NCBI GenBank assembly: GCA_012522415.1
Contig: JAAYKM010000083.1
Location: forward strand, 1-43,222
DNA from: Deltaproteobacteria bacterium
GTDB lineage: Bacteria; Desulfobacterota; Syntrophia; Syntrophales; JAAYKM01
Length of the DNA: 43,222 nucleotides
Reading direction: 5' to 3'
Shown: piece after piece, positions 1-43,222 of the stretch
Layout: each line of letters opens with the position of its first letter
Position numbering within the stretch: position 1 is the first letter of the stretch
The notes under the pieces: model-generated
Told to the model about the DNA's origin: nothing
Databases searched by the model: none
The model's input: the letters and a program-made list of their open reading frames with translations, nothing else
Position numbers and translations under genes: made by a program

Positions 1-38
1 ACGCGGGCCGGCGTGGGATTCGTCCGGAACGGCGTCCG

Positions 39-64
39 CAGGACTTATTCACAGGACTTATTCA
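39..64. repeat. 13-bp perfect tandem duplication before hisC
   Basis: The 13-mer CAGGACTTATTCA occurs twice back to back (39-51 and 52-64), just before the AAAGGA ribosome-binding site of hisC. The first 79 bases hold no gene I can recognise. Two plus-strand frames stay open to stops at 76-78 and 81-83, so the end of an upstream gene may lie here, and the duplication could have changed its reading frame. This is an observation only. Confidence 0.6.
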
Positions 65-79
65 AAGGAAATCCGTAAC

Positions 80-1138
80 ATGAACCGTTTCTGGAGTGCC
101 GTCGTTCACACCATCCAACCCTATGTGCCGGGCGAACAGCCGAAGCTGACCAGCCTGATCAAGCTCAACACGAACGAGAACCCCTACGCTCCGTCGCCGA
201 AAGTACTGGAAGCCGTGAAGGTCGAGGCGGCGGAGACGCTGCGCCTGTACCCGGATCCGAACGCCGATCGGGTTCGGGAGGCCGTGGCGGATTATTACGG
301 CTTGACACGCCCGCAGGTTTTCGTTGGGAACGGATCCGACGAGGTGCTGGCCTTCGCGTTCCAGGGGCTGCTTAAACATAAGAAACCTCTGTTGTTTCCG
401 GATATTACCTACAGTTTCTATCCGGTTTACTGCCGGATTTACGAGATTGACCATGAGACGGTGCCCGTTACGGATGATCTGGAGATCCGGCTGGATGACT
501 ACTTACGGCCCAATGGGGGCATCATCTTTCCCAACCCGAATGCGCCGACGGGGCGGCCCGTTTCTCTTTCGGCTATTGAGGGGCTCCTGAACATGAATGC
601 CGATTCCGTGGTGGTGGTCGATGAAGCCTATGTGGATTTCGGTACGGAATCCGCCGTACCCCTCATCGGCCGATTCCCCAATCTTCTCGTGGTTCAGACC
701 CTTTCCAAGGCGCGTTCCCTGGCGGGGCTCCGGGTCGGATTCGCCATGGGTGACCCCGGACTCATCGAAGCCCTGGACCGTGTCAAAAACAGCTTCAACT
801 CTTACCCCCTCGATCGGTTTGCCATTTCCGGGGCCGTCGCGGCCCTGGAAGATCGGGCCTATTTTGAGAAAATCCGGGCGAAGATCATCGGCACCCGGGA
901 GATGCTGACGGCGAATATGCGGGATCTGGGATTCGAAGTGCTTCCCTCGTCGGCTAATTTCATTTTTGTCCGGCATCCCCATAGAGAGGCTGCGGAACTG
1001 GCGGGGAAACTCCGGGAACGTTCCATCATCGTCCGCCATTTCCCCTTGCCCCGGATTGAGCAGTACCTCCGCATTACGGTGGGGACCGATGAGCAGTGCG
1101 GGACTTTGGTTTCCGCGTTGCGTGAAATACTCGAATAA
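80..1138 (+). CDS. hisC: Histidinol-phosphate aminotransferase
   Basis: This PLP-dependent class I/II aminotransferase converts imidazole-acetol phosphate and glutamate to L-histidinol phosphate in histidine synthesis, in the cytosol. The 352-residue product has the usual family length. Visible marks are the N-terminal LNTNENPY segment (about 29-36), the NPNAPTG loop (152-158), DEAY (181-184) and the PLP lysine Lys210 in SLAGLR context ([13 protein letters not shown]). The start at 80 follows AAAGGA and overlaps a possible upstream stop (ATGA). No other his gene follows. The next gene, larC, lies 214 bases downstream, so co-transcription is uncertain. Related aminotransferases can act on aromatic amino acids, so substrate is assigned by family resemblance. 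Confidence 0.93.
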
Positions 1139-1352
1139 GGCGAAAGAGACATGCGTTTGCCCTGGAGGGGCCAACGAAAAGGGTTATGGAGACGGAGGCT
1201 GCCGTATTCGGCCTCCTCCTGTCGATGACAGCCACCCCCTGCCGGCCGGCCCATCCTCTGATTACGAACGGCGCGGGGTCCCTCCCCCCGGGGGGACGAT
1301 GGGGCGGCGGAAACCCTTTCCAGTATTCGAAACAAGCAGTCAGGAGTGAAAC
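1139..1352 (+). other. Hairpin-rich hisC-larC intergenic region
   Basis: This 214-base gap has no gene I can support. It holds several inverted repeats: GGAGGC (1194-1199) with GCCTCC (1211-1216), CTGTC (1219-1223) with GACAG (1227-1231), and a GC-rich palindrome at 1278-1297 whose core is TCCCCCC/GGGGGGA. None is followed by a clear T-run. They could be termination, processing or leader structures before larC. I do not recognise a known riboswitch. Confidence 0.4.
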
Positions 1353-2570
1353 GTGAAAATTCTCTATTACGATTGTTTTTCCGGAATCAGCGGTGATATG
1401 AATCTCGGTGCCATGATCGACCTTGGCGTCGATCCGGCTTTTTTATCCGCCGAATTGGAGAAACTGGCCTTGAAGGGCTATGAATTGAAGATCAGCCGGG
1501 ATCAACGGAGAGGGATCTGGGGTACCCGGGCGGAGGTCATCCTGGAAGCGGGGGAAGCCGCGGCGGAAACGGGCCATGTTCCGCACACGGCTTTCAGGGA
1601 TATTGCGGCTCTGATCGAAAAAAGCCCGCTTTCCCCGAGGGTGAAAAAAAGGAGTCTCGATATTTTTCAAATCATCGCGGAAGCGGAGGCCAAAATTCAC
1701 GGATGCCTCGTCGGCGATGTCCATTTTCACGAAGTGGGCGCTCTGGATTCCATCATCGACATCGTGGGTGCGGCGATTTGTCTGGAATCTCTCGATATCG
1801 ACCGGGTTTTGTCGTCGCCTGTTCAGGTCGGGGGGGGATATGTCCGGTGTGCCCACGGGCTGCTCCCGGTACCGGCCCCTGCGACGGCGGAGATTCTGAA
1901 AGGGATTCCCGTCCGTCTGGGCCTTGTACCCTTCGAGACCACGACACCCACGGGAGCCGCCATCCTTGCCGTTACGGTGGCCCGGTTTGTGGGAAGCATG
2001 GATTTTATTCCCCGGCGTGTCGGGTACGGTATTGGGCAGCGTGATACGGAAGTGCCCAATGTACTCAGACTCTTCCTCGGCGAAATGCAGGAGGATCTGG
2101 ACGGCGAGGATCTCGAGGTGACCGGGGCCTGGCTGATGGAGTGCAACATCGACGACATGAACCCGGAAATGTACGAGGGCGTCATGGAGACCCTTTTTGA
2201 AAAGGGGGCCTTGGATGTCTTTCTTACACCGCTTATCATGAAAAAATCACGGCCGGCGGCGAAAATCAGCGTGATCTGCGACGACCGTTGTCGGCGGGAA
2301 CTGGAAGAGGTCCTCTGGCGTCAGACCACGACTTTCGGGGTACGGGTGAACCGCATTGTAAAGCGCATGTTGAAACGGGATGTTTCGCAGACTCAAACAC
2401 CGTACGGACCGGTCTCCATGAAAAACGGTTACCTGCGGGGTGAAAGGATCAGGAGGAAACCGGAATACGAGGACTGCAAGCGCCTGGCGAAAGAACATGG
2501 CGTGGGTGTCCGAACGATTTACGAGGCCCTGGCGGCGGCGGAGGAACCACCTCCTGGGCCCGGTGCCTGA
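1353..2570 (+). CDS. larC: Nickel insertion protein LarC
   Basis: LarC inserts nickel, in a CTP-dependent reaction, into pyridinium-3,5-bisthiocarboxylic acid mononucleotide to make the nickel-pincer nucleotide used by lactate racemase LarA and related enzymes. The 405-residue product opens with the typical YYDCFSGISGDMNLGA stretch and carries the HFHEVGALDSIIDIVGA motif near residue 125. It is one uninterrupted frame, whereas the Lactiplantibacillus plantarum protein is made from two frames by ribosomal frameshifting. The start is GTG with CAGGAG seven bases upstream. It begins a tight larC-larE-larB set. No larA is present in the window. Confidence 0.95.
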   Translation: MKILYYDCFSGISGDMNLGAMIDLGVDPAFLSAELEKLALKGYELKISRDQRRGIWGTRAEVILEAGEAAAETGHVPHTAFRDIAALIEKSPLSPRVKKRSLDIFQIIAEAEAKIHGCLVGDVHFHEVGALDSIIDIVGAAICLESLDIDRVLSSPVQVGGGYVRCAHGLLPVPAPATAEILKGIPVRLGLVPFETTTPTGAAILAVTVARFVGSMDFIPRRVGYGIGQRDTEVPNVLRLFLGEMQEDLDGEDLEVTGAWLMECNIDDMNPEMYEGVMETLFEKGALDVFLTPLIMKKSRPAAKISVICDDRCRRELEEVLWRQTTTFGVRVNRIVKRMLKRDVSQTQTPYGPVSMKNGYLRGERIRRKPEYEDCKRLAKEHGVGVRTIYEALAAAEEPPPGPGA

Positions 2571-2586
2571 CCATGGCCGACAGACC

Positions 2587-3468
2587 ATGTGGAATGGCAT
2601 GGGCGATCCGTTGAATAATAAACTCGCCCGGTTGCGGGAAGATTTGAGGGGACGGGGCAGCTTGGCGGTGGCCTTTTCGGGAGGTGTGGACAGCGCCTTT
2701 TTGCTCAAGGTGGCCCATGACGTCCTGGATCAGCGGGTCATGGCCGTGACGGCCCGGTCTCCGTCGATTGCCGCCCGGGAATTGAGGGAAGCGGAGAGAC
2801 TTGCCTGCGAGCTCGGCGTCAGGCATCTGGTCATCGATACGGATGAATTCCGCCTGAGCGGCTACATCGACAATCCAGTGGACCGCTGTTACATCTGCAA
2901 ACGGGAGCATTTTACGAAAATATCCGCGGTCGCCTCGGAGTACGGTTTACATGTCGTCGCCGACGGGTCGAACGTCGATGACCGGGGAGATTACCGCCCG
3001 GGGGCGCGCGCCCTCCGGGAACTGGGAATCGTTTGTCCCCTGATCGAGGCCGGTCTGAAAAAACATGAAATCCGCCGCTTATCGAAGGAAATGGGCCTGT
3101 CGGTCTGGGACAAGCCCGCCCTGGCCTGCCTGGCTTCCCGCATACCCTACGGGCAGAAGATTACCCGGGAGAAAATCGCGTCGATCGACAGGGCTGAAAC
3201 GTATCTGCGGGACCTGGGGTTCCGTCAGGTCCGGGTCCGTCATCACGGGGACATCGCCCGCATCGAGGTGGCGGCGGAGGACAGACGGCGTTTTTTCGAA
3301 ACGGTCCCGCTGGACGAGGTTGACGGGGAACTGAAAAAATGCGGATTTTCTTACGTCGCTTTGGATCTGCGGGGATACCGTACGGGGAGTCTGAACGAAA
3401 TCGCCGTTTCCTCTTCCAGGGGCCCGGGGTGTTCCCCAACCGCTACGGAACGACTGCCAGGGGGGTGA
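2587..3468 (+). CDS. larE: ATP-dependent sulfur transferase LarE
   Basis: LarE adenylates a carboxylate of the biscarboxylated pyridinium mononucleotide and replaces it with a thiocarboxylate. In the founding enzyme the sulfur comes from its own cysteine. The 293-residue product has the PP-loop SGGVDS at 31-36 and the PALACLASRIPYG segment, whose Cys181 matches the position of the sacrificial cysteine in family members. The frame is open farther upstream, inside larC. I chose ATG 2587, with ATG 2599 possible, because homologs begin shortly before the PP-loop; neither has a strong ribosome-binding site. It lies 16 bases after larC and 3 bases before larB, so the three genes are likely co-translated. 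Confidence 0.93.
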   Translation: MWNGMGDPLNNKLARLREDLRGRGSLAVAFSGGVDSAFLLKVAHDVLDQRVMAVTARSPSIAARELREAERLACELGVRHLVIDTDEFRLSGYIDNPVDRCYICKREHFTKISAVASEYGLHVVADGSNVDDRGDYRPGARALRELGIVCPLIEAGLKKHEIRRLSKEMGLSVWDKPALACLASRIPYGQKITREKIASIDRAETYLRDLGFRQVRVRHHGDIARIEVAAEDRRRFFETVPLDEVDGELKKCGFSYVALDLRGYRTGSLNEIAVSSSRGPGCSPTATERLPGG

Positions 3469-3471
3469 ACG

Positions 3472-4221
3472 ATGGACCGGCGTGAACTGAAAAACCTGTT
3501 CGAGAGAATCCGGGACGGCCGGATCGACGTGGACACGGCCCTCTCCGAACTGGGGAAAAAGTATTACCTGGATATCGGGTGTGCCAAGGTGGACATCCTG
3601 CGGGAGGCCCGCGTGGGTTATCCCGAAGTCATCTTTTGTCCCGGGAAAACGACCGGGCAGATTCTTGCAATCTTCAGGGCCATGATGGAAAGGCGATCCA
3701 GTATTCTGGCCACCAGGGCGACGGAGGAGGTGTACGGCGAAGTCCGGAAAATGTGTGCCGAGGCGGAATATCACCACCTGGCCGGAGCCATCACCGTTCG
3801 CCGTGAAACACCCCCTGTGCCGGAAAGTTACATCGCCGTCGTGACGGCGGGCACGTCGGACCTGCCTGTGGCGGAAGAGGCGGCTGTGACGGCGGAACTG
3901 TTCGGCAATCGCGTGGAACGCGTTGTGGACGTGGGTGTCTCCGGTATCCAGAGGTTGTTTCTCAACCTGGATCCAATCAGGGAGGTCAAGGTTATTGTTG
4001 CAGTGGCGGGCATGGAGGGCGCTCTGCCCGGCATCATCGGCGGTCTCGTCGATAAACCGGTCATTGCCGTGCCGACCAGTGTCGGTTACGGGGCCGGTTT
4101 TCAGGGCCTTGCGGCGCTTCTGACCATGCTGAACAGTTGCGCCGCCGGAGTGTGCGTGGTAAACATCGACAACGGTTTCGGGGCGGGCTATATGGCCGGC
4201 ATGATCAATCACTTGAAATAA
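3472..4221 (+). CDS. larB: Nickel-pincer cofactor synthesis protein LarB
   Basis: LarB carboxylates the pyridine ring of nicotinic acid adenine dinucleotide and cleaves it to the biscarboxylic mononucleotide, the first step of nickel-pincer cofactor synthesis. It is related to PurE (AIR carboxylase). The 249-residue product has the PurE-like half from about 115 onward: VTAGTSDLPVAEEA, the VAGMEGALPGIIGGL loop, and AVPTSVGYGAGFQGL with a C-terminal Asn-rich NIDNGFGAGY segment. The ATG follows the larE stop after 3 bases, so translation is probably coupled. The order larC-larE-larB on one strand gives the full cofactor pathway. Confidence 0.94.
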   Translation: MDRRELKNLFERIRDGRIDVDTALSELGKKYYLDIGCAKVDILREARVGYPEVIFCPGKTTGQILAIFRAMMERRSSILATRATEEVYGEVRKMCAEAEYHHLAGAITVRRETPPVPESYIAVVTAGTSDLPVAEEAAVTAELFGNRVERVVDVGVSGIQRLFLNLDPIREVKVIVAVAGMEGALPGIIGGLVDKPVIAVPTSVGYGAGFQGLAALLTMLNSCAAGVCVVNIDNGFGAGYMAGMINHLK

Positions 4222-4242
4222 CGGAGGAATAGCTGCGGTTTC

Positions 4243-4638
4243 ATGTTATTTAAACCCATAAAATGGGTCCTGCTCTGGGCGTTGTTTATTCTGATCTTAT
4301 GCGGAATTCCAGGCAAGGATATCCCGGATGTCTCATTTCTGGCAAATCTGAACTTCGACAAGCTTGTCCATGCCGGTATTTTCTTCGTTTTCATCCTGTT
4401 GACCATACGGGGTTTCATGGTTCAAACCCGGTACAGTGTCATGCGGAATCACGCGAAGCTGTTGGCCTTCGTCATGTGTGTCGCCTACGGATACCTGATG
4501 GAGGTCATGCAGGGGAGATGGTTCGAGGGCAGAAGTATGGATGTTTATGATTTTATAGCCAACACATTCGGCTGTGTCATGGGTCTCGTATTTTACAACC
4601 GGATTTCACGCAATATTCTAGGAAAATTTCTGAATTAG
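4243..4638 (+). CDS. VanZ-like membrane protein
   Basis: This 131-residue protein has about four hydrophobic segments (roughly 7-22, 45-62, 72-92 and 112-124). The last two sit around the VanZ-type GYLMEVMQ and DVYDFIANTFGCVMG motifs. VanZ-family proteins are small inner-membrane proteins; the founder gives low-level teicoplanin resistance, but most members have no known role. GGAGG lies 15 bases before the ATG, slightly far. It starts 21 bases after larB, so it may be read with the lar genes, but nothing links it to nickel cofactor synthesis. I make no specific functional claim. Confidence 0.8.
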   Translation: MLFKPIKWVLLWALFILILCGIPGKDIPDVSFLANLNFDKLVHAGIFFVFILLTIRGFMVQTRYSVMRNHAKLLAFVMCVAYGYLMEVMQGRWFEGRSMDVYDFIANTFGCVMGLVFYNRISRNILGKFLN

Positions 4639-4793
4639 GCGATTGGGGGGAAAGGGGGCCTGATCCATTCATCGTTGTTGGGGGGCAATTCAGAGGTTGT
4701 ATCAGGGGTTGATAACCTGTAATATACGACACGTCTGTGAGAAGAAGGATGACAAACCACCCATTACCTACCAGAAGAAAGGACGTGAATCAC

Positions 4794-5264
4794 ATGGAAC
4801 AGCCAAGACCGCCATTTCCGCCTTTTGATGCGGAGACAGCAGCAAAAAAGGTAAGACTTGCCGAGGATGCCTGGAATACGCGGGACCCGGAGAAGGTTTC
4901 CCTTGCCTACACCCGGGACACGGTTTGGAGGAATCGCTCGGAATTTCTTTTCGGGCGTGAAGAGGTGCTCCGGTTTCTTGAGCGCAAGTGGGCGAGAGAA
5001 CTTGAATACAGGCTCATAAAGGAACTTTGGGCCTTCCACGGAAACCGGATCGCTGTGCGCTTCGCCTACGAATGGCACGATGACTCGGGAAACTGGTACC
5101 GGTCATATGGAAACGAAAACTGGGAGTTCAATGAAAGCGGATTCATGCACAGGCGGATGGCAAGCATCAATGATCTGCCGATTAAGGAGGCCGAGCGCAA
5201 ATATCATTGGCCTCAAGGCAGGAGGCCCGACGGGCATCCCGGTTTGTCCGATCTTGGTCTATGA
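4794..5264 (+). CDS. NTF2-like (DUF1348-type) protein
   Basis: The 156-residue product looks like a DUF1348-type member of the NTF2/SnoaL cone-fold superfamily. Features include [17 protein letters not shown] early on, a Trp/Arg-rich core ([13 protein letters not shown]), and the ending [20 protein letters not shown]. Such proteins are small and cytosolic with mostly unknown ligands. The frame is open back to 4737, but ATG 4794 has AAAGGA ten bases upstream and fits the usual N-terminus. The stop overlaps the next ATG (ATGA at 5261-5264), suggesting coupling to the MscS gene. The 155 bases before it show no clear promoter or terminator. Confidence 0.85.
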
Positions 5265-6913
5265 CCATTACACCTGAAAATCCGCCGGATACGGTTTGTA
5301 TCGTCCGCCGGGCAGTTGCGCGCCGCCCCTGTCTCTTCCTGCCGTTTGCCCTGCTGGTCCTGCTGCTGTGCTGCTGCCCCGCCGCTCTCGCCGAACCGCC
5401 GTCGGGAATTCCGGTCCTCCTCGATGATGTCCCGGTTCTGACCGTCCACGCCGGAGGGTTTACCTTTACACCGGAGGAGCGGGCCAAAGCGATTTCCGTC
5501 CGTATTGCCTCGCTGGCACATACGCCGAGGCTGGCGGTGGAGCGTATCGAGATTTCCCACGGCGAATCGGAAAGCGTGATCAAGCTCGACGACATCATGC
5601 TGATGACCGTGACGGATGACGACGCCGCGGCGGCAAAGGTCCCCCGCGAAGATCTGGCAAGGGGAAACGCCGAGAAGATCAAACAGACTATCGCGGATTA
5701 CCGCGAGCGGCGAAGCACCCGGATCCTGATGATGGGGGCGGGCAAGGCCGCCGCCGTGCCGCTGGTGTTGGTCTTCCTGTTGTTCCTGTTGAAGCGTTTC
5801 TTTCCCCGCCTGGAAAAGCGCGTGACCTCCTGGAAGGGAACCGTAATCCGCACGATCCGCTTCCAGTCCATGGAGATCCTCAACGAGCGACGGGCGGTGG
5901 GGCTGCTGCTTTCACTGCTCCGCCTGGCGCGTAACGTGCTGGTCCTCCTGCTTCTGTACATCTACATTCCCCTGGTGCTCAGTTTCTTTCCCTGGACCGA
6001 GGGGGTGGCGGAACGACTGTTCGGTTATGTGATCGCCCCGGTGATTAAAATCTGGCTTGCAATGAGCGCCAACCTTCCCAATCTCTTCTTCGTCCTGGTG
6101 ATTGCCGTCTGCACCCGGTACTTTATCCGTTTCTGCCGTTTTCTCTTCGCCGAGGTGGAACGCCGGAAAATAACCCTGCCGGGATTTTATCCCGACTGGG
6201 CCATGCCCACCTTCCGGATCATCCGCTTTCTGATTATCATCTTTGCCGTCGTGATGGCCTTCCCCTATCTACCCGGTTCGGATTCCCTGGCTTTCAGAGG
6301 GGTGACCGTCTTTCTGGGGGTTCTGTTATCTCTGGGATCATCGTCGGCCGTAGCCAACGCCGTGGCCGGGACAATCATCATTTACATGCGCGCTTTCCAT
6401 GTGGGGGACCATGTCAGAATTGGCGACACCGCAGGGGATGTCATCGAAAAGAACCTGCTGTTGATCCGGGTCCGGACACCCCAAAATGTGGATATCACGA
6501 TCCCCAACGCCGTGGTGCTGGGGAGTCACATCACCAATTACAGTTCGTCCAAGGAGTTGATTCTGCACACCGACGTGACCATCGGCTACGACGTTCCCTG
6601 GCAGCGGGTACACGCGTTGCTGATAGACGCCGCCGGGAGAACGGAAGGAATACTTCCCGATCCGCCTCCCTTCGTGCGGCAGAAGGCACTCAACGACACC
6701 TCCGTCGCCTACGAAATCAACGCCTACACGAACGCTCCCTCAAGGATGGGGGCGACCTATTCGGACCTGCACCGGAACATCCAGGATTGCTTCCAGGAAG
6801 CCGGGGTGGAAATCATGTCGCCTGGCGTCCTGGCCCTGAGGGACGGCAGCGCCGTGGCGATCCCGTCGGATTTTTTGCCGTCCGCTCTCCGGGTAAGGGC
6901 CGAACAGGAATGA
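5261..6913 (+). CDS. MscS-family mechanosensitive channel
   Basis: This is a probable inner-membrane channel that opens under membrane tension. The 550-residue product starts with a signal-like hydrophobic stretch (about 20-45, ending AALA), followed by a periplasmic domain to about 155. Several transmembrane helices follow, then the MscS pore and beta-domain, recognised by [36 protein letters not shown] and the [15 protein letters not shown] segment. It is longer than E. coli MscS (286 residues), like other multi-domain members. The frame extends upstream to 5207, but ATG 5261 overlaps the previous stop and places the signal peptide properly. It converges on the polysaccharide block, with 14 bases between stops and no terminator hairpin visible. 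Confidence 0.9.
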
Positions 6914-6927
6914 CCCGGCGATGGTTG

Positions 6928-9900
6928 TCAGAACCCCGTTTTCACTTCCAGACTGAAGGGAAGCACCTTTTTGAAATCGGCCATGTCCCTGTCCCAGGTC
7001 ACGAGGATAAACTCATGTTCCCCAGGGGGAATCGACAGCGCAACCTGCCCTTCCCAGGGCGTACCGCTCCAGGCTTCGACAAATCGGTCATTCAGGTACA
7101 ATGCCCATGGGGCATCGGCGATGGCCGAAAATTGCAGAGATACCCGGGAGACGGAATCACCCGATCGCATGGGGGCTGACCAGGAGGGCAGTCCCCTGAG
7201 CAGGCCACGCCATTTCCATGCGTCGGAAACGATCCCCTGCATCGAAAACGTATTGATCCTCTCCGTCAGGGCGTCCACCTCGACCATGTCACCTCCGATA
7301 AGGGCCTGCTCTGACAGGACATTTCTGAGCAGGAGCCAGGATGGAAAATGTTGGGCGTTGTGGCGCAGGCTCGCCTGCAACCATTTTACCGCCTCACGGC
7401 CCTGTCCTTCTTCGGCGGAAATCCTCGCCAGATAATACGCCTGAAGTCCCGGATTCTTCCGGTTCTCGTCAAGTTCGGACCGCAGGATATGGCTGATGGA
7501 CCGGGTGTCCCCCCAGGTACCGATCTTTTCGCCCCGTCGGTCGATCTGCTTCAGGGCGCCCATGATATTCCCTGAAAGCAGCAGAACGCCGGGGTGATTC
7601 CTGTCCAGTCGGGCCAATTCCCGGAACTCGAGGTTGTCAGAAAGATCGGTTCCCGGTGGGGTTCCCTTCAGAGTCGACCACAACCCTTCGATTTTTTGAC
7701 GACGCAGTGCTTCGCCTTCACGGAGAAAAGCCAGTCCGGGCACCGCGTCGTTTCGGTTCAGCAGAAAGGACGCGGCGCTGAGATAGCTTTCGGCTTCAGG
7801 TGGCAGAAGGGATTTCAGAAAGGGGAGACAGGCCGGGCCCAGATTCAGGTTGAGGGCGTCCGCAACCCTCCCGGCCAGCGCCGGATCGCGCGCCAGGGCC
7901 TGGCGGTAGGGGGATTGCCAGGCATTTTCGTCGACTCCCGGGGTGTTCAGGCGGTAGGCATAAAGGGCGATGTTCCCCGCTTCCATCTGGAGTCCTGTAT
8001 CGGCGGGACGCAGGCCCGTTGCGACGGTCATCGCCCGGACGGCGCGGTCCAGATTTGCGCGGTGATCGTTTCCCGTTTCACCGTCGCGGAGGAAAAGGGT
8101 CCACCCGAGGGTCCGCCAGATTCGCCAATCCGTTGGATTCCGTTTGAGACCCTCCTCAAGAAGATGAAGAGAGGGATCCCGTAAAGCGCGTTCTTTCGCA
8201 TGAAGAAGAGAACCCTTTGTTCCGGAATCCTTCACCAATTCCTCGGCACTCCAAAGCCAGTAAGCGGAAATACCCGGTGCGAGGCTCCGCGCCTTGCGCA
8301 AATTCAACGGGGAGGGTTCCTGACCGGCCAGGGTGGAGTTCCTGAAAAACGGGGTCTTCATATCGGCCCGCCAGATCCGGGTCACCTCCAGGGAAGCCGC
8401 CGCCAGCACCGTGGTCATGCCCAGGACGATACAGAGCAACCACGACCTCTTCAGGCGGCATATCGCGCCCGGCCCATTGTACGAGAACGCGCCCTCCCGC
8501 TGATCCCTTCCGTGAACGACCCGCCAAGTGAGGGCCAGAATGAGAGCGAGGAGCAGGCCGTTCGCCGGTATATGGAGGCTGAAATCACTCAGGGAATGGA
8601 TAACAACCGCCACGACCGCGCCGAGACCGCCCAGGCCGACACCGACGGCCAGTGGATCGTGACGGCCGCGCCAGCGAATGACGGTCAGAGGAAAAAAAGT
8701 CAAAAGTGCCGCGGCGACGACAAGGAATCCGGGCCACCCATACTCCGCGGCCAGCTGGACCCAGTCGTTGTGCACATAATCGACGGTTTTATCGAGACCA
8801 ATCTGCTGGAAACGGGGGTAAACATACTCGAACGTTCCGCCTCCCGAACCCGTCAGAGGGAAAGCCTTCGCCATAGCGAGACCATCGCTTGCCATGGCCA
8901 GGCGGACCTTCGCGTCAGGAAACCAGTGCAGACGCCGGGCGATCCGTTCCGTTGCGGCATATCCGACGAATGTAACGGCAAGGGACAGGACCGCCATAAA
9001 CACGAACCCCGTGCGGGTGCGCGAATAACGGGCCAGGAGCAGGCCCATCATGAAAACGAACCCGCATACCAGAGAAATCAAGCCGCCGCTGGAGGCGCTG
9101 TTCAGGAGGGCCGCGAGCATGAGGATCAGGGCGGCCACCAAACCGTAGCCCCTGGGGCCGAACATTTCAAGATGCTGTTTTAATTTCTGAAAAACCCGTC
9201 TGGCTTTGCGGCGGTCTCGGGGGGATCCCCCCTGTTGACCGATGCTCCAGAGATAGCCAACGGCAAGACAGATCGTCATGGCCATATAGTTGGCCAGGTG
9301 GTTGCGGTTGATGAAGGTTCCCGTCAGGACCCCTTCCGAAAAAGGGTTTTCCCACCACAGAATGATATTCCGGCCCGAGGCCAGTTGAAACATCCCGTAG
9401 ACGCTTTCCAGCACGCCCAGCAGGATGACCCACCAGACGACCCGATGAACCTGTTTTCCGCTCTCAAGGGAGTAGAGAGCCAGCCAGTAGAAAAGAAGAA
9501 AGGCCAGGGCCAGCAGGAGGGTTTTCATCGTCATGGAGGGGTACAGGGAAAGGCTGCCCCGTACAGGTGCCTCGAGAAGATCGAGGGAGAGCCAGGTTTT
9601 TGCCGTCTCTGGGGAAAGCATGTGTAGAACATGAACCGGCAGAGGCAAAACCTGCAGCAAACCCCAAAGGATGAAAAAAACCCCCGCCAGCGAGGGGGGA
9701 TCCAGAATCAGAACGAACGGTCGGTTGCAGGGGGGTGTCCCCTTCCCTTCAGGGGCGGAGGGGGCATGGTTTCGGTGGGGCGTGCTCCCGTACATGTTGA
9801 GCCACAACGCCGCCAGGGAGACAAAAAAAATGGCCAGGCTGAAAATGCTGCGCACCCAGACATGGACTCCCCCGAAGAAGATCAGAGCGAAAGCCGGGAT

Positions 9901-10050
9901 TCCCGGAAGGAAAACGCAAGCGGAAGCCTCCCATTTTTTCTCTATCGCTGTTACCGCCGTTTTGAGCTTGTCTGCCATGGTAAGCCTGAGGTCTGTTCCA
10001 TGCCTGCCGGGCCGCCGGGGTCGGATCGGGAGAGGATCCTGATGTTTCAT
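6928..10050 (-). CDS. O-antigen ligase/polymerase-like membrane protein with TPR-like C-terminus
   Basis: The 1040-residue product has many hydrophobic helices through about residue 520 and resembles the Wzy_C/O-antigen ligase family. Marks include the FINRNHLANYMAMTICLAVG region and the later GSGGGTFEYVYPRFQ and VDYVHNDWVQLAAEYG motifs, which form the large periplasmic loop typical of WaaL/Wzy proteins. The C-terminal half is soluble, with repeated helical segments that look TPR-like, then a beta-rich end. Family members join or transfer polysaccharide units at the periplasmic face. An inner ATG at 9978 (MADKLK) is an equally plausible start, and neither has a strong ribosome-binding site. 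It lies downstream of the autokinase gene and probably belongs to the same export unit. Confidence 0.85.
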   Translation of the reverse strand: MKHQDPLPIRPRRPGRHGTDLRLTMADKLKTAVTAIEKKWEASACVFLPGIPAFALIFFGGVHVWVRSIFSLAIFFVSLAALWLNMYGSTPHRNHAPSAPEGKGTPPCNRPFVLILDPPSLAGVFFILWGLLQVLPLPVHVLHMLSPETAKTWLSLDLLEAPVRGSLSLYPSMTMKTLLLALAFLLFYWLALYSLESGKQVHRVVWWVILLGVLESVYGMFQLASGRNIILWWENPFSEGVLTGTFINRNHLANYMAMTICLAVGYLWSIGQQGGSPRDRRKARRVFQKLKQHLEMFGPRGYGLVAALILMLAALLNSASSGGLISLVCGFVFMMGLLLARYSRTRTGFVFMAVLSLAVTFVGYAATERIARRLHWFPDAKVRLAMASDGLAMAKAFPLTGSGGGTFEYVYPRFQQIGLDKTVDYVHNDWVQLAAEYGWPGFLVVAAALLTFFPLTVIRWRGRHDPLAVGVGLGGLGAVVAVVIHSLSDFSLHIPANGLLLALILALTWRVVHGRDQREGAFSYNGPGAICRLKRSWLLCIVLGMTTVLAAASLEVTRIWRADMKTPFFRNSTLAGQEPSPLNLRKARSLAPGISAYWLWSAEELVKDSGTKGSLLHAKERALRDPSLHLLEEGLKRNPTDWRIWRTLGWTLFLRDGETGNDHRANLDRAVRAMTVATGLRPADTGLQMEAGNIALYAYRLNTPGVDENAWQSPYRQALARDPALAGRVADALNLNLGPACLPFLKSLLPPEAESYLSAASFLLNRNDAVPGLAFLREGEALRRQKIEGLWSTLKGTPPGTDLSDNLEFRELARLDRNHPGVLLLSGNIMGALKQIDRRGEKIGTWGDTRSISHILRSELDENRKNPGLQAYYLARISAEEGQGREAVKWLQASLRHNAQHFPSWLLLRNVLSEQALIGGDMVEVDALTERINTFSMQGIVSDAWKWRGLLRGLPSWSAPMRSGDSVSRVSLQFSAIADAPWALYLNDRFVEAWSGTPWEGQVALSIPPGEHEFILVTWDRDMADFKKVLPFSLEVKTGF

Positions 10051-10216
10051 CGGAGATGCGGCAAGGCGATGGGGAGGAATTTCTCTTTACCGGGACGATA
10101 AAGCGGTCCGGGATTCGCGTAAATCCGCCGTTTCCCGGGAGATCGGGAAGGGGGCTCGATCTCTGAAACCCCCGGTGGGGTCTTCGGGGAATCCAGGGCG
10201 GATATTGGGTTCGGCC

Positions 10217-12442
10217 TCAAGTTTTCGGCCGTTTCTTTTTTTTCTTTTTCTGGCCGGCTTCACCATAGTAGTAATGATGATAGTAATGATAGTGGTAATA
10301 GTAATTATCGTCCCTGGTGTCAATATCGTTGAGGATGGCCCCCAGGACCCGCCCCTGGGCGTCGCGGATCTGCTTTACGGCACTGGCGACGACGTGACGG
10401 CTCGTCACCCCGGCGTGGGTCACGATTACCGTTCCGTCAACCAGGCGGGCTAACAGGACCGCGTCCGTCACTGCCGAGACGGGGGGTGAGTCGATGATGA
10501 TCCGGTCGTAGGATGCTTTCCACTCTTCGATAAGGGACTGCATTCTGGTGGAAGCGATCAGCTCGGCCGGATTGGGGGCGATGGGACCGGATGAGATAAA
10601 GGATAGATTTTCAACCGAGGTTCCCTGGATCATGGTACGCCAATCCCCGTCACCGACCAGAATGTTTGACAGGCCCTGATCGTTTTTCAGATTCAGGGTC
10701 TTATGAAGTCGCGGCCGCCGCATATCGAGGTCGACCATCAGGGTTCTGTCGCCGGCGAAAGCCATGACCATGGCCGTATTGGCGCAGGTAAGGGTTTTTC
10801 CTTCCGATGCTGCGGCGCTGGTGACCAGGATGATTTTGGGAGACTGGTCGGGGGCGGAGAAGAGAATGCCCGTCCGCAAGCCGCGGTAAGCCTCGCTGAC
10901 CGGGGATTTTGGATTGTTCAGCACCATGAGATCCGGGGTCGCATGACCCTTTTCATCGGTTTCAAACCGGGGAATGGACCCCAGGTAAGGCAAGGCGGCG
11001 AATTTTTCGAGGTCTTCCGGGTTCTTGACCGTATCGTCCATGTACTCCGAGAAGAAGGCGGCCCCCGTTCCCAGGCCGAGACCGACAACCAAAGCGAGAA
11101 GGAGTCCCTGAGCTTTCTTGGGTTTGACCGGGGTCCGTGGAACTTCGGCCGCGTCCACGACATGGATGTTCACCGTCCGGTTTTCCTCGGTCACGCTCGT
11201 TTCCTTGAGGCGTTTCAGGAGGAGATCGTACAGCTGGCGGTTCGATTCGGCTTCCTGCTCCAGGACCTGGAACTGGATCGTGACCTTGTCCCGGTTGATC
11301 GTTTCGCCCTCGCTGTGGCGCATGGCCGACATGAGACTCCCTTCCTGGCGGGAAGCGACCTCGTAGTTGGCCTTCAGGGCGTTGACGATGTTGACGATTT
11401 CCTGCCGCTTGAGGGTGCGCAGATTATCGAGTTCCTCGTTCAATGCCACCATGACGGGGTGTTTCGACCCGTACTTGCTCGATTTTTCCGTTCTCTCCCG
11501 GATCAACTGGATTTCCTTGTCCTTCATGGAAATGATGATGGGGTTCATGACCACTTCGGGAATGCTGTCCGACGCGTCCGGGTTTCGTAATAGTTCCGTC
11601 GCTTTACGGTATTTTATCTCCGCTTCTATGCGTCGGTTGGTCGCCTCCGTGAGCTGGGTGTTCACTTGACGGAGACGCTGTCGGGTGATGTCTTCCGACG
11701 CCTGATGTCCCTGACCCTTCGTGGCCATAACAGACAGGCCGTATTTTTCACGGTACTGCTGCAGGGCCTGTTCGGACGCCTCCATCTTTTGCTTGGCCTG
11801 CTTCACCTGTTCGTCCAGAAAGGTCGATGCCGACTGGGTGCTCTTGATCCTGATGCCGAGATTCCAGTCAATGTAGGCCTGTGCCAGCGTATTGGCCGCC
11901 CCGGCCGCCAGCTTGGGGTCGGGTGAGTCGAAACTGATTTCGACGATGCGGCTGTTCCGCACCGGCTTGATGGCCAGACCGGTCTGGAAGGTGCTTACAA
12001 GGGCTGCTTCCCTTTCGTCGGGGCTGGATGAAAGGGAACGGGCCGGTTCCCCGGATGAGAACCATGAAGCGGGTGAAAACAGGGAAAATCCTGCATCGTC
12101 CGAGGGTTTGTATAGGGGATGACCGTCCAGGTTCATGCGGCGGATCACCTCCCGGGAAATAGCCCGGGACTCCAGGATCCGGTACTGGGTTTGGTAGAAG
12201 TCCTGACCCGACGGATCGATGGCGAATATCTCCTGGGGTGACAGGAGATTCGGGTTGGCCCGCTCGATAAGGAGCTGGGTCGTTCCCCGGTAAATCGGGA
12301 CCGCCGAGAAAACATAAACGATCACCACCGCCAGAACGACCAGCAATGTCGTTAGAATCAATTTACGGCGCTTCATGATCACGCGCCAGTAGTCGAGGAG
12401 ATGGGCCTCCTCAAACAGGTTTGCTTTCTGGTTTTCTTGCAT
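10217..12442 (-). CDS. Wzc-type polysaccharide co-polymerase and tyrosine autokinase
   Basis: This inner-membrane BY-kinase controls chain length and export of polysaccharide. In the 741-residue product an N-terminal Wzz domain spans the membrane near 30-52 and again near 440, with a long periplasmic coiled-coil between. The cytosolic kinase has a Walker A (TSAAASEGKT), Walker A' (LMVDLDMRRP) and Walker B (IIIDSPP). The tail is unusual: after DTRDDN comes a run of alternating Tyr and His (about nine Tyr), then a polylysine stretch. BY-kinases autophosphorylate such Tyr clusters, and CpsB phosphatases remove the phosphates; one is encoded at 15721-16545. It starts 12 bases after the exporter gene, so they are operonic. 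Confidence 0.93.
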   Translation of the reverse strand: MQENQKANLFEEAHLLDYWRVIMKRRKLILTTLLVVLAVVIVYVFSAVPIYRGTTQLLIERANPNLLSPQEIFAIDPSGQDFYQTQYRILESRAISREVIRRMNLDGHPLYKPSDDAGFSLFSPASWFSSGEPARSLSSSPDEREAALVSTFQTGLAIKPVRNSRIVEISFDSPDPKLAAGAANTLAQAYIDWNLGIRIKSTQSASTFLDEQVKQAKQKMEASEQALQQYREKYGLSVMATKGQGHQASEDITRQRLRQVNTQLTEATNRRIEAEIKYRKATELLRNPDASDSIPEVVMNPIIISMKDKEIQLIRERTEKSSKYGSKHPVMVALNEELDNLRTLKRQEIVNIVNALKANYEVASRQEGSLMSAMRHSEGETINRDKVTIQFQVLEQEAESNRQLYDLLLKRLKETSVTEENRTVNIHVVDAAEVPRTPVKPKKAQGLLLALVVGLGLGTGAAFFSEYMDDTVKNPEDLEKFAALPYLGSIPRFETDEKGHATPDLMVLNNPKSPVSEAYRGLRTGILFSAPDQSPKIILVTSAAASEGKTLTCANTAMVMAFAGDRTLMVDLDMRRPRLHKTLNLKNDQGLSNILVGDGDWRTMIQGTSVENLSFISSGPIAPNPAELIASTRMQSLIEEWKASYDRIIIDSPPVSAVTDAVLLARLVDGTVIVTHAGVTSRHVVASAVKQIRDAQGRVLGAILNDIDTRDDNYYYHYHYYHHYYYGEAGQKKKKKKRPKT

Positions 12443-12454
12443 AATCAGACCTGG

Positions 12455-13402
12455 TTAAAAGAAACTTTCGGGGACAACGATGGTGTCCCCAGGCAGGACC
12501 CGGGTTTCCATGGATGCCTTGAATTCGATTTTCTTTCCGTCCTGTTCCCTTGTGATCTTCGTTCTGCGCGGGGCCGATTTCGGTGTCAGGCCGCCACCCA
12601 TACTGATGGCCATGAGAACCGTGGTCCCCCTCTCGAGGTTGTACTTGCCCGGGTTCTTGACTTCACCCATGACAAAAAAGAAGGGCATTTTAGGCACAAT
12701 GATGGAGTCCCCGTCGCAAATCGTGATGTTGCTGGCCTTATCGCCGGCAAGGGCATCCTTGAGATTGATCTTGAAGATCCGGTCATGACGTTTTTCCGCA
12801 TCTTCTATGGTCAGTCCGTGTGCAACAGGACGCGCCGGACGGATGACAATCACTTCCTCCCCCGCGTTTCCGGTTGGGCCACCCGCCTGGGACAGGACGA
12901 AAAGAATGTTGTTTTCCCTGGTTACGGCATAGGTTCCCGGGGTGGTTACCTCGCCCATGACGAAGACGCGCTGGCTTTTATATTCACGCACCGTAACGGT
13001 GAGCTGCGGATTGACGAGAAAACCCTCTTCCAGTCTTGCCGCGAGATTTTTCTCCAGTTCCGTGCATGACAGGCCCCCCGCCTGCACTTCACCGATCAGG
13101 GGAAAGGAGATCATCCCCTCGAGGGATACGGGCATGATCCGTGTGAGGTCATCGTGACCCCACACGATGATTTCCAGAACATCCTCCCGACCGATCAGGT
13201 AGTCCCCCTGTGCCCTTGCCGTCTGCCGGGATAAAAGGACGCACAGGATCAGGGCGAGACAAAAAAACACCCCCTTCACCGTTCGGTGTTTTCCATAGCG
13301 GCAAAGGGGGCGGTTCGTGTCTGTAAAAACACCCGTTACGTTTTTCCGGTCTGTCACTCCTTTGTGAAAAAATGAACAATTTTGTGAAATTGAGATCGAC
13401 AT
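12455..13402 (-). CDS. Wza-type polysaccharide export protein (SLBB domains)
   Basis: This outer-membrane or periplasmic exporter forms the channel for polysaccharide. The 315-residue product has a Poly_export domain (GDYLIGREDVLEIIVWGHDD to about 140) and two SLBB-like repeats marked by VFVMGEVTTPGTYAV and FFVMGEVKNPGKYNL. A hydrophobic signal segment lies at 44-62, ending near TARAQG. I see no lipobox cysteine, unlike E. coli Wza. The N-terminus is long (42 residues before the hydrophobic part). ATG 13402 has AGGA four bases upstream, while GTG 13279 would give a tidier signal peptide. It lies between the beta-barrel and autokinase genes. Confidence 0.9.
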   Translation of the reverse strand: MSISISQNCSFFHKGVTDRKNVTGVFTDTNRPLCRYGKHRTVKGVFFCLALILCVLLSRQTARAQGDYLIGREDVLEIIVWGHDDLTRIMPVSLEGMISFPLIGEVQAGGLSCTELEKNLAARLEEGFLVNPQLTVTVREYKSQRVFVMGEVTTPGTYAVTRENNILFVLSQAGGPTGNAGEEVIVIRPARPVAHGLTIEDAEKRHDRIFKINLKDALAGDKASNITICDGDSIIVPKMPFFFVMGEVKNPGKYNLERGTTVLMAISMGGGLTPKSAPRRTKITREQDGKKIEFKASMETRVLPGDTIVVPESFF

Positions 13403-13436
13403 GTTTTCCTATGCTTAACCATCCTTTTCCGGATAT

Positions 13437-14693
13437 TTAAAAATGAACCGTCCCTTTGACGAAGAAACGATTCTCATCATAGTCGTAGCGGATAAAATTG
13501 GAATCCCGGTCCATGTAGGTGTAACCGACATTCCACAGGAGCCATCGCTGCATGGCGTAATCAACACCCAGGGTCGCGTAGTAGATGTCGTCATTCCGAT
13601 GCTTCAGCCGGCCGTCCGTGTCGAAGGTTCTGCCATCAAAATCGTTCTTCCCGTATCCCAGGATGGCGTTCAAGCGGATCTTTTCATTCATGGAGAGGAT
13701 ATGGCTGTACCCGATGGAATAATCATCCCGGGTGTGAGGTTCATTTGTGTCCTCGTCTTCTTCGATGGCCCGGAACGCCTTCAGTTTGATGGTGTCATAG
13801 GGGGTCAGCTTGTAGGCGAGGTCAACCTGCGTTGAGAACTCGTCGATCTTGTCGTCCTTGTGGATCCTGCTGCCTCTGCGTTCCCGCTTATCATCGTATT
13901 TCTTCTGCGTCCAGCCGAGCTTGATGTACCCGCTCAACTTGGCTGTGGGATCGAAGCCGAACCCGGTATAAATGGTGTGGTTTTTGTTGTCGTGAAAATC
14001 GTCCTGGGGGTAATCGACCCTGGAATAACTGTACTCCAGAAGCGCCTCGGTCTTTGCGGTAAGGCGGTAATAAAGGGAACCGCCGACGGTATGCCGGTCA
14101 TAATCCCCGGTGTTGTTGTACCGGTTGTCGTATTCGTAGTTATAGAAGTTATACCAGGTGGCGACGGCCCATCGATCGGCAAACTGGTATTTAGCCTTGG
14201 CGAAAAAGTCATTGGCCTGGTAAGGCTTATCCCGGTAGGGATCGGCGGCACCGGAAACACCGCGTATTTTTTTCCATTTCCTGACCGTTTCCGAATCGGT
14301 GAATCGATCACTGACCTCAATCGTCAGCCCTCCGGGAAAATCCAGGTTCAGGCTGGCAAAGGCCACCTGATGGACATAATCGTTTTCATCATGTTTGTTG
14401 TAATAATTGATGTCGGCCTGGTAACCGGCTTTGATGCTGTGGCGGCGTAACGGCAGGACCACGGCGATACCGGGCGATACGGTGGTGATCCAGTCGCTCC
14501 TGTCTCTCAGTCCGTCATAGCTCAAATAGACATTATCCGTGTACGTTTCCTTTATGGAGATGCTTGGGTGAACCTCCAGGGGACCCAGTTTGATGTTTCC
14601 CTGGCCGTCGGGTAAACGTTCCAGTGCCTGTACAGGGAATGCCCAAAAACTAATGAAGAGAATAAAGGCGAAAATAATTGATTTGTTTTGCAT
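13437..14693 (-). CDS. Outer-membrane beta-barrel protein of polysaccharide cluster (BBP2-like)
   Basis: The 418-residue product has an N-terminal signal peptide (about 1-22, ending VQA) and then many short amphipathic strands alternating with Asp/Tyr-rich turns, finishing with phenylalanine (VKGTVHF), as outer-membrane barrels do. It resembles the BBP2-type outer-membrane proteins found in exopolysaccharide operons; I infer this from arrangement and context. The putative role is passage or anchoring of polysaccharide at the outer membrane. AAAGGA lies nine bases before the ATG. It sits 34 bases before the Wza-type gene on the same strand. Confidence 0.8.
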   Translation of the reverse strand: MQNKSIIFAFILFISFWAFPVQALERLPDGQGNIKLGPLEVHPSISIKETYTDNVYLSYDGLRDRSDWITTVSPGIAVVLPLRRHSIKAGYQADINYYNKHDENDYVHQVAFASLNLDFPGGLTIEVSDRFTDSETVRKWKKIRGVSGAADPYRDKPYQANDFFAKAKYQFADRWAVATWYNFYNYEYDNRYNNTGDYDRHTVGGSLYYRLTAKTEALLEYSYSRVDYPQDDFHDNKNHTIYTGFGFDPTAKLSGYIKLGWTQKKYDDKRERRGSRIHKDDKIDEFSTQVDLAYKLTPYDTIKLKAFRAIEEDEDTNEPHTRDDYSIGYSHILSMNEKIRLNAILGYGKNDFDGRTFDTDGRLKHRNDDIYYATLGVDYAMQRWLLWNVGYTYMDRDSNFIRYDYDENRFFVKGTVHF

Positions 14694-14804
14694 GGAAGCC
14701 CATCCTTTCTAAGTAGCTTGAATCCGTCAGTTGGTGGTTATCGCGGCATTGGGTTTTGCCGTTTTCGATTTCCACACCAAATGATTCCATCTTCACCATT
14801 TCAA

Positions 14805-15371
14805 CTAATGGGAGGGAGAAGGGGTAGGACGAGGAGTCACGCCGCCGCCGCCGCCGCCCGAACCCGGCCTCGTTCCATCAAAGCCCGGTCCGTAATAGAT
14901 CGGCCCGCCGGGGGCGCTCAGACCAAAGCCCGCGCCCTGTGCCGCCGCGTCTCCGCTGCCTCCCGCGTTGCGAATGGCATCGACACAGGAGGACTGCGAA
15001 ATATTCGCGGATGTACAGGCTGCCGCGACAAGACTCGATGGCGCGTGGGCCCCACTTTTCGGTGCAATCTTTCCGGTGTTGAACGCCGTCAGCACCGCTT
15101 TGTAAAGAGAAGAAATGAAGTTGCTGTCTGCCGTTGCGTTTGCATTCCAACCCGATTCAGGGCTGATTCCCAGGGCAGACAAGGCGTCGACGGCATTCTG
15201 CCCCGTTGCATTGGCCGGGAGACTGACTCCCAGGAGTGACGCCAGGTTCAGCGCCACGCTTCCCTGGGTGGCTCCTGTAACCTGGGCGGGGGCCGTCCCC
15301 GCGAAAAAGAAGACCACCAGTACGACCAGACTCACCGCCAGTTTTCTGCAGACACGTTTTTCGTTTTTCAT
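14805..15371 (-). CDS. Small secreted protein of unknown function with Gly/Pro-rich tail
   Basis: I do not recognise this 188-residue protein. It begins with a clear signal peptide (about 1-29: Lys/Arg-rich start, hydrophobic core, then GTAPAQ). The mature part has an Ala/Asn/Ser-rich helical region containing two cysteines about 13 residues apart (CTSANISQSSC). The C-terminal 45 residues are a Gly-rich, Tyr-containing stretch, seven consecutive glycines and a Pro/Thr/Ser end. The longer frame to 15521 is open, but ATG 15371 has AAGGAG six bases upstream. It is the promoter-proximal gene of the beta-barrel/Wza/Wzc set, so a surface or matrix role is plausible but unproven. Confidence 0.7.
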   Translation of the reverse strand: MKNEKRVCRKLAVSLVVLVVFFFAGTAPAQVTGATQGSVALNLASLLGVSLPANATGQNAVDALSALGISPESGWNANATADSNFISSLYKAVLTAFNTGKIAPKSGAHAPSSLVAAACTSANISQSSCVDAIRNAGGSGDAAAQGAGFGLSAPGGPIYYGPGFDGTRPGSGGGGGGVTPRPTPSPSH

Positions 15372-15720
15372 TCCATTCTCCTTAAGGGTATTTTCGAATA
15401 CATTTTTCGGTTTCCGTCGGAACGACACCCCATAAAACCGCAACATCCCCGACCGGTTGCGTGGTGTACGTGCGATCCCTGCACGGATGCAACATATTGC
15501 CATAAAATAAAATGTTGTCAATATACCTTGCTGTTTTTTAAGGAAATTTTCACTGAAACCTATCGGTTTTTTGCCCCAGGATTCAGCTCTAAACGCAGTA
15601 ACTATATGAATATATTATAAAATGAGCTTCCTTCCAACGGCCCATGGACGAACCGTTGTCGGTATAACTCGTCCCGGTAACCCTGATCCATGTTGGCGGT
15701 GTGGGCTGTGATCGTCATGG
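15372..15720 (-). promoter_or_regulatory. Promoter region for the polysaccharide export genes
   Basis: This 349-base gap has no gene I can support. On the minus strand, TTGACA (15516-15521) and CAATAT (15494-15499) are 16 bases apart and could start transcription about 120 bases before the secreted-protein gene. On the plus strand AAACC-TATC-GGTTTTTT (near 15560) is a small hairpin. Nearer the phosphatase stop, GGACGA/TCGTCC arms (near 15640-15670) surround an ACCG/CGGT stem. These could terminate cpsB transcription. Promoter assignment rests on sequence match only. Confidence 0.5.
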
Positions 15721-16545
15721 TCAGGCCTTCCACGCCAAGCGGTCACCGAGAAAACCCGCAAGAAGGCTCTTTTTCTTGGGGGCCATTTCCATCCCTGTTT
15801 TCCTGTATGGCCAAGCTGCCGGAAAAACCGCCGATAGTTCCCGTCCGTCAAGCATCCGTCGGGGGTTGCCCTCAAGAAGAACCTCCGTGCCTTCCCGACC
15901 CACATGTTGATCCAGCAAAGGTACCGCCCCGGACAGAACGGGGGTTCTACCCGTCGATGAATGGGCGTCGGAAGCCACACAGTGTACCCAGCCTCTCTCA
16001 AGAAGTGAAAAGACCGTTTCTCTTGCCCGGGAACCAAAATGTCCCGTCAGGCTCATGGCCGTAATCTGGACCAGTCCGCCTCCGGAAATCCCGTCCGCCA
16101 GGATATCCGGTCTGGCCTGGACCATGCGGTTCCGTTCCGGATGGGTCAGGATCGGGGTGAAACCGGCGAGGCGCATATGGAACAAAAAATTTACGATGGA
16201 CGGAGGAACGGTATCAGGGTGAATTTCGATCAGGACAAAGCGGCCGCCGATGCAGAGGCCGGGGTTTTCCTCGAGAAATGAAACGAGGTCGGGATCGATG
16301 TGGACTTCTCCGGCCGCATGAAGATTGATGGGAATCCCAATGCTTCTGATTTTATTTCGTAACGCTTCATAAACAGGCAGAATCGATGTGGTGCTGTTCG
16401 GGTATTTACCCTGATAACAGTGGGGTGTTGCCACGATGGTATGGATGCCGTCGTCGGAAGCGATGCGGCACATTTCCAGGGCTTCGTCCATCGTTTTCGG
16501 ACCATCGTCGAGAAAGGGCAGGATGTGACAATGCACGTCTATCAT
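15721..16545 (-). CDS. CpsB/YwqE-type tyrosine phosphatase (PHP family)
   Basis: This metal-dependent protein tyrosine phosphatase of the PHP fold dephosphorylates BY-kinases in capsule and exopolysaccharide systems. The 274-residue product has the metal-binding motifs in order: MIDVHCHILPFLDDGP at the N-terminus, TPHCY near 40, GEVHID near 80, THPERNR near 136 and SDAHS near 195. The length is close to the usual 240-260, with a basic tail of about 25 residues. Its likely substrate is the Tyr-rich tail of the kinase encoded at 10217-12442. It is separated by 349 bases from the next gene of the block and appears to have its own promoter. Confidence 0.9.
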   Translation of the reverse strand: MIDVHCHILPFLDDGPKTMDEALEMCRIASDDGIHTIVATPHCYQGKYPNSTTSILPVYEALRNKIRSIGIPINLHAAGEVHIDPDLVSFLEENPGLCIGGRFVLIEIHPDTVPPSIVNFLFHMRLAGFTPILTHPERNRMVQARPDILADGISGGGLVQITAMSLTGHFGSRARETVFSLLERGWVHCVASDAHSSTGRTPVLSGAVPLLDQHVGREGTEVLLEGNPRRMLDGRELSAVFPAAWPYRKTGMEMAPKKKSLLAGFLGDRLAWKA

Positions 16546-16595
16546 GCTTCAGAGAACCTTTTTCTTCCTGAGCGTGGGGATAAAAACACCGACCA

Positions 16596-16610
16596 CCCGA
16601 TTATATCGGG
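16596..16610 (-). promoter_or_regulatory. Perfect palindrome over the -10 element of the cpsB-type gene
   Basis: CCCGAT-TAT-ATCGGG is a perfect inverted repeat. Read on the minus strand it contains a consensus -10, TATAAT (16600-16605), about 55 bases before the phosphatase start. A weak -35 (TTCTTT) would lie 18 bases upstream. A repressor or other dimeric regulator could bind here and block the promoter. This is inference from symmetry and position. Confidence 0.45.
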
Positions 16611-16662
16611 CCCGTGTCTTGTAAAAGAATACACCACCGTCTTCCCCCAGTGACTGGGATTC

Positions 16663-16820
16663 GAACAGCCTACGCAATTTCCGTAAAAATGCAAGATATT
16701 TCCCGTGAGTTTGTCCATTTGAAAAGATTATCCCGGTTTGGGCGCTCCCTCATAGGCAAATCCATTGACATGAACAGCCTGTGTTTTGTATAAAAAATGG
16801 CCGGATATGAACAGCCTGTG
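16663..16820 (+). promoter_or_regulatory. Sigma-70 promoter with repeated GAACAGCCT element
   Basis: TTGACA (16765-16770) and TATAAA (16789-16794) are 18 bases apart on the plus strand, before the SH3b/AMIN gene at 16899. ATGAACAGCCTGTG occurs twice (16770-16783, inside the promoter spacer, and 16807-16820), starts 37 bases apart, and the core GAACAGCCT also occurs at 16663-16671. This looks like a set of regulator sites, but I know no factor with this sequence. The rest of the 353-base divergent gap (16546-16898) shows no gene. Confidence 0.5.
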
Positions 16821-16898
16821 CCGTTTCGTCATCTTTCCAACTTCTTGCGTGCACAGCTAAACGATGGGGCGATTGGTTCAATGCGAGGGTGAAGCGAC

Positions 16899-17615
16899 AT
16901 GATCCAGGGCAAGCTCAAGACCTCTTGGGTGAGACGTCTTCTTCTCGGATGTTCCGTTCCGGTCGTGGTCGTTCTCCTGTTCCTGTCATTGCCGGTTAAG
17001 GCCGGGGCGTGGGGGAAGGTCATGGTTGTCAAGGAGAAGACAAACATCAGGGCCAAGCGTTCGGTCCAGTCTCACCTGAAAGGTAGTCTCAATGCCGGTG
17101 ATAAGGTGAGAGTGGATTTCTACCGCGACAACTGGTACGCGGTCTTCCCCCTTGCACAGAAAGAGCGCCGGGAGTCCAAGGCGTTCGGTTATGTCCACGC
17201 GCCCCGCCTGACCCCCCTCAAGCCAGATGGCAAAACAAAAAAAACATCCGCCGGGCAGGCCACGCTGGTCATCAAAGACATCCGATACTATCTCGAAACA
17301 GATGGCGCAGAGAAAATCTACGTTGAATTAAGCCGGTACGCCATACCCGAGATAAGTACGACAAAGGGGGAAACCCCGCAGTTGATCATGCATTTTCAGC
17401 ATGTCAAAGCCCTTGGCGAAGCCCTGGCGTTCATCCATGTTCCGGGCAGACTGATCCGGGCGGTCCGCTCGAGTCTGAATCCGGAGAACCATGTTTCCCG
17501 AATCATCCTGGAACTGGCCGGTGGAAAAGATTACACGGCTAATCAAAAATTCTACGAGGCGGAAAACCTGTACGCCCTTGAATTGAAGGAGGACCGGGGT
17601 TCCGTGAATCCCTGA
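16899..17615 (+). CDS. SH3b/AMIN-domain envelope protein
   Basis: This is a secreted protein of 238 residues. A signal-anchor stretch lies at about 12-35 (ending VKAGA). An SH3b-like domain follows (VVKEKTNIRAKRSVQSHLKGSL, DNWYAVFP and FGYVHAPRL, about 40-102), then an AMIN-like domain (TLVIKDIRYYLETDGAEKIYVE to about 232). Both domain types are found in periplasmic proteins that bind or target cell-wall peptidoglycan or outer-membrane machinery. GAGGG lies 9-13 bases before the ATG. It is transcribed away from the polysaccharide block. The exact partner is unknown. Confidence 0.8.
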   Translation: MIQGKLKTSWVRRLLLGCSVPVVVVLLFLSLPVKAGAWGKVMVVKEKTNIRAKRSVQSHLKGSLNAGDKVRVDFYRDNWYAVFPLAQKERRESKAFGYVHAPRLTPLKPDGKTKKTSAGQATLVIKDIRYYLETDGAEKIYVELSRYAIPEISTTKGETPQLIMHFQHVKALGEALAFIHVPGRLIRAVRSSLNPENHVSRIILELAGGKDYTANQKFYEAENLYALELKEDRGSVNP

Positions 17616-17942
17616 GCACAAAAGAAGGCGATGTCCGCCCCAAGGCACTTCCGGATATTCGAGGGCGGTTGGGCTTCATCATGGGACGGGTGGTCCCCAT
17701 ACGTGAAATTGCTGAATATATTCGTTTCAGCGTCACACGCGATTATACCGGCGTCACGTTATCCCTTTTACGGCCTGACAAGGGCACCGGAAATAGATGT
17801 TGACAGGAAACATGAATCATTCTATATTATTGAAATTACGGAGAAGATTGCTTTACCAGGGTGGCTGCCCATCGTCCATTCGCGCTGCCATATATCGTGC
17901 ATGTTATAGTACGTGTATTTTATTATCGATGCGAGGCATGTC
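17616..17942 (+). promoter_or_regulatory. Promoter region of the PilZ gene
   Basis: A strong sigma-70-like promoter, TTGACA (17800-17805) and TATATT (17823-17828) with 17 bases between, lies about 110 bases before the PilZ start. CCGCCC (17635-17640) and GGGCGG (17663-17668) form a possible hairpin after the SH3b gene. A 40-codon open frame at 17681-17803 is discussed as a finding. I see no c-di-GMP riboswitch motif in the leader. Confidence 0.55.
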
Positions 17943-18626
17943 ATGACATCCTTCCCGTTTTCCACACAATTCGGTCAAAGAGGCGAGTTTCCTGCTCTTC
18001 CAGGCATTGCTCTGGGCATGTTACTTCAATTGCAATTTCAGGGTTTGGGTTCGTCACGGAGCACCCTTGTCGGAATGGAACCCGGCAAATTCCTGATAGT
18101 GAACACCCCACCCATTGCGGAGATTGGCTCAAAGCTCTTTATGAAAAACCACGCGATTGTCCGTTATCTCTCGTCAGGGAATGTGTACGCATTTCGTTGC
18201 ACACTCCTGAGACTCATCAAGGACCCTTTCCGCTTGTCTGTTCTGTCCTATCCGGAATCTTTTGAAAACATGAACCTGAGAAAGCATGAACGGATTTCCT
18301 GTATCCTTGACGCCTCTGTTTCCCTTGACGAAAAAAAATATGACGGCCTGGTTACCGATCTGAGTATCGGTGGATGCAACTTCGAGTTCAGTAAGTCCGA
18401 CTCGACGGAGTTTCCCGATATCAAGATAGCCGATGAGTTGCTTATTTTCATTCAATTGAAACAAAGAACGGACCTGGAGGGAATCCACGTCGCTGTGCGC
18501 AGCATGCAAAAAGACAAGGACTCCTTATCCCTGGGAATGGAGTTTGTTGCGGCCGACCAGGCAGCGGGACTTGAGCTTATCCGGAAAGAACTGGCCGATT
18601 TCATCCACACCATAGAAGAATATTAG
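17943..18626 (+). CDS. PilZ-domain protein with YcgR-like N-terminal domain
   Basis: This is a probable c-di-GMP receptor of 227 residues. The N-terminal half (about 18-110: GMLLQLQF, STLVGMEPGKFLIV and the AFRCTLL segment) looks like the YcgR_N/PilZN beta domain. The C-terminal PilZ domain starts at RKHERI (Arg-x3-Arg) and has the DLSIGGC motif, matching the RxxxR and (D/N)xSxxG signature for c-di-GMP binding. ATG 17943 has GAGG six bases upstream and is preferred to GTG 17913; ATG 18271 would give only the PilZ part. Output could be motility, adhesion or polysaccharide control. The nearby export block makes the last attractive, but there is no direct evidence. Confidence 0.85.
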   Translation: MTSFPFSTQFGQRGEFPALPGIALGMLLQLQFQGLGSSRSTLVGMEPGKFLIVNTPPIAEIGSKLFMKNHAIVRYLSSGNVYAFRCTLLRLIKDPFRLSVLSYPESFENMNLRKHERISCILDASVSLDEKKYDGLVTDLSIGGCNFEFSKSDSTEFPDIKIADELLIFIQLKQRTDLEGIHVAVRSMQKDKDSLSLGMEFVAADQAAGLELIRKELADFIHTIEEY

Positions 18627-18796
18627 GGTAACGTTGTGCGGTTCCCCGTACATTCACACCCGTTGACGGGAATCGGGGGGCGGATTTCGCAGCCACGGGT
18701 TGAAGCGGGATTCGTCGGGAGGCAACCGGTTTCCCGGAATCTTCCGTTTCCACGTCCCCTTGCAACATGCCTTCACAGGTGAGACGGGTGCATTCC

Positions 18797-18826
18797 GGCT
18801 TTCCATCCGGACGGCCTCGGAAAGCC
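18797..18826 (+). other. 8-bp perfect stem downstream of the PilZ gene
   Basis: GGCTTTCC (18797-18804) and GGAAAGCC (18819-18826) are exact complements with a 14-base loop. No T-run follows, so this may be an imperfect terminator or a processing structure. The surrounding gap, 18627-18886, shows no convincing gene. Confidence 0.4.
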
Positions 18827-18886
18827 TTGAACACGCGGATCACCGTGGATTGTTCCCTTGGGTCATGGGAGCTGACCGTAATTGCT

Positions 18887-18915
18887 TTGACACAGGAAGG
18901 CACATTCCTTATACT
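18887..18915 (+). promoter_or_regulatory. Sigma-70-type promoter for the gnnA-gnnB-lpxB operon
   Basis: TTGACA (18887-18892) is separated by 17 bases from TATACT (18910-18915), a near-consensus match. Transcription would start near 18922, giving an untranslated leader of about 135 bases before the GTG start at 19059. Confidence 0.65.
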
Positions 18916-18949
18916 GGCGCGAAAACAACCCGTGAGGCATTGATATGGG

Positions 18950-18975
18950 AGACTGCTTCGGGCGGTCTTTGTTTT
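18950..18975 (+). terminator. Terminator-like hairpin in the gnnA leader (possible attenuator)
   Basis: AGACTGC (18950-18956) pairs with GCGGTCT (18962-18968), with one G-T wobble, around a TTCGG loop, and is followed by TTTGTTTT. This has the form of an intrinsic terminator, yet it lies between the promoter and the first gene. A second stem, GGCCATGGC (19001-19009) with GCCATGGCC (19025-19033), lies just before the ribosome-binding site. The arrangement suggests transcription attenuation. No known riboswitch is recognised. Confidence 0.5.
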
Positions 18976-19058
18976 CGCTTTCAGGATACGCCGGGCCCTT
19001 GGCCATGGCGTGATTTTCAACGCGGCCATGGCCATATCGGGGTACGGGGAGGTAAATC

Positions 19059-20006
19059 GTGGGTAAAATTCGTGTGGGTGTAATCGGCATCGGGCATCTC
19101 GGCAATTATCACCTGCAAAAATATCAAAAGATAGAAAACGTAAGGATTTCCGGGGTGGTGGATATCGACCCCTTGCGTGCCGAAAAAGCGGCAGGCATAT
19201 TCGGGTGCGCGGCCTATGCCGATCATCGGCACCTGGTGGAAACCGTGGATGCGGTGAGCATTACGGTGCCCGCGCAGTTCCATCATGTCGTCGCCAGGGA
19301 TTTTCTGGTCGCGGGCAAGGATGTATTGATTGAGAAACCCTTCACCGCCACCCTTCAGGAAGCGGACGATCTCATCTCGCTCGCATCGGAAAAACATCTG
19401 GTCCTCCAGGTCGGTTTCATCGAACGGTTCAATCCCGCCATTGTGGCCTTGAACAAGGTCATGGGCCGGCCGTTGTTCATCGAATCCCACCGCCTGCATC
19501 CTTTTATCGAACGTGGTACGGATGTGGATGTGGTCCTGGATTTGATGATCCATGATCTCGATCTCATTTTGCATTATGCGTGCTCGCCCCTGAAGGACGT
19601 CGACGCGGTCGGCGTCTCGGTTCTCTCGGACAAGGTGGATATTGCCAACGTCCGGCTCAAGTTTGCCAACGGGTGTGTGGCCAATATTACGGCCAGCCGC
19701 GTTACCCTCAAGCGCATGCAGAAAATCCGTTTTTTTGGTTTGGAGGGCTATCACGCCGTGGACTTCGGTAAACGGGAGCTCGTGTCGGTGAAGCGGCAAG
19801 AAAGGGAGGGGGGGAAAATAACGATCGGTCTTAACGAAGTGCAGGTGGCGCAATACGACCCGCTGGAGGAAGAAATTCGTGCATTTGTCGACTCTGTCGC
19901 ACGGAGAGCCGAACCTCCTGTTTCCGGGGTGGAGGCCAGAAAATCTCTGGAACTGGCGTTGTTGATCAACGAAAAAATGAAGACGGGGAGGGATGTCGCG
20001 TTATGA
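19059..20006 (+). CDS. Gfo/Idh/MocA dehydrogenase, probable GnnA (UDP-GlcNAc 3-dehydrogenase)
   Basis: This NAD-dependent sugar oxidoreductase has 315 residues. A Rossmann motif GVIGIGHLGNYH opens the protein, EKPFTA lies near 95, and the C-terminal alpha/beta domain follows with HPFIERGTDVDVVLDLMIHDLD. The GTG start has GGGGAGG six bases upstream. It overlaps a DegT aminotransferase gene by four bases, which itself overlaps lpxB. In Acidithiobacillus ferrooxidans GnnA oxidises the 3-OH of UDP-GlcNAc and GnnB aminates it to make UDP-GlcNAc3N for lipid A. The same order beside lpxB supports that role. Substrate specificity is inferred, and other sugar 3-oxidases share the fold. Confidence 0.75.
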   Translation: MGKIRVGVIGIGHLGNYHLQKYQKIENVRISGVVDIDPLRAEKAAGIFGCAAYADHRHLVETVDAVSITVPAQFHHVVARDFLVAGKDVLIEKPFTATLQEADDLISLASEKHLVLQVGFIERFNPAIVALNKVMGRPLFIESHRLHPFIERGTDVDVVLDLMIHDLDLILHYACSPLKDVDAVGVSVLSDKVDIANVRLKFANGCVANITASRVTLKRMQKIRFFGLEGYHAVDFGKRELVSVKRQEREGGKITIGLNEVQVAQYDPLEEEIRAFVDSVARRAEPPVSGVEARKSLELALLINEKMKTGRDVAL

Positions 20007-21091
20007 TTCCCATGGTGGATCTCAGAAGGCAGTATCTTCAGCTCAAACCGGAAATTGATGCCGCGGTCCTGGGGGTACTTGACACGACCCAGTTCATCCT
20101 CGGGCCAAACGTTTCAGCCCTTGAGGCCGAGGTAGCCCGTTATCATGACCTGCCCCATGCGGTCGGCGTGGCCAGTGGAACCGACGCGCTCCTGCTGGCG
20201 CTCCGGGTTTTGGGGATCGGTGACGGGGATGAGGTTATTACGACCCCATTCACTTTCATCGCCACCGCGGAGGTGCTGGGGCTGCTGGGGGCTGTTCCGG
20301 TCTTCGTCGATATCGATCCGCGGACCTTCAATATCGACCCCGGCCTGATCGAAGCGGCGGTGACCCCCAGAACACGCGCCATTATCCCGGTCCATCTGTT
20401 CGGCCAGGCGTGCGATATGGCTCCACTTCTCGATGTAGCCGAAAAATATGGACTCAGGGTAATCGAGGATTGTGCACAGGCCTTCGGGGCCCGTTACAGG
20501 GGTCAACCTGTCGGAACACTGGGTGACGCGGGCTGCTTCAGTTTCTTTCCCAGCAAGAACCTGGCCTGTTATGGAGACGGCGGCATCATCGTCACCGGAA
20601 ACGCCGAGATTGACGCCAAGCTGCGTGTACTGCGCAACCATGGCAGCACGGTGCGATACCATCACAGCATTTTGGGATACAACAGCCGCCTTGATGAAAT
20701 TCAGGCGGCGATCGTCCGTATAAAGCTCCGACATATCGATGCCTTCAATGCGGGACGCAGAAATGCCGCGGAACAATATCGGCAGGTCATTCGTCGCGAC
20801 GACGTCACCCTGCCCTTTGAAGCGCCGGACTGTAATCATGTCTTTCACCAGTTCACCCTGCTGGCGGAGCGCCGGGATGATCTGATGAAATCCCTTTCTG
20901 AAGAGGGGATCGCCAGTGCCATCTATTACCCCATTCCCTTACATCGCCAGGAGGTTTTTGTCGGGCGACCGCATGGCGCCCTGCCTGTCACCGAACGCGT
21001 GGCCGATCGGGTCCTGTCTTTACCGATGTTTCCGGAGATTACGCCGGAGGAAATTCGCCGCATTGGTGATGTGATCAATGATTGCGTCTGA
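20003..21091 (+). CDS. DegT/DnrJ/EryC1 aminotransferase, probable GnnB
   Basis: This PLP-dependent sugar aminotransferase has 362 residues. Markers are VGVASGTDALLLALR (about 54-68), TPFTFIATAE, EDCAQAFGARY, and Lys185 in FSFFPSKNLACYGDGG, the expected Schiff-base lysine. In the GnnAB pathway it transfers an amino group from glutamate to the 3-keto sugar. It overlaps the dehydrogenase gene by four bases and lpxB by fourteen, indicating coupled translation. Lone DegT proteins also serve O-antigen sugars, but direct linkage to lpxB favours the lipid A precursor. Confidence 0.78.
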   Translation: MIPMVDLRRQYLQLKPEIDAAVLGVLDTTQFILGPNVSALEAEVARYHDLPHAVGVASGTDALLLALRVLGIGDGDEVITTPFTFIATAEVLGLLGAVPVFVDIDPRTFNIDPGLIEAAVTPRTRAIIPVHLFGQACDMAPLLDVAEKYGLRVIEDCAQAFGARYRGQPVGTLGDAGCFSFFPSKNLACYGDGGIIVTGNAEIDAKLRVLRNHGSTVRYHHSILGYNSRLDEIQAAIVRIKLRHIDAFNAGRRNAAEQYRQVIRRDDVTLPFEAPDCNHVFHQFTLLAERRDDLMKSLSEEGIASAIYYPIPLHRQEVFVGRPHGALPVTERVADRVLSLPMFPEITPEEIRRIGDVINDCV

Positions 21092-22253
21092 GAAAGAGAG
21101 TCGTCGCCTGGTCATGATCGTTGCCGGAGAAGCCTCGGGTGATCTGCATGGGGCAAACCTGGTCCGGGAGATGAAGGCCCTTGATCCATCCCTTGTCTTT
21201 TTGGGTGTCGGCGGAAGCAGGTTGGAGGCGGAGGGGGTAAGTCTTGTGGCGCGGTCGTCGGACATGGCCGTGGTCGGTATTACAGAGGTCTTCACGAAAA
21301 TTCGCTTCATCTGCAGGGTTTTCTTTCAGCTTCGGTCGATGCTGAGAAAAGAAAAACCGAGACTGCTTGTTCTGATTGACTACCCGGACTTCAATCTTCG
21401 CTTGGCCGCAAAGGCGAAAGCAGCGGGCGTTCCCGTTTTCTATTACATCGGTCCCCAGGTGTGGGCCTGGAGAAAAAGCCGGGTTCATCAGATCCGGCGA
21501 ATTGTGGACCGGATGGTCGTGATTCTCCCCTTTGAAAAGGCCTTCTATGCCCGCATGGGTTTCCATGTCGATTTTATCGGTCATCCCCTGCTTGATGTGG
21601 TCAAGCGCAGCCGGTCCAGGGAAGAGGCCCTGAGGGATTTCGGTCTACAGGACAAAAACCCGATTGTGGCGCTCCTGCCGGGCAGTCGTGAAAAGGAAAT
21701 CAGAAGTCTTCTGCCGGAAATGATGGGCGCTGCGGTTCTGCTGAAAGAGCATTTCGGAGAAGCGCAGTTCATTCTGCCCCTGGCGGATGCGGTCGATCCG
21801 CAGTTGGCGCAGGGGATTATCCAAGTCCATCCTGTTGCCGTCAAGGTTGTTCCGGGGCAGATTTATGATGCCGTCGGCTATGCCGACATAGCGATCGTGG
21901 CATCCGGAACGGCCACCCTGGAGACCGCCCTGCTGGAGATACCCATGGTTATCCTGTACCGCACATCCTCCATCACGGCGGCCATCGGAAGACGTTTAAT
22001 CCGTGTGAAGCATATCGGCCTCGTGAACATCATTGCGGGGAAAACCATTGTGCCGGAACTGATTCAGGAATCGGCTGATGCGGCGAGCATTGCCGATGCA
22101 GCACTGAAAATTTTATCGGACAACGAACGGAACGAAAAGATGAGACGCGATCTGGCAAATATCAAGAATTTGTTGGGTAAGCCGAATGCCTCCGCCCGGA
22201 CGGCTCAACTGGCATTGGATCTCATAAACCGCTCCGGCTGGAAAAACGATTGA
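21078..22253 (+). CDS. lpxB: Lipid-A-disaccharide synthase
   Basis: LpxB joins UDP-2,3-diacyl-glucosamine and lipid X to form the lipid A disaccharide at the inner face of the inner membrane. The 391-residue product has the family opening VMIVAGEASGDLHGANLV, then GVGGSRLEAEG, YIGPQVWAWRKSR near 125-137, FIGHPLLDV, ALLPGSREKEI near 195-206 and the VASGTATLETALLEIPMV segment near 275. It overlaps the preceding aminotransferase gene by 14 bases. If GnnA/GnnB work as proposed, this enzyme would handle amide-rich substrate. No lpxA, lpxD or fabZ is present in the window. Confidence 0.95.
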   Translation: MIASEKESRRLVMIVAGEASGDLHGANLVREMKALDPSLVFLGVGGSRLEAEGVSLVARSSDMAVVGITEVFTKIRFICRVFFQLRSMLRKEKPRLLVLIDYPDFNLRLAAKAKAAGVPVFYYIGPQVWAWRKSRVHQIRRIVDRMVVILPFEKAFYARMGFHVDFIGHPLLDVVKRSRSREEALRDFGLQDKNPIVALLPGSREKEIRSLLPEMMGAAVLLKEHFGEAQFILPLADAVDPQLAQGIIQVHPVAVKVVPGQIYDAVGYADIAIVASGTATLETALLEIPMVILYRTSSITAAIGRRLIRVKHIGLVNIIAGKTIVPELIQESADAASIADAALKILSDNERNEKMRRDLANIKNLLGKPNASARTAQLALDLINRSGWKND

Positions 22254-22559
22254 TTTTTCAAAAACATTTTTCACCCTCTCCCGTTCGCAATCCGGCCGCA
22301 AAAAAATCCCCCATACGCAGGGAACCGTGTACCGCGCCCGGGGGGAACGTTAGGCACATCAGTACCACCGGCATATGGGGGAAAAATCACCCTAAACGCT
22401 CAATGAAGCTATCGTCCTATGTGTATCCGGAACCGGACACCACATATCCGGGGCCGTCTGCCCGTGAAAACGATGTACACATGGATCAATGCCGAAATAC
22501 CAAGAAAAACCATCTTGAAAAACAGCCCGATTTTATCGCAAAGAGCAAGGGAAACTCAA
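22254..22559. other. Convergent gap between lpxB and the receiver gene
   Basis: This 306-base stretch separates convergent genes. TATCCGG occurs twice near 22424-22450. I see no clear terminator hairpin with a T-run, and no open frame with a plausible start and ribosome-binding site. Confidence 0.4.
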
Positions 22560-22934
22560 TTACATGGCAGCAACGACTTTCTTTTTCGAAAGATGCTCCA
22601 GAATCTCTTTCAACTGGCCGGCCTCAAACGGCTTGATCATGTAGAAAAGGATGTCCTGTTGCCTGACGGTGCTTTCCAGTTCGCGGGAGTTGTAACCCGT
22701 CATGGTGATCACGTCGATGTCGGGCCGTTGCTTCCTGATGATCGGGATCAAGTCGTAACCCTTGATGTCCGGGAGGAAAATATCCATCAGGATCAGATCA
22801 AACGTTTCGCTTTGAAGCAACTCCAGAGCCTTCTGGCCTGAATCGGCTGTCGCGCAATCATGTTCCCACAACGCAAGATATCTCTTGAGGAGATCCAGAA
22901 AAGGTGCTTCGTCGTCAACGACCAGAACTTTCAT
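22560..22934 (-). CDS. Stand-alone response regulator receiver protein
   Basis: This 124-residue CheY-like protein has only a receiver domain. The acidic pocket is D7-D8, the phospho-acceptor is Asp51 in LILMDIFLP, the signalling Thr is Thr79 (ITMTGY) and the conserved Lys is Lys101 (IKPF). No output domain follows. The frame is open to 22979, but MKVLVVDDE at 22934 is the normal family start; the upstream ribosome-binding site is weak. It lies downstream of the sigma-54 activator gene on the same strand, with a 239-base gap holding palindromes and a possible -24/-12 promoter. No cognate histidine kinase is visible. Confidence 0.9.
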   Translation of the reverse strand: MKVLVVDDEAPFLDLLKRYLALWEHDCATADSGQKALELLQSETFDLILMDIFLPDIKGYDLIPIIRKQRPDIDVITMTGYNSRELESTVRQQDILFYMIKPFEAGQLKEILEHLSKKKVVAAM

Positions 22935-22978
22935 ATCGCCCACACCAATGGGAAAGACGCCTGTTATGATAATTATCA

Positions 22979-22994
22979 CTCAAGATATATGCCA
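22979..22994 (-). promoter_or_regulatory. Possible sigma-54 promoter before the receiver gene
   Basis: Minus-strand TGGCATA-TATC-TTGAG fits the -24/-12 consensus TGGCAYR-N4-TTGCW with one mismatch, the -12 C being A. It lies about 45 bases before the receiver start and about 100 bases from the nearer palindrome, the spacing expected for an upstream activator site. Confidence 0.45.
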
Positions 22995-23080
22995 CGAAAC
23001 CATTTTTCTTATACTATGCTGATTTAGTTTGATAAATTGTTCCTTCTACAATGGTTCCGGCCGGCCAAACCAAAGAATGT

Positions 23081-23168
23081 ATGGGTCATGTATGACCCAT
23101 TATCGACCATGGCGGAGCTATACCGCAATAAAAATGATGAGTTGCTCGTGTGGGCCATATATGTCCCA
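23081..23168 (-). promoter_or_regulatory. Two palindromic operator-like sites near the sigma-54 activator
   Basis: TGGGTCATGTATGACCCA (23082-23099) is a perfect inverted repeat extended by A/T at its ends. TGGGCCATATATGTCCCA (23151-23168) is the same symmetry with one mismatch. Centres are 69 bases apart. A related partial site, TGGGACATAATTGACACA on the minus strand, lies at 25009-25026 before the activator gene itself. The common form TGGGNCAT-N2-ATGNCCCA suggests binding sites of the Fis-type regulator encoded between them. Confidence 0.5.
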
Positions 23169-23173
23169 AAATG

Positions 23174-24985
23174 TTACCCATTCAGGCCATATTGCTTCAT
23201 TTTGCGGAAACGCGTTTTTCTGGAAACGCCCAGGGCATCGGCGGCTTTTCCTTTTTTCCATTTCTGGTTTTTCAGTGCTTCCTCGATAAACCGCTTTTCG
23301 AAGGCTTCCACGGCGGCATTCAGTGAATTGTCCGTGTAGCCGGGCAAGCCGGAGGTCATGGATACCCTGGAGATTTCCGGAAGATCGGCGGATGGCAGAA
23401 AGTCAAGTTTTTTTTCAGTCAGGTAACGTTGAATGACATTTTGCAGTTCCCGTACGTTACCCGGCCAATTGTATGCGAAAAGGGTTTCCATGATTTTTTC
23501 CGGCAGACGGAAAGGCTCTTCCCCCTGTCGATAAAGCGCCATAAAGTGTTCGACCAACAGGGGTATGTCCTCCTTTCGTTCCCTCAACGGAGGAAGGGTG
23601 ATGGGCAGAACATGAATGCGATAAAAGAAATCCGGCCGAATGGCCTTTCTGTTGACCTGTTCCATCAGATCACGATTTGTCGCCGCAATGATTCGAATGT
23701 CCGATTGTTTCAGCCTGGTGTCGCCCACCGGGGTGTAGCCTCCCCCCTCAATCGCCCGTAAGAGCTTGACCTGGATGCTCAGCCCGAGTTCCCCCACCTC
23801 GTCCAGGAGCAGGGTCCCCCGGTTGGCCAAATCCAGGTATCCATGTTTGTCGATGTAGGCACCGGTGAAAGCGCCCTTGCGGTGTCCGAAAAATTCACTT
23901 TCCATGAGGGTTTCCGGAATGGCCCCGCAATGGACCGTAACAAACTCATTTCCCCGGCGCTCGCTCATGTCGTGAATTTCCCTGGCAACGAGTTCTTTCC
24001 CGGTGCCCGATTCGCCGTAAATGATCACATTGGCCCGGGAACCGGCTGCGCTGATGATCTGTTCGTAGACCTTCTGCATGGCCGGACTCTTCCCGATCAG
24101 GCATCCGAAGCGATAACGTTCCCGGATGGAGGCCTTCAGCTTGATGTTTTCGAGACTCAGGCGCTCCTTTTCCTGTTCCATTGAAAGTTCTTTGAGTTTG
24201 CCTTCCGTTATGTCTCTCAGGATGATCAGGGTCGCCCTGGTGCCGTCCCAAGGGATTCGAGTAAAGTGACCCTCCACCCAGATACTGAGGCCGTTTTTTG
24301 TCAGGCAGGGCGCCTGAAAATCCGTTTCCTGTTCCACGTTTTTTCTGGATTCCTCCATGACACGATCCACGTGGGGGTGATGTGTTTCCCGGATCAGTTC
24401 CAGAAAGTCTTTCCCCAGGAGATCCGCTTCCCGGTCATATCCGAACATGGACATGAAAGATTGATTGACCAGGATGAAACGGCCCTCTTTCAAGAGGCAC
24501 ATCCCGTTAGAAATATGGTCACAGAGGATTTTATAACGGTTGTCGCCTGGAGGCATGGCATTTTCGTTCAACACTCGGTTTGTCATATCCTGAATAATTT
24601 CAACCGCCCCCGCAATTTTCCCCCTGTGATCGTAAACGGGGCAGGCGATTAAATGCAGCAGATGGCGTTTCCCCCTGCGGTCGAGAAAGGGGCCTGAAAC
24701 TTCCCATGCTCCTGGCAGCATCACCGACGGCATCAGTTGATGGTTTTCATAAAACCGGGGAAGGTCCTCCTCTAGTTGATCCACAATCAGGTCCGCGAGA
24801 ATGGGTCTTTTTTCACGGTAAAAGGGTTCCCATTGACGGTCCGTTCCGACCACGTCCGCCGCTTTGCGTCTCGTCAACACCTCTGCCGCCCGATTCCAGT
24901 GGATGACCTTGTGGTCCGGCCCGATGGTGATTTCCGCCACGGGCATGTTGTCCATAATCTGTTCATGGGCGAGCCCGATTTGCAT
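23174..24985 (-). CDS. Sigma-54-dependent activator (PAS-PAS-AAA-Fis)
   Basis: The 603-residue enhancer-binding protein activates sigma-54 RNA polymerase. Two PAS domains cover about 5-140 and 150-265; a central AAA+ domain has Walker A GESGTGKE near 324-331, the sigma-54-contacting GAFTGA at 371-376 and a Walker B around TLLLDEVGEL. A Fis-type helix-turn-helix ends the protein (KAADALGVSRKTRFRKMKQYGL). The first in-frame ATG is 25009 but has no ribosome-binding site; ATG 24985 has AGGAG nine bases upstream and puts the possible operator in the untranslated region. PAS sensing of redox or a ligand is likely but the signal is unknown. Confidence 0.92.
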   Translation of the reverse strand: MQIGLAHEQIMDNMPVAEITIGPDHKVIHWNRAAEVLTRRKAADVVGTDRQWEPFYREKRPILADLIVDQLEEDLPRFYENHQLMPSVMLPGAWEVSGPFLDRRGKRHLLHLIACPVYDHRGKIAGAVEIIQDMTNRVLNENAMPPGDNRYKILCDHISNGMCLLKEGRFILVNQSFMSMFGYDREADLLGKDFLELIRETHHPHVDRVMEESRKNVEQETDFQAPCLTKNGLSIWVEGHFTRIPWDGTRATLIILRDITEGKLKELSMEQEKERLSLENIKLKASIRERYRFGCLIGKSPAMQKVYEQIISAAGSRANVIIYGESGTGKELVAREIHDMSERRGNEFVTVHCGAIPETLMESEFFGHRKGAFTGAYIDKHGYLDLANRGTLLLDEVGELGLSIQVKLLRAIEGGGYTPVGDTRLKQSDIRIIAATNRDLMEQVNRKAIRPDFFYRIHVLPITLPPLRERKEDIPLLVEHFMALYRQGEEPFRLPEKIMETLFAYNWPGNVRELQNVIQRYLTEKKLDFLPSADLPEISRVSMTSGLPGYTDNSLNAAVEAFEKRFIEEALKNQKWKKGKAADALGVSRKTRFRKMKQYGLNG

Positions 24986-25008
24986 GCTGTTTCGCTCCTG
25001 TCTGTTCA

Positions 25009-25026
25009 TGTGTCAATTATGTCCCA
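25009..25026 (-). promoter_or_regulatory. Partial operator before the activator gene
   Basis: The minus-strand sequence TGGGACATAATTGACACA shares its left arm with the palindromes at 23082 and 23151. It lies 24 bases upstream of the chosen activator start and may mediate autoregulation. Confidence 0.3.
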
Positions 25027-25234
25027 TTTTATGGTTTAAAGAAAGGGATTTGTCAACAGGCATTCATCCTCTGTCGCCTGTGCACCCTGGGGAGAAACCC
25101 AAATTCTCTTTCCGGGTTGGGCCGTTGGAGAATTCATGGCACCCATGCGTGGGAACGGCCTATACAATCCGGCGGCAAGGTTTGGCTGAGCTGCGGAACG
25201 GAAAATTCAAGGGCTTAATTTCTGAGCTTTTTTC

Positions 25235-25261
25235 TTGACAAGGTGCCCGTCCTGGTATATG
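25235..25261 (+). promoter_or_regulatory. Candidate rnf operon promoter
   Basis: TTGACA (25235-25240) and TATATG (25256-25261) are 15 bases apart, short of the usual 17, so this match is tentative. A start near 25268 would give a leader of about 210 bases before rnfC, containing the hairpins at 25332-25380. Confidence 0.35.
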
Positions 25262-25331
25262 GAGCGCGGCAGTGCTTCAATAAGCGGTTGGCTTTGCCCG
25301 GACAAGAGAACATTGAAATGACTCGCTCGTG

Positions 25332-25380
25332 AAGCGGGGTGATTCCGCTTGATACAGGGTTCCGTATCAGGGACAAGCGG
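25332..25380 (+). promoter_or_regulatory. Structured leader before rnfC with two possible folds
   Basis: AAGCGG (25332-25337) can pair with CCGCTT (25345-25350). The same CCGCTT can instead pair with AAGCGG at 25375-25380, enclosing GATAC (25351-25355) paired with GTATC (25364-25368). The two folds exclude each other, as in switch-like leaders. TCTTGATATATC follows, and then TCTTTT near 25396. I cannot assign a known riboswitch class. This is a structural inference from base complementarity. Confidence 0.4.
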
Positions 25381-25478
25381 TCTTGATATATCGGGTCTTT
25401 TATACTTTACAACGGGCCAACCGACGCTGCTGGGGGGCTGTTGATAGGAATCACGTTATATACGGAAGGCTTAGACGC

Positions 25479-26813
25479 ATGATCAGTACAATTACCAGGA
25501 CATTCAGGGGCGGGATTCATCCCCCCGACCACAAGGCTCTGTCTGCCGCCAAGGCAATTGAAGTCATGCCTCTGTCCGCACGGGTGGTGATTCCCCTGCA
25601 GCAGCATATCGGCCGGATTTCCGAAGCCATTGTTCAGGTCGGGGACCGGGTACTCAGGGGACAGCCCGTCAGCAAACCAAGTGGACCGGTTTCCGTGTCT
25701 TCTCACGCCTCCCTGTCTGGAACAGTGAAGGCCATCGAATCGTACCCTCATCCCCTGGGGCAGGCGGCGCCTGCGGTGGTTATCGAGTCCGACGGCCTGG
25801 ACGAACCCCATATAGATTTTGCTTTCAATTCCAAATACATGTCTTTAACGCCGGAAGAGATGAAAAATCTCATTGCCGACGCCGGCATTACCGGCATGGG
25901 CGGCGCGACTTTCCCCACCCATATCAAACTCATGCCGCCGCAGGACAAACCGATCGATACGGTCATTTTGAACGGCGCCGAATGTGAACCGTACCTGACG
26001 TCCGATCATCGCCTGATGTTGGAATATCCTGAAGATATCGTTCATGGCCTCCGTATCATTATGAAGGTGCTGGGCGTAACGAAGGGGTTTGTTGCGATCG
26101 AAAAAAACAAACCGGATGCCATCGCCATATTCTCGGAACTTCTCAAAAACGATGGGCAAATTTCACTTTGTCCATTGAAGGTCAAATACCCCCAGGGTGC
26201 GGAAAAGCAACTGATTTATGCAACAACTCGGCGTCAAGTGCCGGCGGGAAAGCTCCCCATGGAAGTGGGATGTGTGGTTCAGAACGTGGGAACCGCCAAG
26301 GCCATCTATGAAGCCGTCGCTTTCCAGAAACCCCTGATTGAACGGGTGGTCACGGTAACGGGAGCGGTCCGGGAACCAAAAAATCTTCTGGTGCGAATCG
26401 GGACTTCCGTTCGGGAACTGATTGAGTATTGTGGTGGGTTTAGGGAGGAACCCGGGAAGGTTATCATGGGCGGTCCCATGATGGGGATAGCCCAGTTCAC
26501 TCTCGATGTGCCGATTATCAAGGGTTCGTCCGGCATTGTCGTGATGAGCCGAGGCGAAGTGAAGGAATACGAACCACAGGAATGTATTGCCTGCGCCCAG
26601 TGCGTCGATGTGTGTCCCATGAATCTCATGCCGACGCTGATCGTCAGTTACGTGGAGAACGAGCGCTGGGATCTGGCCAAGGAGGCGGGCATTATGAACT
26701 GCATGGAATGCGGATCCTGTGCTTTTGTCTGTCCTGCCGGCCGGAATGTTATGCATCTGATGCGCTTCGGAAAATTTATGGTTCAGGAAATGGAAAAGGC
26801 GGAGAAGAAGTAA
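25479..26813 (+). CDS. rnfC: Rnf complex subunit C
   Basis: RnfC is the peripheral NADH-side subunit of the ion-translocating ferredoxin:NAD oxidoreductase. In 444 residues it has the HPPDHK start, a barrel-sandwich hybrid domain near 25-110, a Rossmann-like region with GITGMGGATFPTHIK (about 137-151) and NGAECEPYLTSDHR, and two 4Fe-4S motifs near the C-terminus (CIACAQCVDVCP and CMECGSCAFVCP). The frame is open to 25383; ATG 25479 has GGAAGG nine bases upstream and matches the family start. It leads an operon in the order C-D-G-E-A-B, as in acetogens and many Desulfobacterota. Confidence 0.95.
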   Translation: MISTITRTFRGGIHPPDHKALSAAKAIEVMPLSARVVIPLQQHIGRISEAIVQVGDRVLRGQPVSKPSGPVSVSSHASLSGTVKAIESYPHPLGQAAPAVVIESDGLDEPHIDFAFNSKYMSLTPEEMKNLIADAGITGMGGATFPTHIKLMPPQDKPIDTVILNGAECEPYLTSDHRLMLEYPEDIVHGLRIIMKVLGVTKGFVAIEKNKPDAIAIFSELLKNDGQISLCPLKVKYPQGAEKQLIYATTRRQVPAGKLPMEVGCVVQNVGTAKAIYEAVAFQKPLIERVVTVTGAVREPKNLLVRIGTSVRELIEYCGGFREEPGKVIMGGPMMGIAQFTLDVPIIKGSSGIVVMSRGEVKEYEPQECIACAQCVDVCPMNLMPTLIVSYVENERWDLAKEAGIMNCMECGSCAFVCPAGRNVMHLMRFGKFMVQEMEKAEKK

Positions 26814-26814
26814 G

Positions 26815-27846
26815 ATGGCAGACACAAAAACAGAAGTGGCTCCGCAGCTTATCGTCAGCGCTTCCCCCCATTTGAGGACAACGGATTCAGTCGAGAAAAT
26901 CATGTACTCGGTGGTTATCGCGCTGCTTCCGGCTCTGGCGGGTGCCGTGTATTATTTTGGGCTGCGGGCACTTTGGGTCACAGGTATTGCCGTTGTAACG
27001 GCCGTGGCGACGGAAGCGGCAATACAAAAATGCCGCAAGGTTCGGATTACGGCTCTGGACGGAAGCGCCATCGTCACGGGCATCCTGCTGGCCTTCAATG
27101 TACCGCCCGGTGTCCCCTGGTGGATTCCCGTTGTTGGAACGGTTTTCGCCATCGCCATCGGCAAACACGTTTTCGGCGGTCTCGGCCTGAATCCCATGAA
27201 CCCGGCGCTTCTGGGGCGGGCTTTTCTCATGGCGTCCTGGCCGGTAATGATGACCACGGGATGGAGCGTACCCACGGGAGGCACGACATCCGGCGTGGAT
27301 GCCGTAACCGGGGCCACGCCCCTGATGGTCATCAAGGCGGCGATGCGCGACCTGGCCCTGGGTATCAACGTCGAACAATCCAGGGCAATCGTTGAGTCTG
27401 CCGGAACGACGAAAGCCTATCTTTCACTTTTTGTCGGAAGTGTCGGCGGGTGCATCGGAGAGACCTCCGCCTTGCTGCTGATCGTTGGGGCGGCTTACCT
27501 TTTTTACAAGAATTACATCAATTACCGCATTCCCCTGTCCTTTATTGGTACGGTCGCTATTTTGGGCTGGATCTTCGGGGGCGAAGGTCTCTTTACGGGA
27601 GACTTCATGTTTCACATCCTGGCCGGCGGGCTCATTCTCGGGGCCTTCTTTATGGCGACAGATATGGTCACCTGTCCGTCGTCACCGCTGGGTCAGTGGA
27701 TATTCGGTTTTGGCTGCGGTCTGTTGACCATTGTGATCCGTCTTGTCGGCGGCTATCCTGAAGGAGTTTCCTATTCTATTTTGCTGATGAACCTGACTAC
27801 GCCTCTTCTGGATCGGTATACGAAACCCAAGGTTTTTGGAGCATAA
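26815..27846 (+). CDS. rnfD: Rnf complex subunit D
   Basis: RnfD is an integral membrane subunit that carries covalent FMN and shares ancestry with NqrB. The 343-residue product has about eight to ten hydrophobic helices and the flavinylation motif VTGATPL, where Thr168 is the likely FMN-bearing residue. It starts one base after the rnfC stop. Its FMN would be attached by the ApbE enzyme encoded at 30796-31875. The conserved LNPMNPALLGRAFLMASWP segment precedes the flavin site. Confidence 0.95.
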   Translation: MADTKTEVAPQLIVSASPHLRTTDSVEKIMYSVVIALLPALAGAVYYFGLRALWVTGIAVVTAVATEAAIQKCRKVRITALDGSAIVTGILLAFNVPPGVPWWIPVVGTVFAIAIGKHVFGGLGLNPMNPALLGRAFLMASWPVMMTTGWSVPTGGTTSGVDAVTGATPLMVIKAAMRDLALGINVEQSRAIVESAGTTKAYLSLFVGSVGGCIGETSALLLIVGAAYLFYKNYINYRIPLSFIGTVAILGWIFGGEGLFTGDFMFHILAGGLILGAFFMATDMVTCPSSPLGQWIFGFGCGLLTIVIRLVGGYPEGVSYSILLMNLTTPLLDRYTKPKVFGA

Positions 27847-27848
27847 AA

Positions 27849-28430
27849 GTGTTGAACATTACCAAACTTGGATTTATTCTGGGAATTTTTTGTGTGAGCG
27901 CGGCGTTTGCCTTGAGTGCTGTTTATGAAAGCACGAAAGGGAAGATCGCCTACGAGAAGGAAAAAGTCATGCAAGAGGCACTGAGAAGTGTTCTTCCCGA
28001 AGCGAAAAACATTGTTTTGACGACGTCGCCGGACGGGAAGGAGTATTACTGCGGATTTGCCGGTGACGACACGGATGTTCCACCTGTCGGCTACGCCATT
28101 GTCGCTGCGGGAAAGGGTTATTCCAGCACGATCCAAACCCTGGTCGGCCTTGCGCCGGACGGGGTGATCAAAGGCATGAACATCATGTACCAGCAGGAAA
28201 CACCGGGATTGGGGACGAAGGCCGTGGAAATCAAGTACGGTGAAAAGGATCCCTGGTTCCAGCGGCAGTTTATAGGGAGCTTTGGCGACACGGTTGCCGT
28301 GGACAAGGACGGCGGGAAGATTCAATGTATTACAGGTTCGACCATTACATCGCGGGCGATTGCATCATCCATAAAACAGGAAGTTGAGTGGATGAGGAGC
28401 AAGGCCATTTTGAAACCGGTTCAAGAGTAG
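27849..28430 (+). CDS. rnfG: Rnf complex subunit G
   Basis: RnfG is a membrane-anchored subunit with a periplasmic FMN-binding domain, related to NqrC. The 193-residue product has one N-terminal helix (about 7-25), the ETPGLGTK motif near 117-124 and TGSTITS near 162-168, where Thr165 is the expected covalent FMN site. The start is GTG 27849, two bases after rnfD; TTG follows directly. The order and length fit the family. Confidence 0.93.
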   Translation: MLNITKLGFILGIFCVSAAFALSAVYESTKGKIAYEKEKVMQEALRSVLPEAKNIVLTTSPDGKEYYCGFAGDDTDVPPVGYAIVAAGKGYSSTIQTLVGLAPDGVIKGMNIMYQQETPGLGTKAVEIKYGEKDPWFQRQFIGSFGDTVAVDKDGGKIQCITGSTITSRAIASSIKQEVEWMRSKAILKPVQE

Positions 28431-28445
28431 GAAACGGAGCGTCAT

Positions 28446-29078
28446 ATGCAAAGGACAATAGTACAGGAATTCACCAAGGGCATCGGCAGTGAAAACCCGA
28501 TATTCCGCCTTGTTCTCGGGTTGTGTCCGGCTCTGGCTGTGACGACTTCATTGGAGAACGGTCTTGGCATGGGACTGGCGGCCACCTTTGTCCTGTTGTG
28601 TTCCAACACGATCGTTTCGTTGATAAAAGGGATTGTGCCCCCCAAAATACGGATTCCTATTTACATCGTCGTGATTGCCACATTCGTTTCCATTACGGAA
28701 ATGGTGATGGCCGCGTATGCGCCGGACTTGCACAAGGCACTGGGCATTTTTGTGCCGCTTATCGTGGTGAACTGCGTTATTCTGGGACGGGCCGAGGCTT
28801 TTGCGGGAAAAAACGGTGTATTTCGTTCTGTCGTTGACGGGTTGGGGATGGGGACAGGATTTACCATTTCCCTGTGTGTTCTGGCGGGGATCCGGGAAAT
28901 ACTCGGAGACGGAAAGCTCTGGGGATACCCCGTCATGGGGCAGAGCTTTGAGCCTGTTTTGCTGCTGATTTTGCCGGCGGGGGGTTTCTTTGTCATGGGA
29001 CTCCTGATGGCGGCGCTCAAGATGAAGGATATGAGGACGGCGGCCATGAAACGCACTCAGGCGATTGCCGAAAAATAA
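28446..29078 (+). CDS. rnfE: Rnf complex subunit E
   Basis: RnfE is one of two homologous membrane subunits (E and A, with inverted topology) that carry electrons across the membrane at a shared iron-sulfur site. The 210-residue product has six hydrophobic helices, the N-terminal ENPIFRLVLGLCPALAVTTS motif with a Cys, and NCVILGRAEAFA near 105. A ribosome-binding site lies at about 28436 (GGAGCG). It sits between rnfG and rnfA. Confidence 0.94.
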   Translation: MQRTIVQEFTKGIGSENPIFRLVLGLCPALAVTTSLENGLGMGLAATFVLLCSNTIVSLIKGIVPPKIRIPIYIVVIATFVSITEMVMAAYAPDLHKALGIFVPLIVVNCVILGRAEAFAGKNGVFRSVVDGLGMGTGFTISLCVLAGIREILGDGKLWGYPVMGQSFEPVLLLILPAGGFFVMGLLMAALKMKDMRTAAMKRTQAIAEK

Positions 29079-29099
29079 AGGCATTTTTGAGGACCGGTT

Positions 29100-29750
29100 A
29101 TGGATATCAAGATCATATTTCTGATTATTATTTATTCGATTCTGATCCAGAACTTCGTCTTGTCGCGATTTCTGGGTCTATGTCCTTTCTTCGGTTGTTC
29201 CCAGAAACTGAGTTCCGCCGTCGGGATGGGACTGGCGGTCATCTTTGTGATGGTTCTCGCTTCATCTATTACCTGGATCCTCTATACTTATCTGCTGGAT
29301 CCCGCGACGAGTGTCATGGGCTTTTTGGCAACCGATGGCGTCGCTCCGGATTTGACTTTTCTGAGAACAATCGCCTTCATCCTGGTTATTGCTTCATTGG
29401 TGCAGTTCATTGAAATGTTCCTGCAGAAAAAGGTCCCCCCCCTGTATCGCGCCCTGGGTATTTTTCTGCCCCTGATTACGACGAACTGTGCCGTTCTGGG
29501 TGTCGCTGTGTTGAATATCGATGGCTTCAGTGCAATCGGGCTTGACGGAAAGCTGACATTCCTGCAGAGCCTCGTTCAGGGTTTCGCTGGTGGAGTGGGC
29601 TTTCTGATGGTACTGGTTCTGATGGCCGGTTTGCGGGAGAAACTCGACCTGGAGACAATTCCGGAATCGATGAAGGGTATTCCCGTTGCATTTATAATGG
29701 GCGGGCTTATGGCGATCGCTTTTATGGGATTTTCAGGGCTTTCTATTTAA
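29100..29750 (+). CDS. rnfA: Rnf complex subunit A
   Basis: RnfA is the membrane partner of RnfE. The 216-residue product is hydrophobic with six helices and has the motif NFVLSRFLGLCPFFGCSQK near 17-35, and NCAVLGVAVLNID near 135. The Cys residues in both motifs are those that hold the in-membrane iron-sulfur cluster in homologs. It is somewhat longer than the 193-residue E. coli RsxA, mainly through the loop after helix 2. GAGG lies before the ATG. Confidence 0.94.
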   Translation: MDIKIIFLIIIYSILIQNFVLSRFLGLCPFFGCSQKLSSAVGMGLAVIFVMVLASSITWILYTYLLDPATSVMGFLATDGVAPDLTFLRTIAFILVIASLVQFIEMFLQKKVPPLYRALGIFLPLITTNCAVLGVAVLNIDGFSAIGLDGKLTFLQSLVQGFAGGVGFLMVLVLMAGLREKLDLETIPESMKGIPVAFIMGGLMAIAFMGFSGLSI

Positions 29751-29771
29751 TAAGAACAGGAATTTGATTTT

Positions 29772-30767
29772 ATGATCACAGTCGTTTCATCCGTTATGAT
29801 TCTTGGCGTTATCGGAATCTTTTTCGGGGCTTGCCTGGCCTATGCCTCTAAAATCTTCTATGTGCAGCTCGACCCGCGTGTTGAAAAGATTGCCGACACC
29901 CTGCCCGGTGCGAATTGTGGAGCTTGTGGAGCGGCGGGTTGTTTTTCCTATGCCGAAGGGGTTGTGGCGGGGACGTTTCCTCCGAATGCCTGTACCCCGG
30001 GAGGTAAGGATGTCGCCGCTATAATCGGCGAGATTATGGGGTGCGCCGTAGAGGAAGTGACCCCCATGCTGGCCGTCGTCCACTGCAAGGGAGGCCGGAA
30101 AGAGGCGAGACAAAAATTTGAATATATGGGGGTGCAGGACTGCAAGGCGGCAATGCTTCTGGCCGGCGGCAACAAAGCCTGTGAATACGGCTGTCTCGGG
30201 TTCGGCAGTTGTGTTGCAGTCTGCCCGTTTCAGGCGATTGAAATGGGGGATAACGGGCTGCCTGTCGTGTATCCCGAACTCTGTACCGGATGCGGTCTGT
30301 GTGTGAAGGCCTGTCCACGGCATATCATCAGCCTCATTCCGCAGACACAAAAAATCTACCTGGCCTGTGCGAATCCGGAAAAAGGCAAGGCGGTCAAGGG
30401 GGTTTGCGAGGTCGGGTGTATTTCCTGCGGTATTTGCGCCAACAAGAACAACAACCCCTCCGGGGATATTGTCATGGAAGGCGGCCTGCCCAGGATAGAT
30501 TATAATGACAACCTGCGTATTCTGCCTGGGGCGACGCGTTGTCCGTCGGACAGTTTCGTAATCGAAGTTGATTACCCGCCGGTAACATACGATGCCGATA
30601 AGTGTGACGGCTGTGAGGGGAAACCGAAACCCCTCTGTGTGAAAATCTGCCCGTCTAAAGGTTGCCTGACCTTTGACACAGAACAGAAGAAGGCTGTTTA
30701 TGACAGCGACAAGTGCGTCGGCTGTGAATTGTGTATCAGTGAATGTCCCGTGGTGGCGTTTAAGTAA
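29772..30767 (+). CDS. rnfB: Rnf complex subunit B with extra ferredoxin domain
   Basis: RnfB is the ferredoxin-side subunit. In 331 residues, an N-terminal helix (1-30) is followed by an iron-sulfur domain with Cys49, 52, 57 and 74, then a 2[4Fe-4S] ferredoxin-like module (Cys141/147/151 and 171/174/177/181). Next is a degenerate Cys-rich part (212-222, CISCGIC, with no matching CP ending). The last 54 residues (278-331) add another module: CDGCEGKPKPLCVKICP, then CVGCELCISECP. E. coli RsxB is 192 residues, so this one has about 130 additional residues. It ends the rnf gene set before apbE. Confidence 0.94.
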   Translation: MITVVSSVMILGVIGIFFGACLAYASKIFYVQLDPRVEKIADTLPGANCGACGAAGCFSYAEGVVAGTFPPNACTPGGKDVAAIIGEIMGCAVEEVTPMLAVVHCKGGRKEARQKFEYMGVQDCKAAMLLAGGNKACEYGCLGFGSCVAVCPFQAIEMGDNGLPVVYPELCTGCGLCVKACPRHIISLIPQTQKIYLACANPEKGKAVKGVCEVGCISCGICANKNNNPSGDIVMEGGLPRIDYNDNLRILPGATRCPSDSFVIEVDYPPVTYDADKCDGCEGKPKPLCVKICPSKGCLTFDTEQKKAVYDSDKCVGCELCISECPVVAFK

Positions 30768-30795
30768 GACTAACATCAGAAAAAAGGGAATGGCC

Positions 30796-31875
30796 ATGGT
30801 CATAAAAAATCAGTTCAATCGTAGGAATTTCTTGAAATATTCACTTTCATTTGCGGCGGGCGGTGCGATGGTTGCCATCCTGAACCCGTACCTGCGGATC
30901 GGGAACCGGATTCTGGAAATCCTCAATCCGGGCTTGGAAAAGCCGTTCAGGAAATCCTTTCTATCCATGGGGTCTTTCGTCGATATTGCGATCTATGACC
31001 GGAATATGAAATATCTTCCCGGGATCATGGCAAAGGCGGAAGAAGAGATTTTGGCTATAGATCGTCTCATGAGCAGCTTTACGGAGACAAGCGATCTGGC
31101 AAAGGTCAATCGGGCGGCCGGTCACGATAGCGTCACCGTTGACGCGAGGCTTTGTGAAGTCATGGCGATGGCCCGGGATATCGGCCGGAGAACGGACGGC
31201 GTTTTCGATCCGACTGTTCTGCCGCTTTTGCAACTCTACGGGTTGCGGAACAATCATCCCCGTATTCCTGATGAAAGGAGTTTGGAAAAAACGCTGACAT
31301 TGGTGGATTATCGCCGGATCCATGTCAGTCGGGCGGATAACCGTGTCGGTTTGGAGAAGCAGGGCATGGCGGCGGATTTGGGCGGTATTGCCGTTGGCTA
31401 TGCCGTGGACCGGGCGGTTGCCGTTCTGAAGGCCCATGGAATCGAAAAAGCCGTGATCAATGCGGGAGGGGAGGTCTATGCTTTGGGGAAGCCCGCAGGA
31501 CAAGAGGGCTGGCATATCGGCATTCAGCATCCTCGTATTCCGAACCGGTTGGCCGGTAAAATCGTTCTTGCGGACAAGGCCGTTTCGACCTCCGGCAATT
31601 ACGAGTTCAAGGCGCAGAGCGAGAACCGAAACTTGGGACATCTTTTCGACCCCTACACAGGCGCCATGCCGGATCCGATGCTGAGCGCCACCGTCACTGC
31701 TGATACGACCATGGAGGCCGACGCCCTTTCGACAACAGCCTTCCTCATGGGAACCGACAGAGCCGCCGCATTCATTACGAGGCAAAGGGCTGCCGGAGCG
31801 GTCTTTGCGCTGGCCGGAACGGGCCAACAGATCGACATGATGCGATCAGGAAGATTCCCGAAAATCAGCGCGTAA
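30796..31875 (+). CDS. apbE: FAD:protein FMN transferase, Tat-exported
   Basis: ApbE transfers FMN from FAD to a Thr of acceptor proteins such as RnfD and RnfG. The 359-residue product begins with a twin-arginine signal (NRRNFLKYSLSFAAGG), so it is exported folded. It carries the family motifs SFTETSDLAKVNRA, GRRTDGVFDPTVLPL, DLGGIAVGYAVDRA, VINAGGEVYALG and TADTTMEADALSTTAFLMG. AGGGA six bases before ATG 30796 favours this start over 30790; the longer frame from 30673 overlaps rnfB and lacks support. Its position directly after rnfB points to RnfD/RnfG as substrates. Periplasmic action would match RnfG and RnfD domain topology. Confidence 0.94.
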   Translation: MVIKNQFNRRNFLKYSLSFAAGGAMVAILNPYLRIGNRILEILNPGLEKPFRKSFLSMGSFVDIAIYDRNMKYLPGIMAKAEEEILAIDRLMSSFTETSDLAKVNRAAGHDSVTVDARLCEVMAMARDIGRRTDGVFDPTVLPLLQLYGLRNNHPRIPDERSLEKTLTLVDYRRIHVSRADNRVGLEKQGMAADLGGIAVGYAVDRAVAVLKAHGIEKAVINAGGEVYALGKPAGQEGWHIGIQHPRIPNRLAGKIVLADKAVSTSGNYEFKAQSENRNLGHLFDPYTGAMPDPMLSATVTADTTMEADALSTTAFLMGTDRAAAFITRQRAAGAVFALAGTGQQIDMMRSGRFPKISA

Positions 31876-31899
31876 TGGATGATTCCGAAAATCGGAGTC

Positions 31900-31919
31900 C
31901 CTCTCTTCGGAGAGGTTTC
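31900..31919 (+). terminator. UUCG hairpin after apbE
   Basis: CCTCTC (31900-31905), loop TTCG and GAGAGG (31910-31915), followed by TTTCC. A six-base-pair stem with a UUCG tetraloop is very stable, though the T-run is short, so termination of the rnf operon is likely but not certain. It ends about 25 bases after the apbE stop. Confidence 0.5.
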
Positions 31920-32418
31920 CGCGAAAGCATCCTTCCCGCCGGCTAAATGGGCACGTAAGGGTGGACAACGGGCGTAGCGAAAAAGAAAACGGCGTTTTAT
32001 CGCCTCTTTGGTCTGCCGGAATTTAACCCAATGGAGAGAATCGCTCAGGGGACAATGACTGGAGCATCCGGACTCAACGGGAACCGCTCTTCACCCAGAC
32101 CCATTGGATATTTTGCAATGAACCGATTTGCCACGGTCGGCAGAGAAGGGTGGACACAAACGGGTTCCGGTATTCACTCCCCTTATTTCCCCGTATCCCC
32201 TGCTGTTCAGATTTCTTTTCAAAGAATCCCCCTTGTAAAAAAGATGTGGAATTTGACGGAAGATGTTGCTAAACCTGCCAATCAGGGGTGCCTCCTTTTC
32301 TGCGTGTCGATTTTCCCGGGCTGAAAAAGCTGTTACCCGGTCATGTACCCCTTTACATCCCCCTGTATTCACATCTTCGACAGATGTGATGAAGTTTGAT
32401 TTGAATGGAGGCAATCAG
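31920..32418 (+). other. Long gap before the methyltransferase gene
   Basis: About 500 bases lie here without a gene I can support. CACATCT (32370-32376) and AGATGTG (32382-32388) form a seven-base-pair hairpin with loop TCGAC shortly before the ribosome-binding site GGAGG (32407-32411). No clear promoter is identified. A 97-codon open frame at 32031-32324 has no supporting start signal and is not believed. Confidence 0.4.
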
Positions 32419-33474
32419 ATGAATCATGACGTCGATAAGTTGAATAATCTGATGAACAAGGCGGTTGCAGACATAGGCGCGGCGGCAAGCGGCGCTCTGG
32501 TTCTCATCGGATACCGTTTGGGCCTGTTTGAAGTTCTGGCAAAAAACGGTCCCCTGAGCAGCCATAACCTTGCCATGATTTCGGGGACCCAGGAACGCAT
32601 GGTTCGTGAATGGCTGTCGGCAATGGCCGCCTCGGATTATGTTGTTTACAATCCGTCTGATGGCACCTTCGGCATGACACCGGAACAAACGGCCCTGTTT
32701 GGCGATACAGACAGCCCCCTCTTTCTCGCCAGTGTTTATCCCTGTGTCGCTGCGTTGTATAAAGATGAACCCCTGGTTGCCCAGGCGTTTCGACATGGGG
32801 GAGGTGTCGGTTGGCAGGAACACGACGAGGATCTGTTTCATGGCACGGACAGCTTTTTTGGCCGTGTCTATGAAAACTTCCTGATTTCAACCTGGCTGCC
32901 CTCCGTTGAAAATGTTATGGAAAGACTGGAGGCCGGGGCTGTCGTCGCCGATGTCGGATGCGGCCATGGTACAACAACGTTGCTCATGGCGCGGTCCTTC
33001 CCCAAATCGGTGTTTTTCGGTTTCGACGCCCATGAACCGTCGATCAGCATCGCTGAAAAACGTTTAAATGGAACAGGGCTCGCGAACGCGAATTTTCAAA
33101 TCTGTCCGGTAGAAGCCATTTCCCCGGAGAATTACGACCTGGCCTTTTTTTGTGACAGCTTTCATGAAATGAACAACCCCGTTGCTATTGCGTCACATAT
33201 GAAGAACATTCTTTCGCCGGATGGGACCCTGATGCTTGTGGAACAGAGAGCGCCCGACCGTCTCGAGGATAATCTGCATCCGGTGGGCCGGCTTTGCTAC
33301 AGTTTTTCCGCCATGATTTGTGTTCCGGGTGCGATCAGTCAGGGAGCGGAAGACGCTCTGGGTGCGCAGGCCGGGCCGATCCGTCTGACAAAAATCCTCC
33401 GGGAGGGCGGGTTTTCCCGCGTCCGCAAAACCGCGGAAACGCCCATGCATATGGTTATCGAAGCAAAAAAATAA
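32419..33474 (+). CDS. SAM-dependent methyltransferase with N-terminal winged-helix-like domain
   Basis: The 351-residue product has an N-terminal helical region (about 1-85: NKAVADIGAAASGALVLIGYRLGLFEVL, MISGTQERMVREWLSAMAAS) like the winged-helix dimerisation domain of class I methyltransferases, then a Rossmann domain with VADVGCGHGTTTLLMA near 174-189 and FGFDAHEPSI near 200-209. Substrate is unknown; similar architecture occurs in O-methyltransferases and small-molecule enzymes. GGAGG is seven bases before ATG 32419. It stands alone between the rnf and fdh operons, with about 500 bases on each side. Confidence 0.85.
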   Translation: MNHDVDKLNNLMNKAVADIGAAASGALVLIGYRLGLFEVLAKNGPLSSHNLAMISGTQERMVREWLSAMAASDYVVYNPSDGTFGMTPEQTALFGDTDSPLFLASVYPCVAALYKDEPLVAQAFRHGGGVGWQEHDEDLFHGTDSFFGRVYENFLISTWLPSVENVMERLEAGAVVADVGCGHGTTTLLMARSFPKSVFFGFDAHEPSISIAEKRLNGTGLANANFQICPVEAISPENYDLAFFCDSFHEMNNPVAIASHMKNILSPDGTLMLVEQRAPDRLEDNLHPVGRLCYSFSAMICVPGAISQGAEDALGAQAGPIRLTKILREGGFSRVRKTAETPMHMVIEAKK

Positions 33475-33605
33475 GAGCTTGCCGGAACGACCATTTCTGT
33501 CAGGGGCAGGCACCCTGTTCTCTCCGCTTCCCGTAAGGATATTTCAAAAATATGATGGAACCATGGTTGTTCAAAAAGCAGAGTTTTTCGGAGATGACTA
33601 ATTAT

Positions 33606-33665
33606 TTGCTTGATTTTTACCTTTTATTTATTTAGTGTCCCTGTCGCTAAGGGAGATATTCTCCC
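33606..33665 (+). promoter_or_regulatory. AT-rich candidate promoter and palindrome before fdhA
   Basis: TTGCTT (33606-33611) and TATTTA (33629-33634), 17 bases apart, lie in an AT-rich stretch. The perfect inverted repeat GGGAGA-TAT-TCTCCC follows at 33651-33665, in a position where a repressor could act. The whole gap 33475-33974 holds no supportable gene. GGAGAATAT near 33705-33713 is a partial inverted copy of the site. Confidence 0.35.
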
Positions 33666-33974
33666 CACCGGAAATGATCTCCCGAAATGATTTTCCCGTG
33701 CTCGGAGAATATTGGTGCGGGAATTCAGCTGTTTTTTGTACGAATAGGTGTGTTTTGATGTCACAGGGGAGGAACTTTAGCATTTACAAAGAGACGGGTG
33801 ATTCCGTGTAAAGTTAGACGGTCCGCTGGCCCTCATGACGGCGCGGCAGGCTGAATTTCTTGGAGTCAACGTGAGTGCGGCAGGGTTCGTTTGCAGAATG
33901 ATAAAGGTGGTTCTGCCGTTCACAAATCAGGTCTTTTCGGAATCATCCCATTATGGAGTTAAGAAGGAGGGTTT

Positions 33975-36900
33975 ATGGAAGTAACGAGGAGAGGTTTCTT
34001 AATCGGATCAGGAGTGGCCCTGTCCTCTCTTGGTCTGAACTTGGCACCCCTGAAGGCTCATGCCGCCGGGTTGACCAAGATGGACCGGATCCGGACAGCC
34101 AGACAGTCTACCACCATCTGTTGTTACTGCTCGGTCGGATGTAGTCTGATCTGCAGTACCGACAAGCTGACCGGCAAGATCTTCAACATCGAAGGTGATC
34201 CCGATCACCCCATCAATGAGGGATCACTCTGCGCGAAGGGTGCCGGCTTTTTCGCTCTGACCGAAGCCAACGAGCATCGTCTGAGGAAGGTCCTCTACAG
34301 GGCGCCGAAAAGTGACAAATGGGAAGAGAAGGACTTGGACTGGACCTTTAAACGAATCGCCCGTTTGATCAAGGATACCCGCGACAAGGATTTCGTTGTC
34401 CGAAACGGCAAGGGTGAGCTGGTCAACCGTGTAGAATCCATCGGACATTACGGTTCCTCCAACATCGGTAACGAAGAGTGCTGGACCCTGAGCGTGGCCT
34501 GTCGCGCCATGGGACTCGTCAACATCGACCACCAGGCCCGGGTCTGACACAGTCCCTCTGTGGCGGCTCTGGGAGAGTCGTTTGGACGCGGTTCGATGAC
34601 GAATCATTATTGTGATTTGAAAAACAGTGACTGTATTCTGATCATGGGCGGCAATACGGCGGAAAACCACCCGATTGCCTTCAAATGGATCCTTCGAGCG
34701 AAGGACCAAGGCGCCAAGGTCATTCATGTTGACCCGCGCTTTACCCGGACCTCGGCCCGCTGCGATTATCATGTGCCGATCCGTTCGGGTACGGACATCG
34801 CGTTTCTCGGCGGCATGATCAAGTACATTATCGACAACAACCTTATCCATGAAGAGTATGTCAAGTATTACACCAATGCTTCGCAGATCGTCAGCTCCGG
34901 CTTCGATTTCAAGGACGGCCTTTTTTCCGGATACGATGCGGAGACAAATAAATATAACAAGGAAACCTGGACCACGGAAAAGGACGCCACCGGGATCCCG
35001 GTTCGCGATTACACGCTTCAGCACCCACGCTGCGTCTATCAGGTGCTGAAAAAACACTACGACCGCTACACACTCGACAAAGTTTCGTCGATTACCGGTG
35101 TGCCGAAGGACCTGCTTCTTCGGGTTTACAAGGATTTCGGAGCCACCGGCGCCAGGGATAAGGCCGGGACCGAATGCTACGCTCTGGGATGGACACACCA
35201 TACGGTGGGTAGCCAGAACATCCGGACCATGTCGATTGTCCAGTTGCTCCTCGGTAACATGGGGATCGCCGGAGGCGGCATCAACGCTCTACGCGGGGAA
35301 CCGAACGTTCAGGGATCGACGGACCACGCCATCCTGTACAATTTGTTGCCCGGTTACCTGAAGATGCCCTATGCGTCCATGGGGACTCTGCAATCATACA
35401 TGGACAAGTACACCACGAAATCCAACGACCCCCTATCGGCCAACTGGTACCAAAATTATCCCAAGTACACCGTCAGCTTCCTGAAAGCCATGTTCGGGGA
35501 TAAGGCCAGCGCGGAGAACGACTTCGGATATGCCTGGATTCCGAAACTGGAAGAGAACAAGGCCTATTCATCCATGCACACCTTCGACGAGATGTATGAG
35601 GGCAAGATCAAGGGTTACTTTGCCATTGGCTCCAACATCGCCGTCAGCCAGCCAAATGCCGGGAAGGTTCGTAAAGCCCTGCAGAAGCTGGACTGGATGG
35701 TCAATGTCAACATTTTTGATAATGAAACCGCTTCGTTCTGGAAAGCCCCCGGCGTCGATCCGGCCAAGATTGACACGGAAGTATTTCTCCTGCCGGCAGC
35801 AGCCACCATGGAAAAAGCGGGAAGCCAAAGCAACAGCGGCCGCTGGGTTCAGTGGAAGTACAAGGCGGTCAATCCTCCTGGAGACGCCCTGTCCGATGGC
35901 GATATCACCATGCGGATCATGGATGCCCTGAAGGATCTCTATGCCAAGGAAGGCGGAGCCTGTCCGGAACCCATCCTGAATCTGAAATGGGATTACAAGG
36001 ATGCGGCGGGAAATTTTGATGCCCTGAAGGCGGCGAAGGAGATCAACGGTCATTTTCTGCAGAATCTGGTTGCCGATGGAGGAGATAAGGTTTCCAGGGG
36101 AGACCTTGTTCCCTCTTTTGCCCGATTGATGGCCGATGGTTCAACTTCCAGCGGTAACTGGGTCATGGCCGGCAGTTTCGATCAGAAAGGTGAAAACAAG
36201 ATGGCCAAGCGCGGCAAGGAAGATCCAACCGGGCTGGGTCTGTTCCCCAACTGGTCCTACGCCTGGCCCCTTAACCGTCGCATTCTGTATAACCGAGCCT
36301 CCTGCGATCTTAACGGGAAACCCTACGATCCCAAGCGGAAGCTTCTGGAATGGACGGGAGATAAATGGGTGGGCGACGTGGCCGATGGGCCGTGGCCGCC
36401 TTTGGCGGATAAAGAAAAGGGCCGCTTTCCCTTTATCATGAAGGCCGACGGTGTAGGCGCCATCTTTGGTCCGGGCATGGTCGAAGGTCCCTTCCCGGAA
36501 CACTATGAGCCTGTGGAAGGACCCCTGGCGAAAAATCCGATGTCGTCACAGCGCTTCAATCCCGCCGTGAAATTGTTCAAGAGCGATATGGACAGGATGG
36601 CCAATGCCGACGAAAAATTCCCCTACGTCTGCACGACCTACTCCTGCACCGAACACTGGTGTACAGGCTTCACACGCTGGCAGCCCTGGCTTCTGGAGAT
36701 GCAGCCGGAAGCTTATATTGAAATCAGCGAGCAGCTTGCGGGAGAATTGCGCATCAGGAACGGTGAGCGCGTCAAGGTTTCCTCGAGCCGGGGAGCAATG
36801 GAATGCGTGGCCATGGTGACCAAGCGTTTGACGCCGTTTACGGTGGAAGGCAAAGTCGTCCATCAGGTGGGTATGCCGTTCAATTATGGCTGGCGTTTCC

Positions 36901-37010
36901 CTGAAGACGCCCCTGACGCATCGGCCAATTACCTGTCAATTGCCGTGGGTTGCCCCAATACGTACTGTCCCGAGTACAAGGCATTCATGGTTAACGTCAG
37001 CAAGGCATAA
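33975..37010 (+). CDS. fdhA: Formate dehydrogenase alpha subunit, selenoprotein
   Basis: This is a molybdenum/tungsten bis-MGD enzyme interconverting formate and CO2. The 1011-residue reading includes an in-frame UGA at 34545-34547 as selenocysteine 191, in the context ARV-U-HSPSVAALGESFG, exactly where FDH-N/O-type enzymes carry it. Downstream coding continues in the same frame with the active-site MTNH motif. A Tat signal (TRRGFLIGSG) gives periplasmic export. The 4Fe-4S ligands are Cys49, 52, 56 and 86. The start has a GGAGG-like site (AGGAGGG) about six bases upstream. It leads an operon with fdhB and fdhC, as in FDH-N type respiratory enzymes. Annotators often split such genes at the UGA. 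Confidence 0.95.
34545..34590 (+). other. UGA selenocysteine codon and adjacent SECIS-like region
   Basis: The UGA at 34545-34547 and the sequence right after it resemble the E. coli fdhF/fdnG arrangement, TGACAC followed by a C-rich then G-rich stretch. Possible pairings include CACAG/CTGTG (34548-34561) and TCCC/GGGA. I could not model a definitive loop, so the RNA element is inferred from position. Confidence 0.55.
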
Positions 37011-37023
37011 AGGGGGATAGGAT

Positions 37024-37800
37024 ATGAAAACAGAAATGATAAAGATGATCGACCTGTCTCGCTGTACTGCCTGTCGCGGCTGCCAGGTCGCCTGCAAGCA
37101 GTGGAATGAACTGCCGGCATCGAAGACGAATAATTGGGGAAGTTATCAGAACCCCAAAGGCTTGGAATGGAATACATGGACCCTGATCCGTTTTCAGGAA
37201 TATGTGGATCAGGAGGGTACCCTGAAGTGGCTGTTCCGGAAAGACGGCTGTATGCATTGCAGCGACGCGGCCTGCGTCAAGGTTTGTCCCAGCGGGGCGC
37301 TCTATAAGACCGATTTTGGTTCCGTAGGCGTGAAACCGGAACTCTGCATCGGCTGCAAGGAATGTATCGCGGCTTGTCCGTTCGACATCCCGCGTTATGA
37401 CGCGAAGACGGACAAAATTTACAAGTGCGATCTCTGCGAGTCCCGCTTGGCTGCAGGAACGTCTCCGGCATGTGTTCTTTCTTGTCCCACGGGAGCCCTG
37501 CAGATCGGCCCCAAAGATGCCATGATTAAAAAGGCCTATAAGCGTGCAGAAGAGCTGGGCGGAGATGCATCGGTTTATGGAGACAAGTTTGTCGACGGTA
37601 CCCATGTTATATATGTTTTATCGGAAAAAGTGGACGTATACGACGAGTTGCCGGCGAAACCGAGTGTGCCCCTGTCCATCATCGCCTGGAAGGATCTGCT
37701 GAAACCCCTGAGTCTTCTTGCCGCGGGAGGTGTCTTGGCGGGGTCGTTCCTCCACTACATCATCCACGGGCCGAAGACACCGGATGAAGACAATCAATAA
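37024..37800 (+). CDS. fdhB: Formate dehydrogenase beta subunit (iron-sulfur)
   Basis: This electron-transfer subunit has 258 residues. Four cysteine-rich motifs are visible: CTACRGCQVAC near 14-24, CMHCSDAACVKVCP near 77-90, CIGCKECIAACP near 112-123 and CDLCESRLAAGTSPACVLSCP near 135-155, which would hold four 4Fe-4S clusters as in FdnH. A single hydrophobic helix lies at about 225-247, the membrane anchor of FDH-N beta. It lies 13 bases after fdhA and 17 before fdhC; AGGGGGATAGG precedes the ATG. It passes electrons from the selenoprotein to the cytochrome b. Confidence 0.94.
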   Translation: MKTEMIKMIDLSRCTACRGCQVACKQWNELPASKTNNWGSYQNPKGLEWNTWTLIRFQEYVDQEGTLKWLFRKDGCMHCSDAACVKVCPSGALYKTDFGSVGVKPELCIGCKECIAACPFDIPRYDAKTDKIYKCDLCESRLAAGTSPACVLSCPTGALQIGPKDAMIKKAYKRAEELGGDASVYGDKFVDGTHVIYVLSEKVDVYDELPAKPSVPLSIIAWKDLLKPLSLLAAGGVLAGSFLHYIIHGPKTPDEDNQ

Positions 37801-37817
37801 AGGAAGGGGTGAAGAAG

Positions 37818-38477
37818 ATGAAGAAAGGCTTAATCAAGGCAACGGATGCGTTTGAACGTATCGTACACTGGAGTCTGGCGCTGTCGTGCCTCCTTTTGTG
37901 CATCACTGGTCTGGGGATGATGTTTCACTCCTTCAATTTTGTCGGTGACATGATGGGTGGGCTGCGGTCGCTGAAATATGTCCATAATTTTGGCGGGCTG
38001 TTTTTTGCGGTATCCCTGTTTTTTGCGATCCGGATGTGGTGGAAAGAGGCGGGTATTTTTTCTCTTCCCGAGGACATCGAATGGATCAAGGCGGCAGGCG
38101 GATACCTGTGGCATGTGGATGAGGTGCCGGAAGTTGGGAAATACAATCCCGGCCAGAAGGCGTACTTTTTGGTGGTGGCGGGTTTCGGGATCATCATGGT
38201 ATTAACCGGACTGATCATGTGGTTTCCCCTCAATTTCCCCTCCGGGTTGGTGCGCTGGCTGTATGTGCTGCATGCCTTGGGTTTTGTGACAATATTCGCG
38301 TTCTTTTTCGTTCATCTTTATCTGGGAACGATTGGTTCTCCTGGTTCGGCTCCGGCGATGTTTACAGGATGGGTGACGCGAGCCTGGCTCAAGAAGCAGC
38401 ATCCCAAGTGGCTGAAGGAGATGGAGGAGAGCGGTACATTGGTTGTGTTTGGCGAGGAAAAAGGCCAAGGTCATTAG
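37818..38477 (+). CDS. fdhC: Formate dehydrogenase gamma subunit (cytochrome b)
   Basis: The 219-residue membrane protein is related to FdnI/FdoI. It has four helices (about 15-35, 57-75, 115-135 and 147-170). Histidines His17, His56, His152 and His166 are positioned as ligands of two hemes b. It links formate oxidation to the quinone pool, or quinol to formate production when run in reverse. ATG 37818 has AAGGGG upstream and is preferred to GTG 37809. A terminator-like hairpin follows at 38526. Confidence 0.9.
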   Translation: MKKGLIKATDAFERIVHWSLALSCLLLCITGLGMMFHSFNFVGDMMGGLRSLKYVHNFGGLFFAVSLFFAIRMWWKEAGIFSLPEDIEWIKAAGGYLWHVDEVPEVGKYNPGQKAYFLVVAGFGIIMVLTGLIMWFPLNFPSGLVRWLYVLHALGFVTIFAFFFVHLYLGTIGSPGSAPAMFTGWVTRAWLKKQHPKWLKEMEESGTLVVFGEEKGQGH

Positions 38478-38525
38478 AGCATCCGCAGGCAAAGCTTGTC
38501 AGACTCAGATTTATGCAACGCTTAC

Positions 38526-38566
38526 CGTATCGGGACGGACCGGTGTGTCTGTCCCGATACGTCTTT
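38526..38566 (+). terminator. Strong hairpin between fdhC and fdhE
   Basis: CGTATCGGGAC (38526-38536) pairs perfectly with GTCCCGATACG (38551-38561), an 11-bp stem with a 14-base loop, followed by TCTTT. This resembles an intrinsic terminator lying between fdhC and fdhE, so fdhE may be expressed at a lower level or from readthrough. Confidence 0.6.
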
Positions 38567-38601
38567 AAATATTGTACTGTCCCTGGAAAGGAATGTCCGC
38601 A

Positions 38602-39477
38602 ATGGAAAGCCCTGACGACCGGATCCACATGCTGAAGGAAGATGCGGAGCGCATCAGAAAAGAAAAACCCCATGTCGGGACACTCCTTGACGCTTTTATG
38701 CCGGTCATCGAGAATGAAATCGTCATGGGGGAGCGGATAGCGGCCAAAAACGTCACCCTGTCTCCGGACAGGCTGAAAACCATGGGAGGAATCCCTATAA
38801 TCAGGGAACACCCCCTGTTTTTAGAAGACGATCCCTGGCAGGATCTTGTCGATTCCACGGGGGAGGCAATTCGGGAGGGCTTTCCCCATCTGGCGGAGGA
38901 GATGAATCGCCTGACCGCCTATCTGCACCAAAATCCCGGAGAACCGGGCTGCATCTACAAGAGATGTACGTTGGCAGATGAAGATAAAATGTCTGCTTTG
39001 GCCGCCGAAATTCAGGTAGGGCCCGTTGTTCTGTCATTGCTGCTCAATTCGGTTCAACGCATCGTCTTGACGGGTCGCGCCAAGAACATGGCAAAGACTC
39101 TTGTCAATCTTCCATGGAGCAAGGGCTACTGCCCTGTTTGCGGAAGTTTTCCCATGCTGGCCTTTCTCCGGATCAACGGTCAACGCTGGCTGCATTGCAA
39201 TGGTTGCCACCACGAATGGACCTATCCCCGGCCGCAATGTCCCTGGTGTGAACACGAAACCCCGGAAGACACGACCTATCTGTTTGTGGAGGATGACAAG
39301 GAAAACTCTGCTTATGTCTGTGAAAAATGCAGGAAATATCTCGTTACTGTAAACCGGCCGGAAAACATGCGGGAAACCGACCCCGATTTGCCGGCGATCA
39401 GCCTTGCCCATCTGGATGTGATTCTGCAGGAAAAGGGATTCTCCCCCATGGCCCTGCGTGAATGGAACCAATTCTGA
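38602..39477 (+). CDS. fdhE: Formate dehydrogenase accessory protein FdhE
   Basis: FdhE is needed for activity of Tat-exported respiratory formate dehydrogenases in E. coli, where it binds the catalytic subunit before export. The 291-residue product has four CxxC pairs in the C-terminal half (YCPVCGS, HCNGCHHEW, CPWCEHE and VCEKCRKY), which bind metal in the family. GGAAAGGA nine bases upstream favours ATG 38602; ATG 38593 is an alternative. It is about 125 bases downstream of fdhC, after the hairpin. The stop is UGA, and the frame stays open with many cysteines for about 75 codons more (see findings). Confidence 0.93.
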   Translation: MESPDDRIHMLKEDAERIRKEKPHVGTLLDAFMPVIENEIVMGERIAAKNVTLSPDRLKTMGGIPIIREHPLFLEDDPWQDLVDSTGEAIREGFPHLAEEMNRLTAYLHQNPGEPGCIYKRCTLADEDKMSALAAEIQVGPVVLSLLLNSVQRIVLTGRAKNMAKTLVNLPWSKGYCPVCGSFPMLAFLRINGQRWLHCNGCHHEWTYPRPQCPWCEHETPEDTTYLFVEDDKENSAYVCEKCRKYLVTVNRPENMRETDPDLPAISLAHLDVILQEKGFSPMALREWNQF

Positions 39478-39783
39478 TCTCGCTGCTTCAAAATAACAAG
39501 CCGAATTCGTGTTGTTATATGTTTGTGGGCATCCTGCCCGGGGCAGGGTTGCCGAAGCGTGTTGGAATGCCCGGTGGAAGCCGGTGAATGGGATTCCTGT
39601 TCGTATTGCCGTTTCTGTCAGACAAAACCCGTCAACATATTCAGCGTTAATCCTACCGAAAAAAGGAAGATTGTCGGATACCTGATACCCGTCTGCGCAT
39701 GGTAATCAACCAGTCAAAGATCGGGACATCACAGCATGTCCGGCGACAGAAAGAGGCCTATGCCCGGGAAAGGAAAAAGAAAA
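39478..39783 (+). other. Cys-rich open stretch after fdhE; otherwise nothing clear
   Basis: After the fdhE UGA (39475-39477) the same frame is open to a TAA at 39703-39705, with nine cysteine codons including CSYCRFC. It has no clear ribosome-binding site or standard start. It may be noncoding, a small unknown protein or read-through. GGAAAGGA at 39767-39774 belongs to the next gene. Confidence 0.3.
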
Positions 39784-41961
39784 ATGGATGGCAAAGACAA
39801 CCACGAACCTATGGAACGATCCCTTCGATTGATGGGAATCAGGGAATCCGGATCTTTGAGAACCCTGAAGGCGGTACCCGGTTTCAGGGACGAAATTAAC
39901 GAAATCATGGACCAGGCCAGGCGTGAAAACCGAACTTATCTTATGGAGTACGAGTGCAAGGAAATACTGGAAACACTGGAAATGACCACCACCGGCTGCC
40001 ACATCGCCGGTTCAGAAGACGAAGCGGTTGAAATCAGTCGATCCATTGGCTATCCTGTCGTTCTTAAAATTGTCTCTCCCGATATTATCCACAAAACCGA
40101 TGCGGGCGGTGTTAAGCTGAACTTGCAGAGTGATGATGCCGTAAGGGAGACCTATCGGGCGATGATGCAGGCTTTCAAGTACCAGCATGTTATCGGTGTC
40201 GCCGTGCAAAAGATGGCGGAAGCGGGTTTGGAAGCAATCATCGGTGTCACCCGTGACGAGAATTTCGGGCCCGTTCTCATGTTCGGTCTCGGGGGCATTT
40301 TCGTCGAAGTTCTAAAGGATGTCACCTTCCGCATTCTGCCTGTCACCCGGGAAGAAGTGGAGAGTATGATCGGGGAAATCAAAGGGCACCCCCTTCTTGA
40401 AGGCTACCGGAATCAAAAGGTGGACCGTGAAGCCCTGATCGATCTTCTTCTCCGTATATCTGATCTGGTGACATGGTTTCCGGAGATTCGTGAACTCGAC
40501 CTCAATCCGGTTTTCCTTTATCGGGAGGGAAACATCGTCGTCGATGCCCGGATTTTTATTGGGCCCATCCCGGAAGCTCAAATCGCTTCCGATCCCGCCG
40601 GGAACCTGCACGGTCTTTTTTATCCCCGGAGTATCGCTGTTTTGGGCGCATCGGGGGAGATGGGAAAACTCGGCTACAATGTTTTCCGGAACCTTCTGTC
40701 CCATGACTTTCAGGGGAAACTCTACCCGGTCAACCCCAAGGGTGGAGAGGTCCAGGGTGTCAAAGCCTACCGGAAAATCAGCGAGATTCCCGCTCCGGTC
40801 GATCTGGCCATCGTTATCGTTCCTGCCGCCGTCGTCGAAAAAGCGATTTCCCAGTGCTGTGAAAAGGGGATCCAATATATTGTCGTCGAAACGGCGGGTT
40901 TTGCTGAAACCGGAGAAGAGGGCAAACTGGCCCAGAGCCGCATCAGGGAAATCATCGCAAAAACAGGGGCGCGACTGTTAGGTCCGAACTGCTCCGGCGT
41001 AATCAACACGCATCACAACATGGTCCAATCCATCGGGCTGATCCAGGAAATGAGGAAAGGCAATATCGCGATGATCGCTCAGGCCGGTGTGTATGCAGCG
41101 GGCATGCTTACGGGACTCCGCCATGTCATGGACTTTGGTGTTGTGGCGACCATCGGGAACAAGATGGATATCAGTGAAACGGACATTCTCGAATATCTGG
41201 GCACCGATGACCACATTGACGTGATTTCCATCTACATGGAAGATGTGACAAGTGGTCGGCGGTTCATTGATGTGGCCAAGAAGGTGACCGCCGTAAAGCC
41301 GGTCATCGTACTCAAATCGGGGCGGACAGAAGCGGGACGCAAGGCCGTCGCGTCACACACGGCGTCGTTGGCCGGAAACGATGAAATAAACGCCGCCGTC
41401 TTCCGGCAAAGCGGGATCATTCGCGCCCGGGACAACGAACACCTGTTCGGTCTCACGAAGGCCTTTGCCCGTCAGCCCCTGCCCAGGAAAAACAGCGCCC
41501 TCGTCGTCACTTACACGGGTTCCCTCGGCGTGGCAGCAACCGATACCCTGTACATTAACGGCATGCGCCTGGCCGACCTGGAACCGGAACGAAAGGAACG
41601 TCTCCGGAGGATACTGCCGGACTATGTCAAAAGCCTCAACCCCGTTGATTTTTCCTTCAGCATGGATGCGGATCAGCTGACACGGACGCTTCAACTGGGC
41701 ATTGACAGCGATGACGTGGGGGGGTTGATCGTGGTTCTCCAGGGAGAGATCCTCGGGACTTTCCTGGAGCCACTGAAATCGCTCGATTATCAGGGAAAGC
41801 CCATTCTAACCTGTGTTGCCTGCAAGGAATTCATGATGGACGATGTAATAGCGATGGAAAAGGCGGGGTTTCCTGTTTATTCCACTGTCGAGGCGGCAAC
41901 GGAAGCCCTGTCCGTCATGTACCGATATGGGCGGTACCGGGAAGGGCACAACGATCATTAA
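39784..41961 (+). CDS. ADP-forming acyl-CoA synthetase (fused beta-alpha)
   Basis: This enzyme couples acyl-CoA hydrolysis to ATP formation from ADP and phosphate. The 725-residue fusion has an N-terminal ATP-grasp half (about 40-270, with PVVLKIVSPDIIHKTDAGGV and GPVLMFGLGGIFVEVLKDVTF), then a CoA-binding and ligase half (SIAVLGASGEMGKLGYNVFRNL, LLGPNCSGVINTHHNM). His525 in ASHTASLAGND is the expected phospho-histidine of such synthetases. The order is ATP-grasp first, reverse to the alpha-then-beta order of many fused family members. ATG 39784 has GGAAAGGA nine bases upstream, so it is preferred to ATG 39736. The substrate acid is unknown. It converges on ribF with a 4-base overlap. Confidence 0.88.
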   Translation: MDGKDNHEPMERSLRLMGIRESGSLRTLKAVPGFRDEINEIMDQARRENRTYLMEYECKEILETLEMTTTGCHIAGSEDEAVEISRSIGYPVVLKIVSPDIIHKTDAGGVKLNLQSDDAVRETYRAMMQAFKYQHVIGVAVQKMAEAGLEAIIGVTRDENFGPVLMFGLGGIFVEVLKDVTFRILPVTREEVESMIGEIKGHPLLEGYRNQKVDREALIDLLLRISDLVTWFPEIRELDLNPVFLYREGNIVVDARIFIGPIPEAQIASDPAGNLHGLFYPRSIAVLGASGEMGKLGYNVFRNLLSHDFQGKLYPVNPKGGEVQGVKAYRKISEIPAPVDLAIVIVPAAVVEKAISQCCEKGIQYIVVETAGFAETGEEGKLAQSRIREIIAKTGARLLGPNCSGVINTHHNMVQSIGLIQEMRKGNIAMIAQAGVYAAGMLTGLRHVMDFGVVATIGNKMDISETDILEYLGTDDHIDVISIYMEDVTSGRRFIDVAKKVTAVKPVIVLKSGRTEAGRKAVASHTASLAGNDEINAAVFRQSGIIRARDNEHLFGLTKAFARQPLPRKNSALVVTYTGSLGVAATDTLYINGMRLADLEPERKERLRRILPDYVKSLNPVDFSFSMDADQLTRTLQLGIDSDDVGGLIVVLQGEILGTFLEPLKSLDYQGKPILTCVACKEFMMDDVIAMEKAGFPVYSTVEAATEALSVMYRYGRYREGHNDH

Positions 41962-42989
41962 AGGATCTTGATGACTCCTCCTTCCCTTTGTTGTTTCTGC
42001 CTCCCGAAGGGAAGGGGGAGATCATCTTTCTCCCCGCCGCTCAGGTAGGGCTTCAGCAACGTCTTGCCGATGGCGATATCCTGCCGGATTTGTCTTACCA
42101 GTTCCTCCGCCGATGGAAAGCGAAGCTCATCCCGCAGCCGATCTATAAAATAAACCTGAAGGGCCTTTCCGTATATGTCACCGTCAAAATCCAGAAGATG
42201 GATTTCGATCGTCATCTCGCTGTCGCCGAAAGTCGGGTTGTAACCAATGTTCAATACGGCCGCGTATCGTACATCCTGCAACAGGACAACGGCTGCATAA
42301 ACGCCTGTCCGGGGAATCAGCACCTTTTCGGGTTCCAGATTGGCCGTCGGAAAACCTATGTCTCCCCCGCGTTGATGCCCCCTGACGACTGTTCCCCCCA
42401 AATTATAAGGACGCCCCAGGCAATCGGCCGCCTCTTTGACTTCTCCAGCGAGGATCAAATTGCGGACCAGGGTACTGCTGATGATCCTATCTCCGACTTT
42501 CACGGCATCGATCACCGTGACCTCAAACCCCAGATCTTTTCCGAACTTTTCCAGCAGCTCCTGATTGCCTTCCTTGCCTCGTCCGAAGGTATAGTCATGT
42601 CCGATGAAAACTTTTTTCACCCGAAAGTGTTGCCACAAGACGTCGCAGATAAAAGCGCGTGCCGTTGTCTGAGCGTAATCCAAGGAAAAGGGGATGAGAA
42701 AGACGGCATCGATGCCGATCTCTTCAAGAAGGGCCATCTTCTCTTCCAATGTCGCAATCAGATAGAAGGGGCGCCGTTCAGGGTGAAGCACCATTTTGGG
42801 GTGCGGTTCGAAAGTAATCACGACGGCTTTGGCGTTGACTGACCGCGCCTCCGTGATGATCTGATTGAAAATGTATCGGTGTCCTACATGGATCCCGTCG
42901 AAGTTGCCGATTGTGACATATGCGTCACGGAACTCAGATGAAATGTCCTTGGGGGATTTAAAGATTTCCATGGGTCGAAACGTCAGCAC
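41958..42989 (-). CDS. ribF: Bifunctional riboflavin kinase/FAD synthetase
   Basis: RibF phosphorylates riboflavin to FMN and adenylates FMN to FAD in the cytosol. In 343 residues, the N-terminal FAD synthetase domain has VTIGNFDGIHVGHR (about 25-38), FIGHDYTFGRGKEGN near 132 and SSTLVRNLI; the C-terminal riboflavin kinase domain has VVRGHQRGGDIGFPTANL near 200-217 and the YNPTFG segment. GTG 42989 follows GGAG; ATG 42971 (MEIFKSPKD) is also possible. The C-terminal 40 residues are charged and longer than usual. The FAD it makes is the donor used by ApbE for the Rnf flavins. Confidence 0.94.
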   Translation of the reverse strand: MLTFRPMEIFKSPKDISSEFRDAYVTIGNFDGIHVGHRYIFNQIITEARSVNAKAVVITFEPHPKMVLHPERRPFYLIATLEEKMALLEEIGIDAVFLIPFSLDYAQTTARAFICDVLWQHFRVKKVFIGHDYTFGRGKEGNQELLEKFGKDLGFEVTVIDAVKVGDRIISSTLVRNLILAGEVKEAADCLGRPYNLGGTVVRGHQRGGDIGFPTANLEPEKVLIPRTGVYAAVVLLQDVRYAAVLNIGYNPTFGDSEMTIEIHLLDFDGDIYGKALQVYFIDRLRDELRFPSAEELVRQIRQDIAIGKTLLKPYLSGGEKDDLPLPFGRQKQQREGGVIKIL

Positions 42990-43050
42990 AAGTCTCCGTA
43001 TTTGTGCCCTACCATAGCACTAACCACGGCAATTTCAACTCATTTTTGTC

Positions 43051-43079
43051 TTGACAAGCATTCCGACGCTGGGTATAGG
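43051..43079 (+). promoter_or_regulatory. Sigma-70 promoter of tRNA-Leu
   Basis: TTGACA (43051-43056) and TATAGG (43074-43079) are 17 bases apart, leaving 10 bases to the tRNA 5' end, a normal spacing for a tRNA promoter. Confidence 0.65.
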
Positions 43080-43089
43080 AATCCTTCAT

Positions 43090-43176
43090 GCCGAAGTGGC
43101 GGAATTGGTAGACGCGCTAGGTTCAGGGTCTAGTGGGCGCATGCCTGTCCGGGTTCAAATCCCGGCTTCGGCACCA
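43090..43176 (+). tRNA. tRNA-Leu (anticodon CAG)
   Basis: The 87-base gene folds as a class II tRNA. The acceptor stem is GCCGAAG/CTTCGGC, with D-arm GGAATTGGTAGACGC, anticodon arm CTAGG-TTCAGGG-TCTAG (anticodon CAG) and an extended variable arm (GGGCGCATGCCTGT). T-arm: CCGGG-TTCAAAT-CCCGG. CCA is encoded at 43174-43176. It closely resembles E. coli tRNA-Leu(CAG) in layout. A CRISPR repeat begins 14 bases downstream. Confidence 0.97.
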
Positions 43177-43190
43177 TCTCTATGAGCCGT

Positions 43191-43222
43191 GTTTCAATCC
43201 ACGCTCCCGCGAGGGGAGCGAC
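43191..43222 (-). CRISPR. Terminal type I-C-like CRISPR repeat at window edge
   Basis: Read on the minus strand, this 32-base unit starts GTCGCTCCCC, has the stem GCTCCC-CTCGC-GGGAGC and ends GTGGATTGAAAC, the hallmark of I-C-type repeats. Read in crRNA orientation the sequence after GAAAC is the tRNA end, not a spacer, so this is the leader-distal end of an array extending to the right, outside the window. No second repeat is visible; cas genes are not in the window. Identity as an array rests on the repeat sequence alone. Confidence 0.8.

Follow-up and report, generated by a model that had tools for sequence, protein, structure and literature searches.

The window analyzed here is the whole of contig C83 (43222 bases), from an assembly of 158 contigs (2.36 Mb, 98.9% complete, 2.38% estimated contamination). 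It raises the question of what a single CRISPR repeat represents at the very edge of a contig, next to a tRNA gene. The final 32 bases of the contig, GTTTCAATCCACGCTCCCGCGAGGGGAGCGAC (43191-43222, minus strand; GTCGCTCCCCTCGCGGGAGCGTGGATTGAAAC as read on that strand), form a complete subtype I-C repeat whose last base is also the last base of C83. A tRNA-Leu gene ends at 43176, 14 bases before the repeat starts at 43191. Both the position of the repeat and its distance from the tRNA agree with the preliminary description of this DNA. As RNA, the repeat folds into a 7-pair stem (-13 kcal/mol, z -2.0). No further copies of it were found in the window (0 expected, 100 shuffles), and searches of the genome found neither a second copy with up to three mismatches nor a second copy of its 14-base end, GTTTCAATCCACGC, with up to one mismatch. 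A CRISPR array is recognized by multiple direct repeats with spacers of about equal length between them; here the genome has one copy, and the contig stops at the first repeat.

To identify the element, we turned to other genomes. The same 32 bases recur without mismatch in 15 stretches, with 1 to 90 copies per locus, mostly at 65-70-base intervals; most of these stretches carry 2 to 90 regularly spaced copies, with spacers of 33-38 bases. Because of this recurrence, the sequence comparison identifies the 32 bases at the contig end as a CRISPR repeat and not a chance match, in agreement with the first reading. The titles of these stretches include Desulfobacterales, Acidobacteria, Sphingomonadales, Planctomycetota, and gut bacteria such as Candidatus Fimimorpha. 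A Christensenellaceae genome has one copy of the exact 32-mer on each of two adjoining stretches (L016 and L018). Three stretches (L011, L014, and L023) encode a type I-C (Csd2-type) Cas7 above the NCBIfam cut-off near arrays of the exact repeat, and the Cas7 near the exact repeat of L010 scored below the I-C cut-off. Among 59 relatives searched with up to two mismatches, the repeat was present only in G032 and G033, besides the window's own genome (G000). It was not found in two genomes of the same genus (72-75% complete) with up to two mismatches, nor in plasmids and viral contigs. The copy in G032 (L009 4352-4531; G032:C192) has two mismatches to that of the window and adjoins copies of another repeat-like sequence, whose end is ACAAGGATTGAAAC; the two may form a mixed array or be neighbours by chance.

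Our analysis identified subtype I-C effector genes in the same genome, on a contig separate from the window. Contig C80 encodes cas3-cas5c-cas8c-cas7c, and the I-C signature set, cas8c (Csd1) with cas5c and cas7c, was tested with the models TIGR01863, TIGR01876, and TIGR02589, all of which scored above cut-off: Cas8c/Csd1 with 395 bits (NCBIfam cut-off 219), Cas7c/Csd2 with 311 bits (cut-off 182), and Cas5c with 241 bits (cut-off 85). These effector genes have open frames. Downstream of cas7c there is a short phage antirepressor-like fragment (L027 9735-10124; G000:C80) followed by an IS element, which appears to be of the IS3 type as read from the start of its transposase. C80 ends within this element, 470 bases past cas7c and without a physical link to the window, and no degenerate repeat was found in its tail within the error limit used. 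No I-C cas1 was found in this 98.9% complete assembly, the sole Cas1 belonging to a separate locus on C36, and no convincing I-C cas4 was found, the sole Cas4 match lying inside a 916-residue frame. The I-C adaptation genes of this genome either lie in an unassembled gap or have been lost, and a gap in the assembly may account for the missing cas4 and cas1; I-C loci that consist of effector genes alone still count as members of the subtype. The separate locus (L007 17076-18267; G000:C36 about 25075-26266; L003) looks like subtype I-E, with Cas6e-like, Cas1, and Cas2 frames and an array of about 20 repeats, ATGTTCCCCACATGCGTGGGGATGAACCG, with a 61-base period, cut at the contig end.

The closest operon found to that of C80 is encoded in G033 (L008 5691-15514), a genome of the same taxonomic order, and runs cas3-cas5c-cas8c-cas7c-fic-cas4-cas1-cas2-leader-repeat. 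Protein identities between the two operons are 75% for Cas3, 72% for Cas5c, 58% for Cas8c, and 67% for Cas7c. The G033 cas1 matches the I-C model TIGR03640 with 541 bits, an A/T-rich leader lies between cas2 and the repeat, and the first repeat after them is identical to that of the window at 31 of 32 positions. The G033 contig then stops in the first spacer, 16 bases past the repeat. Whereas G033 has a complete operon, with fic, cas4, cas1, cas2, and leader, C80 breaks in the IS element at the point from which G033 continues with fic, followed by the adaptation genes. The cargo of the gap between cas7c and cas4 thus differs between these orthologous operons, being a Fic-family protein in G033 (L008 12227-13273; G033:C52) and the antirepressor-like fragment and IS3-type element in the window's own genome.

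Taken together, the repeat matches repeats located beside I-C cas genes in L011, L014, L023, and G033, and it resembles those of subtype I-C (Dvulg type; cas3-cas5c-cas8c-cas7c-cas4-cas1-cas2) in its length, stem, and GTGGATTGAAAC end; in addition, I-C effector genes are present in the same genome. The locus differs from this subtype in that cas4 and cas1 were not detected in the assembly, an IS element interrupts the operon past cas7c, and the array is not readable. Since the orthologous G033 operon carries a repeat one base off that of the window, it fixes both the subtype and the orientation. The leader of G033 comes before GTCGC, with the GAAAC end of the repeat directed away from cas2. 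Since GAAAC is directed towards the tRNA in the window, it is the trailer side that adjoins the tRNA, with the array and its leader on the right. The subtype and the orientation proposed at the outset are therefore both supported, and the 32 bases probably constitute the trailer-end repeat of an array extending rightward beyond the contig.

We then considered how an array came to lie beside this tRNA. The tRNA-Leu(CAG) gene (43090-43176, plus strand; ARAGORN, Rfam RF00005) is preceded by ribF, which encodes a bifunctional FAD synthetase/riboflavin kinase (41958-42989, minus strand; PF06574 and PF01687). The window also has a formate dehydrogenase-type gene group (34560-39477), which encodes a molybdopterin oxidoreductase, FdhE, and an iron-sulphur subunit whose anchor is of the formate dehydrogenase N type. 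The ribF and tRNA-Leu(CAG) genes lie side by side in nearly all relatives of the same order that were examined and have the locus. This synteny, kept across the order, indicates that the tRNA is a resident gene and that the array arrived downstream of it rather than bringing it along. Sequence downstream of the tRNA differs among all relatives compared, and several of them have a hairpin and a T-run immediately after it. The 14-base junction of the window, TCTCTATGAGCCGT (43177-43190), has no terminator-like hairpin, and no terminator was seen between the tRNA-Leu and the repeat, suggesting that the array, or a rearrangement bringing it, replaced the terminator or parted it from the tRNA.

These observations bear on the earlier suggestion that the tRNA gene might be an insertion point. 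The 3' ends of tRNA genes are common targets, used by many integrative elements, and an array carried by such an element at the tRNA-Leu 3' end, with the junction just inside the attachment site, would add to the explanation by a trailer-end repeat. The 14-base distance and the loss of a terminator present in several relatives are consistent with this possibility. However, no second tRNA-Leu 3' end (attR) was found in the genome beyond a second tRNA-Leu-type gene on C42, the sequence downstream of the tRNA differs among all relatives compared, what adjoins the tRNA is an array trailer and not an integrase gene, and the contig stops at the repeat, leaving no sequence beyond it in which an integrase could be sought. 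We therefore consider an integrative element unlikely, and the tRNA, resident across the order, was not borne out as an insertion point. The gene neighbouring the tRNA in G001 (a TonB-dependent receptor by eye) was tried as a marker for what would lie beyond an insertion, and was uninformative, as its only match, on C6, is 26% and not an ortholog. A tRNA habit of the repeat was also rejected: among the array stretches, tRNAs occur only on L015 and L019, both are different tRNAs, and they lie at least 145 bases from the array. A CRISPR repeat adjoining a tRNA gene is in itself unremarkable. Among the titles and abstracts listed, none dealt directly with contig breaks at CRISPR repeats or with tRNA-linked I-C arrays.

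The single copy in the genome, and the lack of detected I-C cas1 and cas4 in a nearly complete assembly, could also be explained by a solitary repeat, either a remnant of a lost array or the product of a single off-target integration, with no functional array beyond. We regard this as quite improbable, since all 32 bases of the copy are intact and the contig breaks off precisely after them, which fits sequences that diverge where a repeat meets a spacer. An assembly break at that point is not expected from a lone repeat, and the I-C effector genes of the same genome have open frames.

The trailer-end repeat of a longer array also agrees with how contigs of this assembly end. C80 (17974-18123) and C82 (9212-9338) share their terminal 127 bases, which belong to an IS element, and this suggests that contigs of the assembly overlap by a word of 127 bases. 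In that case, the repeat, the junction, and most of the tRNA, which together make up the final 127 bases of the window, would be a branching word whose alternatives start at the first spacer base, and the sampled strains would share the tRNA-repeat junction and differ in the next spacer. It is also possible that the contig ends because of low coverage. Contigs break at repeat edges elsewhere too, in the genome's own I-E array on C36 (2 bases past a repeat) and in G033. A further proposal builds on a junction shared by strains that differ in the adjacent spacer: the array would have replaced the tRNA-Leu terminator, and read-through from the tRNA, antisense into the array, could influence crRNA levels; we consider this very unlikely. 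Least credible is an assembly chimera, in which the tRNA end of the contig was misjoined to the CRISPR repeat of another organism: the assembly is fragmented, has some estimated contamination, and places the repeat at the very end of a contig, but the closest operon found to the genome's own I-C operon has a nearly identical repeat, and the apparent overlap is longer than repeat and junction together, which makes a join through 32 bases unlikely.

We thus consider it highly likely that the window ends in the trailer-end repeat of a type I-C array located downstream of a resident tRNA-Leu(CAG), with its spacers and leader missing where the assembly stops, presumably because the assembly graph forked or came to an end where repeat and spacer meet. 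The array would read from right to left, on the minus strand, and further repeats would be expected to follow. It would be transcribed from a leader at the right, and Cas5c would cut the transcript within the repeats; the guide RNAs would be loaded onto a Cas5c-Cas8c-Cas7c complex, and Cas3 would destroy the target. The four genes of this pathway would be those on C80, which, together with the array, may form one active system. We regard the feature as the edge of an ordinary I-C array, exposed where the assembly broke, and its importance is small: it indicates a second CRISPR system in this genome, of subtype I-C, besides the I-E locus, and explains why the contig ends where it does. It may also help in ordering contigs, with C80 and C83 possibly adjoining each other through the unassembled array.
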